Origin: Paludibacteraceae bacterium
GTDB lineage: Bacteria > Bacteroidota > Bacteroidia > Bacteroidales > Paludibacteraceae
Direction of reading: 5' to 3'
Length of the DNA: 64,000 nucleotides
Assembly (NCBI GenBank): GCA_017478225.1
Contig: JAFVDX010000002.1
Coordinates: forward strand, 1 to 64,000
In this document: in pieces, positions 1 to 64,000 of the stretch
How positions within the stretch are numbered: the stretch's first letter is position 1
Layout: each line of letters opens with the position of its first letter
Notes under the pieces: model-generated
Seen by the model: only the letters and a program-made list of their open reading frames with translations
Database searches by the model: none
Told to the model about the DNA's origin: nothing
Translations under genes and position numbers: made by a program

Positions 1-1
1 A

Positions 2-859
2 GGCAAGAGTTATACCTACACTCCAAAGGCTGTGAAGGGTGATATTGGCACAGTTCAAAGAGGTCAACGGAAAATCGTTTGGGAGATGCTTGAAGACCGC
101 CCTGAATGGGAAGTGTCTCAAGCACGATTTAAGATTAATGCTAAAGTAATAGAGGAAACCTTCACAGTTGGTGGTGTTAGTTTCAAGATGCAGATGGTAG
201 AAGGTGGCAGTTTCACGATGGGTTGCACAAGTGAGCAGGGTGGTGATTGTTATAGTTGGGAATCTCCATCTCATCAGGTTACTTTGTCGGATTACTTTAT
301 TGGTCAGACAGAGGTAACGCAAGGTTTGTGGCGTGCGGTGATGGGTAGTAATCCAAGTTATTTCCCAAAGGGCGATAATTATCCTGTAGAACAAGTCAGT
401 TGGAACGATTGTCAGGAATTTATTAGGAAACTAAATAATATGTTGTCATCGGAACTTGACGGTAAGCGTTTTAGTTTGCCTACCGAAGCGCAATGGGAAT
501 ATGCTGCTCGTGGTGGTAAGAAGAGTGGTCATTATAAATATGCGGGTAGCGACAATATCGGCAGTGTTGCTTGGTACACAGACAATTCTGGCAGTAGTAC
601 TCATCCTGTTGGTCAGAAGGTGGCCAATGAGTTGGGGTTGTATGATATGTCAGGAAATGTATGGGAGTGGTGCCATGACTGGTATGGTAGTTATACGGGC
701 AGTTCTCAGACCAATCCCATTGGTGCTGCCTCTGGCTCTAACCGTGTGTGCCGTGGCGGTGGTTGGAGCTACTACGCGAGGGTCTGTCGCGTATCGCTCC
801 GCGGCTTCTCGCCTGACAACCGCAACAGCAATCTCGGCCTGCGCTTGGTTCTTCTTTAG
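2..859 (+). CDS. FGE-sulfatase/SUMF1-fold protein, 5' truncated by window edge; candidate DGR target
   Basis: The reading frame is open from base 2, so the true start lies left of the window; the GTG at 32 is internal. The visible 285 residues carry a formylglycine-generating-enzyme (C-type-lectin-like) domain from about residue 60 on: VEGGSFTMGC, then QVTLSDYFIGQTEVTQ, the LPTEAQWEYAARGG signature and LYDMSGNVWEWCHDW. The C-terminus has the RGGGW...PDNRN.NLGLRL ending. Of the two catalytic cysteines of true FGE only the second has a counterpart (Cys in ARVCR); the first aligns with Tyr, so sulfatase-activating activity is unlikely and a ligand-binding role is more plausible (inference). The final ~120 bases are much more GC-rich than the rest and have the codon signature of a retroelement-diversified variable region. 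Confidence 0.85.
   Translation, partial: GKSYTYTPKAVKGDIGTVQRGQRKIVWEMLEDRPEWEVSQARFKINAKVIEETFTVGGVSFKMQMVEGGSFTMGCTSEQGGDCYSWESPSHQVTLSDYFIGQTEVTQGLWRAVMGSNPSYFPKGDNYPVEQVSWNDCQEFIRKLNNMLSSELDGKRFSLPTEAQWEYAARGGKKSGHYKYAGSDNIGSVAWYTDNSGSSTHPVGQKVANELGLYDMSGNVWEWCHDWYGSYTGSSQTNPIGAASGSNRVCRGGGWSYYARVCRVSLRGFSPDNRNSNLGLRLVLL
740..856 (+). other. Candidate DGR variable region (VR) at the 3' end of the FGE-fold gene
   Basis: In this C-terminal stretch nine codons that differ from Asn sit where a mutagenised AAC codon would be expected, and all end in C: TGC 749, AGC 767, TAC 770, TAC 773, GTC 782, CTC 797, GGC 803, TTC 806, AGC 827. Unchanged AAC codons remain at 740, 818 and 824. The fixed scaffold (GGGW, AR.CRVS.R, SPDNRN.NLGLRL) is that of known DGR target proteins with a CLec/FGE fold. 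No template repeat or reverse transcriptase is seen in the window, so the call rests on codon pattern and family knowledge. Confidence 0.6.
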
Positions 860-1474
860 CTTAACATATACGCCACGGATGTGAAGAGTGGATGCTCAAG
901 TGTTAAACAAATACATATCCTGCAAGGTGTTCCCTAATTTGATTAGTAGAATTCCTTGTAAAAATGAGCGGACTTGTCCGTCGGATTTTTTGCTTTAGTA
1001 GCAGGCAATGGATGTTGTAGCGAAAAAACAAAAAATCTTTTTTTTGTTTTCTACACATTTTTTCGGACTTAATAATTATTGGAATTAGTATGCAGACGAA
1101 GATGCCTGCGTACCGACCGCAGGGTACGCAACTCTCAGTGGTTGCGTGATTACATGAGTTAGGATGCTTGTGCTCTTTTCATGAGTAATGACACTCGCGC
1201 TCCTCATGGCTATAAAAGAATTTGTTTAATTTGTGCCATTTGCGAACAACAGTCTCATTCTCTGCTTAATCTGTTGAATATGCTGACGAAAATATTTATA
1301 GCGTATCTGATTCATGTATCTGCTTAATTTGTTGAATTTGCGGACTAAAATAATTCGTTTAATTAGTGAGCCTAAAAATACATCTTAGTATTCTCAGTTC
1401 AATTTGTGGACGAAAAAATACAGAAACAAGGATACCGATTGATTATAGGATGCAGAAAAATGCCGACCAATCGG
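860..1474. other. 615-bp gene-free region with hairpins and degenerate repeats
   Basis: No credible gene. Contents: a possible terminator for the upstream gene (CGGAC/GTCCG at 969-980 followed by a T-rich run to 990); an A/T-rich inverted repeat at about 1025-1050; an exact 8-bp inverted repeat at 1107-1114/1123-1130 that overlaps an alternative 7-bp stem at 1126-1132/1141-1147; and diverged direct repeats at 1261, 1319 and 1391 (listed separately). No near copy of the VR at 740-856 was found here, so it does not hold the template repeat. Confidence 0.6.
1261..1420. repeat. Three diverged direct repeats
   Basis: A ~37-bp unit starting TCTGCTTAAT occurs at 1261-1297 and again at 1319-1355 with few changes; both go on to a TGAAT..GC.GAC.AAAATA core. 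A shorter relative (TTCAATTTGTGGACGAAAAA) lies at 1396-1415. A similar core is found inverted near 24310-24370. Seen directly; function unknown. Confidence 0.6.
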
Positions 1475-1897
1475 TTAGAATTCGTATAAGTTAAGTCCTG
1501 TCTCAGGGTCTTTGTAGCGCGGGAAATCGTCATCGTATTTCTCAACAACCAATTCGCATGCACCATTGATTTGGGCTGTGAGCAAGTGTCCTGCAATTGA
1601 AGTGAAATCAGCCCTGCCGAGGGTGATATGCAGGTGAAGATACGGCTCACCATTAAGTGTGGAGAAGTTGCCTATCAAATTTGCTATTTCCATTTGCTCG
1701 GCAAAACAATGGTCTTCATACAATTTTGTTGAAGGGTTGTAAAAACGCAGTGTGGCTTGGCTTACGGCGCCAATGCCACTTATTGAACCTGCTTTGATAT
1801 GTTGCTCAGAGGCAAAAGCAACCAAAGTGGCTGCTAAATCCTGATGATTGGCAATACTGAGAACATAAGTATTGCCTTCTTTACGAAATTTATACAT
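1475..1897 (-). CDS. PPC/DUF296-domain protein (predicted DNA-binding)
   Basis: A 140-residue single-domain protein matching the plants-and-prokaryotes conserved (PPC, DUF296) family: MYKFRKEGNTYVLSI at the start, IKAGSISGIGAV in the middle and the histidine-containing HLHITLG strand typical of the family. Bacterial members are small trimeric proteins often described as DNA-binding, but their physiological role is poorly known. A longer frame runs to 1969, but the Met at 1897 matches the family N-terminus and lies just downstream of a promoter -7 element at 1925-1932, which excludes the longer start. It is monocistronic and converges with the gene at the left edge. Confidence 0.85.
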   Translation of the reverse strand: MYKFRKEGNTYVLSIANHQDLAATLVAFASEQHIKAGSISGIGAVSQATLRFYNPSTKLYEDHCFAEQMEIANLIGNFSTLNGEPYLHLHITLGRADFTSIAGHLLTAQINGACELVVEKYDDDFPRYKDPETGLNLYEF

Positions 1898-1924
1898 ATT
1901 ATTATTGTTAATTATATCTGAATG

Positions 1925-1956
1925 CAAAGGTAATACTAAAAAATCATATACCCAAC
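1925..1956 (-). promoter_or_regulatory. Promoter for the PPC/DUF296 gene
   Basis: On the minus strand TACCTTTG (1925-1932) matches the Bacteroidota -7 box TAnnTTTG, with a weak -33 GTTG (953-956 of the same thousand) 20 bases upstream. It sits ~28 bases before the chosen start codon. Confidence 0.5.
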
Positions 1957-1980
1957 ACATATAAATCACAATAAATTATG

Positions 1981-2012
1981 ATTGCAAATTATGCAATTTT
2001 GCGGTAATTTTG
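1981..2012 (+). promoter_or_regulatory. Promoter for the TonB receptor gene
   Basis: ATTG at 1981-1984 and TAATTTTG at 2005-2012, spaced by 20 bases, fit the Bacteroidota primary-sigma promoter. It would give a ~55-nt leader with a small GCGT/ACGC hairpin before the GTG start at 2074. Confidence 0.5.
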
Positions 2013-2073
2013 CACCGTTTTTCAATTACCTGCGTGTTCTCCTACGCCTGAAATTAAGGATATTAAACAAAGA

Positions 2074-4308
2074 GTGTTAAAAAGGTTTAGTCTGATATTG
2101 TTTTTTATAGCAAGTGTGGTAATCGCTTCTGCTAACAGCACCTCTGAAACTATGTCTTGCAGCGATACTCTGCCTGAAATTCAGGTAGGTGCAGAGCGTG
2201 TAGATGTGCTTGAGCAGAACAATGCAGTTGGTTCTACCATACTCTTCAGCAAACAAATAGAGCAACAGAGGCATGAGGCAGTAAAAGACTTGTCGGCGGT
2301 TGTGCCCAATGTGTATATGCCTGATTATGGAAGCAAAATGACATCATCAATGTATGTTAGAGGGTTAGGCGCAAGAATCGACAACCCCGTTATGGGGCTT
2401 ATGATTGACAATATATCTATTGCCAACAAAAATAGTTATGACTTCAATTTTTTCGACTTGCGCTCTGCCGAGGTATATCGTGGCCCTCAGGGCACAATGT
2501 TTGGTCGCAATACCATTGGCGGTGTGATATGCTTAACTACGCTTTCACCTTTGCAGTATTCAGGTACGAGCGCCGCAGCGGGTTATGCTAACCACAACAC
2601 AATGTTCGCTCGTGCTTCTCACTACCATAAAATTAATGATAGTTTCGGCGTTTCTGCTGCCGCATATTATACTCGTTCGGATGGTTTTTTTACCAATATC
2701 TATGATAATTCCAAAGCCGATAATTATCAAGAAGGAGGAGCAAGACTTCGTATGGAAGGAATCTTGACCGACAAAATGGCTATAAGTGGGGTGGTGCAGT
2801 ATGATTTCACCGATCAAGGCGGTTTCGCATATCATCAACCCGACAAACCAATCAACCATAACGACCCTTGTTCTTATCTAAGACATAACCTTATCGCAGG
2901 TCTGACCATAAAGAGCAATTTGCCTGAAAACTTGTCGATTACATCCACCACTTCTTATCAGTTCTTGAAAGACGATATGCTTATGGACCAAGACTATTTG
3001 CCGCTTTCTTATTTTACCCTTCAGCAAAAGCAAACGGAGCATGTCGTGTCAGAGGACCTTATTCTGCGTCCTAAAAAATCATCGGACTATGGCTGGAATT
3101 GGCTATCGGGATTATATGTCTCTTATAAGCATAATACGATGTCGGCACCCGTCACTTTTCTCAAAGACGGTATCGACTCGCTGATTCTTAAAAATGCAAA
3201 TGCTTCGTTTGGTTCTTATCAGATTCAGATTCAAGAGCCCTCGTTCGTGATTGGTAGCGATTTCTTGACCAATGAGGCCGATGTGGCTCTTTATCATACT
3301 TCCTACTACCGCTGGCAAAACAAATGGCAGATTGAAGCAGGGGTAAGACTCGAATATGAGCACCAATGGTTCAACTACAATTCTCATGGAAGTCTGCATG
3401 CTTGCTTCTACAACACCTCAACCCAAACATCTTCACCTTATACAGAGATTAACAGCCGCTTAAAAGGAAATACTGCTCTTAATTATTTCGAGGCGTTACC
3501 TCGCGTGGCTGTTAGTTATAATGCCAATAATTGGGCAGCCTATGCATCTGTTAGCGAAGGATATAAAGCAGGTGGATTCAACACGCAATTGTTTTCCGAC
3601 ATACTGCAAAATCAAATGCGTAAAGATATGATAGGAACATCCGGAGCAGACTATAATGTAGAAGATGTAATCACCTATAAACCTGAACGCTGTCTTACTT
3701 TTGAGATTGGTGCAAGTGCTCAAAAACGATACGACGATTGGCGCCTTCAGGGCGCACTTACTGCCTACGAATTAGAAGTGTTCAATCAGCAACAGACTGT
3801 ATTTCCCAAAGTAGGTACAGGGCGTTTGATGACCAACGCTGGTCATAGCCGCAGTGCAGGAGCAGAAGCCACGGCAAACATCTCATGGAAAGACTTGCAA
3901 ATCAATGCCTCATACGGATATACTTATGCCATTTTTACTAAGTACAACAACGGACAGACAGATTATTCAGGCAAAAGGGTCCCTTATGTTCCGTCAAATA
4001 CCCTTGCCGCAGGGATAACATATAAAATAGCATTTAATCACTCATTTTTCCGCTCTTTGCAATTCAATATTAATACCACAGCCTATGGTAAAATCTATTG
4101 GAGCGAAGAAAACGATTTCGTGCAACCGTTTTATGCCTTGCTCAATGCTAATATATGCTTGCAAATGAAATATATAGAACTTGAACTATGGGGTAAAAAC
4201 CTGACTAATACTGACTATAATGTGTTCCGATTCGTTTCAATGGGAAATACATTTGTCCAATCAGGAAAACCTATTACATTTGGGGCAATACTTAAATTCG
4301 AAATATAA
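2074..4308 (+). CDS. TonB-dependent outer-membrane receptor
   Basis: A 744-residue outer-membrane receptor that would import a ligand using TonB-ExbBD energy. Residues 1-20 are a signal peptide. A plug domain follows (about 33-150), with the conserved stretch SAEVYRGPQGTMFGRNTIGGVI at its end, and then a long beta-barrel rich in aromatic strands up to the terminal FGAILKFEI. There is no SusD partner and no N-terminal carboxypeptidase-like domain, so it resembles siderophore/cofactor-type receptors rather than SusC. The start is GTG; no better ATG precedes the signal peptide. The next gene, 27 bases downstream, encodes a lipoprotein probably made from the same transcript. The substrate cannot be read from sequence. 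Confidence 0.9.
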   Translation: MLKRFSLILFFIASVVIASANSTSETMSCSDTLPEIQVGAERVDVLEQNNAVGSTILFSKQIEQQRHEAVKDLSAVVPNVYMPDYGSKMTSSMYVRGLGARIDNPVMGLMIDNISIANKNSYDFNFFDLRSAEVYRGPQGTMFGRNTIGGVICLTTLSPLQYSGTSAAAGYANHNTMFARASHYHKINDSFGVSAAAYYTRSDGFFTNIYDNSKADNYQEGGARLRMEGILTDKMAISGVVQYDFTDQGGFAYHQPDKPINHNDPCSYLRHNLIAGLTIKSNLPENLSITSTTSYQFLKDDMLMDQDYLPLSYFTLQQKQTEHVVSEDLILRPKKSSDYGWNWLSGLYVSYKHNTMSAPVTFLKDGIDSLILKNANASFGSYQIQIQEPSFVIGSDFLTNEADVALYHTSYYRWQNKWQIEAGVRLEYEHQWFNYNSHGSLHACFYNTSTQTSSPYTEINSRLKGNTALNYFEALPRVAVSYNANNWAAYASVSEGYKAGGFNTQLFSDILQNQMRKDMIGTSGADYNVEDVITYKPERCLTFEIGASAQKRYDDWRLQGALTAYELEVFNQQQTVFPKVGTGRLMTNAGHSRSAGAEATANISWKDLQINASYGYTYAIFTKYNNGQTDYSGKRVPYVPSNTLAAGITYKIAFNHSFFRSLQFNINTTAYGKIYWSEENDFVQPFYALLNANICLQMKYIELELWGKNLTNTDYNVFRFVSMGNTFVQSGKPITFGAILKFEI

Positions 4309-4335
4309 GTTAAATAATATAAAATAATTAAAAGT

Positions 4336-4866
4336 ATGAAAAGATTTATTTATTTCGCAATGTTGGTCGTTTTGTTTGCTTCATGCAACAAAAACGAAGT
4401 AGAACAAAACCCTATTCTTGAAGGTAATTACAAGTTTGTAGGTACTGTTGTGGTAGTGGGTGGTAATATCAATATGGAAACTCACGAGGTATCTGATTTT
4501 ACTAAAGAAAATGTATCTGTAAAACCCGAACAACAAGAAGACGGAACTTATAGATTATTGCTTGAAGAGGTCAACTTCAGCAATATGATGCCTGTAAATA
4601 TCAATATGGCACTTCCCGGGGTTGTTATTAAAAACGGCAAACTAAGTTTGGGTGCTGCCGAAACAGTTAATCCGCTGATAGTAACTCCTATGGGCGAAGT
4701 GGCTGACGAAAATTATGTGGTTAAGAATTTTAGTGGCAGTGTAAATTACAAAGACAATGGCGTGTTCAACGAAATCTCACTTGATTTTGTAGTAGCCATG
4801 AAGCGTATGGACAAAGTAACTGAATATCCTACAAGTTACAAAGGTGTGTATCAAGAAGTGAAATAG
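4336..4866 (+). CDS. Calycin-like lipoprotein partner of the TonB receptor
   Basis: A 176-residue lipoprotein with a short type II signal ending in the lipobox LFASC (lipidated Cys17), followed by NKNEVEQ. The mature part is predicted all-beta, with the EGNY opening and alternating strands seen in Bacteroidales calycin-like lipoproteins. It follows the TonB receptor by 27 bases and ends in a strong terminator, so the pair forms a two-gene operon. By analogy with other receptor/lipoprotein pairs it may bind or deliver the receptor's ligand at the cell surface; that is inference, since no ligand-binding motif is recognised. Confidence 0.65.
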   Translation: MKRFIYFAMLVVLFASCNKNEVEQNPILEGNYKFVGTVVVVGGNINMETHEVSDFTKENVSVKPEQQEDGTYRLLLEEVNFSNMMPVNINMALPGVVIKNGKLSLGAAETVNPLIVTPMGEVADENYVVKNFSGSVNYKDNGVFNEISLDFVVAMKRMDKVTEYPTSYKGVYQEVK

Positions 4867-4889
4867 TAAGACCATCATCAAAAAATCAA

Positions 4890-4916
4890 CCCTCTCGATT
4901 ATTATGAGCGAGAGGG
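4890..4916. terminator. Bidirectional terminator between convergent operons
   Basis: Perfect 8-bp stem CCCTCTCG (4890-4897)/CGAGAGGG (4909-4916) with an 11-nt loop, flanked by T-rich sequence on both strands. It ends the TonB-receptor operon on the plus strand and the glycan operon on the minus strand. Confidence 0.85.
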
Positions 4917-4923
4917 CTAATTT

Positions 4924-6165
4924 TTATAGGATATTGTCTTTTATATTTTTAATGATGTATCTCACATCTTCATCGGTTACCATCGGTCCGGATGGCAGAC
5001 ACAATCCGCATTTGAACATCGCTTCGCTTACACCATTCAGATATGCAGGCGAGTTCTTGTAAACAGGCTGTTTGTGCATCGGCTTCCACAATGGGCGACT
5101 CTCTATCCCCGCCTTGTCTAAGGCTATTCGCATCGCTTCCACATTCCTGTTCGGTTCGCAATCGGTATGCACATTCTCGCTCGCATGTACCACTCCTGCC
5201 GCACCACCTACTGCGCCTTCTATCTTGCTTTGGTATGCCAACTCCTCGTTCTTTACTCTCAGTTTGTCGGAGAGCAAAATAGTGCATAACCAGAAATTGC
5301 TGTCGTAGTTGCTTGCAGGATTGTCATGATAACTTATTCCTGCTACATCTCTGAACGCTTCTTTGTACATCTCTGATATATGTTTGTGGTGACGCAAATG
5401 ATCTTCAAGAACCGTCATCTGACCGCGACCAATACCCGCACATATATTTGACAAACGATAGTTGTAGCCTATCTCCTCGTGTTGATAATATGGATATGCT
5501 TCACGCGCTTGAGTGGCATACCACATTATCTTGTCCTTTGTAGCCTTATCAGGGCAAATAAGAGCACCACCGCCCGAAGTGGTTATCATTTTATTGCCGT
5601 TAAACGACAATACGCCAAATTCGCCAAAAGTGCCGCATACTTGATTGTTCAGCCTTGAGCCAAAACCCTCGGCTGCATCTTCTATCACAGGAATAGAGTA
5701 TTTCTTACCTATTGCAACAATCTCATCTATTCTTCCCGGCATACCATACAGATATACAGGTATAATAGCCTTTGGATATTTTCCCGTTTTGGCTTTCCTG
5801 TCTATTATTGCCTTTTCCAACAACTCTGGCGACATGTTCCAACTATCCTCTTCTGAATCAACAAACACAGGAGTGGCGCCCAAATACATAACAGGATTTG
5901 AAGACGCACAGAAAGTGAAACTCTGGCATATCACCTCATCGCCTGCTTTCACTCCGCATGCAATCAATGCTAAATGTACAGCAGCAGTACCAGAAGACAA
6001 GGCTACTATCTCTTTCCCTTGACCGACAAAATTTTTCAGATCTTCTTCAAAACCATTTACATTAGGCCCCAATGGGACTACCCAATTAGTATCAAACGCT
6101 TCTTGAATAAACTTCTGCTCATTGCCGGACATGTGAGCCAAACATAAATATATTCGCTTTCCCAT
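4924..6165 (-). CDS. DegT/DnrJ/EryC1/StrS-family sugar aminotransferase with an in-frame insertion
   Basis: A PLP-dependent aminotransferase (413 residues) that would put an amino group on a nucleotide-linked keto-sugar. The family fold is clear: SSGTAAVHLAL (56-66), the PVYLYG strand (~136-141), EDAAEGFGS (162-170), the Schiff-base lysine in SFNGNKM (Lys192), and SRPLWKPMH (356-364). It is closest in feel to the PglE/bacillosamine-type group. Residues about 300-336 form an extra segment (KLRVKNEELA...HTDCEPN) between two strands that are normally joined by a short linker, making the protein ~35 residues longer than usual. It is the last gene of the long minus-strand glycan operon. The exact sugar substrate is unknown. 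Confidence 0.85.
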   Translation of the reverse strand: MGKRIYLCLAHMSGNEQKFIQEAFDTNWVVPLGPNVNGFEEDLKNFVGQGKEIVALSSGTAAVHLALIACGVKAGDEVICQSFTFCASSNPVMYLGATPVFVDSEEDSWNMSPELLEKAIIDRKAKTGKYPKAIIPVYLYGMPGRIDEIVAIGKKYSIPVIEDAAEGFGSRLNNQVCGTFGEFGVLSFNGNKMITTSGGGALICPDKATKDKIMWYATQAREAYPYYQHEEIGYNYRLSNICAGIGRGQMTVLEDHLRHHKHISEMYKEAFRDVAGISYHDNPASNYDSNFWLCTILLSDKLRVKNEELAYQSKIEGAVGGAAGVVHASENVHTDCEPNRNVEAMRIALDKAGIESRPLWKPMHKQPVYKNSPAYLNGVSEAMFKCGLCLPSGPMVTDEDVRYIIKNIKDNIL

Positions 6166-6180
6166 AATTGATTATTTTCT

Positions 6181-6888
6181 TTAGCACTGTGTGCTTTTCC
6201 GTTCGTTTATAATAACTTGCATCAGATACAAATCTTTCTGAAAAGTTATTTTTATATTGTTGTTATCTCCTTTGATTATTCTAATTTGTTCATCTCTCAA
6301 ATAGTGTGCCACTACCGAACAATCATCTGTAGGCCTGAATCCCTTGTCTTTTTTTGCCGCTTGATACGCTCTTGCAATTGTTCCTCTCCTGAAACCTTGT
6401 GGAGTCTGTGCCATATATAGTGTTTCTCGCGGTGGAATAGTGCTAAGTATATCTTCTTTTACACTCTGCCATATTGTGTCTGTTGCCGCAACTGCCACTC
6501 CTACTGCGTTATACCTGCTTAATGCTTCAATGCAATTTGTAATTATTGATTGGCTTACCAACGGACGGGCTGCATCGTGAAACAGCAAAATATCATTGTC
6601 ATCGGTGTATATCTTCAGAGCATTCATCGACGAATCCGACCGCTCTTTACCACCTTCTATAATATGACCTATTTTCCTATAACCTCCCGATTTGACAATA
6701 CCTTCTATTGGATCAATATAATCTTTGTGGCTTACAATACATATCTCGTCTATCAACTCATTTTGCTCAAATGCCTCAATAGTATATTCAATAATATACT
6801 TATCGTTTACTTTCAGCAATTGTTTGGGCATGTCGCCTCCTATACGCTTGCCTACACCGCCTGCTAATATGACTGCTATCGTTTTCAA
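6181..6888 (-). CDS. IspD/TarI-like cytidylyltransferase in the glycan operon
   Basis: A 235-residue nucleotidyltransferase of the IspD family with the CTP-binding loop [10 protein letters not shown] and MPKQLL near the N-terminus, [10 protein letters not shown] in the middle, and TPQGFRRG. The fold serves 2-C-methylerythritol-4-phosphate cytidylyltransferase (IspD) and also ribitol-5-phosphate cytidylyltransferases (TarI/Bcs1) that make CDP-polyols for surface polymers. Its place inside a glycan operon, overlapping the phosphoglycosyl-transferase gene by 4 bases, favours a CDP-polyol role, but no paired TarJ-type dehydrogenase is present. An IspD function cannot be excluded. Confidence 0.8.
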
Positions 6889-7493
6889 TTATGTCCGTTG
6901 AAGGCTTCGGCTGTGGCACGACCGGCCGTTGATATTCCTTCTCTTATAAATATCTTTTTTATCGTTAAGAAAAATATCTTTACATCAAGCATAAATGTCA
7001 AATTATCCACATACCACACATCATATTCAAATTTCTTTGTGTGAGTTATTGCGTTTCTGCCATTCACTTGTGCCCAACCTGTTATCCCGGGGCGCACCTC
7101 ATGCCTACGATGCTGTTCCCTTGAATATAGAGGCAAGTACTTGACAAGCAATGGCCTGGGACCAATAAGCGACATATCACCTTTTAATACATTCAGTAGT
7201 TGTGGCAGTTCATCCAGCGAAAGCGAGCGAATTACTCTACCTACCTTGGTTAGCCTGTCTTTGTCTGGCAACAACTCTCCTGAAGCATTGCGCTTCTCGT
7301 TCATTGTCTTGAATTTAATCAAACGAAATATCTTCTCATCTTTTCCGGGACGATCCTGAGTGAAAAACACACCTGCACCCTCGTTGGCAAAATATAAGAG
7401 TAATATCTCAATAATCAGTATCGGACTCAGACATACTAATGCAACAAGAGCAATCAAAAAATCCAATATTCGTTTTATATAATTCTTATACAT
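6885..7493 (-). CDS. Undecaprenyl-phosphate phosphoglycosyl transferase (PglC/WcaJ C-terminal type)
   Basis: A small (202-residue) monotopic phosphoglycosyl transferase that starts glycan assembly by moving a sugar-1-phosphate onto undecaprenyl phosphate at the inner membrane. It has one N-terminal membrane/re-entrant segment ([19 protein letters not shown]), then [25 protein letters not shown] and [11 protein letters not shown], all family hallmarks. A longer frame starts at 7574 but would overlap the upstream glycosyltransferase by 80 bases; the Met at 7493 begins two bases after that gene's stop and gives the normal PglC-type N-terminus ([11 protein letters not shown]). Confidence 0.9.
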
Positions 7494-7494
7494 A

Positions 7495-8688
7495 TTATTT
7501 TGTATGAGCAATAATAGTGTTATATGTGTTGGCAACTGTATAGTGCTCTGCCAAATACTTATAGCCGTTTTCACCCATTTCTTTTATGTCGCTGCTCAGC
7601 ATCTTGTCTATACACATGCTAAAGGCTTCTGCCTCATTGCTCAAACATGCATATCCAAAATGATTTGTCTGTGCTATCTGACCCACATCAGTATTGGGGT
7701 CTGTGGCTGCAATAATAGGCATCTTGTATTGCAAATAAGGCAACAAACGAGACGGAAAATTAGGTATGGTGAATTTGTAATCTAAAAAAATTAGACCTAC
7801 ATGGCATGCCTGAATCAGATGATCGTATTCGTCTTTTGGCAAACGACTCAATAGAGTTACATTACCTGGTGAGGCAGCCTTATACCATCTGTCCAATTTG
7901 CCATACTCAGTTCCGTTACCTACTATTATGAAATGACAGTCTTTGCGCGTGCTGTTGTTGTCTAAACATTCAATCAAAAAAGGTATGCCCTGAGGCTTTC
8001 CAAGATTGCCGCCATACACAAATATGGTCTTATCTGTTGGAATATTGTATTTTTCTAATATAGACTTTCTGTCCGCTATCATATCATTATGCAACTCTAT
8101 GGAATTAGGTGCTATCTCAACTTTCGCTGCGTCTATATAAGGATTGTGTGTTAATAAGAAGGTCTTATTAGCAGGCGACATACAACCTATATAGTCTGAT
8201 AACATATACAAGTCGCGCTCTTTCTTCCTAAAATATCTATACAATAAGCCTTCCTTTGAGAGCATTCCTAAATCTACAGCATTTTGCGGGAAAATATCTT
8301 TTAAAAGTAAATAAGTAATTACACCCTTATTTGTCCTTTTGACATACTTTATCACCTTGCTCAAGGTAATAGGTGGGGTAGAATAGAGCATAATATCAAA
8401 CTTGATGTGCGACAAGAATCGGCGTATTGCATTGCAAAATTGCCTCTCAAGCAAAATAGTTCCTACCCCTTTCTCTATTACATTCGTCTTCTGTATGTTA
8501 AGCGTCTTAACTGACAATAAGTGTATATTCTCTTTTGTTGTATATGAGGTGTTTTTATGATGTCGCCTTTCTACAGGAGATACTATATACATCTCATGAC
8601 CTTGTCGGGTGAAGTATCTCACAAGGTCTGAATATATACCATGTTGCGAAAGGTCTATATCTGCTAATGTGATAAATAGTATATTCAT
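7495..8688 (-). CDS. Glycosyltransferase family 4 (WbuB-like)
   Basis: A 397-residue GT-B glycosyltransferase. N-terminal acceptor domain starts [22 protein letters not shown]; the C-terminal GT4 donor domain has [12 protein letters not shown], a LIFLDY segment and a conserved E.EAFSMCID region near the end. It lies directly downstream of the WbjB/C/D genes, the same arrangement as L-fucosamine transferase WbuB in other capsule/O-antigen loci, so transfer of FucNAc is a reasonable guess (inference from context). It is the only clear glycosyltransferase in this operon, which suggests a short glycan or that further transferases lie elsewhere. Confidence 0.85.
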
Positions 8689-8700
8689 TAAATCAGTGTA

Positions 8701-9879
8701 TCATGATTTTCTCCAAACCATCTTATTTACTATGCCGGTATAACTCTGTATTATCTTCACCACTTTTGTTGATACATTTTCGTCAGTGTAGTCCGGAACA
8801 GGTGTTCCATGGTCGCCGTTGATATTCATATTTACAGCACATTCCACTGCCTGCAACAAACTCTTTTGGTCTATGCCGGCAATAAAGAAGCATGCTTTGT
8901 CCAATGCTTCCGGACGCTCTGTTGAAGTACGAATACAAATGGCAGGGAACGGGTGACCAACAGAAGTAAAGAAACTACTTTCTTCCGGCAGTGTTCCACT
9001 ATCTGACACCACTGCAAAAGCATTCATCTGCAAACAATTATAGTCATGGAACCCTAATGGCTCATGCTGAATCACTCGCTTATCCAACTTAAATCCACTT
9101 GCTTCCAAACGCTTACGAGAACGAGGGTGACAACTGTATAAAACGGGCATATCATACTTCTCCGCCATCGCGTTGATAGCATTAAAAAGAGATAAGAAGT
9201 TCTTTTCTGTGTCTATATTCTCTTCTCTATGTGCACTTAGTAGTATATACTTACCTTTTTCAAGCCCCAATCGTTTGTGAATATCCGAAGCCATAATAGC
9301 CTCTAAATTTTCATGCAGCACCTCTGCCATCGGCGAACCGGTAACGTATGTGCGCTCTTTGGGCAGACCACAATCCGCCAAATAACGACGAGCGTGCTCC
9401 GAATAAGCCATATTAACATCTGATATTATGTCCACAATTCTGCGGTTGGTCTCTTCAGGCAGACATTCGTCTTTACAACGATTTCCGGCTTCCATGTGAA
9501 ATATAGGAATATGCAATCGCTTGGCGCCTATTACCGACAAACAAGAATTAGTATCACCTAAAACAAGCACTGCATCAGGACATGTGGCAACCATCAGTTT
9601 GTAACTGCTGTCAATTATATTCCCCATCGTAGCCCCCAAATCTTCGCCTACTGCATCCAAATATACATCAGGCTCCTTCAGACTTAAATCCCTGAAAAAG
9701 ATACCATTAAGATTGTAGTCGTAGTTCTGACCCGTGTGAGCCAACAAAGTATCAAAATACTTGCGGCATTTGTTTATCACTGCAGCCAAACGAATAATCT
9801 CAGGACGAGTACCTACTATTATCAACAAGCGAAGCCTGCCGTCTTGCTTGAAGTGGATATCACTAAAATCTGTTTTCAT
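8701..9879 (-). CDS. wbjD: UDP-N-acetylglucosamine 2-epimerase family protein (WbjD type)
   Basis: A 392-residue WecB-family epimerase. Motifs: VGTRPEIIRLA near the N-terminus, LAHTGQNYDYNL, VLVLGDTNSCL, HMEAGNRCKDECLPEE and SDSGTLPEESSFF. In the UDP-L-FucNAc pathway this enzyme (WbjD/CapG/Cap5G) does the final C-2 epimerisation. The gene directly follows wbjC- and wbjB-type genes in the order seen in staphylococcal type 5/8 capsule and Pseudomonas O11 loci, which specifies the role. The longer frame (start 9897) overlaps the upstream gene; the Met at 9879 leaves a 4-base gap and is preferred. Confidence 0.88.
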   Translation of the reverse strand: MKTDFSDIHFKQDGRLRLLIIVGTRPEIIRLAAVINKCRKYFDTLLAHTGQNYDYNLNGIFFRDLSLKEPDVYLDAVGEDLGATMGNIIDSSYKLMVATCPDAVLVLGDTNSCLSVIGAKRLHIPIFHMEAGNRCKDECLPEETNRRIVDIISDVNMAYSEHARRYLADCGLPKERTYVTGSPMAEVLHENLEAIMASDIHKRLGLEKGKYILLSAHREENIDTEKNFLSLFNAINAMAEKYDMPVLYSCHPRSRKRLEASGFKLDKRVIQHEPLGFHDYNCLQMNAFAVVSDSGTLPEESSFFTSVGHPFPAICIRTSTERPEALDKACFFIAGIDQKSLLQAVECAVNMNINGDHGTPVPDYTDENVSTKVVKIIQSYTGIVNKMVWRKS

Positions 9880-9883
9880 AAAC

Positions 9884-11083
9884 TTATACTTTTTCAAAAT
9901 ATGTATCAGGACGATTCGGGTCTAATTGCTCATTTGCCCACATGAGAGTTACCAAATCTTCAGTCTGACTGAGGTTGATAATATTATGAGTATAACCCGG
10001 AAGCATGTGCACTGCTTCTATTTTCTCACCACTAACTTCAAATTCGATAACCTCATCTGTTCCTATTCGCCGTTCTTGTATCAGCGCCTTGCCCTTTACA
10101 ACTATAAAAAATTCCCATTTCGTGTTGTGCCAATGCTGGCCTTTGGTTATACCCGCTTTGGATATATTCACAGAGAATTGTCCACATTCTTCAGTCTTAA
10201 GCAATTCTGTAAACGAACCCCTTTCGTCACAGTTCATCTTCAACTCAAATTTCACCTTTTCTTTGGGCAAATAACTCAAATAGGTGCTGTATAGTTTTTT
10301 CTCAAAACTGCCGTTAGGTATCTTAGGCATCTGTAAAGTAGTAGGTTGTGCATGGAAATCCTCTAATAAACTAACTATCTCACCCAATGTCTTTTTATGA
10401 GTTATTGGTGCTGCACAATACTTGCCTGCAGGAGTTAAGATGGTATTTACTCCTTCAAATTCTGCATGATGTTCCTTGCCTTGTAGTGCTGCAATCATCT
10501 CATCTATCAAATCATCTATATACAGCAACTCTAATTCTACTGTACTATCGTTTACCACAATAGGCAGATCATTGGCAATATTATTACAAAAAGTAGCAAC
10601 CGCTGAATTATAATTTGGTCTGCACCACTTGCCGAAGAGGTTTGGAAATCTGTAAACAAGTACCTTCGCGCTTATCCTACGCCCATAATCAAAGAAAAGT
10701 TCCTCGCCTGCCAATTTGCTCTTGCCATATTCCGATCCTGCATATCTGCCCTCAAGTGTGGCTTGAATTGAACTTGAAAGCATCACAGGACATGTGTTCT
10801 TGTACTTCTCCAAGGTTTTGAGCAGGGTAGAGGCAAAACCAAAATTCCCATCCATAAATTCCGATTGCTCTTTGGGACGATTCACACCTGCCAAATTATA
10901 TACAAAATTTGCTTCTTTGCAATATCTGTCTAATTCCTCTGGAGTGGAGTCGAGATCATATTCCATGACCTCTTCTATTTGTAAATCGCCATATTGACGA
11001 GCCTTACCTAATCGGATATTGTTCAGTTGTGAACACAGATTTTTGCCCACAAAACCTTTAGCACCGGTAACAAGTATCTTCAT
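9884..11083 (-). CDS. wbjC: Bifunctional UDP-sugar epimerase/reductase (CapF/WbjC)
   Basis: A 399-residue two-domain enzyme for UDP-L-FucNAc synthesis. Residues 1 to about 250 form an NAD(P)-binding SDR domain (VTGAKGFVGKNL at the start; YGKSKLAGE with the catalytic Tyr/Lys). The last ~120 residues are a cupin domain (GSFTELL, TKGQHWHNTKWEFF with metal-binding His, and HMLPGYTHNIIN). This is the CapF architecture: C-3 epimerisation by the cupin and C-4 reduction by the SDR domain. It sits between wbjB and wbjD. Confidence 0.92.
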   Translation of the reverse strand: MKILVTGAKGFVGKNLCSQLNNIRLGKARQYGDLQIEEVMEYDLDSTPEELDRYCKEANFVYNLAGVNRPKEQSEFMDGNFGFASTLLKTLEKYKNTCPVMLSSSIQATLEGRYAGSEYGKSKLAGEELFFDYGRRISAKVLVYRFPNLFGKWCRPNYNSAVATFCNNIANDLPIVVNDSTVELELLYIDDLIDEMIAALQGKEHHAEFEGVNTILTPAGKYCAAPITHKKTLGEIVSLLEDFHAQPTTLQMPKIPNGSFEKKLYSTYLSYLPKEKVKFELKMNCDERGSFTELLKTEECGQFSVNISKAGITKGQHWHNTKWEFFIVVKGKALIQERRIGTDEVIEFEVSGEKIEAVHMLPGYTHNIINLSQTEDLVTLMWANEQLDPNRPDTYFEKV

Positions 11084-11172
11084 TGTATTGATGTTTTGAT
11101 TTGTCGTTATGTCGATATGTCGCTATTCCAAAATATCGTTATGTCGAAAATCCGAAATCCCGACTTTTCAAC
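11084..11172. repeat. Intergenic GTCGTTATGTCG-type short repeats
   Basis: The 89-base spacer inside the glycan operon holds repeated TCGTTATGTCG/TCGATATGTCG words (about 11101-11146). The same word family recurs at 29263-29290. Seen directly; no gene. Confidence 0.5.
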
Positions 11173-12213
11173 TTATTGTTTTGCCAATTCGTTCTGAATA
11201 TATTCCAGTGAGGCTATCTTTGCCTTTGTCTCTTCTACAGTCAGCAATCTCGTATTATTTGAATTGAATTCTGTCAGTGTGTTGCGTTCCGTGTCGCCCT
11301 TGCTGAAATACTTATCATAGTTCAATCCTCTTTTGTCGCATGGTACACGATAGAAATTACCCATATCTATTGCATGTGCACATTCCTCATTGGTGAGCAA
11401 GGTCTCGTACATCTTCTCTCCATGACGAATACCTATTACCTTTATTGATTCTTTATCCCCTCCAAACAATTCGCACACAGCCTCTGCTTGAGTCTTGATG
11501 GTGCATGCAGGGGCTTTCTGAACCAGTATATCTCCGCTCTGACCATGCTCAAAAGCAAATAACACCAAATCTACAGCCTCGTCAAGCGACATGATAAAAC
11601 GAGTCATTGAAGGCTCTGTCAAAGTTATGGGTTGGTGATTCCTTATTTGGTCTATCCACAATGGTATAACCGAACCTCTTGAACACATCACATTTCCATA
11701 GCGAGTGCAGCATATCTTCGTCTTTTCAGGACTTACTGTACGCGATTTGGCTACAATCACTTTCTCCATCATAGCCTTTGAGGTGCCCATAGCATTTACC
11801 GGATAGGCAGCCTTGTCGGTAGAAAGACAGATCACTGTCTTAACCCCCTCGTCTATGGCGGCTGTCAGTACATTGTCGGTTCCTAACACATTGGTCTTAA
11901 CGGCTTCTATAGGGAAAAACTCGCATGAAGGGACCTGCTTTAAGGCTGCTGCGTGGAAGATATAATCTACTCCGTGCATTGCGTTCTTTACAGAAGCAAG
12001 GTCCCTGACATCACCTATATAGAAGCGTAATTTTTCTGATTGCTCAGGCATCTTTGCCTGAAATTCATGACGCATATCGTCTTGCTTCTTCTCATCGCGA
12101 GAGAAAATACGGATCTCACCTATATCTGTCTTAAGAAACCTGTTTAATACTGCATTCCCAAAACTACCGGTGCCGCCCGTAATGAGCAATGTCTTATCCT
12201 TGAATATCGACAT
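11173..12213 (-). CDS. wbjB: UDP-GlcNAc 4,6-dehydratase/5-epimerase (WbjB/CapE type)
   Basis: A 346-residue cytoplasmic member of the FlaA1/CapE short-chain dehydrogenase family. It starts with the Rossmann motif TGGTGSFGNAVL and has FHAAALKQVP, STDKAAYPVNAMG with the family's M...K pair, CTRYGNVMCSRGSVIP and the conserved RHGEKMYETL. With the next two genes it forms the three-enzyme UDP-L-FucNAc set: this enzyme opens the pathway by 4,6-dehydration and 5-epimerisation of UDP-GlcNAc. It lacks the membrane domain of WbpM-type dehydratases. The 106-base spacer upstream holds a 22-bp tandem duplication. Confidence 0.9.
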   Translation of the reverse strand: MSIFKDKTLLITGGTGSFGNAVLNRFLKTDIGEIRIFSRDEKKQDDMRHEFQAKMPEQSEKLRFYIGDVRDLASVKNAMHGVDYIFHAAALKQVPSCEFFPIEAVKTNVLGTDNVLTAAIDEGVKTVICLSTDKAAYPVNAMGTSKAMMEKVIVAKSRTVSPEKTKICCTRYGNVMCSRGSVIPLWIDQIRNHQPITLTEPSMTRFIMSLDEAVDLVLFAFEHGQSGDILVQKAPACTIKTQAEAVCELFGGDKESIKVIGIRHGEKMYETLLTNEECAHAIDMGNFYRVPCDKRGLNYDKYFSKGDTERNTLTEFNSNNTRLLTVEETKAKIASLEYIQNELAKQ

Positions 12214-12255
12214 AATGATTATCCTTAAATTATATATTAATTTAATTTGTATGTT

Positions 12256-12299
12256 GTTTAGATATTAGTATTATCTGGTTTAGATATTAGTGTTATCTA
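12256..12299. repeat. 22-bp tandem duplication in operon spacer
   Basis: Two adjacent 22-bp units, 12256-12277 and 12278-12299, both beginning GTTTAGATATTAGT and differing at two positions, lie between the KAS III gene and the wbjB-type gene. No gene in this 106-base spacer. Confidence 0.75.
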
Positions 12300-12319
12300 T
12301 ACACTAATTTATATCTCTT

Positions 12320-13381
12320 TTATATCTCTATTAGTTTGGGGACGATTAGGTTTTTAGTCGTGAGGAGCATGGTTCCCCAACTAAGTCCTAAGCCGAAGGA
12401 AGAGCATAGCAAACGGGTAGGTCTCTCGCTCATCACCCGCTCGGCGAGCCTTGTAACTATCAACGAAGGAATACTTGCGCCGCCCGTATTTCCAAACTCT
12501 TCAAGGTTATATGGAACTTTCTCGGGAGGCAGTTTTAATTTCTTAACCAGACGGTCAACTATCAAACGATTGGCTTGGTGAATAAGGTAGTAGTCTATAT
12601 CCGACTGGCGATCAATATTCAACTCGTTGAGTAGATTTTCCACGGTCTTTGCCGGCTTGCTGATAGCAAAAGTAAATACAGCCATACCATCAATCATAGT
12701 GTCTTTAGGAGCACGAACGATTCCATTGCCAAAATCTTCCTGAACAAATGACTCTTGAGTTATCGGATGGCGAAAGCCTCCATGCGGGGTCATAAGCGCT
12801 TTATATCCGCTTCCTTGAGTATGAAAATCTATTAATATAGGTTCGGCAGTAGGGTCAAACTCAAGTGCGATGGCTGTTCCGCAATCACCAAACAATGGTA
12901 CTCGGCTTTTGTCTTGCATCGACCCCATACGAAGGGCAGTGTCACCTATCAGCAACAAAGCGCGTTTTATATTACCTGTAGTAAGCATATTGCCTGCTAC
13001 ATTCATGGCATACATGCAGCCACAACAGCCCATAGGTATATCCAAACAGAAGCAATCTTCTGAAAGGCCTAATCGGTCTTGAAGCAAACATGATGTAGGA
13101 GGCGTACGATAATCGCCCGTCACCGACTCAAAAACCAGCATATCAATGCTGCTTTTGTCCCAATGAAGTTCTTCAAGCAACTTCTCGGCTGCTGCTTGGC
13201 ATAAGTCGGAGGCGCATATAGAATCAGGGGCTAACCGACGCTCACGGATACCTACAGTATTGTTAAAGACTTCTGCCTCTTGAGCAGTAAACAACGGAAT
13301 ATCCTCTGTCCGAACAATCTCTTTAGGTACGCAGGCACTTACACCACGAAGACCGATATTTCTGATTGACCAACGAGCCAT
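12320..13381 (-). CDS. 3-oxoacyl-ACP synthase III (KAS III/FabH-like)
   Basis: A 353-residue thiolase-fold condensing enzyme. The catalytic triad is present: Cys119 in IPMGCCGCMYA, His in LIHQANRLI and Asn in EFGNTGGASIP. Housekeeping FabH joins acetyl-CoA to malonyl-ACP; this copy sits in a glycan operon, 2 bases after an ACP gene and near an AMP-ligase and two reductases, so it probably condenses a dedicated starter to make a short 3-oxoacyl chain for decorating a sugar (inference). MARWSIRNIGLRGV at the N-terminus fits FabH-like proteins of such loci. Confidence 0.88.
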   Translation of the reverse strand: MARWSIRNIGLRGVSACVPKEIVRTEDIPLFTAQEAEVFNNTVGIRERRLAPDSICASDLCQAAAEKLLEELHWDKSSIDMLVFESVTGDYRTPPTSCLLQDRLGLSEDCFCLDIPMGCCGCMYAMNVAGNMLTTGNIKRALLLIGDTALRMGSMQDKSRVPLFGDCGTAIALEFDPTAEPILIDFHTQGSGYKALMTPHGGFRHPITQESFVQEDFGNGIVRAPKDTMIDGMAVFTFAISKPAKTVENLLNELNIDRQSDIDYYLIHQANRLIVDRLVKKLKLPPEKVPYNLEEFGNTGGASIPSLIVTRLAERVMSERPTRLLCSSFGLGLSWGTMLLTTKNLIVPKLIEI

Positions 13382-13383
13382 AA

Positions 13384-13623
13384 TTACAATTCTATGCCAT
13401 TTTTAATCAGTATTTCTTTACCTGCTTTGTAACTTGTACAAGCCATAATGTCTTCCGGGTCAAGCATCAAATCGAAATACTCTTCCATCAAACTGATTAT
13501 ATTGAGTTGATGAATCGAATCCCATGATGACTCTGTTTGTTTACCATAGTTATCGTTCAAATCTGAACTCTTAACACCAAATACTTCTTCAAAAATCTGA
13601 TTGTATTTTTCTAAATTTGTCAT
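13384..13623 (-). CDS. Acyl carrier protein 1 of the glycan operon
   Basis: A 79-residue four-helix carrier protein. The phosphopantetheine site is Ser36 in SSWDSIHQL, followed by the helix-II/III region MEEYFDLMLDPEDI typical of ACPs. It is placed between an AMP-ligase gene and a KAS III gene with very short spacers, so it likely carries the acyl group between those two enzymes. It is not the fatty-acid synthesis AcpP: the DSL motif is DSI and the acidic helix II is replaced by IHQLNIISLMEEYF. Confidence 0.85.
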   Translation of the reverse strand: MTNLEKYNQIFEEVFGVKSSDLNDNYGKQTESSWDSIHQLNIISLMEEYFDLMLDPEDIMACTSYKAGKEILIKNGIEL

Positions 13624-13640
13624 ATCAAATTCCTATTGAT

Positions 13641-15047
13641 TTATAGTTTTGAATATAATTTTTTTCCTGCCTCATTCTTAGGGATTTCTTCAATCACTCT
13701 GATTTCAAATGATGTAGCCACAATATGAGTTTTGTCTATCAATGTTTGTTTTACGAGTGTAGTCTTATCGGCGTCAGTTATATAGACTATCATTTTTTCA
13801 TCTGTTCCTACGCATGCACTCTCTGTTTTACATTCGGAGGCAATTATCTGTTCGCATTCGTCCAGTCCTACTCTCATGCCAAACAACTTGATAAATCTGC
13901 CCAATCTGCCAACTATATAATAGCATCCGTCCTCATCAAAATAAGCCAAATCGCCTGTTTTAATAAATCCATGTCTTTCATCGCCTTTGTTCATATCCTC
14001 TCTGCAAGTAGCATACCCCATCGTTACATTACGCCCTCTATAACACATTTCGCCCTCCGTATGTGGAGTGGTGATAGAGTTGCCATTAGCGTCAATGAGC
14101 AATAATTCTCCGTTTGGCACAGCAATTCCGATGCTGCCTACTTTTTCTACTGCCCATTTAGCCGGTAAATATGCCATTCGCGCCGTACATTCCGACTGAC
14201 CATAGGTGGCTATCCAGCGTTTGCCTTTTTCTTGGCACCACTGAGCAAATTTCAAATTGAGGTTTTTCTCCATCTTTCCCCCGCCTTGAGTGAGCAATTC
14301 AAGGTCAGGTATGTCCATACGGAAGAAACGCATCATATCGAGTATTTGGAAAGAGTAGGGTACGCCCGTAAAACTAGTGGCCTTCTGTGACTTCATAAAC
14401 TGCCAAAAGACAGCATCTGTCATGTTGCGACCTGTTATCAATATAGTTGCTCCTACTTTGAAATGGCTGAATACCATAGAAAGCCCCATGGTATAGTAAA
14501 GGGGCAAAACCATCAAAGGACGATCTGCTGATTTCAACTCAAAAAATGTGCTGATATTAAGTGCTGCTGCTTCGATGTTATCATAGCAATGCCGCACCAA
14601 CTTGGGACTACCTGTGCTACCCGATGTAGGCAATAAATGGGATAAGTCAGCGAATAATTCAGGTGAAGAAAAGCCTGTTTTTAATAATTTATATCCTTTG
14701 TCGTTTATGATTTCTGTTGCATCTGTAAATCTCTCTTGCAACTTATTATTGCTATCGTGGCAGCAGATATATGCAGGCTGATATGTGTCGATGAGATTAT
14801 TGAGCAGTTGAGTGTCAGTCTTCTCGTTTAAAATCAGTGGAACTAACTTTTGTGAACCTATCATTCCTATTGCCCATTTTATTCCCCCTGTATCGTTGCC
14901 TGTGAGAAGAAAACATAACTCACGCTGAATAAATTGTTTTTGCAGAAAACATGCAAAATCAGTCAATTCGCCATAAGTCAACCTGCCGCCTTCGCTATCA
15001 ATTGCTGCGAGTTGACCGGAATGTATGTTATTTATATCTAATATCAT
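13641..15047 (-). CDS. AMP-binding acyl-activating enzyme (ANL superfamily)
   Basis: A 468-residue adenylate-forming ligase. Motifs in order: phosphate loop LLPTSGSTGSPK, YGQSECTARM, GEMCYRGRNVTMGY, TGDLAYFDEDG, GRLGRFIKLFGMRV (hinge) and the catalytic lysine in IPKNEAGKKLYSKL at the C-terminus. It would activate a carboxylic acid with ATP and load it on CoA or on one of the operon's ACPs. A longer start at 15068 overlaps the upstream reductase; the Met at 15047 follows that gene's stop by one base (TAA-A-ATG) and is preferred. Acid substrate unknown. Confidence 0.85.
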   Translation of the reverse strand: MILDINNIHSGQLAAIDSEGGRLTYGELTDFACFLQKQFIQRELCFLLTGNDTGGIKWAIGMIGSQKLVPLILNEKTDTQLLNNLIDTYQPAYICCHDSNNKLQERFTDATEIINDKGYKLLKTGFSSPELFADLSHLLPTSGSTGSPKLVRHCYDNIEAAALNISTFFELKSADRPLMVLPLYYTMGLSMVFSHFKVGATILITGRNMTDAVFWQFMKSQKATSFTGVPYSFQILDMMRFFRMDIPDLELLTQGGGKMEKNLNLKFAQWCQEKGKRWIATYGQSECTARMAYLPAKWAVEKVGSIGIAVPNGELLLIDANGNSITTPHTEGEMCYRGRNVTMGYATCREDMNKGDERHGFIKTGDLAYFDEDGCYYIVGRLGRFIKLFGMRVGLDECEQIIASECKTESACVGTDEKMIVYITDADKTTLVKQTLIDKTHIVATSFEIRVIEEIPKNEAGKKLYSKL

Positions 15048-15048
15048 T

Positions 15049-15774
15049 TTATATTGATGCACAGCCATTTACCCCAAGTATTTCCCCTGAAATATAACTT
15101 GCTTTGTCAGAAGCAAGAAAAGCACAAGCGTTTGCTATATCTTCAGGTGTGGCCAACCTGCCTAATGCTATTCTTTCTATGCGTTTGTCTATTTTTTGAC
15201 CATCTGACTCATATAATTCTTCAAACCGTTCGGTTTTAACAATCCCCGGCGCGACAGCATTTACTCTGATGCCTTGTGGTGCAAGTTCTTTTGCAGCAGA
15301 TTTGGTAAGAGATATTATTGCGCCTTTTGTTGCCGAATATGCCACTTGTCCGGGTGAACCTAATTGTGCGGTAACTGAAGATATGTTTACTATGCTTCCA
15401 CCTCCGTTGCGAGACATAAGGCGACTAACAAGTTGTATAAGTTCCAATACGGCAATAACATTTATCCTAAACATCAGTTCTGTTTCTTCTCTTATTATCA
15501 TGCCGATTTTTCTATTAAACACCACTCCCGCATTATTGACCAATACATCTATTCTGCCTTCTGCCTTGAAAACGCTTACTATTGCCTGCTTGGCGGCCAC
15601 GGCATCGGTAATATCAAATACCAATTTGTTTATTCCTTCTTGTGGTGTAAAGTCTTGTCGGTCACACGCATAAACAATTGCCCCTTCTTGTGCAAATTGT
15701 TGAGCGATCTTACAACCTATACCTTGTGCGGCACCGGTTATTATACACACTTTATTTTCAAGTAGTCTTTCCAT
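15049..15774 (-). CDS. SDR-family 3-oxoacyl-ACP reductase-like protein (FabG-like)
   Basis: A 241-residue classical short-chain dehydrogenase: TGAAQGIGCKIA cofactor loop at about residues 13-24, NNAGVV, the catalytic Ser (VNISSVTA), and YSATKGA with Tyr/Lys. It ends in ISGEILGVNGC, as in FabG. Placed among ACP, KAS III and AMP-ligase genes, it most likely reduces a 3-oxoacyl thioester to the 3-hydroxy form. It is the second of two adjacent SDR genes, separated by 3 bases. Confidence 0.87.
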   Translation of the reverse strand: MERLLENKVCIITGAAQGIGCKIAQQFAQEGAIVYACDRQDFTPQEGINKLVFDITDAVAAKQAIVSVFKAEGRIDVLVNNAGVVFNRKIGMIIREETELMFRINVIAVLELIQLVSRLMSRNGGGSIVNISSVTAQLGSPGQVAYSATKGAIISLTKSAAKELAPQGIRVNAVAPGIVKTERFEELYESDGQKIDKRIERIALGRLATPEDIANACAFLASDKASYISGEILGVNGCASI

Positions 15775-15777
15775 AAT

Positions 15778-16524
15778 CTATACTAATGTCCTTCCACCGT
15801 CTATTTTGATTTCCGTACCAGTAATCCATTTTGCAGCATCTGATAATAAGAAAACAGCCGTTTGCGCCACTTCCTCAGGTTCGCCATATCTCTTTAGCGG
15901 ATAGCGTTCCATGTCTTTTTGTATCTGCTCGTCTGACATAGTGGAGTTTTGCAATAAGTCCGTATTTATTCTACCTGGTAATATGGTATTGCAGCGAATC
16001 TGTTTTCCACTGAGTTCTAATGCAGCATATCTGACATAACTTGTTAGTGCCGACTTACTTGAGCCATATACCGACAGTCCTGTGGCAGTATTTCCATTGC
16101 CAGAGATGGAGGAGATATATACAAGCGACGCACCTTGACGAATCTTCTTTGCTTTCAACAATGATTTTGTCAGCAGGGCTTGTGCAAAGTAATTGGTAGA
16201 GAATACCGTTTGCAGGTCCATCTCATTTAGTGCCATAATGGGTTTTAGTTTGCTCACACCTGCTGCGAAAACCACTCCGTCTAATTCTTCAGTTGTGGCC
16301 GTTATTTGCTCTATGTCGTTTTGCTGACAGATATCTGCACTAATAGACGCATGTCCCTGACCTTCCAATTGCTCAAAGGTAGAAAGCAAACGCTCTTCAT
16401 TGCGCCCTGTAATAACCACACGCGCACCCATTTTTGAGCACTCAATGGCACATGCCTTGCCTATACCGGACGAAGCACCTGTAACCAATATAGTCTTACC
16501 AATTAACGCAAAAGGATTATACAT
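15778..16524 (-). CDS. SDR-family oxidoreductase (second FabG-like)
   Basis: A 248-residue classical SDR with TGASSGIGKACA (cofactor loop), VFAAGVSKL in place of the usual NNAG, the catalytic ISSISGNG serine and YGSSKSA Tyr/Lys, ending ITGTEIKIDGGRTLV. The unusual AAGVSK motif and the sequence difference from the neighbouring SDR suggest a different substrate. It starts 5 bases after an ACP stop codon and so belongs to the same acyl-module transcript. Confidence 0.85.
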   Translation of the reverse strand: MYNPFALIGKTILVTGASSGIGKACAIECSKMGARVVITGRNEERLLSTFEQLEGQGHASISADICQQNDIEQITATTEELDGVVFAAGVSKLKPIMALNEMDLQTVFSTNYFAQALLTKSLLKAKKIRQGASLVYISSISGNGNTATGLSVYGSSKSALTSYVRYAALELSGKQIRCNTILPGRINTDLLQNSTMSDEQIQKDMERYPLKRYGEPEEVAQTAVFLLSDAAKWITGTEIKIDGGRTLV

Positions 16525-16529
16525 CGGAA

Positions 16530-16754
16530 TTAGAGTTTGCTTTGAACAAGATTATACAACTCCTGAATAGTTTGTGTCTTACGCATCTCTTCCGGAGGTA
16601 GTACAACACCATACTCCTCATCAACCATCGTAATAACCAACAAGGCTACCAGTGAAGTCCAACCTTGTAACTCACGAAAACGAGTTTGTGCATTTAATGT
16701 CGCGATATCAATATCGTCAAATTGTTCTGCAAATAACTCTATAAATTTCTCCAT
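16530..16754 (-). CDS. Acyl carrier protein 2 of the glycan operon
   Basis: A 74-residue carrier protein with the phosphopantetheine serine Ser34 in QGWTSLVALLV and the downstream MVDEEYGVVLPPEEM helix. The start codon overlaps the upstream acyltransferase stop by one base (TAATG), which implies translational coupling. Its sequence differs from the operon's other ACP, so the two probably serve different steps, for example chain building and delivery to the transferase (inference). Confidence 0.85.
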   Translation of the reverse strand: MEKFIELFAEQFDDIDIATLNAQTRFRELQGWTSLVALLVITMVDEEYGVVLPPEEMRKTQTIQELYNLVQSKL

Positions 16755-17389
16755 TACATCAATTTTTTTGCAGGATTTCCCATAACGGTAGTCCCTGATT
16801 TTACTTTTCTAATTACGAAACTGCATGCAGCCACTCTTGAGTGAGTTTCTATAACCACATTATGACTTATCATTGCTCCTGTATGTATATCAGCCTCGTC
16901 TTCTACAATTGTGCCACCAACAAGAGTCACATGTGTGTCTATTCTGTTGTAGTTGCCTATTTGGCTGTCATGCCCAATCACAGAGTATGACTGAATCATG
17001 TTGTATTTTCCCACTTTGGCATCAGCGCCGATAGTAGTAAATGCACCAATTGTTGTTCCTTCTCCTATCTGAACATTTGAACCAATACGCGCTGTTGAGT
17101 GTATCAAAGTAATGAATTGTCCTCCCTTGCAAACGACACTCTCTATACATTTTTTTCTTGCTCCTCCGCCAATTGAACTGACAAACACATCGTTCTTTTG
17201 TGGTACATACTCTGCTATAGTGCCCAGCATAGGGGGGTAGTTGTGAAAACCATCAAGCGAGTGGATGTTGTCGTCGATAAAGCCTTTGATTTCATAGTCA
17301 ATACCATATCCAACACTCTCTCGTGCAGAGTCATACAACGTACGCCCCATACCTCCTGCGCCAATTATCACGAGTTGCTTCATATACAA
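16754..17389 (-). CDS. NeuD/PglD-type sugar O/N-acyltransferase
   Basis: A 211-residue left-handed beta-helix acyltransferase. The N-terminal Rossmann-like domain starts QLVIIGAGGMGRTLYD, followed by hexapeptide repeats (IGSNVQIGEGTTIGAFTTIGADAKVG and onwards) and the terminal VMGNPAKKL. Family members acylate amino-sugars (PglD, using acetyl-CoA) or sialic acids (NeuD). Here the gene is translationally coupled to an ACP, which points to an acyl-ACP donor and to an N- or O-acyl group other than acetyl (inference). The first Met or the Met two codons later may be the start. Confidence 0.85.
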   Translation of the reverse strand: MYMKQLVIIGAGGMGRTLYDSARESVGYGIDYEIKGFIDDNIHSLDGFHNYPPMLGTIAEYVPQKNDVFVSSIGGGARKKCIESVVCKGGQFITLIHSTARIGSNVQIGEGTTIGAFTTIGADAKVGKYNMIQSYSVIGHDSQIGNYNRIDTHVTLVGGTIVEDEADIHTGAMISHNVVIETHSRVAACSFVIRKVKSGTTVMGNPAKKLM

Positions 17390-17392
17390 TTC

Positions 17393-18415
17393 TTATCCTA
17401 AAGTCTGTTGCCAGCGCCATGCTGAAAGCAAGGTTTCTTCCACGCTTGTGTCTGCTTTCCAACCTAACACCTCATTGGCTTTCTTTGGATCAGCCCATAC
17501 TTGCTCTATATCTCCTTCGCGACGACCAACGATTTGGTATGGTATATTGACACCCGTCACTTTCATGAAAGTATTAAGCAATTCCAATACGCTCAAGCCT
17601 CTGCCTGTGCCCAAATTAAACACTTCCACTTGTTCTTCAGCCTTATGCTCCAACATACGGTCGATGGCTTTGACATGTGCTTTTGCCAAATCTACTACAT
17701 AGATATAATCTCTTATGCATGAGCCGTCAGGAGTGTTATAATCATTACCAAACACTTTCAGTTCTTTGCGAATGCCTGCTGCGGTTTGTGTGATGAAAGG
17801 TAACAAGTTTTGTGGTACGCCATTGGGCAATTCGCCTATCAATGCTGATGGGTGAGCACCTATAGGGTTGAAATAACGAAGTATAGTTGCATGAAGTGAC
17901 TCATCTGAGTGAGCAGTATCGCGAATGATTTCTTCGTTGATTTGTTTGGTATTGCCGTATGGAGATAATGCAGGTTTAATAGGAGCCTCTTCTGTTACAG
18001 GCAGATATTCTTTGTCAGGTTGTCCATATACTGTGCAAGACGATGAAAATACTATATTGCTTATCTTGTGTACTTTCATCAATTCAAGCAATGTGATAAG
18101 CGACAAGATATTATTTTTGTAGTAGAGTAGGGGCTTTTGTACCGACTCGCCTACAGCCTTGCTTGCTGCAAAGTGTATCACACCAACAATATCGTTATAC
18201 TGGCTCAACAACTTATCCATTTGTTCGTAATCGGAACAATCGATTTTGGCGAATGGTACTTTTTTGCCGGTTATTTTTTCGACTCCATCAATCATTGCTG
18301 CAGTAGAATTAGACAGATTGTCAACAACTAACACATCGTAGCCGCTTTCTAATAATTCAACAGTTGTATGAGAGCCTATAAATCCGGCACCGCCGGTAAC
18401 TAATATTCGTGACAT
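17393..18415 (-). CDS. galE: UDP-glucose 4-epimerase
   Basis: A 340-residue SDR-type epimerase interconverting UDP-glucose and UDP-galactose (or the GlcNAc/GalNAc pair). It has VTGGAGFIGSHTTVELL at the N-terminus, FAASKAVGES, the catalytic SSSCTVYG serine, SPYGNTK tyrosine/lysine, and RYFNPIGAHPS. Length is standard for GalE (338). It is the second gene of the glycan operon and provides a galacto-configured precursor; UDP-GalNAc or UDP-Gal are both possible. Confidence 0.93.
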   Translation of the reverse strand: MSRILVTGGAGFIGSHTTVELLESGYDVLVVDNLSNSTAAMIDGVEKITGKKVPFAKIDCSDYEQMDKLLSQYNDIVGVIHFAASKAVGESVQKPLLYYKNNILSLITLLELMKVHKISNIVFSSSCTVYGQPDKEYLPVTEEAPIKPALSPYGNTKQINEEIIRDTAHSDESLHATILRYFNPIGAHPSALIGELPNGVPQNLLPFITQTAAGIRKELKVFGNDYNTPDGSCIRDYIYVVDLAKAHVKAIDRMLEHKAEEQVEVFNLGTGRGLSVLELLNTFMKVTGVNIPYQIVGRREGDIEQVWADPKKANEVLGWKADTSVEETLLSAWRWQQTLG

Positions 18416-18449
18416 AGTTTAATTACTGATTTAAGATTATTTTTTCTTT

Positions 18450-19352
18450 TTAAAACAATTTATTCGGATACTCACCTTTGCGAACCAATTCATTGATTTT
18501 CATCACTACCTGTTCCCTATCGTCAGCGTAAGTAACACCAAACCATTTGGAAGGTGTATCAAGCACACGGCATGTAACTTTGCCTGCTTTGATCAGGTCG
18601 TTTACAACAGTAGGAATATAGATTTCTGATTTTGGCTCTGTGCCATGCTCTTTCAAAAATTGTTCGAATGCGACTTCTGAATACTCAAAATACTCTGGAG
18701 TGAATCCCCACATATTCATCGACACAGGTGCATTTACATCTAACTCAACATCATGGTCATGTTCGTCAGGAAATACTATTTTGCCGCCTTTTTCTTCAAT
18801 GCCCACTCGCTCTACTACATCAGTCAGATAACCGTCTTTATCTGTTTGACAAATACCGCGATTTACACTGCCATTCTCTGATAAAGTGTTGATTACGCGA
18901 TAACCTATCATGCAGTATTCATCTTTTTTGTCTTGAACAGAATTCAAGAAATCTGCTAAAACTTGGAAAGACTCTTTGCCATAAAAATCATCAGCGTTAA
19001 TCACTGCAAAAGGCTCTTTGATAATGTCCTTACCCATCAACAAAGCATGGTTTGTTCCCCAAGGTTTTTTTCTTTCTTGTGGAACTTGAAATCCGGCAGG
19101 AACTTTGTCAATAGACTGGAAACATACCTCGCATGGTACTTTGTTTTCGTATTTACTGATTACCACGCGGCGAAAATCTTCTTCGAAATCTTTGCGAATA
19201 ACAAATACGATTTTTCCAAATCCGGCACGAAGTGCATCAAAAACTGAATAATCCATTATGGTTTCACCATTTGGACCAAGACCATCTAATTGTTTCAGAC
19301 CGCCATAACGACTGCCCATACCTGCAGCCAGAATAAATAATGTTGGTTTCAT
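18450..19352 (-). CDS. Sugar-1-phosphate nucleotidyltransferase (GalU-like family)
   Basis: A 300-residue nucleotidyltransferase with the N-terminal loop LFILAAGMGSRYGGLKQ, PNGETIMDYS, the NADDFYG metal-binding aspartates, and a conserved WGTNHALL. It resembles the Bacteroidales group annotated as UTP-glucose-1-phosphate uridylyltransferase-like; the nucleotide and sugar are not decided by sequence. It is the first gene of the glycan operon, ~115 bases downstream of the proposed promoter, and its product would feed the adjacent GalE. Confidence 0.8.
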   Translation of the reverse strand: MKPTLFILAAGMGSRYGGLKQLDGLGPNGETIMDYSVFDALRAGFGKIVFVIRKDFEEDFRRVVISKYENKVPCEVCFQSIDKVPAGFQVPQERKKPWGTNHALLMGKDIIKEPFAVINADDFYGKESFQVLADFLNSVQDKKDEYCMIGYRVINTLSENGSVNRGICQTDKDGYLTDVVERVGIEEKGGKIVFPDEHDHDVELDVNAPVSMNMWGFTPEYFEYSEVAFEQFLKEHGTEPKSEIYIPTVVNDLIKAGKVTCRVLDTPSKWFGVTYADDREQVVMKINELVRKGEYPNKLF

Positions 19353-19466
19353 ATTATTGTTTGATTATTGATTTTGCTGACATTATATATTCCTGTAAAT
19401 CACTTTGTTATATAAACACACCATGCCATATACATACATTTAGGCACACTACAATTTACATGCTTG

Positions 19467-19498
19467 CAAAGTTACAAATTTTGTTTCAAATACACAAA
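19467..19498 (-). promoter_or_regulatory. Promoter of the long glycan operon
   Basis: On the minus strand TTTG (19495-19498), 20 bases, then TAACTTTG (19467-19474): a near-ideal Bacteroidota promoter. Genes on the minus strand then run to the terminator at 4890-4916 with only two spacers over 80 bases, so one ~14.5-kb transcript is likely. No invertible flanks or UpxY-type antiterminator gene are seen. Confidence 0.7.
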
Positions 19499-19535
19499 AT
19501 AATTCATAGGCCATTTTATAGCCACAATTTATTAT

Positions 19536-19581
19536 CAACTACACTTTCCTATATTATGGATTTTTCTTTATCTACTAATTG
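19536..19581. repeat. Partial copy of the 42.45-kb repeat element
   Basis: Bases 19560-19581 are identical over 22 bases to 42497-42518 (core CTTTATCTACTAATTG). The sequence just upstream (CTTTCCTATAT) resembles the TTTCCCATAT of the element's left arm. Seen directly by comparison of the two loci. Confidence 0.6.
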
Positions 19582-19614
19582 TTTGAGTTAAACTAATATC
19601 TCTCTGCGAGCGAT

Positions 19615-19631
19615 GTCGAATCAGATTCGAC
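19615..19631. promoter_or_regulatory. Perfect 17-bp palindrome upstream of the glycan operon
   Basis: GTCGAATC-A-GATTCGAC is an exact inverted repeat, ~117 bases upstream of the glycan-operon -33 element. It has the size of a dimeric-regulator operator, but no matching regulator gene is present and the distance is large. Confidence 0.4.
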
Positions 19632-19634
19632 AAT

Positions 19635-19731
19635 GGGTTAATGGGGAAGGGTTAATGGTTAATGGTTAACGTTTAATGGTTAATGGTTAATGGTTAATGG
19701 TTAAGGGTTAAAGGTTAAAGGTTAAAGGGGG
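19635..19731. repeat. TTAATGG heptanucleotide tandem repeat
   Basis: Seven copies of TTAATGG with interspersed variants (TTAACG, TTAAGGG, TTAAAGG) fill most of this 97-base stretch in the 473-base gap between the RNase G gene and the glycan operon. The rest of the gap holds the palindrome, the repeat copy and the promoter listed separately; no gene is seen. Confidence 0.9.
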
Positions 19732-19775
19732 AAGGGGCTATAAATCAAAATTCTATGTTTTTGTGGAAACAAAAA

Positions 19776-19802
19776 AGCAGACTACCTTACGAGTAGTCTG
19801 CT
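19776..19802 (-). terminator. Terminator of the RNase G gene
   Basis: Perfect 10-bp stem AGCAGACTAC (19776-19785)/GTAGTCTGCT (19793-19802), 7-nt loop, followed on the minus strand by a run of T (TTTTTTG). It begins 23 bases after the stop codon. Confidence 0.9.
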
Positions 19803-19825
19803 AAATAAAAATAATCTTTTCTTCA

Positions 19826-21415
19826 CTATTTTTGTTCTTGTTGATTAGAAGGGTGTTCGTGAGGTGTATTGAGTAGCAACAAATGTCCCTTTCTGTCAGT
19901 AAATTTGTATTGCAAAAATGCCATTTCTTGGCTTTCTAATACTTTAACTCCATATTTTCTTCTCCAATGGCTTTTTATACTATTTAGCCACCCTTTGCTC
20001 AAATAAGCGTATGGATATGGATGCACATAAAGCCTCATTTTGCATTTGAAGGATTCTGCATATTTGGCTATTTCTTCTTCAAGCATGTCAGTAAACATGA
20101 TTGAAGGTTGAATTTTACCTCGTCCCATGCATGTGGGACACACTTCTTGCACATTTATCTCAACTGCCGGGCGCACTCGCTGTCGAGTAATTTGCATTAC
20201 ACCAATCTTGCTCAATTTCAAGATATTATGTTTAGCACGATCTCTTGCGAGCAATTCTCGCATGTGGTCGTAGAGCAATTGCTGGTTTTCGGCGGAATCC
20301 ATATCAATGAAATCTATTATTATTATTCCGCCAATATCACGAAGTCGCAACTGATGTGCTATCTCATCTGCTGCCAGCATATTTACATTTATCGCATTCT
20401 CTTCTTGATCTGTAGTTTTGTTCTTGCTTCCGCTATTTACATCTATTGACCACAACGCTTCGGTGCGTTCAACTATCAGATAGCCTCCGTTTTTGAATCC
20501 TACCGTCCTGCCAAGACCGGTTTTCATCTGGCGAGTTATCTGAAAATGGTCAAAAATAGGTTGCTCATCCTTGTAGTAATGAACTATCTTTTTGCATCCC
20601 GGAGCAATAAGTTCTACATAGGCGCAAATGTCTTCATATACTTCTTCGTCGTTTACCTCTATCTTCTCGAATGTTTCCGGATTAAAGATATCTCTAAGTA
20701 AACCGGTTGTTCTGCCTATCTCTTCGTTGACCAAGGCAACCTTAGGTTCCGAGAGTTGCTGCATCTTTTTCAGACTATCCTCCCAACGCTTAATGAGCAG
20801 TTGTAATTCGCCGTCTAATTCGGCAACTCGTTTGCCTTCTGCCACAGTTCTTACAATCACACCATAGCCTTGAGGCTTAATAGACTGAACCAATTGTCTT
20901 AATCGACTACGCTCCGACTCTGATTTTATCTTATTGGAAACCATTACCTTATCCCCGTATGGGAGAAGTACTATGTTTCTTCCTGCAAGCGAAATCTCAG
21001 AGGTTAGTCTTGGTCCCTTTGTGTTGATGGGTTCTTTTGAAATTTGAACGAGCAAATGGTCGCCTACATTCAAATAGTCACTTATCTGTCCCTCTTTACT
21101 GATTTCATCTTGCGAGTATATTTGGTTTAGGTCCGGAGTCTTTTGTTTGGACAGTATAGATTTGACCACAATATTGGTCTTCAAGAAATTTTCGCCTAAA
21201 TCAAGATAGTGAAGAAAAGCCTCTTTTTCATAGCCAACATCCACAAAAACAGCATTTAGCGATGGCATTACTTTTTTGACCCTACCTACATAGATATTAC
21301 CTACCACGAAAGTCATTTCGCGTTTTTCGCGACTTACTTCCATCAGGCGGTCGTCTTCTACCAATGCTAAAGCGATTTCTTTGGGTTGGACATCTACAAA
21401 TAATTCGCTTTTCAC
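19826..21415 (-). CDS. rng: Ribonuclease E/G family endoribonuclease
   Basis: A ~530-residue RNase G. An S1 RNA-binding domain lies near residues 20-110 (VGRVKKVMPSLNAVFVDVGYEKEAFLHY). The catalytic DNase I-like domain has GGYLIVERTEALWSIDVNSG and IIIDFIDMDS (metal-binding Asp). The zinc-link motif is CPTCMGRG. It processes rRNA and decays mRNA. A longer frame starts at 21478, but a TAATTTTG promoter box at 21460-21467 lies inside that extension, and the family start (KSELFVDVQPKEIA) matches the GTG at 21415, so that start is used. It ends in a strong terminator. Confidence 0.9.
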   Translation of the reverse strand: MKSELFVDVQPKEIALALVEDDRLMEVSREKREMTFVVGNIYVGRVKKVMPSLNAVFVDVGYEKEAFLHYLDLGENFLKTNIVVKSILSKQKTPDLNQIYSQDEISKEGQISDYLNVGDHLLVQISKEPINTKGPRLTSEISLAGRNIVLLPYGDKVMVSNKIKSESERSRLRQLVQSIKPQGYGVIVRTVAEGKRVAELDGELQLLIKRWEDSLKKMQQLSEPKVALVNEEIGRTTGLLRDIFNPETFEKIEVNDEEVYEDICAYVELIAPGCKKIVHYYKDEQPIFDHFQITRQMKTGLGRTVGFKNGGYLIVERTEALWSIDVNSGSKNKTTDQEENAINVNMLAADEIAHQLRLRDIGGIIIIDFIDMDSAENQQLLYDHMRELLARDRAKHNILKLSKIGVMQITRQRVRPAVEINVQEVCPTCMGRGKIQPSIMFTDMLEEEIAKYAESFKCKMRLYVHPYPYAYLSKGWLNSIKSHWRRKYGVKVLESQEMAFLQYKFTDRKGHLLLLNTPHEHPSNQQEQK

Positions 21416-21459
21416 TATTACAATAAATATTTTGAATCTGTTTGACACTAATTTGCGCC

Positions 21460-21467
21460 CAAAATTA
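21460..21467 (-). promoter_or_regulatory. -7 element of the RNase G promoter
   Basis: TAATTTTG on the minus strand, ~45 bases before the GTG at 21415. No good -33 box is seen at 19-20 bases. It decides against the longer start at 21478. Confidence 0.45.
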
Positions 21468-21497
21468 GCCTTATTCAAACAGAAAGTTAATAAAAGA

Positions 21498-21544
21498 ATG
21501 ATAGTTGATAGTTGATATTCAGCATATCAATTACCAACTATCAT
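21498..21544 (-). terminator. Terminator after the HU/small-basic-protein transcript
   Basis: Outer 10-bp stem ATGATAGTTG (21498-21507)/CAACTATCAT (21535-21544) and inner GATAT (21514-21518)/ATATC (21524-21528). On the minus strand it is followed by TCTTTTATTAACTTT. It begins 18 bases after the small gene's stop. Confidence 0.65.
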
Positions 21545-21562
21545 CATCCTCATCCTTCCGTC

Positions 21563-21652
21563 TTATTTCTTCTTATGACGGTTCTTGCGCAAGCGTTTTT
21601 TACGCTTGTGAGTGGACATCTTGTGTCTCTTATGCTTTTTTCCGTTAGGCAT
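21563..21652 (-). CDS. 29-residue very basic ribosomal protein of Bacteroidota (AURKAIP1/COX24-like)
   Basis: A tiny ORF: MPNGKKHKRHKMSTHKRKKR, then LRKNRHKKK. Nearly identical peptides occur across Bacteroidota, annotated with the AURKAIP1/COX24 (mitochondrial mS38-like) domain; a peptide of this type is thought to be a ribosome component. About two thirds of residues are Lys, Arg or His, as expected for an rRNA-binding tail. It follows hup by 7 bases, so both are likely translated from one mRNA, and a hairpin terminator follows it. Confidence 0.85.
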   Translation of the reverse strand: MPNGKKHKRHKMSTHKRKKRLRKNRHKKK

Positions 21653-21659
21653 AATTGTA

Positions 21660-21932
21660 TTATTTTACTGATTGAACAAATTCTTTTGAAGGTTTGAATG
21701 CTGGAATTGCGTGCTCTGGAACAACAATACTGGTATTTTTTGAAATGTTACGAGCAACTTTCTCTTTGCGAACTTTAGTTTGGAATGTTCCAAAACCGCG
21801 AAGATATACATTCTCTTTCTTTACGATAGAGCCCTTAACATTTTCCATAAATGACTCTACTACATTCAGTACTGTTACTTTGTCATAACCTGTTTTAATG
21901 GAAATCAGGTTAACCAATTCTGCTTTTGTCAT
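21660..21932 (-). CDS. hup: HU-family DNA-binding protein
   Basis: A 90-residue histone-like protein: MTKAELVNLISIKTGYDK at the N-terminus, then the dimerisation core and the DNA-wrapping arm (RGFGTFQTKVRKEKVARNI, STSIVVPEHAIPAFKPSKEF). Length is exactly that of HU (90). The family signature GFGTF is present. It compacts and bends DNA as a dimer. It has a promoter at 22076-22107 and so a leader of ~135 nt, and is followed closely by the small basic ribosomal peptide gene. Confidence 0.93.
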   Translation of the reverse strand: MTKAELVNLISIKTGYDKVTVLNVVESFMENVKGSIVKKENVYLRGFGTFQTKVRKEKVARNISKNTSIVVPEHAIPAFKPSKEFVQSVK

Positions 21933-22075
21933 AATTATTAAGTATTTAATAGTTTATATTTTAACTTTATATTTTGCTATTCTTTTATCCTAAGGAAATA
22001 AGTCTGAATACTAATCTATTCCAACATATTCTGATTCTACATCTTAATTTCCTTCCCTTTCTCCATAAGCGGCTG

Positions 22076-22107
22076 CAAAATTACACAAACTTTCTGATTT
22101 ACACAAA
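22076..22107 (-). promoter_or_regulatory. Promoter for hup
   Basis: Minus strand: TTTG (22104-22107), 20-base spacer, TAATTTTG (22076-22083). It gives a long AT-rich leader before the ATG at 21932. Confidence 0.65.
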
Positions 22108-22145
22108 CTTTTTTCAAAAAAAATAAAAAAAACTTTTTTGTCGTC

Positions 22146-23669
22146 TTATATCTTATTTTTTTTCGACTTTTTTGGCAGTAGTTTATTGTATATATTCTTA
22201 CACCTTATTATATAAGGATTTATATATGGTTTTATTTTTTCCCATTGTTTTATCCATGCTTCGGGATTGAGTAGGGCAGAGTCTGTTGCTGCTTTATATG
22301 TAAAGAAAATACCGATGGGCAGCAGTACAAACGACGAGAGCCACATACCCGCCCACACTGGCCATAATCCTTCTCTTGCCATTTTGTAGCCAGCATTGTC
22401 TATTATATAATATATTATAAACATGACTACAGATATTACGACCGGCATCCCTAATCCTCCTTTTCTGACTATAGCCCCAAAAGGAGCACCTATGAAGAAA
22501 AATATCAGACAAGCGAATGATAAAGTGAATTTTCTGTGCAATTCCATTGCATGCTTGCGTATGTATCGTTGAGAATCGTCCAAAAGGAGTGCATTATATT
22601 CTACCTGGTCATTCATTGTTCGAGCCCTTTCGTAGGCTGTTTGAAGTGCTTTATGTTTGTCATGGTTGTTCATTGATTGGTATAAACTATCAGGGTCGTA
22701 ATAGTGCATCTCTTCGTCTTTTACAGTCGAAACCTGACGGTCTTGCTTTTTGTCGCGAGCAAAATACCGTTTACTTACCATTTCTTTGCTTTGCTCGCGC
22801 GAACGCTGGTGAGCAATTGCATCAACAGAATCGATAGAATGTACTAACTCCGTTACATTCTTTGAAACATGTTGGTCTCGAAGCACAGATTCATCGTATC
22901 TGTTAAATTCAGTATCGAAGTCTATCAGTAATTGTTTTTTGGCAAAGGTCTCTCGTCTATAAGGTATTCGTTGGCGAGTTTGGGTGGCTTTTTGTTGTTG
23001 CTGATTCAAGTTCTCAAACGATTCGCCATTATACAAGACCAAAAGTAGGTAATGATTGTCTTCTGTGAAATAGATTTTACCAGAGTCGGCTACCATAACA
23101 GTGGCGTCTTGAAATCCTTTTGACAAATCGTAAATCATTAAATCATGCAACATGCCTGTTTTAGTATCTTTACCTCTTACATATATGTTGTACCCGCTGA
23201 TTCCATCGTAAAATTCACCCTCCGGAATATCTAATTCAGGTGATTTTTGTCTCAATGAGAAGATCAATGTCCATAATTTAACTTGAGATATAGGCAGAAC
23301 ATAATTTGCAAAGAAGAATGCTCCAACAGATATTATGGATACGGCTATAATGAGCGGTTGCATTATTCTAAACAAACTTACGCCGGCTGCTTTCATGGCG
23401 GTAAGTTCGAATTTTTCTCCCAAATTACCAAAACTCATAAGTGAGGCAAGCAGTATGGCGAGTGGAAGCGCGAGTGGTACAACCGAGATGACGGCATAAA
23501 AAAAGAACTCTGACAAGACACCAATACCAACTCCTTTACCAACTAAGTCTTTTACATGCATCCACACAAATTGCATCAGTAGAATAAAGATACATATCAT
23601 GAATGTAAGTAAAAAAAGCCCAAGAAAATTCTTGAGCACATATAGGTCTATTTTTTTTATCAACCTCAC
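22146..23669 (-). CDS. LptF/LptG-family LPS export permease
   Basis: A 507-residue inner-membrane protein of the YjgP/YjgQ (LptF/G) family that forms the transmembrane part of the LPS transporter. Three hydrophobic segments lie in the first ~120 residues (VLKNFLGLFLLTFMICIFILL, then VISVVPLALPLAILLASL), a periplasmic jellyroll follows, and three more segments are near the C-terminus. Residues ~255-370 are a long charged insert absent from proteobacterial LptF/G (~360 residues). The start is GTG at 23669. It may share a transcript with the upstream cytidine deaminase gene, 25 bases away. Confidence 0.88.
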   Translation of the reverse strand: MRLIKKIDLYVLKNFLGLFLLTFMICIFILLMQFVWMHVKDLVGKGVGIGVLSEFFFYAVISVVPLALPLAILLASLMSFGNLGEKFELTAMKAAGVSLFRIMQPLIIAVSIISVGAFFFANYVLPISQVKLWTLIFSLRQKSPELDIPEGEFYDGISGYNIYVRGKDTKTGMLHDLMIYDLSKGFQDATVMVADSGKIYFTEDNHYLLLVLYNGESFENLNQQQQKATQTRQRIPYRRETFAKKQLLIDFDTEFNRYDESVLRDQHVSKNVTELVHSIDSVDAIAHQRSREQSKEMVSKRYFARDKKQDRQVSTVKDEEMHYYDPDSLYQSMNNHDKHKALQTAYERARTMNDQVEYNALLLDDSQRYIRKHAMELHRKFTLSFACLIFFFIGAPFGAIVRKGGLGMPVVISVVMFIIYYIIDNAGYKMAREGLWPVWAGMWLSSFVLLPIGIFFTYKAATDSALLNPEAWIKQWEKIKPYINPYIIRCKNIYNKLLPKKSKKNKI

Positions 23670-23694
23670 TTTTTTATGTATTTAAGATTGCCTC

Positions 23695-24177
23695 TTAGCC
23701 GTTCAGATCGTCGTCAACAAAACTATGAGGAAGCAAACTCTCGGCACTTTCGAAAACATATATCTCTTCTGTTCCATATAGCATTATCCTCATTGGATGG
23801 CGAAAACGATGTTCTGTTTCTAATAATACTTGCCTACAATTGCCACATGGTGAACCTGGTTTGCTTGTGAAATGACCGCCTGTAAAGCAGGCAATGGCAA
23901 TGGACTTAACAGCAGTGTTAGGGCATTGTGCGTTGGCATAAAACATTGCTGTCCTCTCAGCACAAAGGCCGCTTGGGTAGGCTGCATTCTCTTGGTTTGC
24001 CCCTGTAAATATCTTTCCGTCTTCAAGCAATACTGCCGCACCAACTGCAAAATGAGAATATGGACTATATGACAAATTGGTAGCCTCTTTTGCTTTGTCT
24101 ATCAGTGCTTTATCTTCAGAATTAAGTTCCTCGTACTTATAGGCGCTAATCCGGGTAACTATCTCTAAATTTTTCAT
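23695..24177 (-). CDS. cdd: Cytidine deaminase
   Basis: A 160-residue zinc deaminase converting cytidine/deoxycytidine to uridine/deoxyuridine in salvage. The zinc site is complete: CAERTAMF (Cys-Ala-Glu with the catalytic Glu) and PCGNCRQVL (two Cys). SYSPYSHFAVGAAV near residue 38 is the substrate-binding signature. Length suits the homotetrameric/short CDA class. It has its own promoter at 24220-24251. Confidence 0.93.
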   Translation of the reverse strand: MKNLEIVTRISAYKYEELNSEDKALIDKAKEATNLSYSPYSHFAVGAAVLLEDGKIFTGANQENAAYPSGLCAERTAMFYANAQCPNTAVKSIAIACFTGGHFTSKPGSPCGNCRQVLLETEHRFRHPMRIMLYGTEEIYVFESAESLLPHSFVDDDLNG

Positions 24178-24219
24178 GGTATATAAATTTATGTTATAAT
24201 ATTATGTGTTTTTCGCTCG

Positions 24220-24251
24220 CAAAATTACTACAAATAATTCAAACTGCCAAA
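24220..24251 (-). promoter_or_regulatory. Promoter for cdd
   Basis: Minus strand: TTTG (24248-24251), 20-base spacer, TAATTTTG (24220-24227). About 40 bases before the start codon. Confidence 0.65.
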
Positions 24252-24309
24252 TTTGCAGTTAATTACTAAAATTTTCTATATCTGATAATCATCCGAATTA
24301 TCTATTGGG

Positions 24310-24372
24310 GATGTTCATGAATTGAACTGATTAAACGGAAAACTTATTATTTTCGTCCACAATTACCCACAA
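24310..24372. repeat. Degenerate intergenic repeat related to 1.3 kb and 42.5 kb
   Basis: Read on the minus strand this holds AATTGTGGGTAATTGTGGAC followed by GAAAATAATAAG and a TTTAATCAGTTCAATT stretch, resembling the direct repeats at 1319-1415 (inverted) and the ATCCAAAATTACCC region at 42567-42590. Similarity is partial. Confidence 0.4.
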
Positions 24373-24419
24373 TTATCTTATGGTTTATTTTATGCTTACT
24401 TTTTATTAAGTACATTTAC

Positions 24420-24890
24420 TCAAGAGATGCCTGTATGTTTGTGCATTTTGTAAGTTATGTCCTGCAACTCTTGATTTTCTATTTTATATAATCTTTGGTT
24501 GGTAGTTGGTTTATCTAGTCCTCCGTATTTTTCTATGTATGGACCTATTTTTATGTAGTCAAAATTCTTTAGATCAATATCTTTGGAAATTTCTGTTTTA
24601 CCGCTGTACCATGCTGTGCGTTTGGACCTGTTGTGTATATACTCAGCCAATTGGTTGACAGCCTGAGTGTCATTATCTCCGCCCATCAAACTAACGCATG
24701 TGATAGCGCTCCCGTACTTATCTAACAGTTTTTCTATTTCGTTTTCTGTTAGCACTTGGCCTATGTCTTCCCATAATTGTGGAGAGTGGCAACCTATGCA
24801 TCGGTTCGGACAAAGTGATAAATTGATTGCAAGGGTGGTTTCATCGGGAATTTCCTGAAATACTATGTCGTAATCGGTATATTTTAACAT
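24420..24890 (-). CDS. nrdG: Anaerobic ribonucleotide reductase activating protein (radical SAM)
   Basis: A 156-residue radical-SAM activase. The cluster motif CPNRCIGCHSPQLW (CxxxCxxC) lies near residue 28, followed by the SAM-contacting MGGDNDTQ region. Length matches NrdG (~155). It would install the glycyl radical on NrdD using flavodoxin and SAM. No nrdD is within the window, although the two genes are often adjacent, so NrdD is presumably encoded elsewhere. It follows manA by 12 bases on the minus strand. Confidence 0.85.
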   Translation of the reverse strand: MLKYTDYDIVFQEIPDETTLAINLSLCPNRCIGCHSPQLWEDIGQVLTENEIEKLLDKYGSAITCVSLMGGDNDTQAVNQLAEYIHNRSKRTAWYSGKTEISKDIDLKNFDYIKIGPYIEKYGGLDKPTTNQRLYKIENQELQDITYKMHKHTGIS

Positions 24891-24902
24891 AACAACAGAT
24901 TG

Positions 24903-25829
24903 TTAAGCAATATATATCTCAAGTAGTTTCACTTGTTTTGTTTTGGGTATAAGGGTTAAATCTTCGGTGGAAGCGGGCAATAAGACTGTTTCGCCCGTTT
25001 TTATTTCCACCTCACCATCATCGCATAATATGTTGGCTTGCCCTTCGACGCACATATACACAACAAACGAATCTAAGGGAGCATAGTCGCGCTGAATAGT
25101 TCTGTTAAAATTAATCAGATTAGTAGTAAAGTGCTCACATTCGACCAAATTAACCGCTCCATTTGATTTCTCTTGATAATTAATAAGTGCATTATCATGC
25201 TTTTTAAAATCCATCACTTCTAATGCTGATTGAATATGCAATTCTCTTCTGTTGCCGTCTTTATCAACTCTGTCGTAATCATGGATGCGATATGTAATGT
25301 CAGATGATTCTTGTATTTCAGCAACAAACACTTCTTCTCTGAGAGCATGAACAAGTCCGGCGGGAACAAACGCTACATCACCTTTCTTTACTACAACTTT
25401 ATTGAGTAGATTGTTAAAGTTCTTGTTGGCTAAATGCTCCATTAACTGTTCTTTGTTAGTATCCTCGGCAAGTCCTAAAATCAGTTGTGCATCCTTTTTA
25501 CAATTAACTACATACCACATTTCGTCTTTACCAAACGAATGATGTTTTTCCCATGCTTTGTCGTCATCTGGATGTACTTGTACGCTCAAGTTGTCGTGTG
25601 TAGTAATAAATTTGAATAGCAAAGGAAATTGATTTCCATATTTTTCATACACATGATCTCCTACAAGTTCTCCCATATAGACCTCAACTAAATCGTTTAA
25701 GTCGTTGTCTTGCAGGTAGCCATTTTCGACGATGGATATATCATCTCCTTGGGCTGATAGTTGCCACGATTCTTCTCCCCATATTTTTGGTTTTAGAATC
25801 GGTTTGAATTTTAAAGGATATAAATTCAT
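24903..25829 (-). CDS. manA: Mannose-6-phosphate isomerase, class I
   Basis: A 308-residue cupin-fold zinc isomerase converting fructose-6-P and mannose-6-P, feeding GDP-mannose/fucose synthesis. Motifs: KPKIWGEESWQLS at the start, VQVHPDDDKA (zinc-binding Gln/His), MWYVV, and VPAGLVHAL with the second zinc His. The short ~310-residue form is usual in Bacteroidales. It is packed between nrdG and an EEP nuclease gene with 12- and 15-base spacers. Confidence 0.92.
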   Translation of the reverse strand: MNLYPLKFKPILKPKIWGEESWQLSAQGDDISIVENGYLQDNDLNDLVEVYMGELVGDHVYEKYGNQFPLLFKFITTHDNLSVQVHPDDDKAWEKHHSFGKDEMWYVVNCKKDAQLILGLAEDTNKEQLMEHLANKNFNNLLNKVVVKKGDVAFVPAGLVHALREEVFVAEIQESSDITYRIHDYDRVDKDGNRRELHIQSALEVMDFKKHDNALINYQEKSNGAVNLVECEHFTTNLINFNRTIQRDYAPLDSFVVYMCVEGQANILCDDGEVEIKTGETVLLPASTEDLTLIPKTKQVKLLEIYIA

Positions 25830-25844
25830 TATGTATTGTATTGT

Positions 25845-26792
25845 CTATAGTTTTATGTCGATATATATAGGTAGGTGGTCGGAATAGCCGTCTTGATATT
25901 GGAATCCTCCTTTGTAGGTGCGTTTAGGTTCTGTACCTGTGAATTTCTCGTCGGTTTCCTGAATCCAGTCGGCGTCGTAGATATGAGGTGTGGCTCTGTT
26001 GAGTAAGTGGTCGCTTACAAAGAACTGGTCTAAGCATGACCATTTGCCTTCCCATTTATGAGTGCCTTTGCCTTCTTTTTCCATATTGAGCATTAGGTTG
26101 TGCATGCCGGTTAGGTAGTCGGCGGGTGAGGCGTTCATGTCGCCCATTACCAGTATGTCGGCTTGTGGGTTGTGTCTGAGGATCTTGTCGATGGCTTGTT
26201 GTAGTATTTTTCGTGCGGCTTCTCGCTTATGGGCGGTAGCCTCGGTGCCCCCTAATTGAGAAGGGAAGTGGCACATAAAGACATGCAAAGTGTCGTTGTC
26301 GTTGGAGCCTATGAGACCCTTGGAATAGACGAGGTCTCTCGTAGGTCTCTCGCTCGGAGGCATAGGAACGGCTATCAATTCGGCGTCTAACATACGAAAC
26401 ATTTTGCCATTATAGAGTAGGGCACAATCGATGCCTCTTTGGTCGGGACTTTCTTCGTGAATAAATTGGTATCCATATTTTCTTAGGCCGCCATAAATGA
26501 GCAAATCTCTTAGGCATTTTTGATTTTCCACCTCGCATAGTCCTACAATGATAGGTGTTTGGTCTTGACCGATATTGCTTATCACTCTTGCCAAATTGAC
26601 CAATTTGGTTTTGTATCTCTCGTAAGTCCAATGATACTTGCCATCGGGCAAGAAATCGTTATCGTTTTTCAGGGTGTCATGTTTGGTGTCAAACAGATTT
26701 TCGACATTGTAGGAAATGATGCGTATGCTTTCTTGTGCAGATAAGCCAATTGTAATAAACAATAGGGCAAAAATTAAAATGCGTGTTTTCAT
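25845..26792 (-). CDS. Secreted endonuclease/exonuclease/phosphatase-family protein
   Basis: A ~315-residue EEP-fold hydrolase with an N-terminal signal peptide (MKTRILIFALLFITIGLSAQ). Catalytic motifs are present: SYNVENLF (Asn), GLCEVEN (metal-binding Glu), GDMNASP (Asp/Asn) and YSDHLPIY (Asp/His). The export signal suggests a periplasmic or outer-membrane-associated phosphodiesterase, possibly for nucleic acid or phospholipid. The longer frame from 26810 adds six residues before the signal peptide; the Met at 26792 is preferred. Confidence 0.83.
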   Translation of the reverse strand: MKTRILIFALLFITIGLSAQESIRIISYNVENLFDTKHDTLKNDNDFLPDGKYHWTYERYKTKLVNLARVISNIGQDQTPIIVGLCEVENQKCLRDLLIYGGLRKYGYQFIHEESPDQRGIDCALLYNGKMFRMLDAELIAVPMPPSERPTRDLVYSKGLIGSNDNDTLHVFMCHFPSQLGGTEATAHKREAARKILQQAIDKILRHNPQADILVMGDMNASPADYLTGMHNLMLNMEKEGKGTHKWEGKWSCLDQFFVSDHLLNRATPHIYDADWIQETDEKFTGTEPKRTYKGGFQYQDGYSDHLPIYIDIKL

Positions 26793-26831
26793 ATTATTTT
26801 GATTTAGCATGTTTTTAGTTATTGTATTTAT

Positions 26832-26870
26832 TTTGTTATCTTTATTTGTTGTCTTTATTTGTTATCTTTA
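26832..26870. repeat. 13-bp tandem triplication across the rlmN stop codon
   Basis: TTTGTTATCTTTA (26832-26844), TTTGTTGTCTTTA (26845-26857) and TTTGTTATCTTTA (26858-26870). On the minus strand this repeats the last codons of rlmN (KDNK-stop) past the stop. Confidence 0.85.
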
Positions 26871-27883
26871 AGAGCATTAACGAGCATGCCGCATGCCGCT
26901 AAAATATCTTCTCCTCTTGATTTTCTAATGGTGGTGGTGATTCCTTTTTGAGTGAGGTCGTCGCGCATCTTTATCATGTTTGTTTCTATAGATGCATTCA
27001 TTTTTTGGTTTTCACAATCAACTCCTTCGTGGAATCTAATCAGATTGACTCTTGCGGGAATGCCTTTCAAGAGATTGGATATGCCGCTTACATGTCTTTG
27101 TGAGTCGTTGATGCCTCCAAAACATATATATTCAAAGGATAATCTGCGTTGATGCGACCAATCGGTTTGTTTGAGGAAAGATATTATGTCTTTGATAGGA
27201 TATACTTTTTCTATCGGCATTATTTCTTGTCGTTCGTTGCTGAAAGGGTTGTGCAGTGATATGGCAATGTTACATTCGTTTTCTTGCACTAATCGTACCA
27301 AACCTTTGAGGTAGCCGACAGATGAGACTGTGATTCTTCTTGGCGACCATGCGCATCCCCATTGGGCGGTGAGTATTTCAAGTGAGCGAAGCACTTGTTC
27401 GATATTGTCGCAAGGCTCTCCCTCACCCATAAATACTATGTTGGTCAGGTTTAGACTATCCGGAATGGAATATATTTGATTGAGAATGTCGGTTGCTGTT
27501 AGTTGTCCATGAAAGCCTAAAGAGCCTGTCATGCAAAATTTGCATCCCATTTTGCATCCTATTTGAGTGCTTACACATAATGTAGCACGGTCGTTTTCAG
27601 GTATATAAACGCTCTCTATAAATTTTTCAGGTGCGACTTGGAAAAGATATTTCTTAGTGCCATCATTGGATATTGCTTCGGCAGAAGGTGAGTAAAGACC
27701 GATTTCATATTTCTCTTTCAGTGCTTTTCTTCCGCTAAGTGAGATATTGGTCATTTGGTCAATATCTGTTACGCGCTTTTTATAAATCCAATCAGCCAAT
27801 TGTTTAGCGGCAAAACGCGGTAGTCCTGCTTCCAGGGCTACCTGTTGTAATTCGTTTAATGTTTTGCCTAACAATTTTTCCAT
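26855..27883 (-). CDS. rlmN: Dual-specificity 23S rRNA/tRNA adenine C2 methyltransferase
   Basis: A 342-residue radical-SAM enzyme methylating A2503 of 23S rRNA and A37 of some tRNAs. The cluster motif CKMGCKFC is present, with STQIG upstream and FMGEGEPCDN downstream; the methyl-carrying cysteines are expected at STQIGC and at the C-terminal ILAACGML, and both are present. Length is slightly short but normal for Bacteroidales. It starts 15 bases after glyA's stop. Confidence 0.93.
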   Translation of the reverse strand: MEKLLGKTLNELQQVALEAGLPRFAAKQLADWIYKKRVTDIDQMTNISLSGRKALKEKYEIGLYSPSAEAISNDGTKKYLFQVAPEKFIESVYIPENDRATLCVSTQIGCKMGCKFCMTGSLGFHGQLTATDILNQIYSIPDSLNLTNIVFMGEGEPCDNIEQVLRSLEILTAQWGCAWSPRRITVSSVGYLKGLVRLVQENECNIAISLHNPFSNERQEIMPIEKVYPIKDIISFLKQTDWSHQRRLSFEYICFGGINDSQRHVSGISNLLKGIPARVNLIRFHEGVDCENQKMNASIETNMIKMRDDLTQKGITTTIRKSRGEDILAACGMLVNALKDNK

Positions 27884-27898
27884 ATCAGAAAAGATATT

Positions 27899-29179
27899 TT
27901 ACCAAGCAAATAAAGGATATTTAACCATCTGTGCGTTTACTTCGGCTCTGACTTTTTCGATATTTTGTGAGTTATCGGGCTCGGTTAGAACTCTATCAAT
28001 AAGTTCCACTATCCAAGCCATTTGTTCTTCTTTGAGTCCGCGTGTGGTTATGGCCGGTGTTCCGAAGCGCAAACCTGAAGTTTGGAAAGCAGATCTTGAG
28101 TCAAAGGGAACCATGTTTTTGTTGGTAGTGATATCAGCAGCCACCAATGCTTTTTCTGCGATTTTTCCGGTTAAATCGGGGAATTTGGTTCTAAGGTCGA
28201 TAAGCATGCAGTGGTTATCTGTGCCACCTGAGATTACTTTATATCCTTTGTCAATAAAGCACTTGGCCATAGCGGCAGCGTTTTTTTGCACTTGCAGTTG
28301 ATATGTTTTGTATTCCGGCATGAGTGCTTCTCCGAATGCGACTGCTTTAGCGGCGATGACATGTTCTAATGGTCCTCCTTGCACGCCTGGGAAGACAGCA
28401 GAGTCGAGCAATGCGGACATCATTTTTATTTCTCCTTTAGGTGTGGTTTTTCCCCATGGATTGGGAAAATCTTCGCCCATAAGTATGACTCCACCTCGTG
28501 GACCACGCATCGTCTTGTGAGTTGTGGAAGTAACGATATGCGCGTATTTGACGGGGTTTTTCAGCAGTCCTGCGGCAATCAGTCCTGCAGGGTGAGCCAT
28601 ATCAACCATGAAGATAGCACCGATTTCATCGGCTACTTTGCGTATTCTTTCGTAGTCCCATTCACGGGAGTATGCGGAGGCTCCTGCTATAATCAGTTTG
28701 GGGCGTTCTGCTCTTGCTATTTGTTCGAGTTGCTCATAATCTATGCGTCCGTCGTCTTCTTTGACATTATATTCTAAGGCATGAAACATCAATCCTGAGA
28801 AATTGACCGGCGAGCCATGACTCAGATGTCCTCCATGCGACAGGTTGAGTCCTAAGAACTTGTCTCCCGCCTGCAGGCATGCCATGAAAACGGCCATATT
28901 GGCTTGTGCTCCGGAGTGTGGTTGAACATTAACCCAACAAGCATCATACATTTTTTTCAAGCGTTCTTGTGCTAATTTTTCGCTTTCGTCCACGACTTCG
29001 CAGCCGCCGTAGTAGCGTTTGCCAGGGTAGCCTTCTGCATATTTGTTGGTCAAAACTGAACCCATGGCTTCCATTACTTGATCGCTTACATAGTTTTCGC
29101 TTGCGATAAGTTCTATTCCACGAGTTTGTCGATCTCGCTCACGGCGGATGATGTCGAATAATTCAATGTCTCGTTGCAT
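27899..29179 (-). CDS. glyA: Serine hydroxymethyltransferase
   Basis: A 426-residue PLP enzyme interconverting serine + THF and glycine + methylene-THF. Motifs: [51 protein letters not shown], and the PLP lysine in [15 protein letters not shown]. Length and order match GlyA throughout. It is followed closely by rlmN. The 127-base upstream gap holds short repeats and no clear promoter. Confidence 0.96.
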
Positions 29180-29194
29180 ATATTAGAGGTTTTT

Positions 29195-29300
29195 AGATGT
29201 TTTAGATGTTTTAGACCGCTGCGCTGACTTAGAGTGCTGCGCTTTGGTGCTTAGAGGATTGTCGTTATATCGTTATGTCGTTATGTCGGGATATCGATTT
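29195..29300. repeat. Short intergenic repeats between S41 protease and glyA
   Basis: Two TTTTAGATG words (29200-29218), a 25-base sequence at 29210-29234 that matches 43254-43278 at 23 of 25 positions (core TTTAGACCGCT), then TCGTTATGTCG words (29263-29290) shared with 11101-11146 and a doubled ATCGATTT. Confidence 0.7.
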
Positions 29301-29306
29301 ATCGAT

Positions 29307-30920
29307 TTATAGGGTGATGTTAAAGGCGTCGATTGCTTGTTTTAATTCTTTGTCAGTTCGGAGCAGATAGCATGTCCTGCCGCGTTGGTAAAAATATCTG
29401 CTAATGATTTCTGCACCGAGTTGTTCAGCGACGGCTTCATGTTGTCGGCTAATAGCATCATGGAACGAAGGGTTGAGCAGATGACTAAATTGTTCTAATT
29501 GTTTAAGAGCGGTGCTATCAATGTCTTCGTGGTGCGCCATCTCGAGCATATCTTTGAAATACTTGCTTGTCTCGGTTTCGTATGTGAAATCTTTTTCTTT
29601 TAAGAACTGTTCGAAATCAGCCATTATGCTATCGGTTATTTCGAATGTAGTAGCAGGTGGTATAGATGGAGTGGTTAGATGAAAACGAGTAGCATAATCA
29701 AAGAACATATTTTTCTTATAGAGTGAGTAGCAGATATTTACTTTGTCTGCAGTGTCGGCAGATAAGATGTCGGGTGAGATACCTCCGCCGTCTTTCACTA
29801 TTCTTCCGTTTTTGGTTTTGAATTCGTGTGTTAGAGAATCAGGAACATGTTCCACGCTTCCGTCTTTGCGTCTTCTTGAGTAGTCGATTGCCTGAATGCA
29901 TCTGCCAGAGGGAATATAATATTTGGCTGTAGTTACCTTGAGATGTCCATCGAAGGCGATGGGGCGGATATTCTGAACGAGCCCTTTACCATAGGTGCGA
30001 GTGCCGACGATGATAGCCCTGTCTAAATCTTGCATTGCTCCAGCCAAAATTTCTGCAGCCGATGCGGTTTGTTCATTTACTAAAATAACGAGTGGCATGT
30101 CTTTATATTTAGGCTCGGAAATGGTTTTATAAACGCGTTTATTACTCTCGTCCTTACCTAATGTTGATACCACTTCGGTATTCTTTTCAACAAACAGATT
30201 GATTATTTTTACTGCTTCGTCTATTAGTCCTCCGCCGTTTCCTCTGAGGTCGATAATCAATTTTTCTATATTATGTTTATTAACCAATTCAGATAGAGCC
30301 AATTGAAATTCATCAGCGCTATGTTCGGTGAATTCAGAAAAAAGGATATAACCTATTTTGGGAGCCACAACGCCGCTATATTCAACAGTAGCCAAGTGTA
30401 TTTCTTCGCGTTTAAATTCTATGACGAAAGGTTTTTCTACCCCTTCACGCTCTAAGCGTAATTTTATAATGGAATTGGGAATACCTCTAAGGTGCTGACT
30501 TACTTCGCTTGTGGTTTTGTCTTTGGCTTGCCAGCCATCAACTTCTAAAATTTTATCCCCCGCTTGAATACCATTTTTCTGTGCGGGCATACCTTCGTAT
30601 GGGTCGGCGATAAAAACATAATTATCGCGTTGCATAATCAAGGCGCCTATTCCTCCGTATTTGCCTGTAGTCAGACGCTTCAAATCTTCGTTTTGCTGTT
30701 TGGGATAATAGACGGTGTATGGATCCACTTTTTTTAGCATAGAATTTATGCCCGTTTCAAGCAGGAGTTCATAGTTGAGTGTATCCACATACGCCATATC
30801 TAATTGGCGCATGACATCGGTATAAATGGTGAGAGTCTTATCTATTCGACTTGTTTGACTCTGAGCAAAAGCGATACTCGAAATACAAAATAATGATACG
30901 ATGAGAGATAGTTTTTTCAT
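29307..30920 (-). CDS. S41-family C-terminal processing protease with PDZ domain
   Basis: A 537-residue exported tail-specific (CtpA/Prc-like) protease. Signal peptide MKKLSLIVSLFCISSIAFAQ; PDZ domain around residues 75-165 (YGGIGALI...GMPAQKNGIQAGDKILEVDGW); protease domain with LRGNGGG, the catalytic Ser in NEQTASAAEI and the general-base Lys in TYGKGLVQ. A C-terminal ~150-residue extension follows, common in Bacteroidales homologues. A frame from 30941 adds seven residues; the Met at 30920 starts the signal peptide. The promoter lies at 30961. Confidence 0.92.
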   Translation of the reverse strand: MKKLSLIVSLFCISSIAFAQSQTSRIDKTLTIYTDVMRQLDMAYVDTLNYELLLETGINSMLKKVDPYTVYYPKQQNEDLKRLTTGKYGGIGALIMQRDNYVFIADPYEGMPAQKNGIQAGDKILEVDGWQAKDKTTSEVSQHLRGIPNSIIKLRLEREGVEKPFVIEFKREEIHLATVEYSGVVAPKIGYILFSEFTEHSADEFQLALSELVNKHNIEKLIIDLRGNGGGLIDEAVKIINLFVEKNTEVVSTLGKDESNKRVYKTISEPKYKDMPLVILVNEQTASAAEILAGAMQDLDRAIIVGTRTYGKGLVQNIRPIAFDGHLKVTTAKYYIPSGRCIQAIDYSRRRKDGSVEHVPDSLTHEFKTKNGRIVKDGGGISPDILSADTADKVNICYSLYKKNMFFDYATRFHLTTPSIPPATTFEITDSIMADFEQFLKEKDFTYETETSKYFKDMLEMAHHEDIDSTALKQLEQFSHLLNPSFHDAISRQHEAVAEQLGAEIISRYFYQRGRTCYLLRTDKELKQAIDAFNITL

Positions 30921-30960
30921 ACCCATTTTTCGTTGAAACATGAAAACATAAATAAGTTTG

Positions 30961-30968
30961 CAAAAGTA
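30961..30968 (-). promoter_or_regulatory. -7 element for the S41 protease gene
   Basis: TACTTTTG on the minus strand, 40 bases before the chosen start; the -33 box is weak. It is divergent from the kdsB promoter. Confidence 0.5.
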
Positions 30969-31049
30969 CGAAAAATTTATTTAATACTAAAATGCATGTA
31001 TTGAAAAGTTGATATTAACGACAATTTCTGCTTTTTATATCTATAATAT

Positions 31050-31081
31050 TTTGTGTATTTGACGAGTATATTGTACATTTG
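31050..31081 (+). promoter_or_regulatory. Promoter for kdsB
   Basis: TTTG (31050-31053), 20-base spacer, TACATTTG (31074-31081), 20 bases before the ATG. Confidence 0.65.
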
Positions 31082-31101
31082 CAAACAAAAAGAGAATTAA
31101 G

Positions 31102-31893
31102 ATGAATTATATTGGAATAATTCCTGCTCGTTATGCCTCGACTCGTTTTCCGGGTAAACCTCTTGCGATGATAGCGGGTAAGCCTATGATACAGCGGGTA
31201 TATGAGCAGGCACGCAAAGCACTTGATAGTGTAGTTGTTGCAACTGATGATAGTCGTATATATGATGCGGTATTAAATTTTGGTGGTGAGGTGGTTATGA
31301 CTTCTCAGAATCATAAAAGCGGCACAGATAGGTGTTGGGAGGCTTTTGTGAAAATAAGTGAAAACAGTCAAGTGCCATTGGATGAATATGTGGTTATCAA
31401 TATACAAGGTGACGAGCCATTTATTGATCCTTTGCAGATAGAGTTGGTGAAAGCGATTTTTGAGGATAAGACAGAAAGGGTAGAGATTGCCACTCTTGTG
31501 AGTCCTTTTACAAGGTCTGATTCCATCGAAGATTTGCTTAATCCAAACACTCCCAAAGTGGCCGTTTCATCGGTAAATAATAATGCGTTGTATTTTTCTC
31601 GGAGTGTGATTCCGTTTTTGCGCGGAGTAGAGCAGAGCAAGTGGATAGAGCAAATAGTGAACGACAATTTATTTTATCGTCATATAGGAATGTATGCTTA
31701 TAGGGCGGATATACTCAAGCAACTTACTGCTTTGGAACAAACAAAGTTGGAAAAAACAGAATCGTTGGAGCAACTCAGATGGTTGGAGAACGGATATAAA
31801 ATAAAAGTGGCATCAACAGATATACAGACGCATGGAATAGATACACCCGAAGATATAGAGAAGACATTGAGGATATTAGGAATAAAAGATTAA
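31102..31893 (+). CDS. kdsB: 3-deoxy-manno-octulosonate cytidylyltransferase (CMP-Kdo synthetase)
   Basis: A 263-residue enzyme that activates Kdo with CTP for lipid A-core assembly. Motifs: IIPARYASTRFPGKPL (nucleotide-binding loop), VVVATDD, GTDRCWEA, NIQGDEPFI (metal-binding Asp), and FSRSVIPF, all as in KdsB. The short leader and own promoter suggest constitutive expression. It stands apart from other LPS genes in the window. Confidence 0.95.
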   Translation: MNYIGIIPARYASTRFPGKPLAMIAGKPMIQRVYEQARKALDSVVVATDDSRIYDAVLNFGGEVVMTSQNHKSGTDRCWEAFVKISENSQVPLDEYVVINIQGDEPFIDPLQIELVKAIFEDKTERVEIATLVSPFTRSDSIEDLLNPNTPKVAVSSVNNNALYFSRSVIPFLRGVEQSKWIEQIVNDNLFYRHIGMYAYRADILKQLTALEQTKLEKTESLEQLRWLENGYKIKVASTDIQTHGIDTPEDIEKTLRILGIKD

Positions 31894-31931
31894 CAATTTT
31901 TCCAATTCCTTTTTCAAATTGTTAGTATTGT

Positions 31932-31962
31932 TTTGTGTGTGAGATAAATATAATTACTTTTG
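31932..31962 (+). promoter_or_regulatory. Promoter for the YD-repeat-like protein and possibly the VTC operon
   Basis: TTTG (31932-31935), 19-base spacer, TACTTTTG (31955-31962), ~34 bases before the ATG at 31996. Confidence 0.65.
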
Positions 31963-31995
31963 TGCGTTTTTAGCAACTTTAAATAACACCCTTTT

Positions 31996-32415
31996 ATGAA
32001 ACGATTGACTTTAATTTTGACATCTCTTTTGTGTGCTACGATATTATTTGCACAAACTACTTCGACGGACAAACTCACCAAGCGCGAGAGGAAACGTAAT
32101 TTGGTAGTAAAGGAGTGGAATACCGACGGCAAGACCAAGACACGCTATCTTGACCACATGACTACCTATGATGCAAACGGTATGAAATTGGAGGAGGTGG
32201 AATACACCACATACGGTCAGAAAGAGCGTAATACATACGAGTATAATGAGGTAGGAAAGGTGATAAAGAGGGTAGTGTATGACGATAAAGACCGCCCGTA
32301 TCGTATATACAAATATGAGTATAATCCTGATGGAACGAAGCATAAAAGATATTGTTATTCTCCTCAGGGAAAATTGCTTACCACCAAAGTATATGAATAT
32401 ATTTATGGTGATTGA
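31996..32415 (+). CDS. Small secreted protein with YD/RHS-like repeats
   Basis: A 139-residue protein with a signal peptide (MKRLTLILTSLLCATILFAQ). The mature part is built of about five short strands with alternating Tyr and acidic/Asn residues (YDANGMKLEEVEY, YEYNEVGKVIKRVVY, YEYNPDGTKHKRY, SPQGKLLTTKVYEY), reminiscent of YD/MORN-type repeats. Function unknown. It precedes the VTC/DUF4956/DUF2490 trio by 29 bases and may belong to that transcript, since no other promoter is evident between them. Confidence 0.65.
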   Translation: MKRLTLILTSLLCATILFAQTTSTDKLTKRERKRNLVVKEWNTDGKTKTRYLDHMTTYDANGMKLEEVEYTTYGQKERNTYEYNEVGKVIKRVVYDDKDRPYRIYKYEYNPDGTKHKRYCYSPQGKLLTTKVYEYIYGD

Positions 32416-32444
32416 TATGGTTATGAACTATAAGCAATAAATAG

Positions 32445-33209
32445 GTGAGCAGCAACTTGGATGATATATTACGATTGTTTGAGCCGATAAGTTTGGCTGA
32501 GATGGAGTCGGTGAAACTGATGAATCGTATAGATACAAAATATGTTGTAAGCGTTTGTCAGTTGCCTGCAATTCTGAATAAGGCGAAAGCGGATTATTAT
32601 GTACAAGATATAGAAGGGGTGCGTGTTGCTCAGTATGATACGATGTATTATGATACGCCACAGTTGGACATGTATATAAGGCATCATGATAGGCAACTTG
32701 TCAGACAAAAGATAAGAATCAGGGAGTATGTTGATTCAGATTTGACTTTTCTTGAGATAAAGCGCAAGAATAACAAGGGAAGAACAAAAAAGAAGCGTAT
32801 AGTTATATCAGATGCGTTGCGCCAAGTGGAGGAAATTAAAGAGTTCGTAGGAAAAAAGAGTTGGTATAATTGGGATGAATTGTCTCCAAAACTTAGGACT
32901 GTATTTCACCGTATAACTTTAGTAAACAAAGCCAAGACAGAGCGGTTGACTATAGACCTTGACCTAAGATTTGAAAATCAAGTAAATGGTGTGAGGGAAC
33001 AAATAGAAGGTATGGTTATAATTGAACTAAAACGCGATGGTAATCAGCCTTCACCGATGCTGAAAATAATGCAAAGCGAGCATGTTAAACCGCTTAAAGT
33101 AAGTAAGTATTGCATTGGTACGGCTCTTACTAATCCTTTAATAAAGCATAATAGATTCAAAGATAAAATCAGAAAAATAAGAAAGATATGTTACAGTCAG
33201 ACGGAATGA
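32445..33209 (+). CDS. VTC-domain (polyphosphate polymerase-type) protein
   Basis: A 254-residue protein with the VTC triphosphate-tunnel domain, whose yeast homologue Vtc4 makes polyphosphate from ATP. Seen: RIDTKYVVS (basic tunnel), YDTMYYDTP, RQKIRIREY (Arg/Lys rich tunnel strand), FLEIKRKNNKGRTKKKRI and VIIELKRDG near the end with acidic metal ligands. The start is GTG; no earlier in-frame ATG is suitable. It overlaps the next gene by 22 bases. Enzymatic activity as polyphosphate polymerase is inferred from family knowledge only. Confidence 0.8.
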   Translation: MSSNLDDILRLFEPISLAEMESVKLMNRIDTKYVVSVCQLPAILNKAKADYYVQDIEGVRVAQYDTMYYDTPQLDMYIRHHDRQLVRQKIRIREYVDSDLTFLEIKRKNNKGRTKKKRIVISDALRQVEEIKEFVGKKSWYNWDELSPKLRTVFHRITLVNKAKTERLTIDLDLRFENQVNGVREQIEGMVIIELKRDGNQPSPMLKIMQSEHVKPLKVSKYCIGTALTNPLIKHNRFKDKIRKIRKICYSQTE

Positions 33210-33904
33210 TGGAATATGATCCTTCCATCGCGGAAGAATTTGGCTATGCAGCAGCCGACCCGACTAATTTTATGGGTGTACCATTGTTTGAAGCAGATAG
33301 TTTGATAAATCTTGCTATTCGCTTTTTGTTCAACATGTTAATGTCGTGGATAATAGTACATTGTATTTATTTCCGTAAATCGAAGAGAGCGGACTATTAT
33401 ATCACTTTCTTGCTATTTTCGGCAACGATGTTCTTGCTTATTTGCCTGATGGAAAATCTGAAGTTGCAGATAGGTTTTACCTTAGGTTTGTTTGCGATAT
33501 TTGGTATGATTCGTTATCGTACTGAGACGGTGCCAATTCGTGAGATGACATATTTGTTTGTGATAATTGGTATTTCAGTTATCAATGGGCTTTCGATGGC
33601 AGTAAGTTGGGCAGAGTTGGTAGCGGCTAACTTGTTTGTAATAATTCTTGCTGTGATTTTGGAAGCATGGGGCAGCAGGAGACAACTGACAGAAAAGATT
33701 ATTTTGTACGAAAAGATAGAAAATATAGTGCCCGAGAAGCGTGAAGAACTGATAAATGATTTGCGCCAAAGGACAGGAATAGAGGCTCAGAGTGTTGAAA
33801 TAGGTCATATAGATTTTTTGCGTGATGTGGCATATATTAAGGTTAAGTATTACATCAACAAAAATGAAGAAAATACGATAGGAACTATAACTAAATTCAA
33901 ATGA
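33188..33904 (+). CDS. DUF4956-family membrane protein
   Basis: A 238-residue inner-membrane protein with at least four hydrophobic segments (NLAIRFLFNMLMSWIIVHCI; FLLFSATMFLLICL; LGLFAIFGMI; LFVIIGISVINGLSMAV) and the DUF4956 hallmark RYRTETVPIREMTYLF after the third. A C-terminal cytoplasmic domain of ~90 residues has a GIEAQSVEIGHIDFLRDVAYIKV strand pair. DUF4956 genes are frequently next to VTC genes in bacteria, so this is probably the membrane partner. It overlaps the VTC gene by 22 bases and the next by 4. Confidence 0.8.
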   Translation: MLQSDGMMEYDPSIAEEFGYAAADPTNFMGVPLFEADSLINLAIRFLFNMLMSWIIVHCIYFRKSKRADYYITFLLFSATMFLLICLMENLKLQIGFTLGLFAIFGMIRYRTETVPIREMTYLFVIIGISVINGLSMAVSWAELVAANLFVIILAVILEAWGSRRQLTEKIILYEKIENIVPEKREELINDLRQRTGIEAQSVEIGHIDFLRDVAYIKVKYYINKNEENTIGTITKFK

Positions 33905-34743
33905 GAAAATTCGCTTTTATATTATTGTTGTTTATATGTATAGTAGTTCCTGCACCACTTGTTGCGTGGGAATATGAGAGTGTAGAGACTGAGAAGAATA
34001 CCTCGCTCCAACTGCGCACGGGTGCGGAATTTACGAAGAAATTTGCGCATCATGTGCATCTTGGAATTAGTGAAGAGTTACGCTTCGATTTGGTGCCATT
34101 TGGTGCAGCGACCATATTCGACCGCTCGTTTACGACTGTTTCGCTTAGTTATGCACCGATCGATTATCTGAAATTGGATGCTGGATATATGCTTAAGATT
34201 ATAGGTGCTCAAACCACAAATTCAGAGAAAGTGAGCAGTCATTGGAGTGATGCCAATGAATTTATTAAGCATAGAGTGTTTTTTAGTATTTCCGGTGTTT
34301 ATAAATTAGAAGATTGGAAGTTCTCGATTCGTGAGAGAGTGCTTTGTGATATGCGAACAGATTCGGTTAATCCGCTTGAAAAGAACAAATATGATTGGAC
34401 GCTGAGACATAGGTTAAGTGTGGAATATTCAATTCCAGCACGGCCAATTAAGACATACGCATGGATAGAGTTTGCCAACACTTTGAATGCGCCTGAATAC
34501 CAACAGAAATATAGAGATAATAATCCTGAGAAATACAAGGGTCATCAGTATTTGGAGAGGATAAGGACTTGTGTGGGAGTGAAGTATAGAGTGGATAAAA
34601 AGAATACTTTGAATTTCTTTTATCGACTGGATTATGGATATCAGAGAGATATAAATATCACTAAGACCAAAGGAAATATAGAACTTACTGAAGTCAAGGA
34701 TTATCAAAACGCTATAGGGTTTATATATGAATTTGACTGGTAG
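33901..34743 (+). CDS. DUF2490-family outer-membrane beta-barrel-like protein
   Basis: A 280-residue exported protein: signal peptide MRKFAFILLLFICIVVPAPLVAW, then repeated amphipathic beta-strands ending in an aromatic residue (GFIYEFDW), which is a typical outer-membrane insertion signal. The strand pattern matches DUF2490. It overlaps the DUF4956 gene by 4 bases (ATGA). Its place with VTC and DUF4956 suggests an envelope-spanning set, but the transported or bound molecule is unknown. Confidence 0.75.
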   Translation: MRKFAFILLLFICIVVPAPLVAWEYESVETEKNTSLQLRTGAEFTKKFAHHVHLGISEELRFDLVPFGAATIFDRSFTTVSLSYAPIDYLKLDAGYMLKIIGAQTTNSEKVSSHWSDANEFIKHRVFFSISGVYKLEDWKFSIRERVLCDMRTDSVNPLEKNKYDWTLRHRLSVEYSIPARPIKTYAWIEFANTLNAPEYQQKYRDNNPEKYKGHQYLERIRTCVGVKYRVDKKNTLNFFYRLDYGYQRDINITKTKGNIELTEVKDYQNAIGFIYEFDW

Positions 34744-34787
34744 GACTAGACAGACTAGATAGACTAGATAGACTAGACAGAATAGAG
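34743..34787. repeat. 9-bp tandem repeat (AGACTAGAT)
   Basis: Five roughly 9-bp units of AGACTAGAT/AGACTAGAC fill the spacer between convergent DUF2490 and tcdA genes. Confidence 0.85.
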
Positions 34788-34796
34788 GGTAAGTGA

Positions 34797-35609
34797 TTAA
34801 AGGCGTGTATTTACGATATCTTGGATGACGAGGCCTGCTAAGGTAAAGCCAAAAATGGCTGTTATGTGAGCAATAGTGCCATTGATTTGTGCTTTAGAAG
34901 TTGACCAATCATGATTCATAAGTTCTTTTTTCCCTAATTCTTCTTGAGACACAGATGTCTGTGTGTCTGTATAATTATCAGCAGTGTTTAGCGGGGAATA
35001 TGTGCCACGGTTTTGTAGCAGTTCGTCGCTATAAACGCACAGAAACTTAGTTTTAGGAAATTGTTTCAATCGTTTGAATCTGCGGCGCAAAGCGGCTCCT
35101 AACGGACATCCTTTTACTTTCCAAAATTCAGTTACATGTATATTTGACGGGTTTAACTTAAGTGCAGCCCCCATAGATGAGAACAATTTTGCGGGCAATG
35201 ATGTTGCCTGTAGAATCAAATCCACTTTGTTTTGCAAACTATCGATGGCATCGATGATATAATCGTAATTTTCCAAATGGAAGTTATTGGCAGTTTGTGC
35301 GGAATAAATCTCTTGCAAAGCCGTAATTTGCGCTTGTGGATTGATGTCAAGTAATCGTTTTTTCAGAACTTCTACTTTAGCCTTACCCACCGATGATGTG
35401 GTAGCCATCAGTTGTCGATTGATGTTAGTTACGCTCACGCGATCACTATCAACAATTGTGAGATGCGAAATTCCCGATCGAATCAAACTTTCAGCGCACC
35501 AACTTCCCACTCCTCCAACACCGAAGATGATGACTCTTTTGTTTGAAATGAGTTTCATTGTGCTTGAACCAAGCAAAAGTTCGGTGCGACTAAAAATATC
35601 ATTTGCCAT
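34797..35609 (-). CDS. tcdA: tRNA threonylcarbamoyladenosine dehydratase
   Basis: A 270-residue E1/ThiF-fold enzyme that cyclises t6A37 in tRNA using ATP. Motifs: SRTELLLG at the N-terminus, GVGGVGSW (nucleotide-binding), DSDRVSVTNINRQL, IDAIDSL, and GAALRRRFKRLKQ, which distinguishes TcdA from ThiF/MoeB. The C-terminus has the hydrophobic IFGFTLAGLVI segment typical of TcdA. A frame from 35633 would start inside the promoter box 35631-35638; the Met at 35609 (MANDIFSRTE) is used. Confidence 0.9.
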   Translation of the reverse strand: MANDIFSRTELLLGSSTMKLISNKRVIIFGVGGVGSWCAESLIRSGISHLTIVDSDRVSVTNINRQLMATTSSVGKAKVEVLKKRLLDINPQAQITALQEIYSAQTANNFHLENYDYIIDAIDSLQNKVDLILQATSLPAKLFSSMGAALKLNPSNIHVTEFWKVKGCPLGAALRRRFKRLKQFPKTKFLCVYSDELLQNRGTYSPLNTADNYTDTQTSVSQEELGKKELMNHDWSTSKAQINGTIAHITAIFGFTLAGLVIQDIVNTRL

Positions 35610-35630
35610 AGTTATGTTGATTTTAGGCAG

Positions 35631-35638
35631 CAAAGGTA
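35631..35638 (-). promoter_or_regulatory. -7 element for tcdA
   Basis: TACCTTTG on the minus strand, 22 bases before the ATG at 35609; the -33 box is weak. Confidence 0.5.
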
Positions 35639-35792
35639 CGATATTTTCTTATTATATGCACACATTTTTTTTCGTTGTACGGGAGCGTGTGCTTTTTAAG
35701 TAAAATATGTAGAAGTTAAAAATGCCCTAAAAATGGCTTTATTTTGCCTTCTGCGGCGTTTTCTTGAAAAATTGAGATAACCTAAAGAAACC

Positions 35793-35823
35793 TTTGTGAT
35801 ATGATATTTTTTTCTTATCTTTG
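35793..35823 (+). promoter_or_regulatory. Promoter for gyrB
   Basis: TTTG (35793-35796), 19-base spacer, TATCTTTG (35816-35823): an almost ideal Bacteroidota promoter, 55 bases before the chosen ATG. Confidence 0.75.
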
Positions 35824-35839
35824 CAGCATGTGAAATTAG

Positions 35840-37867
<2,028 letters not shown>

Positions 37868-37888
37868 GCCAATTAAGAAATTTATGAA

Positions 37889-37920
37889 AAGAGGGTGTGC
37901 CTTTATTGACACGCCCTCTT
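37889..37920 (+). terminator. Terminator of gyrB
   Basis: 11-bp stem AAGAGGGTGTG (37889-37899)/CACGCCCTCTT (37910-37920) with one G-T pair, then TGCATTTTATAAT. Its left arm is identical to that of the terminator at 43300. Confidence 0.85.
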
Positions 37921-37973
37921 GCATTTTATAATGTAGAACTAAATTTAGTTCTGTCCCTAAAGTATTGATTATC

Positions 37974-38216
37974 TTATTTGATTTCTGTTCCTAAGGCATT
38001 GAATGTTTTGTCTGCTCGGATAATAAGTACCTGACCATTACGAATAACTTTTTGTGCCTTTGTTGGTGCGCTCTCAATGGTATTCAAGTCGGTAGAGATA
38101 TCTCCTTCGAACACAGCGCAAAATGCAATACGCGATTTCTCTTTATCTCTGCATGTTACAACACTTTTATTGTTTCCTTGTTCATGCTGATAATATACAT
38201 AAGAAAGACATTGAAA
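37974..38216 (-). pseudogene. 3' fragment of a large secreted protein with Bacteroidales C-terminal sorting-type tail
   Basis: An open frame with no start codon, bounded upstream by a TGA at 38217-38219 and ending in TAA at 37974. It encodes ~80 residues ending KAQKVIRNGQVLIIRADK, TFNALGTEIK, a close match to the short C-terminal tail found on many secreted or surface proteins of Bacteroidales. As only the tail is left, with no start, this is a relic of a large exported protein. The sequence just downstream (37949-37965) partly repeats the gene's end (TTCTGTCCCTAAAG versus TTCTGTTCCTAAGG), suggesting local duplication during decay. The rest of the 545-base gap (37868-38412) holds two terminators. 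Confidence 0.7.
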
Positions 38217-38316
38217 TCAATATAAATCAATTTTTTGAAGCACCCTTAACTATAGGTCAATGAAAAGTATGAATAATTTATTTATATTGCAAATTCATTT
38301 TTTTGCGTAAAACAAT

Positions 38317-38354
38317 ACGGATACTATTCCTTAAAATAAGTAAATAGTATCCGT
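38317..38354. terminator. Terminator between the secreted-protein relic and the V-ATPase gene
   Basis: Perfect 12-bp stem ACGGATACTATT (38317-38328)/AATAGTATCCGT (38343-38354), followed by seven T on the plus strand. On the minus strand it is followed by ATTGTTTTACG, so it may also end the V-ATPase A transcript, whose stop is ~60 bases away. Confidence 0.8.
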
Positions 38355-38412
38355 TTTTTTGAATCCGTATCAGTAATTAGATAGAAAGGCTCTAATGACC
38401 GATAGAGGTTTA

Positions 38413-40170
38413 TTATGCTGCTATTTGTTTTTCAGCGAGGAGCGCATGTAGTTTTTGTTCATAGTCTTTGAACTGTTCTGATTGGAACTCAGAATAGTTC
38501 ATCTGCTTGCACAAGTTGATAACTCGTTTGAAATACTCGTTTACATCGACGAAGTTATCAAAGTCGTAGTCGTGGCGGCAGATGTCCATGACGAGATCAA
38601 GCATATACTCTTGCCGCTCTAACGGGCAAACAGCATCAATTTTGTCGAAAGCATCTTGTTGCAAGATAACGAAGTCAATAACTTCAGATTTCCAGAATTG
38701 CTCGTGATAATCAACTGGCACGCCATCGTCACCCAAGATATTGATTTGTTCTTGAATTTCCTTGCCTCGTTGTAAGAGTGTTTTCATCTCGTTGACCTTA
38801 GGAATCCACTCGGAGTTGATGCGTTTAGTTATATATTCTTCAAACTCAGGATATTCTATGTATTTTGAGTAAGAGTCAATAGGGTTAACAGCCGGATATC
38901 GTTTTCTGTCGGCGCGTGCTTGCTCTAAAGCATAGAAGCATCGTGCTGCTTTCTTCGTGCCTTCAGTAACAGGTTCTTTCAGGTTACCACCTGCAGGAGA
39001 AACGGTACCAAGGAAAGTGACAGAACCGGTCTGACCGTTATTAAGATATACATATCCTGCGCGCGCATAGAAGGCACCGATGATAGCGCTAAGGTCCATC
39101 GGAAAAGCATCTTGTCCGGGAAGTTCTTCCATACGGTTAGACATCTCACGAAGAGCCTGCGCCCAACGCGATGTAGAGTCGGCCATAAGCAGGACTCTCA
39201 AGCCCATAGAGCGGTAGTATTCAGCAATGGTCATAGAGGTATAGACCGAAGCCTCACGAGAAGCCACAGGCATATTACTTGTGTTGGCGATGATGATGGT
39301 ACGCTCCATAAGTTTTCTGCCTGTATGTGGGTCGTCTAATTCGGGGAATTCGGTAAATGTCTCAACTACTTCGTTGGCACGCTCACCGCAAGCGGCTATG
39401 ATAACTATATCAGCCTCGGCTTGTTTAGATATTGCATGTTGAAGGACGGTCTTACCTGTACCGAAAGGACCGGGGATAAAGCCTGTACCACCTTCTACAA
39501 TCGGGTTGGCAGTGTCTATAGTACGAACGCCGGTCTCTAAGAGTTTGAATGGACGCGGTTTGGACTTATAGGCAGTGATGGCTTTCTTAACCGGCCATCG
39601 CTGAACCATGGTAACATTATGGTCGTTGCCTTCTTCGTCGGTTAGAACTGCCATAGTGTCGTTGATTTTGTAGTCACCTTCTTTTGCAACTGACTTAACG
39701 ACATATTCCCCTTTGAAAACAAAAGGAACCATTATCTTGTGTGGTTGATGGTTCTCATCCACTTCACCTAGCCATGCAGCAGCCTCTACTTTGTCGCCCA
39801 CTTTGGCAAGTGGTTTGAAGTGCCAGAGTTTATTTTCGTCAAGCGGGAAATTATACTCACCTCGTTTGAGGAATACACCGGTGAGTTTGTCGAGGTCGTT
39901 TTGCAGACCATCGTAGTTTCGCGACAAGAGGCCCGGTCCGAGTGTTACTTCAAGCATGTGTCCGGTAAATTCCACTGTATCGCCTACTTTCAATCCACGA
40001 GTGGATTCAAACACCTGAACGAACACATTGTCGCCTGTTACTTTGATTACCTCTGCCATAAGGCGTGTGCCGCCCAAGTGAATATAGCAGATTTCGTTTT
40101 GTGATACAGGACCATCTACGCCCACTGTTACGAGGTTAGAGATGATACCCTTTACTTTTCCATTTGTCAT
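38413..40170 (-). CDS. atpA: V-type (A/V) ATPase catalytic subunit A
   Basis: A 585-residue catalytic subunit of a V/A-type ATPase. N-terminal barrel (residues 1-70), the 'non-homologous' insert (~110-200), then the nucleotide-binding domain with P-loop GPFGTGKTV, GERANEV, and STSRWAQALREMS; C-terminal helical domain to EKQIAA. Full length and intact. No gene for subunits B, D, E, I or K is next to it: upstream is a 216-base gap then dapL, downstream only a terminator and a relic. Bacteroidota V-ATPase genes are usually in one operon, so this solitary A gene is unusual. Confidence 0.95.
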   Translation of the reverse strand: MTNGKVKGIISNLVTVGVDGPVSQNEICYIHLGGTRLMAEVIKVTGDNVFVQVFESTRGLKVGDTVEFTGHMLEVTLGPGLLSRNYDGLQNDLDKLTGVFLKRGEYNFPLDENKLWHFKPLAKVGDKVEAAAWLGEVDENHQPHKIMVPFVFKGEYVVKSVAKEGDYKINDTMAVLTDEEGNDHNVTMVQRWPVKKAITAYKSKPRPFKLLETGVRTIDTANPIVEGGTGFIPGPFGTGKTVLQHAISKQAEADIVIIAACGERANEVVETFTEFPELDDPHTGRKLMERTIIIANTSNMPVASREASVYTSMTIAEYYRSMGLRVLLMADSTSRWAQALREMSNRMEELPGQDAFPMDLSAIIGAFYARAGYVYLNNGQTGSVTFLGTVSPAGGNLKEPVTEGTKKAARCFYALEQARADRKRYPAVNPIDSYSKYIEYPEFEEYITKRINSEWIPKVNEMKTLLQRGKEIQEQINILGDDGVPVDYHEQFWKSEVIDFVILQQDAFDKIDAVCPLERQEYMLDLVMDICRHDYDFDNFVDVNEYFKRVINLCKQMNYSEFQSEQFKDYEQKLHALLAEKQIAA

Positions 40171-40251
40171 ATATTTGTTTGCTTATATAATCATATACTA
40201 AACGGCAGGTGAAGATATTTGTTGAAAACTCCCCACACACCAAGTCGGCTG

Positions 40252-40282
40252 CAAAATTAGCATTTTTTTTTGAAATAACAAT
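40252..40282 (-). promoter_or_regulatory. Promoter for the solitary V-ATPase A gene
   Basis: Minus strand: ATTG (40279-40282), 19-base spacer, TAATTTTG (40252-40259). The leader is ~75 nt. It shows the gene has its own promoter and is not an operon interior. Confidence 0.55.
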
Positions 40283-40386
40283 GATAAATTCTTTGTTTTG
40301 TTTTTATTTATTATCTTCTGTATCTATGTCAAATTACTTAAAGTAGTTAGGGGGTATTATTTACTATATGGAATTTACAACATACT

Positions 40387-41577
40387 TTACATTTGTTTTA
40401 TTCTGTTAATAGCCTCTTGTGTTGTTTCGTGAGAGGCGAAAGCAGAAAGCCGCACATATCCTTCACCGCATTTACCAAATCCCACTCCTGGTGCGCATAA
40501 AATCTGACACTTATTTAGCAAGAGGTCAAAGAAAGTCCATGAGTCTAAATTATCGGGTGTGCGTAACCACAGATATGGCGAATTGACTCCTCCATACACT
40601 TGATAACCCATTGAGCGCAAACTATCAAGAAAAAGCGAAGCGTTATGTTTGTAATAGTTGATATTGTGCATTATGCCGGCCTTTCCTTGTGGTGTATATG
40701 TGGCTTGTGCTCCTCTTTGTGAGATATATGATGTGCCATTATATTTGGTACATTGTCTTCGCTGCCACATTTGGTTAAGTCCTGTGGCTTTAGGAACGAT
40801 GGTGTAGCCGCATCTTACGGAAGTGAAGCCGGCGGTTTTTGAATATGAGCGGACTTCAATAGCGCATTGATCTGCTCCCCAGATTTCATAAATACTATGC
40901 GGGACATCGGGGTCTTGAATAAATATCTCGTAAGCAGAATCAAAAATAATGATACTATGATTTTGAATTGCGAAATTGACCCAATCTTGTAATTGGCTGC
41001 GTGAGAGTGTAGTGCCAGTAGGGTTGTTAGGAAAACAAAGGTAGATAATGTCCGGTTTAGATTTAGGAAGTGGGGGTACAAAATTATTTTCAGCAGTGCA
41101 AGGCAGATATTCAATTTCACTCCATCTGCCATTTATCCATTCGCCTGCTCTGCCTGCGATTACATTGGTGTCAATATATGCAGGATAAACGGGGTCGAGA
41201 ACTGCTACACGGTTGTTTGTAGAGAAGAGTTCACTTAGGTTGCCTAAGTCGCTACCAGCACCATCGGAGATAAAGACTTCGTCGATGTCAAGATTGATGC
41301 CTAAGGGTTTGTAGTCATTGTCAATAACGGCATGTCGAAGGAATCTGCTTCCTTGTTCCAAACCATATCCGCGGAAAGTTTCTATATGTGCTAATTCTTC
41401 TACCGCCTGGTGCATAGCATCAACTATGGTTCGAGGTAAGGGTAGGGTGACATCTCCCACTCCTAACTTAATGAGCCGTGCATCAGGATGAGCCTGCTCA
41501 AATGTTTTTTTTCGATTATTGATTTCTGTGAAAAGATAATAATCGGGCAGTTTATTGAAATTAGTGTTGATATTCAT
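40387..41577 (-). CDS. dapL: LL-diaminopimelate aminotransferase
   Basis: A 396-residue PLP aminotransferase making LL-DAP directly from tetrahydrodipicolinate for peptidoglycan and lysine. N-terminus has NFNKLPDYYLF and INNRKKTFEQAHP, typical of DapL, then KLGVGDVTLPLP, SDGAGSDLGNL, FPNNPTGTTL and the Schiff-base lysine in VRSYSKTAGFTSVRCGY. It overlaps dapF by 4 bases (ATGA), which supports the pathway assignment. Confidence 0.94.
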   Translation of the reverse strand: MNINTNFNKLPDYYLFTEINNRKKTFEQAHPDARLIKLGVGDVTLPLPRTIVDAMHQAVEELAHIETFRGYGLEQGSRFLRHAVIDNDYKPLGINLDIDEVFISDGAGSDLGNLSELFSTNNRVAVLDPVYPAYIDTNVIAGRAGEWINGRWSEIEYLPCTAENNFVPPLPKSKPDIIYLCFPNNPTGTTLSRSQLQDWVNFAIQNHSIIIFDSAYEIFIQDPDVPHSIYEIWGADQCAIEVRSYSKTAGFTSVRCGYTIVPKATGLNQMWQRRQCTKYNGTSYISQRGAQATYTPQGKAGIMHNINYYKHNASLFLDSLRSMGYQVYGGVNSPYLWLRTPDNLDSWTFFDLLLNKCQILCAPGVGFGKCGEGYVRLSAFASHETTQEAINRIKQM

Positions 41578-42362
41578 ATTGTTATATTTCCTGTAAATAC
41601 TTCTTTTGCGGGACCTGTCATAAGTATTTCGCCTTGTGGAGTGATATCAATAATTAGTGTTCCTCCCTTGAGGTGAATATTCATTGGTGGGATAGCGAGT
41701 TTTTTCTTAAATGCCGCAATAGCCACAGCACATGCGCCTGTGCCGCATGCCTGTGTTTCACCGGTGCCTCGCTCCCACACCAAGACTTTGATATCCTTAT
41801 TATTTTGCACATTTGCTATTTCAACATTTACTTTTTCTGAAAAGCATGGTAAATTTTCTATGGTCGGTCCTAATTGGTGCAGATTGATATTGTCGAGATT
41901 ATCCGTGAAGATAACAGCATGTGGGTTGCCGATATTGATACAATTGAGAATATGATTTTCAAAGGATATTTCCATTCCAAAGATAGGCTTGCCCATATTG
42001 ACGGTAATTGTTTCTACATCATCGCTGTTGAGGTGAAGTTGTAGTTGCTTGATTCCGGCGAGAGTCTCAAGCGTAAGAGTCGTCTTATTGACGATGCCAT
42101 GTTCGTAAGCATATTTACCTACACAGCGGGCTGCATTGCCGCACATTTGTGCTTCAGAACCATCTGCATTGAACATACGCATACGAATATCTGCTTTGTC
42201 AGAAGGCAAGATAAGCACTAAACCATCGGAGCCGATACCATAGTGACGATTGCTTATTTGCCTTGCAAGGTCGGAAGGGGAAGATATTTGTTGCCGGAAA
42301 CAATCAATATATACATAATCGTTTCCTAAACCTTGCATTTTTATGAATGGGATAGATTTCAT
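41574..42362 (-). CDS. dapF: Diaminopimelate epimerase
   Basis: A 262-residue cofactor-free epimerase converting LL- to meso-DAP. Both catalytic cysteines are present: QMCGNAARC and TQACGTGACAVA. KMQGLGNDYVYID at the N-terminus is the family start. A frame from 42386 overlaps the promoter box at 42384-42391, so the Met at 42362 is used. The stop overlaps dapL by 4 bases, giving a two-gene lysine/peptidoglycan operon. Confidence 0.94.
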   Translation of the reverse strand: MKSIPFIKMQGLGNDYVYIDCFRQQISSPSDLARQISNRHYGIGSDGLVLILPSDKADIRMRMFNADGSEAQMCGNAARCVGKYAYEHGIVNKTTLTLETLAGIKQLQLHLNSDDVETITVNMGKPIFGMEISFENHILNCINIGNPHAVIFTDNLDNINLHQLGPTIENLPCFSEKVNVEIANVQNNKDIKVLVWERGTGETQACGTGACAVAIAAFKKKLAIPPMNIHLKGGTLIIDITPQGEILMTGPAKEVFTGNITI

Positions 42363-42383
42363 GCTTCTTGTTGTTTTTGCTGT

Positions 42384-42391
42384 CAAAAATA
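42384..42391 (-). promoter_or_regulatory. -7 element for dapF-dapL
   Basis: TATTTTTG on the minus strand, 22 bases before the ATG at 42362. No clear -33 box at the usual spacing. Confidence 0.45.
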
Positions 42392-42452
42392 CGAAGAATT
42401 ATCCTCAAAATAACACAAAATTTATTATATGCTTATTTAAGTGTGGCTGTTT

Positions 42453-42642
42453 AATAAGTTAGTAAAGTTTCCCATATCAGAAAATCAATGAATTGTATTT
42501 TTCTTTATCTACTAATTGAACGAAATAGACGAAAAACTTCGTTTTTCTTGATTATTAGGTTGTCAAAAATTATCCAAAATTACCCAAAATTACCCAAAAA
42601 TAATTTTATTCTCTCTTATGTGGGAAACTTTAGTAAGTTATT
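42453..42642. mobile_element. 190-bp MITE-like element with terminal inverted repeats
   Basis: Left arm 42453-42476 (starts AATAAGTTAGTAAAG) and right arm 42619-42642 (ends TTTAGTAAGTTATT) are inverted repeats matching at 21 of 24 positions. The interior is AT-rich and non-coding; it has a GAAAAAC-TTC-GTTTTTC hairpin (about 42532-42548), a triple CCAAAATTA run (42567-42590), and a 22-base sequence shared with 19560-19581. No obvious target-site duplication. It occupies most of the 419-base gap between dapF and the DUF2147 gene; the remainder holds only promoters. Confidence 0.55.
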
Positions 42643-42748
42643 ATTACTTAAGCATAGATTTTGCAAGTGAGGAGATTTGATGTTGTAACAGCGACAAAAT
42701 TACAACAACATAAACAAATACACAAGAGGTATGGGAGAATAGAAAATG

Positions 42749-42780
42749 GTTGCGTATATGGACTGAAAGTATTACTTTTG
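42749..42780 (+). promoter_or_regulatory. Promoter for the DUF2147 gene
   Basis: GTTG (42749-42752), 20-base spacer, TACTTTTG (42773-42780), 25 bases before the ATG. Confidence 0.55.
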
Positions 42781-42805
42781 CAAGTGGAATATAATTATAT
42801 ACAAC

Positions 42806-43249
42806 ATGAAAAAGTGCTTATTTTTTTGTTTAGTTATGCTTGCATGTTGCAATATGAGTGCACAGGTGAGTAAGATTGTGGGTGATTGGTACACGGTGGA
42901 TGACAGGACAGGTGAGAGTTATAGTATCATTCATATTTTCAAGGCAACCAATGGCAAATACTATGGAAAGATACAAAAGATGTTGGTAAGTGATGGTATA
43001 GATAAATGTGTCAAATGTAAAGATGCAGACAAAGACAAGCCATACGAGGGGTTGATTATCATACGAGATATGGTGGATAAAGATGGAGAGTTGGTAGGCG
43101 GTAATGTGCTTGATCCAGAGACGGGGAAATTTTATTACGGGAAGATTTATCTGAAGAATGGTAATTTAGTGCTTAGAGGTTCACTTGATAGGGCGGGTAT
43201 TTTAGGTCGCTCTCAAACATGGGTGAAGAGCGTGAATAGTCTTGAATAG
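42806..43249 (+). CDS. DUF2147-family exported protein
   Basis: A 147-residue secreted protein: signal peptide MKKCLFFCLVMLACCNMSAQ, followed by the DUF2147 pattern IVGDWYTVDDRTGESYSIIHIF, CVKCKDADKDKPYEGLIIIRDM (CxxC plus the conserved KPYEGL.I), GGNVLDPETGKFYYGKIYL and LRGSLDRAGILGRSQTW. The family is predicted to form a small beta-barrel of unknown function. It is monocistronic, with its own promoter and a strong terminator behind it. Confidence 0.87.
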   Translation: MKKCLFFCLVMLACCNMSAQVSKIVGDWYTVDDRTGESYSIIHIFKATNGKYYGKIQKMLVSDGIDKCVKCKDADKDKPYEGLIIIRDMVDKDGELVGGNVLDPETGKFYYGKIYLKNGNLVLRGSLDRAGILGRSQTWVKSVNSLE

Positions 43250-43253
43250 ATGC

Positions 43254-43278
43254 TTTAGACCGCTTCGCTGATTTAGAG
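43254..43278. repeat. 25-bp dispersed repeat, second copy
   Basis: Matches 29210-29234 at 23 of 25 positions (core TTTAGACCGCT, then CGCTGA.TTAGAG). Lies in the spacer between two convergent genes. Confidence 0.75.
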
Positions 43279-43299
43279 GCTTTAGAGGCTGCGCATATA

Positions 43300-43335
43300 A
43301 AGAGGGTGTGTCAATTAGTTGTGACACACCCTCTT
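43300..43335. terminator. Bidirectional terminator between the DUF2147 and spt genes
   Basis: Perfect 14-bp stem AAGAGGGTGTGTCA (43300-43313)/TGACACACCCTCTT (43322-43335), 8-nt loop, then TGTATTTATTTTG on the plus strand. The first 11 bases equal those of the gyrB terminator. Confidence 0.85.
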
Positions 43336-43373
43336 GTATTTATTTTGCTTAATCTAAGAATAACTTACTGACC

Positions 43374-44564
43374 TTATTTATAAATGGAATCAGGTAGGTC
43401 TTCTTTGAGGACTCTTGAGATTATTTCTACTGCTTCGTCTATAACCGGTTCGGTATGTGTAGCCATGAGAGTTGTACGGAGTAAACATTCTCCTTCGACA
43501 CATGCAGGAGCAATAACAGGGTTAACATAAACTCCTTCGTCAAACAGGCGTTTTCCGTAATAGAATGTGTCAAGCGACTGGTAGGTGAATATAGGAACGA
43601 TAGGTGTTGGCGCGTCAATGATTTTTACTCCATTGTCAACCAAGCCTTTTCTGAAGTATTTAGAGAGTTGCATAAGACGCTGTGGCATATCCGGATTTCG
43701 TTGTAGGATATGAAGTGATGTTAGTGCAGTGGCAGTGCTTGCGGGCGTCATAGATGCAGAGAATATAAATGGTCGGCTCACATGTCTAAGCCAATCGGTT
43801 ACATGGTGCGAAGCCAGCATACATCCGCCTATAGAAGCCAGTGATTTAGAGAAAGTAAGCATGATAATATCAACTTTATCTTCTAATCCAAAATATGAAG
43901 CGGTGCCTCGTCCTCCTTCGCCTAATACTCCAAATCCGTGCGCATCATCTACCATCACACGAGCGCCATATTTCTCTGCTAAAGCGCAAATCTCAGGCAG
44001 TTTGCATATATCGCCTCTCATAGAGAATACGCCGTCTGTAACAATAAGTTTGCCTGCTTTGTCGGGAATGCGTTTGAGTTGCTTCTCCAAATCTTCCATA
44101 TCGCTATGATTATAGCGTAATGTGGTTGCAAATGAGAGGCGGCAGGCATCGTAGATAGAAGCATGGTTTTCACGGTCATTGAGTATATAGTCGTTGCGAC
44201 CTGCTATAGCCGATATAATAGCAAGATTCGATTGGAATCCGGTTGCACAAGTCATGCAATCTTCTTTGTGCATAAATGCTGCTATCTCCTTCTCTAATTG
44301 TCGGTGCAAATCAAGTGTACCGTTCAAGAAGCGTGAGCCGGAGCAACCAGAACCATACTTGTATAGTGCATTAATGCCTGCTTCTATTACTTCGTTGTTT
44401 TCAGTAAGTCCGAGATAATTATTTGAGCCAAGCATAATAATACGCTTGCCTTCCATAGTTACTACAGGTGCTTGACGCGATTGGAGAACATGGAAATAAG
44501 GATAGATGTTCAATTCGCGTGTGCGGTTGAGTAACTCATAATTACATTTGTCAAATAGATCCAT
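43374..44564 (-). CDS. spt: Serine palmitoyltransferase (alpha-oxoamine synthase family)
   Basis: A 396-residue PLP enzyme joining serine and a fatty acyl-CoA to 3-ketosphinganine, the first step of bacteroidal sphingolipid synthesis. Motifs: LGSNNYLGLTENNEV, GSGCSGSRFLNGT, MVDDAHGFGVLGEGGRG and the Schiff-base lysine in MLTFSKSLASIGG. Length and motifs fit both SPT and 2-amino-3-ketobutyrate ligase (KBL); the N-terminus with YPYFHVLQSRQAPVV and the adjacent acyltransferase favour SPT. It follows the acyltransferase by 27 bases. Confidence 0.87.
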   Translation of the reverse strand: MDLFDKCNYELLNRTRELNIYPYFHVLQSRQAPVVTMEGKRIIMLGSNNYLGLTENNEVIEAGINALYKYGSGCSGSRFLNGTLDLHRQLEKEIAAFMHKEDCMTCATGFQSNLAIISAIAGRNDYILNDRENHASIYDACRLSFATTLRYNHSDMEDLEKQLKRIPDKAGKLIVTDGVFSMRGDICKLPEICALAEKYGARVMVDDAHGFGVLGEGGRGTASYFGLEDKVDIIMLTFSKSLASIGGCMLASHHVTDWLRHVSRPFIFSASMTPASTATALTSLHILQRNPDMPQRLMQLSKYFRKGLVDNGVKIIDAPTPIVPIFTYQSLDTFYYGKRLFDEGVYVNPVIAPACVEGECLLRTTLMATHTEPVIDEAVEIISRVLKEDLPDSIYK

Positions 44565-44591
44565 TGTTTATATTATAAATACAGATTATTC

Positions 44592-45446
44592 TTATTCGTT
44601 TTCCGGCTCTGCCGGCCAAGTGTTATTTTCAATACCTGCCATTTTTTGCATTTGCAGGTGTGCTTTTTGTCTTAGGTTATCTACTTCAATTTTTCTATTT
44701 TTAGTAGTGTCAGGCAAGATAGGTTCTCCAATGGTTATGCTAAGAAGTGGTTCGGAGGCTTTACCAAAAAGTTTGTAAATACCTTTGCGTTCACGGAAAG
44801 TGATTACGCATGGTAAAATGGGCATATTATATTTGTATGCCATAGTAAATGCTCCTTTTTGGAAAGGTCTTAGGGGTTTATAGTAGTCCCACCGAGCGGC
44901 TTCAGGAAAGATATGGAACCAACTGCCCCTGCGATGAAACTCGTCGAATGCAGCATTAAAACGCTTCATGGCAGTCATCCCGCCTGTTTCAGGAATAGGT
45001 ATTCCACCAACTGCCCACATATACCAATGGTCTTTAGTGTTGAAATTAGGTGCAAACATAGGTATGCGGGTAGTGTGTTTGGCATGTATTGCTTCAAGCA
45101 CAGCAGGAGCATCAAGACGATTGCAGTGGTTACAAATAGTAATGGCACCATTGCTAAGTTCTTTTTTGTATTTTTTGAGTATTTCTCTGCCGTGAATTCT
45201 TAATCCATTTTTAATATGATTAATAAGAAAAACAATGGGGTAGAGAAAACAATAATAACCAAACCAATTGTTGAACTTATACTTAAAAGAGTCATCTATA
45301 TACGGATATGTTTCATCGAACACAGTGTTATAGATGAAATGAGGGTGCAGAAGGCTTTGCGTCGGATTGTCTTCGGGATAGGTTTTCCCAATAGGCGGAA
45401 CATACACCCCTTTTGCTACACGCAAGTTATCAAATCGTTTGTTCAT
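44592..45446 (-). CDS. PlsC-type acyltransferase
   Basis: A 284-residue membrane-associated glycerolipid/sphingolipid acyltransferase. It has the H(X)4D catalytic motif in CNHCNRLDAP, FPEAARWD (the FPEG-like phosphate-binding block) and PILPCVITF. A hydrophobic segment (YYCFLYPIVFLINHI) anchors the N-terminal part. It precedes the serine palmitoyltransferase gene in the same direction, so it may acylate a sphingoid or glycerol backbone in the same lipid pathway (inference from context). 1-acyl-glycerol-3-phosphate acyltransferase is the general alternative. Confidence 0.8.
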   Translation of the reverse strand: MNKRFDNLRVAKGVYVPPIGKTYPEDNPTQSLLHPHFIYNTVFDETYPYIDDSFKYKFNNWFGYYCFLYPIVFLINHIKNGLRIHGREILKKYKKELSNGAITICNHCNRLDAPAVLEAIHAKHTTRIPMFAPNFNTKDHWYMWAVGGIPIPETGGMTAMKRFNAAFDEFHRRGSWFHIFPEAARWDYYKPLRPFQKGAFTMAYKYNMPILPCVITFRERKGIYKLFGKASEPLLSITIGEPILPDTTKNRKIEVDNLRQKAHLQMQKMAGIENNTWPAEPENE

Positions 45447-45480
45447 TAAATAGCGTGGTTATAAGCCTTATAGGATAAAA

Positions 45481-45554
45481 TGGAGCGGCATACGGGAGTC
45501 GGACCCGCCTCCTCGGCTTGGGAAGCCGATGCACTACCGATGTGCTAATGCCGC
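45481..45554 (-). tRNA. tRNA-Gly (anticodon CCC)
   Basis: Full cloverleaf on the minus strand: acceptor GCGGCAT/ATGCCGC, D arm GCAC...GTGC, anticodon arm TCGGC-TTCCCAA-GCCGA with CCC at positions 34-36, T arm GCGGG/CCCGT, discriminator T and an encoded CCA at 45481-45483. It lies 34 bases upstream of the acyltransferase gene and has its own promoter. Confidence 0.93.
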
Positions 45555-45585
45555 AGAATGTCAATGTAATTTTTATAATCGCCCG

Positions 45586-45617
45586 CAAAATTACAGCAAA
45601 GTTTCTAAATACACAAA
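45586..45617 (-). promoter_or_regulatory. Promoter for tRNA-Gly (and perhaps plsC-spt)
   Basis: Minus strand: TTTG (45614-45617), 20-base spacer, TAATTTTG (45586-45593). Divergent from, and 5 bases away from, the nadE promoter. Confidence 0.7.
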
Positions 45618-45622
45618 TATAT

Positions 45623-45653
45623 TTTGTAGAGTAAGAAAAGTTTTATAATTTTG
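45623..45653 (+). promoter_or_regulatory. Promoter for nadE
   Basis: TTTG (45623-45626), 19-base spacer, TAATTTTG (45646-45653), ~50 bases before the ATG. Confidence 0.7.
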
Positions 45654-45703
45654 CGAGCAAAATATATATTGATAAATACATACAAATAAATATACATAAT
45701 ACC

Positions 45704-47602
45704 ATGGCAAATAATTTTGGATTTGTTAGAGTAGCGGCAGCGGTGCCGAGGCTTAGTTTGGCTGATTGTGAGAGAAATGTAGAGGTGGTAAAGCAGCAGA
45801 TAGATGAAGCGGTGGAGCAAGGGGTGGAAGTGATATGTTTCCCAGAACTGACAGTGACGGGCTATACTTGTGCCGACTTGTTCTTTTTGCAGCAATTGCA
45901 ACAAAATGCTTTAAGGGCATTAAAAGAGATATGTGATTATACAAGAGGTAAACCTATAATAGTAATTGTAGGTGGGCCGTTGGCATGGGACAATAATTTG
46001 TACAACTGCGCTTTGGTTATGACAGATGGTGATGTGGTAGGAGTGGTGCCTAAAGTAAATCTGCCCAATACCGCAGAGTTTTATGAGAAGCGTTGGTTTA
46101 CGAGTGGTAGGCAAGAGTTGAATACTATTGAACTTTGGAATGGCGAAGTGCCTTTCGGAAGGGATTTGCTTTTCTTGACTCGTAATTGGAGTTTCGGTAT
46201 AGAATTATGCGAAGATTTATGGTCGCCTCTGCCACCATCTACTCAACTTGCCATACAAGGAGCCGAGATAATATTTAATCTGTCTTCTTCCAATTGCTTG
46301 ACAGGTAAGCATCAGTTCCGTCGTCAGATGATAAGTCAACAATCATCAAGAGTTCATTGTGGTTATGTTTACACATCGTCGGGAGTGGGTGAGAGCACTA
46401 CTGATGTTGTATTTGCCGGAAGCACTTATATAGCAGAAAACGGCAAGATAATTGGCGAAGGAGAGAGATTTCAGAGAGATTCGTTTATGCTTATACAGGA
46501 AATTGATGTACAGCGCTTGCGCACTGACAGACAGCGTAATACTAATTTTACTGACGAAAAGACGAATCTATATAGGAAGGTATATGTGGCCCCAATGGAG
46601 GTGGAACAAGACATAGATCCTGTGCATAGGCATTTTCGTCGTAACCCGTTTTTGCCGCCTATAGCAGAACGCGAGGAGTATTGTGAAGATATACTTAATA
46701 TACAAAAAGCGGCTCTTGCTCGCCGTTGGGAACATACTCATGTACAGACTATTGTGATAGGTATATCAGGAGGTTTGGATTCTACATTGGCATTGCTTGT
46801 GGCTGTGCTGACGGCAGATATGTTAGGATATAATAGGAAACAGATTTTGGGTGTAACGATGCCTGGCTTTGGAACCAGCAATCGCACATATCAGAATGCC
46901 ATCAGGTTGATGGAGTTGTTAGGTATATCGCTACATGAAATATCTATTAAAGATGCTGTTATTCAACATTTTCAGGATATAGACCACAACATTGAGAATC
47001 ATGATATAACTTACGAAAATGCACAAGCGAGGGAACGCACTCAGATTCTTATGGATTTGGCAAATAAATATAGTGGTTTGGTGCTTGGAACGGGAGATAT
47101 GTCGGAGTTGGCATTAGGGTGGGCTACATACAATGGAGACCACATGTCGATGTACGGAGTGAATGCCGGCATACCAAAGACTCTTGTTAAATATATAGTA
47201 GAATATTTGGCTCAATACGAGTTTGCTGACGAGATAGGTCAGATACTTATGGATGTGGTCGGAACCCCTGTGTCGCCGGAGTTGTTGCCAACTGATAAAG
47301 AAGGTAATATCGCTCAGAAGACAGAAGATAAAGTAGGTCCATACGAATTGCATGATTTCTTCTTGTATTATTTCTTGCGCTATGGGTTCACTAAAGAGAA
47401 AATACAATATATGGCTCAACAAGCCTTTGGCGAAAGTTATTCAGAGAGAGAGATAGAGCATTGGCTTGGCGTGTTTATGCGGCGATTCTTTAGTCAGCAG
47501 TATAAGCGTTCTTGTTTGCCGGACGGACCAAAGGTGGTGGCTGTAAGCCTTTCACCAAGAGGCGATTGGCGAATGCCAAGCGATGTGAATGTGATCGCGT
47601 GA
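45704..47602 (+). CDS. nadE: Glutamine-hydrolysing NAD+ synthase
   Basis: A 632-residue two-domain enzyme making NAD from deamido-NAD. N-terminal nitrilase-type glutaminase (residues ~5-280): Glu in FPELTVTGY, Lys in PKVNLPN, catalytic Cys169 in IELCEDLW. C-terminal synthetase: ATP loop GISGGLDSTLAL, then LGTGDMSELALGW. The start is preceded by a good promoter. Length fits glutamine-dependent NadE of Bacteroidota (~640). Confidence 0.95.
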   Translation: MANNFGFVRVAAAVPRLSLADCERNVEVVKQQIDEAVEQGVEVICFPELTVTGYTCADLFFLQQLQQNALRALKEICDYTRGKPIIVIVGGPLAWDNNLYNCALVMTDGDVVGVVPKVNLPNTAEFYEKRWFTSGRQELNTIELWNGEVPFGRDLLFLTRNWSFGIELCEDLWSPLPPSTQLAIQGAEIIFNLSSSNCLTGKHQFRRQMISQQSSRVHCGYVYTSSGVGESTTDVVFAGSTYIAENGKIIGEGERFQRDSFMLIQEIDVQRLRTDRQRNTNFTDEKTNLYRKVYVAPMEVEQDIDPVHRHFRRNPFLPPIAEREEYCEDILNIQKAALARRWEHTHVQTIVIGISGGLDSTLALLVAVLTADMLGYNRKQILGVTMPGFGTSNRTYQNAIRLMELLGISLHEISIKDAVIQHFQDIDHNIENHDITYENAQARERTQILMDLANKYSGLVLGTGDMSELALGWATYNGDHMSMYGVNAGIPKTLVKYIVEYLAQYEFADEIGQILMDVVGTPVSPELLPTDKEGNIAQKTEDKVGPYELHDFFLYYFLRYGFTKEKIQYMAQQAFGESYSEREIEHWLGVFMRRFFSQQYKRSCLPDGPKVVAVSLSPRGDWRMPSDVNVIA

Positions 47603-47682
47603 AAAAGGATTGTGATTTGGAAATTTTACATATACCCTTAATTACCGATTTAGGTTTAACAGATGATTGAAATATCGGAGTT

Positions 47683-49551
47683 ATGAATATAGAACTTATC
47701 AAATTATTTGGTTGTGCATTGAGTGAAGAACCAAGTCTGGAGTTTGCTAAAGTAAATAAAGAGGCAATACAAAGAGGATATTTGGTGCATCCTGATGTAT
47801 GTAATAATTCTGTCCTGGATTTTTTGAAGAGTCAGACAATAGACTATAATGCAACTTTTTATAAGCGTTGGCAGGATGTGATTGATAAGTCACGAGAGGA
47901 ATTGCTTTTTGATCAATTATTGCATTATATGTCAACCTATGGCACTGATTATAGTATGGGGCAAGGATATGTGCCGAATAATCAGGATAATAGGACGGAA
48001 ATAGAGTGCTTGCCATATCAAGAATATAAGATGATTTTGCCTATCACTAAAGCCGAGTTGGCTGATAAATGTATGGATCTGCTTAAGGCAGGAATTGCAC
48101 TCAAACAAGCAACTATGCAGGTTTGTGCTGATTATATAATACAAGTGTTGAGAAAAGAAGAGATAGAGATAGATAAGATTAAAAACAGAGAGGCACAAAT
48201 ATATTTATGTGATAAGTTAGGTGTAGCCCCCAATGAGAAGTTCTCACTTTTCAGATATATTATTTTTAAGACCACAGGCTCAACACTTGTTATAAAAAAC
48301 AAGAGTATGTTTGAGCGTATAATGCGTTCAGATAATCCATTCGATTTAACCACACTGAGTGACGAACAAATAGTTGCTTTGTCAAGTATATTTTATCGTT
48401 TCAAGCCTTTGTTTTTAGCATTTAAGAAGAGAATAAGATACAACCAATTGCTAAAAATGCCTGTTGTAGAAATAGCAACCAAAAATGCAAAAATGGTTAA
48501 TCGAATAAGGCGAATGGCGGTGAAAAATCATATTCCAATGGATTCGCAATTAGTCCAGCACATTCTTATACCTACGGATAAAAATAAGAAAAAAGAGTTA
48601 TTGCCAAATATAAGTCTTTTTAAGGTTGTTGCTTTAATGCAAGTGTGCAAAGAGCGAATTGTGGAGTTGGAGCAAGCGGAAATAGACCGATTATTTGTAA
48701 TAAGGAATCAGAAGTTATGGCTTAGACATTATGATAATTTGCGAGGTAAGGATAGAGAATACCTGAATGATTTATATGATTTACTTGAGAACTATTTGAT
48801 AGAAAAACTCAGAAAAAAAGCATGTGTAACACTATTTGCTAAGGACTATAGTTTAGCGTTGCCATCGTCGGAAAAATCATTTATAGGACAGATGCCTTAT
48901 GGTACTAAATATCATTTAGGTGAGCATAACTATATAGGTATTTATTGGCGAAACGAATGGGGAACAAAAGATTTTGATTTGTCGGTGGTGAATATCAATG
49001 GGAGCAAGATAGGTTGGAATGCAGATTTCTATGATGAAAATCAGGATGTGATATTTTCCGGTGATATGACTAATGCAGACCCTGAGGCAAGTGAGGTGCT
49101 TTATTTTCGCAAGAAGGCTACAGATGCTATGATTTATGTCAATAGGTATAATGGTGAGCAGGGAAGTAAGTATAAGATGTATTTTGGAGCAGAAGAGATA
49201 AAAGATTTTTCAAAAAACTATATGGTTGACCCTACCTCGATAAAATTAACTATGGATATGGAATCAGGGGATGATAGTCAGCAAGCGGTAGGATTGATAT
49301 TTGATGGTACGGTTACCCTAATGCAATTCACGATGGGACGCGGTAGAGTTGCTTCTAACAGGACTGAACTGATTGATTGTATGCGGCGTAAGGCTCTCTC
49401 GTTTGTGGAAGTAGAGCCGATATTAAGAAAAGCAGGCTTTAGAGAACCTAAATTGATAACTCATAAAGATGGTAGTAAGGAATGGGAGAAAGCAGATTTG
49501 GATTTAACTAATCTAAGTAAGGACAGTCTTATAAAACTATTGTCTGAATAG
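47683..49551 (+). CDS. Uncharacterised 622-residue protein with TerD-like C-terminal domain
   Basis: No close named family recognised. No signal peptide or clear membrane segment, so cytoplasmic. N-terminal ~400 residues are mostly helical and charged, with a basic KRIRYNQLL and NAKMVNRIRRMAVKNH region around 265-295. Residues ~430-535 look like a TerD/stress-domain beta-sandwich: IGIYWRNEWGTKDFDLSVV, GSKIGWNADFYDENQDVIFSGDMTNADPEASEVLYFRK. TerD proteins bind Ca2+ through D-rich loops and take part in poorly understood stress or phage/toxin responses; that link is inference. It lies alone between nadE and pdxJ, 80 bases after nadE with no terminator between. Confidence 0.6.
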   Translation: MNIELIKLFGCALSEEPSLEFAKVNKEAIQRGYLVHPDVCNNSVLDFLKSQTIDYNATFYKRWQDVIDKSREELLFDQLLHYMSTYGTDYSMGQGYVPNNQDNRTEIECLPYQEYKMILPITKAELADKCMDLLKAGIALKQATMQVCADYIIQVLRKEEIEIDKIKNREAQIYLCDKLGVAPNEKFSLFRYIIFKTTGSTLVIKNKSMFERIMRSDNPFDLTTLSDEQIVALSSIFYRFKPLFLAFKKRIRYNQLLKMPVVEIATKNAKMVNRIRRMAVKNHIPMDSQLVQHILIPTDKNKKKELLPNISLFKVVALMQVCKERIVELEQAEIDRLFVIRNQKLWLRHYDNLRGKDREYLNDLYDLLENYLIEKLRKKACVTLFAKDYSLALPSSEKSFIGQMPYGTKYHLGEHNYIGIYWRNEWGTKDFDLSVVNINGSKIGWNADFYDENQDVIFSGDMTNADPEASEVLYFRKKATDAMIYVNRYNGEQGSKYKMYFGAEEIKDFSKNYMVDPTSIKLTMDMESGDDSQQAVGLIFDGTVTLMQFTMGRGRVASNRTELIDCMRRKALSFVEVEPILRKAGFREPKLITHKDGSKEWEKADLDLTNLSKDSLIKLLSE

Positions 49552-49552
49552 A

Positions 49553-49584
49553 TTTGCATGGTTGAAAAAAATAATGTACTTTTG
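49553..49584 (+). promoter_or_regulatory. Promoter for the pdxJ operon
   Basis: TTTG (49553-49556), 20-base spacer, TACTTTTG (49577-49584), 43 bases before the pdxJ ATG. Confidence 0.65.
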
Positions 49585-49627
49585 CAGCAAATTTAGTGGT
49601 GTGAAATCATATTTGCTCTATATGTAA

Positions 49628-50341
49628 ATGACACGATTGAGTGTAAATATCAATAAGGTTGCTACTTTGCGAAATGCCCGTGGTGGTAATTTGCCTGATG
49701 TGGAGCGATTTGCTGCTGATTGTGAGCGTTTTGGTGCAGAGGGCATAACAGTTCATCCCCGTCCTGACGAGCGGCATATCACAAAGAAAGATGTTTATTT
49801 GCTAAAAGATATTGTAACAACTGAATTTAATATCGAAGGTAATCCTCGTAGTGAATTTGTAGAGATGGTGTTGCAAGTAAAGCCTAAGCAAGTTACATTG
49901 GTGCCTGACGCTCATGACCAAATTACGAGTAATCACGGCTGGGACACGAGGGCGCATCTGAATTATTTGACACCTATAGTGGAGACTTTCAAAAAGGCAG
50001 GTATTCGCGTGAGCATATTTGTTGATGCTCAACCACAGATGGTTGAATATGCCAAACTTGCGGGAGCGGATAGAGTGGAGTTATACACAGGTCCATACGC
50101 AGAGATTTTTGAGAATAGTCCGTCTGAGGCAATCAAGAGATATAGCGATGCCGCCCAAGAGGCAAGAAACATTGGGTTAGGTCTTAATGCAGGTCATGAC
50201 TTGAATCTTAAGAATCTGAAACCTTTTGTTGAGGCGTTTCCGTGGGTTGATGAGGTATCAATAGGACATGCACTCATAAGTGATGCTTTGTATATGGGAA
50301 TAGAAAAAACAATAAAAGAATATAAGAAACAACTACATTAA
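49628..50341 (+). CDS. pdxJ: Pyridoxine 5'-phosphate synthase
   Basis: A 237-residue TIM-barrel enzyme condensing 1-deoxyxylulose-5-phosphate with 3-amino-2-oxopropyl phosphate to PNP in vitamin B6 synthesis. Motifs: VNINKVATLRNARGGN, ITVHPRPDERHI, FNIEGNP, VTLVPD, FVDAQP and GLNAGHDLN with the catalytic His. It heads the operon with ExbB, 10 bases downstream; this pairing is usual in Bacteroidales. Confidence 0.95.
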   Translation: MTRLSVNINKVATLRNARGGNLPDVERFAADCERFGAEGITVHPRPDERHITKKDVYLLKDIVTTEFNIEGNPRSEFVEMVLQVKPKQVTLVPDAHDQITSNHGWDTRAHLNYLTPIVETFKKAGIRVSIFVDAQPQMVEYAKLAGADRVELYTGPYAEIFENSPSEAIKRYSDAAQEARNIGLGLNAGHDLNLKNLKPFVEAFPWVDEVSIGHALISDALYMGIEKTIKEYKKQLH

Positions 50342-50351
50342 AATATAAACT

Positions 50352-51035
50352 ATGTTACTTCAAGTGATTGACACTCTTGCCTCTGAACCCCAAGTGGTTG
50401 AGGCAGTACCTGAAAAAATGAATCTTTTTCACATGGCTGCATACGGCGGCTGGATTATGGTGGTATTGGCTGTGCTTTTGGCATTGGCTATTTATTTGTT
50501 TATTGAGCGCTTGGTTGTAATCCATAAGTCAAAGGCTGAGGATAAGTCGTTTATGGATCGCATTAAAGATTATATCCATGATGGGAAAATAGACGCTGCA
50601 TTGAATCTATGCCGCCAGACCGATACGCCTTCGGCTCGCATGGTGGAAAAAGGAATTACAAGAATAGGCAGACCGATGAATGATGTACAAGTGGCAATAG
50701 AAAATGTCGGAAATCTTGAAGTTGCCAAACTTGAAAAAAACCTTGTTATACTTGCAACAATAGCGGCAGGAGCACCTATGTTGGGCTTCTTGGGTACAGT
50801 AATAGGTATGGTGCAAACCTTCTATAATATGGCTTCTAATTCTACCGGAGTTATAGAATTGTCAGCATTAAGCGAAGGTATGTATCAGGCTATGGTTACT
50901 ACTATTGGAGGTTTGATTGTGGGTATATTGGTTATATTTGCATACAATTATCTTGTTGCTCGAATCGACTCTGTGGTTCGCTTGTTGGAAGGCAGAACGA
51001 TGGAATTTATGGACTTGCTTAACGAGCCTGCATAA
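50352..51035 (+). CDS. exbB: ExbB/TolQ-family proton-channel protein
   Basis: A 227-residue inner-membrane protein of the MotA/TolQ/ExbB family that, with ExbD, harvests the proton gradient to energise a TonB-like transducer. Three membrane segments: GWIMVVLAVLLALAIYLFI, LVILATIAAGAPMLGFLGTVIGM and VTTIGGLIVGILVIFAYNYL. The conserved LGFLGTVIGM and A.EGMYQAM motifs are present. It is followed by ExbD and a TonB-like gene. Confidence 0.92.
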   Translation: MLLQVIDTLASEPQVVEAVPEKMNLFHMAAYGGWIMVVLAVLLALAIYLFIERLVVIHKSKAEDKSFMDRIKDYIHDGKIDAALNLCRQTDTPSARMVEKGITRIGRPMNDVQVAIENVGNLEVAKLEKNLVILATIAAGAPMLGFLGTVIGMVQTFYNMASNSTGVIELSALSEGMYQAMVTTIGGLIVGILVIFAYNYLVARIDSVVRLLEGRTMEFMDLLNEPA

Positions 51036-51111
51036 AAAATAAATTTGAGGATAGATATAAATGATATTCTCAAATCAAAGAACTATATGTTTTCAAAATC
51101 ATTAGAGAACT

Positions 51112-51519
51112 ATGGCACTAAAGCGCAGAAATAAAGTAGAGGCGACATTCTCTATGTCAAGTATGACAGACTTGATATTCTTGCTGTTGTTGTTTTTCGT
51201 GATGGCAAGTACTATGTCGTCGCCCAATGATATAAAAATCAATTTACCTCAGTCACGCGCCAAAACCAACACTAAGCAAGTCGTGGCTAAAGTTAATATT
51301 GACGAATTAGGCAATTATTCGGTGGCAATAGGCAGAAATAAAGCAATAAACATAATGCCCGAAGACTTAGAGGCGTATTTGGTAGGTGAGTTGGGGAACG
51401 ATTCAACTGCATATATAGCCCTTCATGCAGACCAAGATATTGCATATAAAGAGGTGGTCAGAGTACTGGATATAGCCAATCAACATAAGATGAAATTGGT
51501 TATAGCGACAAAGAAATAA
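51112..51519 (+). CDS. exbD: ExbD/TolR-family protein
   Basis: A 135-residue protein with a single N-terminal membrane helix bearing the proton-relay aspartate (FSMSSMTDLIFLLLLFFVMAS) and a periplasmic domain (EVVRVLDIANQHKMKLVIAT). It works with the ExbB encoded 76 bases upstream. Standard length for the family. Confidence 0.93.
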   Translation: MALKRRNKVEATFSMSSMTDLIFLLLLFFVMASTMSSPNDIKINLPQSRAKTNTKQVVAKVNIDELGNYSVAIGRNKAINIMPEDLEAYLVGELGNDSTAYIALHADQDIAYKEVVRVLDIANQHKMKLVIATKK

Positions 51520-51544
51520 TAATCGACTTTATGGTCGGATAATT

Positions 51545-52354
51545 ATGAATAAATATAAATCGAAAATATACGGAATAGTAGGCTCGCTATTGGCGATGTT
51601 GTTGTTGTTCCTTTTCCTTTGGTTTTATTATATTGGTCAGCCTTATACTCCTGAAGATGAAGGTATAATGGTATCGTTTGGCGATACGGAAACAGGCGGT
51701 GGCACTATAACAGACAATCCTGCCTCACAACCTTCGCAAACAGTGGCTCCACCTCCGACACCATCTTCGCCATCTGATAATGACTACCTCACTCAAGAAG
51801 ACGAAGAAGCGCTTGCTCTTGCAAAGCAAAAGAAAGAAGAAGAAAAGAAACGCAAGGCAGAGGAGGAAGAGCGAATAAAGAAACAAAAAGAAGAGGCTGC
51901 ACGCTTGGAGGCTGAACGAATAGCAAAAGAAAAGGCTCTTGCAGAACAAAGAGCCAAAGAACAAGCGGCAAGAGACAGAGCCAATAAGTTAGGGTCGCTC
52001 TTTGGACAATCAAATAATAGCGAAGGAAGCGGAGGGCAAGACGACAATAGCGGAAAAAGCGGGAACCCTGCAGGACAAGGCAATTCAGGCGGCAATTCGT
52101 GGTCGCTGAATGGAAGAAACCTAAAAGGTAATTTGGCAGAGCCTGTGTATAAAGGAGATCAGGAAGGAGTGGTAGTGGTAGCAATAAGAGTGAATGCAGC
52201 AGGGAAGGTGATATCTGCTACATTAGGTTCGGGCACTACTATTTCTGATAAAGAAACACAACGCGCTGCTATCAGTGCTGCTCAGAAAGCAGTATTTTCA
52301 GAAGGAACATCCGATGTAATCGGCACTATAACTTACAAATTCAAATTGCGATGA
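51545..52354 (+). CDS. TonB/TolA-like energy transducer
   Basis: A 269-residue protein: N-terminal membrane anchor (IVGSLLAMLLLFLFLWFYYI), a Pro-rich stretch (PPPTPSSPSD), a ~70-residue Lys/Glu/Ala coiled coil (about 92-150), a Gly/Ser/Asn-rich linker and a C-terminal TonB-like domain (PVYKGDQEGVVVVAIRVNAAGKV). The coiled-coil spacer is like TolA rather than typical TonB. It couples ExbB/ExbD to outer-membrane receptors or to envelope integrity. It overlaps the next gene by 4 bases. Confidence 0.85.
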   Translation: MNKYKSKIYGIVGSLLAMLLLFLFLWFYYIGQPYTPEDEGIMVSFGDTETGGGTITDNPASQPSQTVAPPPTPSSPSDNDYLTQEDEEALALAKQKKEEEKKRKAEEEERIKKQKEEAARLEAERIAKEKALAEQRAKEQAARDRANKLGSLFGQSNNSEGSGGQDDNSGKSGNPAGQGNSGGNSWSLNGRNLKGNLAEPVYKGDQEGVVVVAIRVNAAGKVISATLGSGTTISDKETQRAAISAAQKAVFSEGTSDVIGTITYKFKLR

Positions 52355-52878
52355 ATTACTTATTCTTAGTTAATGGCTTCGAGGAAATAGAGGCTATTAC
52401 CCCAATCGACTTGCTCCGCCGTGCAGGCATAGAATTAACTACTGTCAGCGTGACGGGCAATGAACTTGTACAAGGTGCTCATGGAATCACAGTAAAAGCA
52501 GACCAATTGTTTGAAAAGTGTGATTTCACTGATGCTCAGATGTTAATCTTGCCCGGAGGCGGAACTATGCTTGGCGATTATCCTCAGTTTTGTGATTTAC
52601 TATTAAAGCATAATGCTGCCAACAAGCAGATAGCGGCAATTTGTGCTGCCCCTGCTATATTGGGCAAACTTGGTATTTTGCAAGGTAAGCAAGCCACATG
52701 TTACCCCGGATTTGAATCAGTATTAGGCGAGAGTTATGTAGGGGGCTTAGTGGTTGACTCTAAAAATGTGATTACTGCCAAGGGACCGGGATTGTCTGCT
52801 GACTTCGCATTTAGTTTGATAGAGAAACTAAAAGGCTCAGAAGTGGCTGATCAAGTATATGACGCTGCGCAGTACTAA
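52351..52878 (+). CDS. DJ-1/ThiJ/PfpI-family protein
   Basis: A 175-residue DJ-1-superfamily protein with the reactive cysteine at the nucleophile elbow (IAAICAAPAILG), GFEEIEAITPIDLLRRAG at the N-terminus (with the conserved Glu) and PGGGTMLGDY. DJ-1 proteins act as chaperones, deglycase-like or redox-sensing proteins. It is translationally coupled to the TonB-like gene, but no functional link is established. Confidence 0.9.
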   Translation: MNYLFLVNGFEEIEAITPIDLLRRAGIELTTVSVTGNELVQGAHGITVKADQLFEKCDFTDAQMLILPGGGTMLGDYPQFCDLLLKHNAANKQIAAICAAPAILGKLGILQGKQATCYPGFESVLGESYVGGLVVDSKNVITAKGPGLSADFAFSLIEKLKGSEVADQVYDAAQY

Positions 52879-52908
52879 TAAGTACCAATAAATAAGTACA
52901 ATAGTATC

Positions 52909-54039
52909 ATGCGTCGGGGTACTAATATCTTTCTTTTATTCACATTGCTTATAGTGGTGGTTTCTGCTTGGTACACCAACAATCTTGTAAGCCAGCTTGA
53001 GGACGAAGAACGAAAAAAAATGGAGATATGGGCGGAGGCAACACGGCAGTTTATACTTGCCGACGAGCATACCGACATTGATTTCGTTTCGGAGATAATT
53101 GAGCATAATACCACTATACCTGTATATATGGTGGATGCAGATGGCAATTTCTTGTTGTCAAGGAATGTGCGTGAGCCGAAGCGAAAAGTGAATGAATTTT
53201 ACCAAAAGAAAATAGCCCATTTGCAGCGTACTCAAACACCTATAGAAGTACGCATATCCGATGATATAGTGCAATATATCTATTATGAAGATAGCAATTT
53301 GCTACGACAGCTATATTTCTTTCCTTATGTCCAATTCGCTATATTGTTTGTATTTTTGTTGCTTGCATTGTATGCCCTTTATACGATGCAACGCAGTGAG
53401 CAAAACAGAGTGTGGGTAGGATTGTCTAAAGAAACTGCTCATCAGTTAGGAACTCCCATTTCTTCGCTTTTAGCATGGCAGCAATTGCTTGAAAATAAGT
53501 ATCCTCAAGACAGTCTGTTGCCCGAAATGAATAAAGATATAAATAGGTTACAGACAATAGCCGAACGATTCTCTAAGGTTGGTAGTGAGCCGGAATTATT
53601 ACCTGCTAATCTACACGAAGTGCTGAGTAAATGTATTGAATATATGCAAACTCGCACATCGCAGAAGGTAATTTATCAACTCCGTTGCGATGAAAATATA
53701 GAAGTAAATATCTCCATACCTTTGTTTGAGTGGGTGATAGAAAATCTTTGTAAAAATGCAGTTGATGCAATGGAAGGCGTGGGAAAAATCACTATCGAAG
53801 CACTTCTTGATGGTAAGTTAGTTAAGATAGATGTTTCAGATACCGGCAAAGGCATACCTGCAAGAAAACAAAACGATGTTTTCAAACCCGGATATACTAC
53901 CAAAAAAAGAGGGTGGGGATTAGGGCTCTCTTTGGCAAAACGAATAATTGAACAATATCACAAAGGAAAGATATATGTCCTTAATTCTGTTGTCGGTCAG
54001 GGCACAGTTTTCAGAATAGAATTAAAAAAAGCCTTTTAG
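52909..54039 (+). CDS. Sensor histidine kinase (HisKA-type, orphan)
   Basis: A 376-residue membrane kinase. A first hydrophobic segment (FLLFTLLIVVVSAWY) and a second near residues 137-158 (FAILFVFLLLALYALY) bracket a periplasmic sensor region. The H-box is SKETAHQLGTPISSLLAW (phospho-His), N-box ENLCKNAVDAM, G1 DTGKGIP, G2 GWGLGLSLAKRII. ATP-binding motifs are intact. No response regulator is adjacent, so its partner is encoded elsewhere. Confidence 0.9.
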   Translation: MRRGTNIFLLFTLLIVVVSAWYTNNLVSQLEDEERKKMEIWAEATRQFILADEHTDIDFVSEIIEHNTTIPVYMVDADGNFLLSRNVREPKRKVNEFYQKKIAHLQRTQTPIEVRISDDIVQYIYYEDSNLLRQLYFFPYVQFAILFVFLLLALYALYTMQRSEQNRVWVGLSKETAHQLGTPISSLLAWQQLLENKYPQDSLLPEMNKDINRLQTIAERFSKVGSEPELLPANLHEVLSKCIEYMQTRTSQKVIYQLRCDENIEVNISIPLFEWVIENLCKNAVDAMEGVGKITIEALLDGKLVKIDVSDTGKGIPARKQNDVFKPGYTTKKRGWGLGLSLAKRIIEQYHKGKIYVLNSVVGQGTVFRIELKKAF

Positions 54040-54121
54040 TCAGAAAGGCAGGGTAAAAGTACAAGCAAATAGAATAAATAACATAATAGACTATTCTATT
54101 CGATATGTGTTTAAGAATATG

Positions 54122-54152
54122 TTTGCCAAATGAAATATCTTTTGTATTTTTG
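54122..54152 (+). promoter_or_regulatory. Promoter for the nucleoside phosphorylase gene
   Basis: TTTG (54122-54125), 19-base spacer, TATTTTTG (54145-54152), ~60 bases before the ATG. Confidence 0.7.
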
Positions 54153-54212
54153 CAATTTCAAAACTTGTTGCAAAAATATTGAGTTAAATATAAATCTTAA
54201 ATACATACTATC

Positions 54213-55088
54213 ATGAAAACATTTCCGGCTTCACAACTTATTATCAATGGCGATGGTAGTGCATTCCACTTGCATATTCGTCCTGAGCATTTAGCCGATA
54301 AAGTAATCTTGGTTGGCGACCAAGACAGAGTAAATATGGTAGCCTCGTTTTTTGACGAAGGCAGTATAGAGTGCGATATTCAAAGTCGTGAATTTCATAC
54401 TATTACCGGTAAGTTTCAAGGCAAGAGAATCTCTTGTATTTCCACAGGTATAGGTACAGACAATTGCGATATAGTTCTCAACGAGATAGATGCGTTGGCG
54501 AATATAGATTTCAATACTCGTACAGAGAAAGAGCAGAAGCGTTCGCTTGAGATTTGTCGTATAGGTACTTGTGGTGCTATGCAAGATGATATACCATTGG
54601 GCTCGTTTCTTGTTAGTCAGAAGTCTATTGGCTTTGATGGCGTTTTGGCATTTTATGATGGCAGGGACCGTATTGCTGACTTAGGTTTCGAGAAGGCATT
54701 AGTAGATTTTATTCATTATCCTCAAAAGGCTGCTCGTCCGTATGTCGTTTCTGCAAACGAAGAATTGGTTGATCGTATCGCAGGCAAGGATATGCTTCGC
54801 GGCTGTACTATTGCTGCCAATGGCTTCTATGGACCTCAGGGAAGAGTTCTGCGTTGCGATATTGCAGTTCCTGATATCAATACCCGCATAACAGAATTCC
54901 GTTATGAAGGTCAGCGTATTACAAACTATGAGATGGAAGGGTCGGCTATTGCAGGCTTGTCGCTCTTGATGGGGCATAAGGCAATGACTGTATGCTGCGT
55001 TATCGCTCAACGCAAGGTAGAGGCTGCTAATACCGACTATAAGCCTCGTATAAAAGAATTGGTTAAGACTGTGCTCAAGAGAATATAA
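54213..55088 (+). CDS. Nucleoside phosphorylase (uridine/purine phosphorylase family)
   Basis: A 291-residue PNP/UDP-family protein. It shows VILVGDQDRV near residue 31, STGIGTDNCDIVLNE, the ICRIGTCGAMQ phosphate/ribose-binding region, and TNYEMEGSAIAGL with the family's Glu-Met-Glu site. Specificity (uridine versus purine) is not clear. It has its own promoter and terminator and serves nucleoside salvage. Confidence 0.88.
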   Translation: MKTFPASQLIINGDGSAFHLHIRPEHLADKVILVGDQDRVNMVASFFDEGSIECDIQSREFHTITGKFQGKRISCISTGIGTDNCDIVLNEIDALANIDFNTRTEKEQKRSLEICRIGTCGAMQDDIPLGSFLVSQKSIGFDGVLAFYDGRDRIADLGFEKALVDFIHYPQKAARPYVVSANEELVDRIAGKDMLRGCTIAANGFYGPQGRVLRCDIAVPDINTRITEFRYEGQRITNYEMEGSAIAGLSLLMGHKAMTVCCVIAQRKVEAANTDYKPRIKELVKTVLKRI

Positions 55089-55115
55089 TAGAGCATAAGA
55101 TTTACTAAAACAAAG

Positions 55116-55143
55116 AATAAGGGCTCTATCGTGAGTCCTTATT
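55116..55143. terminator. Bidirectional terminator between phosphorylase and ruvX
   Basis: 11-bp stem AATAAGGGCTC (55116-55126)/GAGTCCTTATT (55133-55143) with one G-T pair and a 6-nt loop, followed by CTTTTG on the plus strand and CTTTG on the minus strand. Confidence 0.75.
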
Positions 55144-55150
55144 CTTTTGC

Positions 55151-55564
55151 TTAATGGAGACTTTGCATATAGTCTTCAAGAATTATACATGCTGCAATTT
55201 TGTCCACTACTGCTTTATCCCTGCGTTGCTTTTGTTTCATTCCGCCATCAATCATAGCCTTGTGGGCTAACACTGATGTAAATCGTTCGTCGTACTCTAT
55301 AAGTCTTATGTCAGGGAAGCGCTTCTTGAAAAGATTGATAAAAGGCCGAATATACAACATACTTTCTGAGTCCTCGCCGTTGGTTTGTTTGGGATAACCT
55401 ATGACAACCAAATCTACCTTTTCTTTACTAAAATAAGCATTTAGCCAATCGGCAAGTGTATGAGTAGGAATAGTGTCAAGCGGATTGGCAATGATTTGCA
55501 ACGGATCAGTTACAGCCAACCCCGATCGTTTTCTACCATAGTCGATAGCAAGAATTCTGCCCAT
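55151..55564 (-). CDS. ruvX: Holliday-junction resolvase-like protein RuvX/YqgF
   Basis: A 137-residue RNase H-fold protein acting in rRNA maturation and/or junction resolution. Metal-binding acidic residues lie in LAIDYGRKRSGLAVTDP (Asp) and LIEYDERFTSVLA, and DKIAACIILEDYM at the C-terminus. Length is standard (~138). It is alone, before the WlbA-like gene on the same strand with a 50-base spacer. Confidence 0.93.
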   Translation of the reverse strand: MGRILAIDYGRKRSGLAVTDPLQIIANPLDTIPTHTLADWLNAYFSKEKVDLVVIGYPKQTNGEDSESMLYIRPFINLFKKRFPDIRLIEYDERFTSVLAHKAMIDGGMKQKQRRDKAVVDKIAACIILEDYMQSLH

Positions 55565-55614
55565 ATTTTATGATTATCATTTATTGTAATTATGACAATT
55601 CTCAATTATCATAT

Positions 55615-56592
55615 TTATCTTTTTTCGTCCCAACCAAATGGATGCAGTGCTAACGGCATTTTGGCGAGAGGGTGATAGTCGCCTTTGAGGCCGATAGGAG
55701 TTGAGTGGCGTATGTCGCTAACTATCTCTATACAGGGCCGGGCTTCCGATATTCTGAATCCTTGACCTGCTAAAATCTTTTCGTAACTCAGTGTGTGCAA
55801 TTCTGTAAAGCCTTGTGAAAACTCAAATTCATCACCATCAATATTAAGTGTGCGGTAGGTGCGCTTCTCTCCTTGTACTGCATTCGGCGGCAGACAATCG
55901 GCATTGATACTCAGAAAATAACGCACGCGTGCACGCTCCAAATCCAAATATCCGGCTACTCTATCGAATGACATAACATGAACTATGTTTTGTCTTACCG
56001 GACCAAATATCCATTGAAGCATATCGTAGAAATGGACACCTATATTTGTGGCAACACCGCCTGACTTATGTATATCACCTTTCCATGAAGAATAGTACCA
56101 CTTTCCGCGTGAGGTGATGTAGGTCAATTCTACATCATATACCTTGTCTTTTGGACCTTCTTCTACTTTCTTTTTAAGTTTGGCTATTGAATCGTGAAGG
56201 CGTAGTTGCAAGATAGTATAAGCGTTGTGACCTGTCTCTTTTTCTAATTCTAGCAGGTTGTCGATGTTATACGGATTGAGCACCAACGGCTTTTCGCATA
56301 TCACATCACAACCTAATCTTAGACCATAACGGATAAACGCATCGTGTGTGTAGTTGGGAGTGCAAATACTTACCCAATGTAAGGGATTATCAGTGCGCAT
56401 CTGTTTGGAGCAGAAACGGTCAAACTGCTCATTTTCTGTATAGAACGAACATTCGGGAAAGAAACTATCAAGCCTGCCAACACTGTCAAATTTGTCGTAT
56501 GCCACCATTAGGTTGTTGCCGGTATCCTTGATTGCTTTCAAATGTCTTGGTGCGATATATCCGGCAGCACCAATCAATGCAAAATTCTTCAT
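55615..56592 (-). CDS. wlbA: UDP-N-acetylglucosaminuronate 3-dehydrogenase (WlbA/WbpB type)
   Basis: A 325-residue Gfo/Idh/MocA oxidoreductase. N-terminal Rossmann domain: FALIGAAGYIAPRHLKAI; then VSICTPNYTH and DVICEKPLVLNP with the catalytic Lys; C-terminal domain with SGGVATNIGVHFYDML. The first 25 residues closely follow WlbA/WbpB, which oxidises UDP-GlcNAcA at C-3 on the way to 2,3-diamino-sugars of O-antigen. Its usual partners (aminotransferase WlbC, acetyltransferase WlbB) are not adjacent; the DegT gene at 4924 could be a partner but is 50 kb away. Confidence 0.85.
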   Translation of the reverse strand: MKNFALIGAAGYIAPRHLKAIKDTGNNLMVAYDKFDSVGRLDSFFPECSFYTENEQFDRFCSKQMRTDNPLHWVSICTPNYTHDAFIRYGLRLGCDVICEKPLVLNPYNIDNLLELEKETGHNAYTILQLRLHDSIAKLKKKVEEGPKDKVYDVELTYITSRGKWYYSSWKGDIHKSGGVATNIGVHFYDMLQWIFGPVRQNIVHVMSFDRVAGYLDLERARVRYFLSINADCLPPNAVQGEKRTYRTLNIDGDEFEFSQGFTELHTLSYEKILAGQGFRISEARPCIEIVSDIRHSTPIGLKGDYHPLAKMPLALHPFGWDEKR

Positions 56593-56750
56593 AAAAGATA
56601 TTTATCTTTAGTTTTAGTATCGTAATTATCAATTTTGTTAGCGCACAATGCGCTTATAATCGACTTCTATATAACAAATCTGTTATTACATGTTTTTGTT
56701 TTGGTTGCGGGCGAGGACCGGCAAGCCTACCGCGTTCCAAATGATGGCTG

Positions 56751-56782
56751 CAAAATTACTACAATTCTTGCAAACTGCCAAA
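56751..56782 (-). promoter_or_regulatory. Promoter for wlbA
   Basis: Minus strand: TTTG (56779-56782), 20-base spacer, TAATTTTG (56751-56758). Gives a ~150-nt leader. Confidence 0.65.
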
Positions 56783-56815
56783 GGTTGATTTAGCATGAAA
56801 AGTAAAAACTTTTTG

Positions 56816-56847
56816 TTTGTTCAATTAAATGAATATTTGTAATTTTG
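56816..56847 (+). promoter_or_regulatory. Promoter for the DUF349 gene
   Basis: TTTG (56816-56819), 20-base spacer, TAATTTTG (56840-56847), ~57 bases before the ATG. Confidence 0.65.
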
Positions 56848-56904
56848 CCGCGTATTATGGCTTTATGAGCCGTTTGAAATATTATTAATCAAAAATTGTC
56901 AACA

Positions 56905-58755
56905 ATGGAATCAGAAGAAATGAAAGTAGAGGCTGCCGAGATAGTTCGTGCAGAAAATGTGGAAACAGCGTCAGAGCAAGTAGAGGAGTCAGTTGAGGCT
57001 CAGGCAAATGACCAAGTCGAAGAAGAGCAAGTTGATGCGCTCGAACAGCAACCCGCAGAACATGAAGAGTTGTCACGAGAGTCAATTATGGCGCAATTTG
57101 AAGGTTTGCTTGGTTTAGATGTGGAGGAAATCAAAGAAAAGGCTGAACAACTGAAAAACAACTTTTACCGATTGAGCAGACAGACGCAAGAGGTTGTTCG
57201 TAAAGAATGGGTTGAGGCTGGCAATGCTATGGAGGATTTCAAACCGGTTGTTGATGAATTAGAAGAGCGTTTTAGGGAGTTGTACAAACAATATAAAGAC
57301 AAGAAGGCTGAGGCATCGGCTCGCAGAGAAGCAGAACTGCAACAGAATCTGCTGAAAAAAGAAAATATCATTGAGCAAATGCGCCAAATGGCACAAAGCG
57401 ATACTGACGATGTAGTGGAAAATCTGCAAAAAATGCGTCAACTGCGTGAAGAATGGAAAAATATAGGTGCCGTTCCGCCAACCGAGGCTACCAGATTATG
57501 GAAAGAATATAACTTATGGCAAGAGAAATTCTATGATTTGGTTAAGATAAACAACGAGTTGCGTGAGTATGACTTCAAGAAAAATCTTGAAGCAAAGAAT
57601 GCTTTGATAGAAGAGGCAGAGGCTCTTGAGCAGAACGAAAATATAATTGAGGCTTTCCATCGTCTGCAGCAGTTGCACGACGAATGGGCAAACATAGGGC
57701 CGGTCGCTCGCGAACTCAGAGAAGAAATCTGGAATAAATTTAAAGAAGCAAGCACCATTATCAACAAACGCCATCAAGAGCATTTTGAGCAATTACATGC
57801 TCGTGAGGCTGAAAACGAACAAAAGAAACAAGCAATTATCGACGAACTGAAAGCAATTGATATTAATAGTATCACTACAAGCAAGCAATGGGAGGAATTA
57901 ACTGAAAAGATACAGCAATTGCAACAAGAATGGCGAAAAATTGGTTTCGCTTCTAAAAAAGTAAATCAGCAAATATACGAGACCTATAGGAATCTCATAG
58001 ATGGCTTCTTTGCAGCCAAATCTGACTATTACAAGCGCCTGAAAACGGACTTAAGTAAGAACTTAGAAAAGAAGCAGGCTCTGATTCGACACGCTGAAGA
58101 ATGGAAAAACAGTACTGATTGGAAAACGGCTACTGATAAAATCATCAAGTTGCAACAAGAGTGGAAGCAAACAGGACAAGTAGCACGCAAGTATTCTGAT
58201 GAATTATGGAGCCAATTCCGCGAGGCTTGCAATTATTTCTTCGAGCAGAAAAAAGCAGCAGGACAAGACCGCAAACAAGAAGAGAAAGATAATTTGCTCA
58301 ATAAGCAGGCCGTGCTCAAGCAGATGCAGGAATTGGAGGTTACTACCAAAGAGGAAACACTTGCTAAAATGGGTGAGTTGGCAAAACAATTCCAAAGTAT
58401 AGGGCATGTGCCATTCCGTGAGAAAGATAAACTTATGAAGGCATGGCATGAAGCAACCGACAAAATCTTTGACCAACTGCATATTGATGCTCGAAATCGA
58501 CGACTTGAAGACTTCCAAAAACAAGTGGAAGAAAAAGACGAAAATCAACTTATGTCTGAGCGTCGTAGGTTGATGCGTAAGTACGAGGCGCTTCAACAGG
58601 AAATTAAAACCGCTGAAAATAACATACTTTTCTTTACTTCTAATAGTAAAAAATCAAGTAAGTTGGTTGAAGATATGCAACGCAAAATAGCAGAGCAGAA
58701 AAATCAATTGGAAGATATAGTTAAGCGCATAGAACTTATTGACAGCAAATTATAA
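56905..58755 (+). CDS. DUF349-repeat coiled-coil protein
   Basis: A 616-residue cytoplasmic protein. The first ~60 residues are acidic and low in complexity; the rest consists of repeated ~75-residue DUF349 units, each with a W-[KR]-x-I/T-G-x-[VA] turn (EWKNIGAVPP, EWANIGPVARE, EWRKIGFASKK, EWKQTGQVARK, QFQSIGHVPF), and a terminal helical coiled coil. Charge and helix content suggest an elongated scaffold. DUF349 proteins are conserved in Bacteroidota, with no settled function. Frame could start at TTG 56896, but ATG at 56905 is preferred. The next gene starts 4 bases after its stop. Confidence 0.87.
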   Translation: MESEEMKVEAAEIVRAENVETASEQVEESVEAQANDQVEEEQVDALEQQPAEHEELSRESIMAQFEGLLGLDVEEIKEKAEQLKNNFYRLSRQTQEVVRKEWVEAGNAMEDFKPVVDELEERFRELYKQYKDKKAEASARREAELQQNLLKKENIIEQMRQMAQSDTDDVVENLQKMRQLREEWKNIGAVPPTEATRLWKEYNLWQEKFYDLVKINNELREYDFKKNLEAKNALIEEAEALEQNENIIEAFHRLQQLHDEWANIGPVARELREEIWNKFKEASTIINKRHQEHFEQLHAREAENEQKKQAIIDELKAIDINSITTSKQWEELTEKIQQLQQEWRKIGFASKKVNQQIYETYRNLIDGFFAAKSDYYKRLKTDLSKNLEKKQALIRHAEEWKNSTDWKTATDKIIKLQQEWKQTGQVARKYSDELWSQFREACNYFFEQKKAAGQDRKQEEKDNLLNKQAVLKQMQELEVTTKEETLAKMGELAKQFQSIGHVPFREKDKLMKAWHEATDKIFDQLHIDARNRRLEDFQKQVEEKDENQLMSERRRLMRKYEALQQEIKTAENNILFFTSNSKKSSKLVEDMQRKIAEQKNQLEDIVKRIELIDSKL

Positions 58756-58759
58756 TATT

Positions 58760-59419
58760 ATGCTTATAGATTATAAAGATGTTGCAATAAACCAAGCAGA
58801 ACAATGTGTTCTTAAAGATGTTAATTTGCAAATAGGTGAAGGTGAGTTCGTTTATTTGTTAGGGAAAGTAGGTAGCGGTAAATCTTCACTTATGAAGACT
58901 TTTTATGCCGAACTCCCTATTGCAAGCGGGCAGGCGATGATTTTCGATTATAACTTAAACAAAATTCGCCGTCGCGAAATTCCATTTTTACGCCGCAAGA
59001 TAGGTATTGTATTTCAAGATTTTCAACTACTGACTGATCGTACAGTAGAAGATAACCTTATGTTTGTACTTAAAGCCACAGGCTGGAACGATAAACACGC
59101 TATGCGGCAGCATATTGAGGCTATACTTTCGCATGTGGGTATGGAGAAGAAGTCATACAAAATGCCCCACGAACTATCCGGCGGTGAGCAACAGCGCGTA
59201 GTAATAGCAAGAGCATTGCTCAATTCTCCACAAATCATCATTGCTGACGAACCAACAGGAAATCTTGACCAAGAAACAGGAGAGGGTATTATGCAACTGC
59301 TTACTGCCATTCAGAAAGCAGGAACCACTGTCGTTATGTCAACACATAACATGACTTGGGTTGAGCGCTATAAAGGCCGACAACTATGGTTCGAAAATGG
59401 AAAAATAGTAGAAAAATAA
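58760..59419 (+). CDS. ftsE: ABC-transporter ATPase, FtsE-like
   Basis: A 219-residue ABC ATPase. Walker A GKVGSGKSS, Q-loop FQDFQLL, signature LSGGEQQRV, Walker B IIIADEPTGNLD, His switch STHNMTW. In Bacteroidota this lone ATPase, next to DUF349 or leuS, is usually annotated FtsE, which with FtsX controls peptidoglycan hydrolysis at division; ftsX is not adjacent. The longer frame starting with TTG at 58739 overlaps the upstream gene, so the ATG at 58760 is used. Confidence 0.87.
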   Translation: MLIDYKDVAINQAEQCVLKDVNLQIGEGEFVYLLGKVGSGKSSLMKTFYAELPIASGQAMIFDYNLNKIRRREIPFLRRKIGIVFQDFQLLTDRTVEDNLMFVLKATGWNDKHAMRQHIEAILSHVGMEKKSYKMPHELSGGEQQRVVIARALLNSPQIIIADEPTGNLDQETGEGIMQLLTAIQKAGTTVVMSTHNMTWVERYKGRQLWFENGKIVEK

Positions 59420-59542
59420 ATATTCATAATCATGAACAAAAATAGTTATGTGCTGAATCATAACTTGAATCCTATTCTTTTACTATTGTAACATTCCTTT
59501 TAACTTCAGGTTAATTAACTAATATTCAAACATTCTTTATTT

Positions 59543-62323
59543 ATGGATTATAACTTTAATCAGATAGAAAAATTCTGGCAGAAAAAATGGGAAGAAGAAA
59601 AGTTGTACAAAACCAATAATGATAGTCAGAAACCTAAATATTATGTTCTTGATATGTTCCCTTATCCTTCGGGAGCGGGATTACATGTAGGACATCCGTT
59701 AGGCTATATTGCATCTGATATATATAGTAGATACAAACATCTCAATGGTTTCAATGTGCTTCATCCTATGGGATTTGACGCATATGGTTTGCCGGCCGAA
59801 CAATATGCCATTCAAACAGGGCAGCATCCTGAAATCACTACCGATAAAAATATAACACGATATAAAGAGCAATTGGGCAAAATAGGATTTTGTTATGATT
59901 GGAGCAGAGAAGTGCGTACTTCTGACCCTGCTTATTACAAGTGGACTCAATGGGCTTTTATACAGATGTTTAATTCATATTATTGTAACCGTAGTCAGAA
60001 GGCATTGCCCATTGCTCAACTGATAAGCCACTTTGAAAACCATGGAATAGAAGATTTGGATGTTGCTCAAACCGAACAACTCGTATTTTCCGCTCAACAA
60101 TGGAAGCAAATGAGCGAGAAAGAGCAACAGCAAGTGCTTATGAATTATCGTCTTGCTTACTTGGCTGACACAAAAGTGAATTGGTGTCCTGCACTTGGTT
60201 GTGTGCTTGCCAACGATGAGGTTAGCGAGGGATTGTCGGTTCGTGGCGGTCATCCTGTAGAACAACGCGTGATGCGTCAGTGGTCGCTTCGAGTATCAGC
60301 ATACGCACAACGACTTCTTGAAGGTTTGGAAAAAATTGATTGGTCAGAGTCTATCAAAGACACACAGCGTAATTGGATAGGACGCTCCGAAGGGGCCGAA
60401 ATGCAGTTCCAAATAGCCGATAAAGATTTAAGTTTTACTATATTTACCACTCGTGCTGATACTGTTTTTGGAGTAACTTTTATGGTGCTTGCGCCCGAAT
60501 CGGAATATGTCAGTGAGGTGGTAACAGACGATAAGAAATCAGAGGTAGAAGAATATCTTAATTGGGTTAAACGACGCACAGAACGTGAGCGTATTGCAGA
60601 CCGAAAGGTAACCGGTGTCTTTACTGGCTCGTATGCTATCAATCCGCTTACCAATAATAAAATACCTATTTATATCAGCGATTATGTGTTATCCGGTTAC
60701 GGAACGGGGGCAATCATGGCAGTACCGGCGCATGATAGTCGTGATTATGCCTTTGCAAAACATTTCAACTTGCCTATTATTCCTCTTATCGAAGGTGCAG
60801 ATGTAAGTGAGCAGTCTTTCGATGCCAAAGAAGGAGTCATGATGAATTCGGGCTTTTTGAATGGCTTGCAGGTAAAGGAGGCAATCGCTGAAATGAAAAA
60901 ATATATTGTTAAAACAGGTATCGGTAAGGTGAAAGTGAATTATCGATTGCGTGATGCCATATTCTCTCGTCAGCGCTATTGGGGAGAACCATTCCCTGTA
61001 TATTATAAAAATGACATGCCTTATATGATTCCTGTTGAGTGTCTGCCGCTTGAATTGCCACATGTAGATAATTTCCTTCCTACACCAACCGGCGAACCGC
61101 CACTCGGAAATGCACAACTATGGGCTTGGGACGAAGTAAATAGGAAAGTAGTTGATAAGAATTTGATAGATAACAAGACTATTTTGCCTATTGAATTATG
61201 TACAATGCCGGGGTTTGCAGGTTCGTCTGCGTATTATCTGCGCTATATGGACAATCATAATAATGAAGCCTTGGTCAGCAAAGAAGCAAACGACTATTGG
61301 CAACAAGTAGATCTATATCTTGGCGGCTCGGAACATGCAACAGGGCACTTGATTTATTCTCGTTTCTGGGATAAGTTCTTGTTCGATATGGGCGTGATAT
61401 GCAAAGATGAACCATTCGCTAAACTTATCAATCAAGGAATGATTCAAGGCAGAAGCAATTTTGTTTACAGAATCGTTGGTACTAATAAATATGTGTCGTA
61501 CGGACTGAAAGACCAATATAAAGTTCAACCAATCCATGTTGATGTGAATATAGTTAGCAACGATGTGCTTGATACTGAGAAATTCAAGAATTGGTTACCT
61601 GAATATAAGAATGCAGAATTTATTCTGGAAGATGGCAAATATATATGTGGTTGGGCAGTAGAAAAAATGTCCAAGTCGATGTATAATGTTGTCAATCCGG
61701 ATGATGTAGTGGAGAAATATGGAGCAGATACTTTGCGTCTATATGAGATGTTTTTAGGTCCGCTTGAGATGTCTAAACCATGGGATACAAATGGTATTGA
61801 CGGAGTGCATCGTTTTCTGAAGAAACTATGGAACATGTATGAAAATATCTCTTCCGAACAACCTACTGCCGAAGAGTTACGCTCGCTGCATAAACTAATT
61901 AAAAAAGTAACTTGGGATATAGAGCATTTCTCGTTTAATACTTCTATACCTGCTTTTATGATTGCGCGCGACGAGTTGGCGAATTGCAATAAAAAAGAGG
62001 TTTTACAGCAATTCGCAGTGCTGATAGCCCCTTATGCACCTCATTTAGCGGAAGAAATGTGGCATGGATGTGGCAATGAAACGACGGTATTTGCAGCGGA
62101 ATGGCCTAAAGTAAATGAGGCTTATTTGGTGGAGAATACGCAGAAATACCCTGTGCAGTTCAATGGTAAAGTGCGTTTTACTCTGGAGGTGGCAAAGGAT
62201 ATGCCTAAAGATGAAGTAGAGAAAACAGTTATGTCAAGTCCAGAAACTGCCAAATATCTTCAAGGCAATCAGCCTAAACGAGTAATCGTAGTCCCAGGCA
62301 GAATCGTAAATATAGTGATGTGA
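59543..62323 (+). CDS. leuS: Leucyl-tRNA synthetase
   Basis: A 926-residue class I synthetase charging tRNA-Leu. HIGH-type motif [14 protein letters not shown] near residue 40; CP1 editing domain around 270-480; KMSKS in [13 protein letters not shown] near residue 713; anticodon-binding helical domain and a short C-terminal domain ending [11 protein letters not shown]. Length fits Bacteroidota LeuS. The promoter is not clear in the 123-base gap upstream, which also carries a weak AGTTATG/CATAACT hairpin at 59444-59465. Confidence 0.96.
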
Positions 62324-62361
62324 TAAGGATAATACCATAAATAATTTATAGCAAGTTATCT

Positions 62362-63147
62362 ATGCGAGATTTTACCCTAAGAAAATACGAACTCTTACTA
62401 ACAAATCTTCAAGTAAAAGGATATGAATTTATTACATTTGAAGACTATTGTAAAAGTGATAAAATGTCTCTTCCAAGTAAGTTCATAATTCTTCGTCATG
62501 ATGTTGATAAAAGAGCATGGTGTTCACTTAAAACTGCACAAATAGAGAATAAATTACATATAAGAGCATCATATTATTTCCGCGTTGTAAAACAAAGTAA
62601 TAAACCTCAAATAATAAAAGAAATAGTAGAATTAGGACATGAAATAGGTTATCATTATGAGGATATGTCATTGTGTGAGGGCGATAATTCAAAGGCAAAA
62701 TTACATTTCAAAGAATGGTTAAACTATTTTAGAAAATTCTATCCTGTTAAAACAATATGTATGCATGGTGCGCCGCAAAGCAAGTGGGATAGTAAATACA
62801 TTTGGAATACATGTAATTATAGAGATTTTGGTATTATTGGCGAACCTTATTATGATACTGATTTTTCTCAGATAGTATATCTAACTGATACGGGTAGAAG
62901 ATGGGATGGTTATAAGGTATCTGTTCGCGACAAGATTCCTGCATATCAAGAATTATGGAACGATGAAGGATATGTATATCACACAACCGATGATATTATA
63001 AAAGCAATAGATGCTGCTTCTTTCCCAAAACAAGTTATGATTACTACGCATCCACAGAGATGGCTTGATAACTATTTTTTGTGGTTTTATGAATTGTTAA
63101 GACAAAATGCTGTTAATGTAATTAAAAGAATCTTAATTTCAAGATAA
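62362..63147 (+). CDS. Polysaccharide deacetylase-like protein
   Basis: A 261-residue protein of the NodB/polysaccharide-deacetylase (carbohydrate esterase 4-like) superfamily. The catalytic Asp and metal ligands lie in ILRHDVDKR (Asp pair) and LGHEIGYHYED (His/His), with MHGAPQSKW downstream and TTHPQRW near the end. It has no signal peptide, unlike secreted chitin/peptidoglycan deacetylases, so it may act on a cytoplasmic lipid-linked or nucleotide sugar. It overlaps the FemAB-like gene by one base (TAATG). Codon use looks AT-richer than its upstream neighbours. Confidence 0.8.
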   Translation: MRDFTLRKYELLLTNLQVKGYEFITFEDYCKSDKMSLPSKFIILRHDVDKRAWCSLKTAQIENKLHIRASYYFRVVKQSNKPQIIKEIVELGHEIGYHYEDMSLCEGDNSKAKLHFKEWLNYFRKFYPVKTICMHGAPQSKWDSKYIWNTCNYRDFGIIGEPYYDTDFSQIVYLTDTGRRWDGYKVSVRDKIPAYQELWNDEGYVYHTTDDIIKAIDAASFPKQVMITTHPQRWLDNYFLWFYELLRQNAVNVIKRILISR

Positions 63148-64000
63148 TGCAATTGCTAACAGATTATAATTCTATTAAACAAGATGAGTGGCATGACCTG
63201 ATTGCTAAATCATCTGTTGCAACATGGTTTCAAACACAGCAAGCCTATGATTTCTTTTACTCACAACCTGAGTTGTTTACTACATTTGTATTAGGAATAA
63301 CTAATACTGATGATTCCACTGGAAAGCAGAGGTTGAGGGGAGTATGTGTAGGTTATGTAACGGTGGAGAAAAACAAATTAAAACAATTCTTCACGCGAAG
63401 GGCTATAATTATTGGAGGACCATTATTGGCAAACGATGCAACAAATGAAGAAGTTGAATTTCTTTTGTCAAATTTGAATAGGAGGTTGCGTTCAAAAGCA
63501 ATTTATGTTGAAACAAGAAATTTTAATGATTATAGCAAATGGAGATTGGCTTTTGAGAATGCAGGATTTGAGTACCAACCTCATCTGAATTTTCATATAG
63601 ATACCTTCTCTTTAGAAACTGTAGATGCTAATTTAGGTAAAAGTCGTAAGCGTGATATTAGAACCACCATAAGAGAAGGAGTTAATATAATTTCCAATCC
63701 AACAGAAGAGCAAGTTAAAGAATTCTATTCTATTTTAAATCATTTATATACAACTCGAGTTAAGACGCCATTGTTTCCATTGTCTTTTTTTTATGCGCTT
63801 AACCGACATCCGGCAGGTCGTTTTTTATTGACTGAATATAAAGGACATATCATAGGTGGTACTGTGTGTGTAGAGTTGCAAGGGAAATGTTTGTATGAAT
63901 GGTTTGTGTGTGGTGAGGATTGTGTGTATCCGCATGTGTTCCCATCGTGTTTTGCAACTTATTCAGGAATCAAATATGCAGCAGAACATGACTGTCCTCG
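63147..64000 (+). CDS. FemAB/GNAT-like peptide or amino-acyl transferase, cut by window end
   Basis: An open frame begins at the ATG overlapping the deacetylase stop and runs without stop to the window end (284+ residues). The two-GNAT-like FemAB fold is suggested by SSVATWFQTQQAYDFF, VGYVTVEKNK, AIIIGGPLLA, RSKAIYVETRN, KSRKRDIRTTIREGVNI and RFLLTEYKGHIIGGTVCVEL. FemAB proteins add amino acids or acyl groups to lipid II or to surface glycans; paired with a deacetylase this looks like an exopolysaccharide locus rather than cross-bridge synthesis (inference). Confidence 0.75.
   Translation, partial: MQLLTDYNSIKQDEWHDLIAKSSVATWFQTQQAYDFFYSQPELFTTFVLGITNTDDSTGKQRLRGVCVGYVTVEKNKLKQFFTRRAIIIGGPLLANDATNEEVEFLLSNLNRRLRSKAIYVETRNFNDYSKWRLAFENAGFEYQPHLNFHIDTFSLETVDANLGKSRKRDIRTTIREGVNIISNPTEEQVKEFYSILNHLYTTRVKTPLFPLSFFYALNRHPAGRFLLTEYKGHIIGGTVCVELQGKCLYEWFVCGEDCVYPHVFPSCFATYSGIKYAAEHDCP

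Follow-up and report, generated by a model that had tools for sequence, protein, structure and literature searches.

Prokaryotic MITEs, which are non-autonomous miniature transposable elements, measure about 50–600 bp according to the excerpted text of PMC6382973. The nearest published parallel in layout to the family reported here is BrickBuilt from Porphyromonas gingivalis, for which the excerpted account (PMC4596501) gives 19 copies in strain ATCC 33277, always intergenic, with a minisatellite lying between a leader and a tail. Like BrickBuilt as presented there, our family is non-coding and multi-copy, has inverted-repeat ends and an internal tandem minisatellite, is narrow in its host range and carries no transposase remnant. 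The two differ, however, in their units (23 bp in BrickBuilt, 10 bp and 49 bp here), in their ends (GAGACCTTTGCA-like, GAGACC-type and near ISPg1/ISPg9 of the IS5 family in BrickBuilt, CTAAASTTTCCCACAT here) and in their duplications, which vary by copy in BrickBuilt (CT, GAAA or a run of A, in 3/4 copies) and are 7–8 bp here; moreover, BrickBuilt has known IS elements that share its ends, whilst none was found here (all as compared with the excerpts of PMC4596501). Membership of BrickBuilt itself was considered and rejected: the 23-bp unit with its leader and tail and the GAGACC-type ends given in these excerpts (PMC4596501) are both missing here. MITEPgRS/MITE464 of P. gingivalis likewise contain internal tandem repeats (41 bp), although with other ends and another unit (PMC4596501, in excerpt). 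MITEAba12 from Acinetobacter (111–114 bp) is similarly small, with AT-rich targets, duplications of fixed length and dispersed copies, but its duplications are 9 bp, its ends are common to the coresident ISAba12 and the excerpts of PMC6382973 describe no minisatellite for it. Our family displays the structural features of MITEs set out in the excerpts of PMC6382973 and PMC10969869, namely size, AT-richness, inverted ends, target duplication and dispersed copies; a description of this particular family was not found amongst the titles and starts of abstracts listed, and a text search for the end sequence returned no paper.

The copy from which our analysis started lies in a window of 64,000 nucleotides (positions 1 to 64,000 of contig JAFVDX010000002.1 from the Paludibacteraceae bacterium assembly GCA_017478225.1). 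The initial annotation of this window had described a 190-bp element with 24-bp terminal inverted repeats, enclosing a non-coding, AT-rich interior with a hairpin, and had suggested that it was either a non-autonomous miniature transposon or an element of the hairpin-RNA kind. We consider it very likely that these 190 bases represent a member of a non-coding MITE family that is scattered through the genome and presumably mobilised in trans. The inverted arms (42453–42476 and 42619–42642) agree at 21/24 positions, the same count as given originally, and when extended they form an inverted repeat of 30 nt that is 87% complementary and encloses a spacer of 132 nt; no other inverted repeat of at least 12 nt was reported in 42440–42660. 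Whilst the arms are thus real, the outer limits required correction: with boundaries set from 25 aligned copies and the flanks of 28 copies, the MITE proper comprises 172 bp (42462–42633), its consensus reading on the minus strand with the A end to the right and the B end to the left, and the outermost bases of the arms belong to a target site duplication, TAAGTTA, present on the plus strand at 42455–42461 (left copy) and 42634–42640 (right copy). As this duplication is nearly palindromic, the outer arm bases resemble a further stretch of inverted repeat. The terminal inverted repeats themselves occupy 42462–42482 (B end, plus strand; its first base is G, where most copies have C) and 42613–42633 (A end, CTAAAGTTTCCCACATAAGAG, minus strand).

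Between these ends the description of the interior held: the MITE has a G+C content of 26% compared to 39.6% for the whole window, and contains the palindrome GAAAAACTTCGTTTTTC at 42531–42547 (plus strand) and, at 42566–42599 (plus strand), 3.4 copies of the 10-bp minisatellite unit AAAATTACCC as identified by Tandem Repeats Finder. A mechanically called ORF of 60 aa spans the window copy; across the 25 aligned copies, however, the longest open frame can be as short as 29 or as long as 63 codons, and copy lengths differ by non-multiples of three. The MITE lacks coding capacity for a transposase and is in effect non-coding. Its neighbours both read away from it: dapF (diaminopimelate epimerase, Pfam PF01678) on the left at 41574–42344, minus strand, and a DUF2147 protein (PF09917) on the right at 42806–43249, plus strand; no intrinsic terminator was detected in 42340–42860. 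The 22-base block of 19560–19581 that had been noted as a repeat of the interior is indeed present again at 42497–42518. Since a terminal repeat with 2 mismatches precedes this block, 19538–19581 (plus strand) reads as a truncated MITE copy, retaining the B end and the common 22-base block identified by BLAST. A further stretch at 24265–24390 (plus strand) is probably a decayed copy, with a B end carrying 3 mismatches, a degenerate interior and CCCACAATTA units; its right limit was set by eye and it is absent from the BLAST matches in the organism's own genome. Some 55 bp behind the truncated copy, at 19636–19725 of the window, lies a 7-bp tandem repeat, GGTTAAT, in 12.9 copies.

In order to describe the family we use Cn:position for the coordinates on contig n of the organism's own genome (G000; 2.19 Mb, 46 contigs). 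The genome-wide BLAST search for which the initial annotation had called reveals a multi-copy family: amongst the best 40 of 67 candidates there are at least 52 matches to the MITE with an E value of 1e-3 or better, which when merged within 200 bp correspond to at least 35 places rather than a single copy. A 17-base end pattern allowing up to 3 mismatches was found 59 times in G000, as against 7 times for the reversed control pattern. In an end matrix scan many of the ends form inverted pairs that delimit units of 104 to 332 bp, the remainder being single or part of tandem or broken copies. The family ends in CTAAASTTTCCCACAT, with slightly different A (ACTAAACTTTCCCACATAAGAG) and B (ACTAAAGTTTCCCATATCAGAT) ends, has terminal inverted repeats of 17–22 bp and consists of units mostly 160–200 bp long, with the 25 aligned copies spanning 158–202 bp.

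MITE copies are flanked by 7–8 bp duplications of AT-rich targets. This was examined with 28 two-ended copies from three species (20 from G000, 5 from G019 and 3 from G023, one of the latter belonging to a second subfamily), taking the element as CTAAA...TTTAG and leaving aside tandem clusters and one-ended copies. Identity between left and right flanks peaks at a length of 7, at 0.704 compared to 0.522 when the right flanks were re-dealt (z 7.3), and is also raised at length 8 (z 3.3), whereas z stays at or below 2.2 for every other length between 4 and 12; the mean best-duplication score was 5.57 versus 1.01 (sd 0.42) for re-dealt flanks, none of 1000 rounds reaching a value as high. In 15/28 copies the two flanks share an exact repeat of 7 bp or longer, with no exact 7-bp duplication in the other 13. 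By our count, 12 of the 15 exact duplications have T as first and A as last base and 8 fit TWA-N(1-2)-TWA, although two of the 15 (G019, contig C125 and contig C70 at 9030) sit in tandem repeats and are uninformative, since such repeats would mimic a duplication. The terminal T and A could alternatively be end bases of the MITE, with a duplication of 5–6 bp; against this, the repeats in both flanks end in T at C8:40099 and C13:53379, which favours a duplication of 7–8 bp.

The initial annotation had also proposed a search for empty sites in sister strains, and here one orthologous junction could be compared. In the own genome, copy C5:98752-98962 lies between fabF (beta-ketoacyl synthase) and rnc (ribonuclease III), both assigned by Pfam, with fabF ending ...AATAACTAA immediately before the MITE. 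The same gene pair is without a MITE in 5/5 relatives that were aligned (G013, G019, G023, G024 and G064; 7 searched), the distance between the matches on either side being ~198–239 bp shorter than in the own genome. This comparison covers one locus between species (64–68% DNA identity over fabF, with the spacer itself unalignable) rather than between strains, and because the relatives are other species the insertion is to be read as lineage-specific and not necessarily as recent. For the window copy, dapF and the DUF2147 gene occur on the same contig in no relative among the matches listed (best 3 candidates per genome), at C29:119318, next to RNase P, a tblastn search with the gene upstream of the junction found nothing in 10 relative stretches, and at the other junctions examined, that of the window copy included, synteny between relatives is too low. 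Two observations of a different kind were also made. Two stretches of locus L152 (90–1890 and 9083–10001), separated by 7 kb in the own genome, match neighbouring places of a single contig in a number of relatives (G013, G064, G024, G010 and G003 amongst them); the segment between them ends at MITE copy C29:122834, and a MITE-linked rearrangement is possible. The RNase P RNA, which measures 305 nt in the own genome, measures 474 nt in G019 (L301, 1511–1984) and 520 nt in G023 (L299, 1287–1806), with long inserts in both relatives; that of G019 lies in a variable helix and is a (TTAATGC)n minisatellite.

We analysed placement relative to genes for the 24 of the 35 places that could be delimited, leaving the remainder out and using 246 genes called roughly by a simple hexamer script. 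Of these MITEs, 19 lie between co-directional genes, 3 between divergent and 2 between convergent ones, with three called genes overlapping MITE edges by 4–16 nt. None of the 24 sits within a called gene, compared to 513 of 883 TWA-N(1-2)-TWA sites. Amongst the 21 MITEs that neighbour the 3′ end of a gene, 11 sit no more than 10 nt from it, as against 42/284 non-coding TWA-N(1-2)-TWA sites of the same DNA (binomial p 6e-5), a control motif that fits only about half of the exact duplications and was derived from those same duplications; for a looser T-N5-A motif the figure was 121/1405. In this bias towards gene 3′ ends, target preference is inseparable from selection against insertion elsewhere. 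It is conceivable, though we think it improbable, that the transposase, or selection on its products, favours stop codons, by which a hairpin-plus-minisatellite would enter the 3′ UTR or operon spacer and the family would be a DDE-type counterpart of REP elements; the stop codon would be kept upon insertion because the AT-rich target often holds TAA or TTA.

Internally, the copies differ in their tandem units. A 49-bp unit is found inside some MITE copies only, beside the 10-bp minisatellite and a short palindrome, and C5:55039-55370 holds 3.9 copies of the 49-bp unit along with 4.4 copies of the 10-bp unit. At C5:58504-59148 (L158) three whole MITEs and one partial MITE follow each other head to tail, scored as 2.7 copies of a 207-bp unit, with a single TAAATTA separating the whole MITEs. 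Such internal growth would most simply be explained if copies, once inserted, underwent slippage or unequal recombination. The minisatellite unit contains TANNTTTG, which we take to be the Bacteroides −7 box, in 18/25 copies on one strand, compared to a shuffle mean of 4.4; a promoter reading of the minisatellite was nevertheless set aside, the full −33/−7 arrangement being present in 1/25 copies. In a genome without MITE ends (G091, contig C34, 15701–18717) a AAAATTACCC-type 10-bp repeat occurs several times on one contig, as if this repeat were spreading or arising independently of the ends.

The distribution of the family is narrow. When up to 2 mismatches are allowed, a 21-base end is present in 8/101 genus genomes and is numerous in three only: G000 (45), G019 (18) and G023 (10). 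One end each was found in G003, G011, G012, G017 and G024; since the reversed control yields 8 matches over the 101 genomes (0 in G000, G019 and G023), these single-end genomes are at chance level as a class, although the G012 end (C110:12164), which is exact and coincides with BLAST matches to both element halves, probably represents a genuine copy. In G024 the MITE has four BLAST matches, all of them partial. The whole MITE used as query matches 11 of 41 genomes (own and relatives), beyond those with ends mostly by short pieces, and at the level of the order, searched with the best two candidates per genome, 16/295 genomes match, the own genome included and the other 15 by 21–41-base pieces only. 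No match was found in plasmid and phage collections, nor for exact ends in viral contigs. The second subfamily in G023, with two copies (L332, 7482–7650; L336, 1073–1239), combines the ends of the main family with a different, unrelated interior, suggesting that it is the ends which are recognised. Judged by their mean identity (92.6% over 6 copies, best pair 98.8%), the copies in G019 look younger than those of G000 (78.5% over 16 copies, best pair 97.0%). Four G019 contigs (C27, C50, C70 and C175) start or stop within a MITE match.

A transposase with the same terminal repeats, which the initial annotation had suggested seeking, was not found with four Pfam families in the three incomplete genomes G000, G019 and G023. 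PF01609 gave 3 matches in G000, 0 in G019 and 2 in G023; none of these five loci carries a 16-base MITE end with fewer than 4 mismatches. At four of them (L289, L290, L291 and L293; the L290 gene was placed from its PF01609 match) the transposase gene is bordered by inverted repeats that do not resemble the MITE ends, and the fifth, L292, is a partial match at a contig end that was scanned for MITE ends only. PF12762 (IS1595), PF01610 (ISL3) and PF13612, presumably of IS982 type, had no matches in these three genomes.

The family might instead consist of a structured RNA (a 3′-UTR hairpin, an attenuator or a small RNA) that is kept for its stem and hairpin and has spread by duplication. Folding of the window copy gives a z value of −5.28 on the plus strand, with 0/200 shuffles as good, pairing within the internal hairpin reaches 96% across 25 copies, and the proximity to gene 3′ ends in 11/21 cases would also suit such an RNA; the other strand, however, folds weakly, with a z value of −2.03, and Rfam gives no match at the window copy. 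As inverted repeats fold anyway, covariation is the relevant test: over the 25 copies 87.0% of the named pairs are standard, compared to 86.9% with partners shuffled (217/500 shuffles as high), and the covariation score was reached by 191/500 shuffles. The slid controls pair less (32–59%), as would be seen with any inverted repeat. End position 7 is C or G independently on each side and unpaired in 13/23 copies. With pairing but no covariation, recognition of the ends as DNA by a protein is the better explanation, and the hairpin-RNA option of the initial annotation is not supported; a structured RNA also leaves the target duplications unexplained, and we regard it as very unlikely.

In their palindromic content and their position at gene 3′ ends the copies bring to mind the REP elements of enterobacteria, and the family could be a REP/BIME-like element for which a Y1 enzyme (TnpA-REP), or some other single-strand mechanism, takes the place of a DDE transposase. 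REP and BIME elements adjoin stop codons, as copies often do here, but they are much shorter palindromes that rely on a Y1 enzyme and are not known to create target duplications; neither target duplications nor paired terminal inverted repeats are expected from a Y1 or other single-strand route, and here both 7–8 bp target duplications and matched terminal inverted repeats are observed. In size, too, the MITE copies at mostly 160–200 bp stand apart from REPs, given as 20–40 bp in the abstract of PMC3733652, and such an origin appears highly improbable. Least credible of all is a passive repeat, in which a low-complexity, AT-rich minisatellite would arise repeatedly between genes and so mimic a family: the 10-bp unit alone does match in many genus genomes without MITE ends, and short pieces match across the order, but the 17–22 bp ends are non-repetitive, occur in inverted pairs and are found 45, 18 and 10 times in G000, G019 and G023, where the reversed control gives 0.

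The proposal in the initial annotation of a non-autonomous miniature element is thus borne out by the occurrence at no fewer than 35 places, the target duplications, the empty fabF–rnc site in all five relatives aligned and the abundance in only 3/101 genus genomes. For this mobile element we propose that the transposase would be supplied in trans, probably by the DDE enzyme of an insertion sequence whose ends match those of the MITE, which may have been lost, may be unassembled or may belong to a family outside the four Pfam families tried. This enzyme would cut at the CTAAA ends and insert the MITE into AT-rich DNA, after which the internal 10-bp and 49-bp units may gain and lose copies via slippage or recombination, and whole MITEs may form tandem duplicates by way of the target duplication; copies within genes would be lost to selection, such that the survivors are intergenic.

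The family is a new one of a known kind of mobile DNA, genuine and fairly ordinary, and by itself it leaves the understanding of bacterial mobile DNA unchanged. What it contributes is a MITE family whose boundaries and target duplications have been resolved, and it reveals that the MITE-plus-minisatellite layout of P. gingivalis recurs with unrelated ends. It may also account for assembly breaks in such genomes. Finally, it provides a measurable bias of MITEs to gene 3′ ends, and if insertion at stop codons were indeed favoured, the variable number of internal units could tune expression of the next gene.
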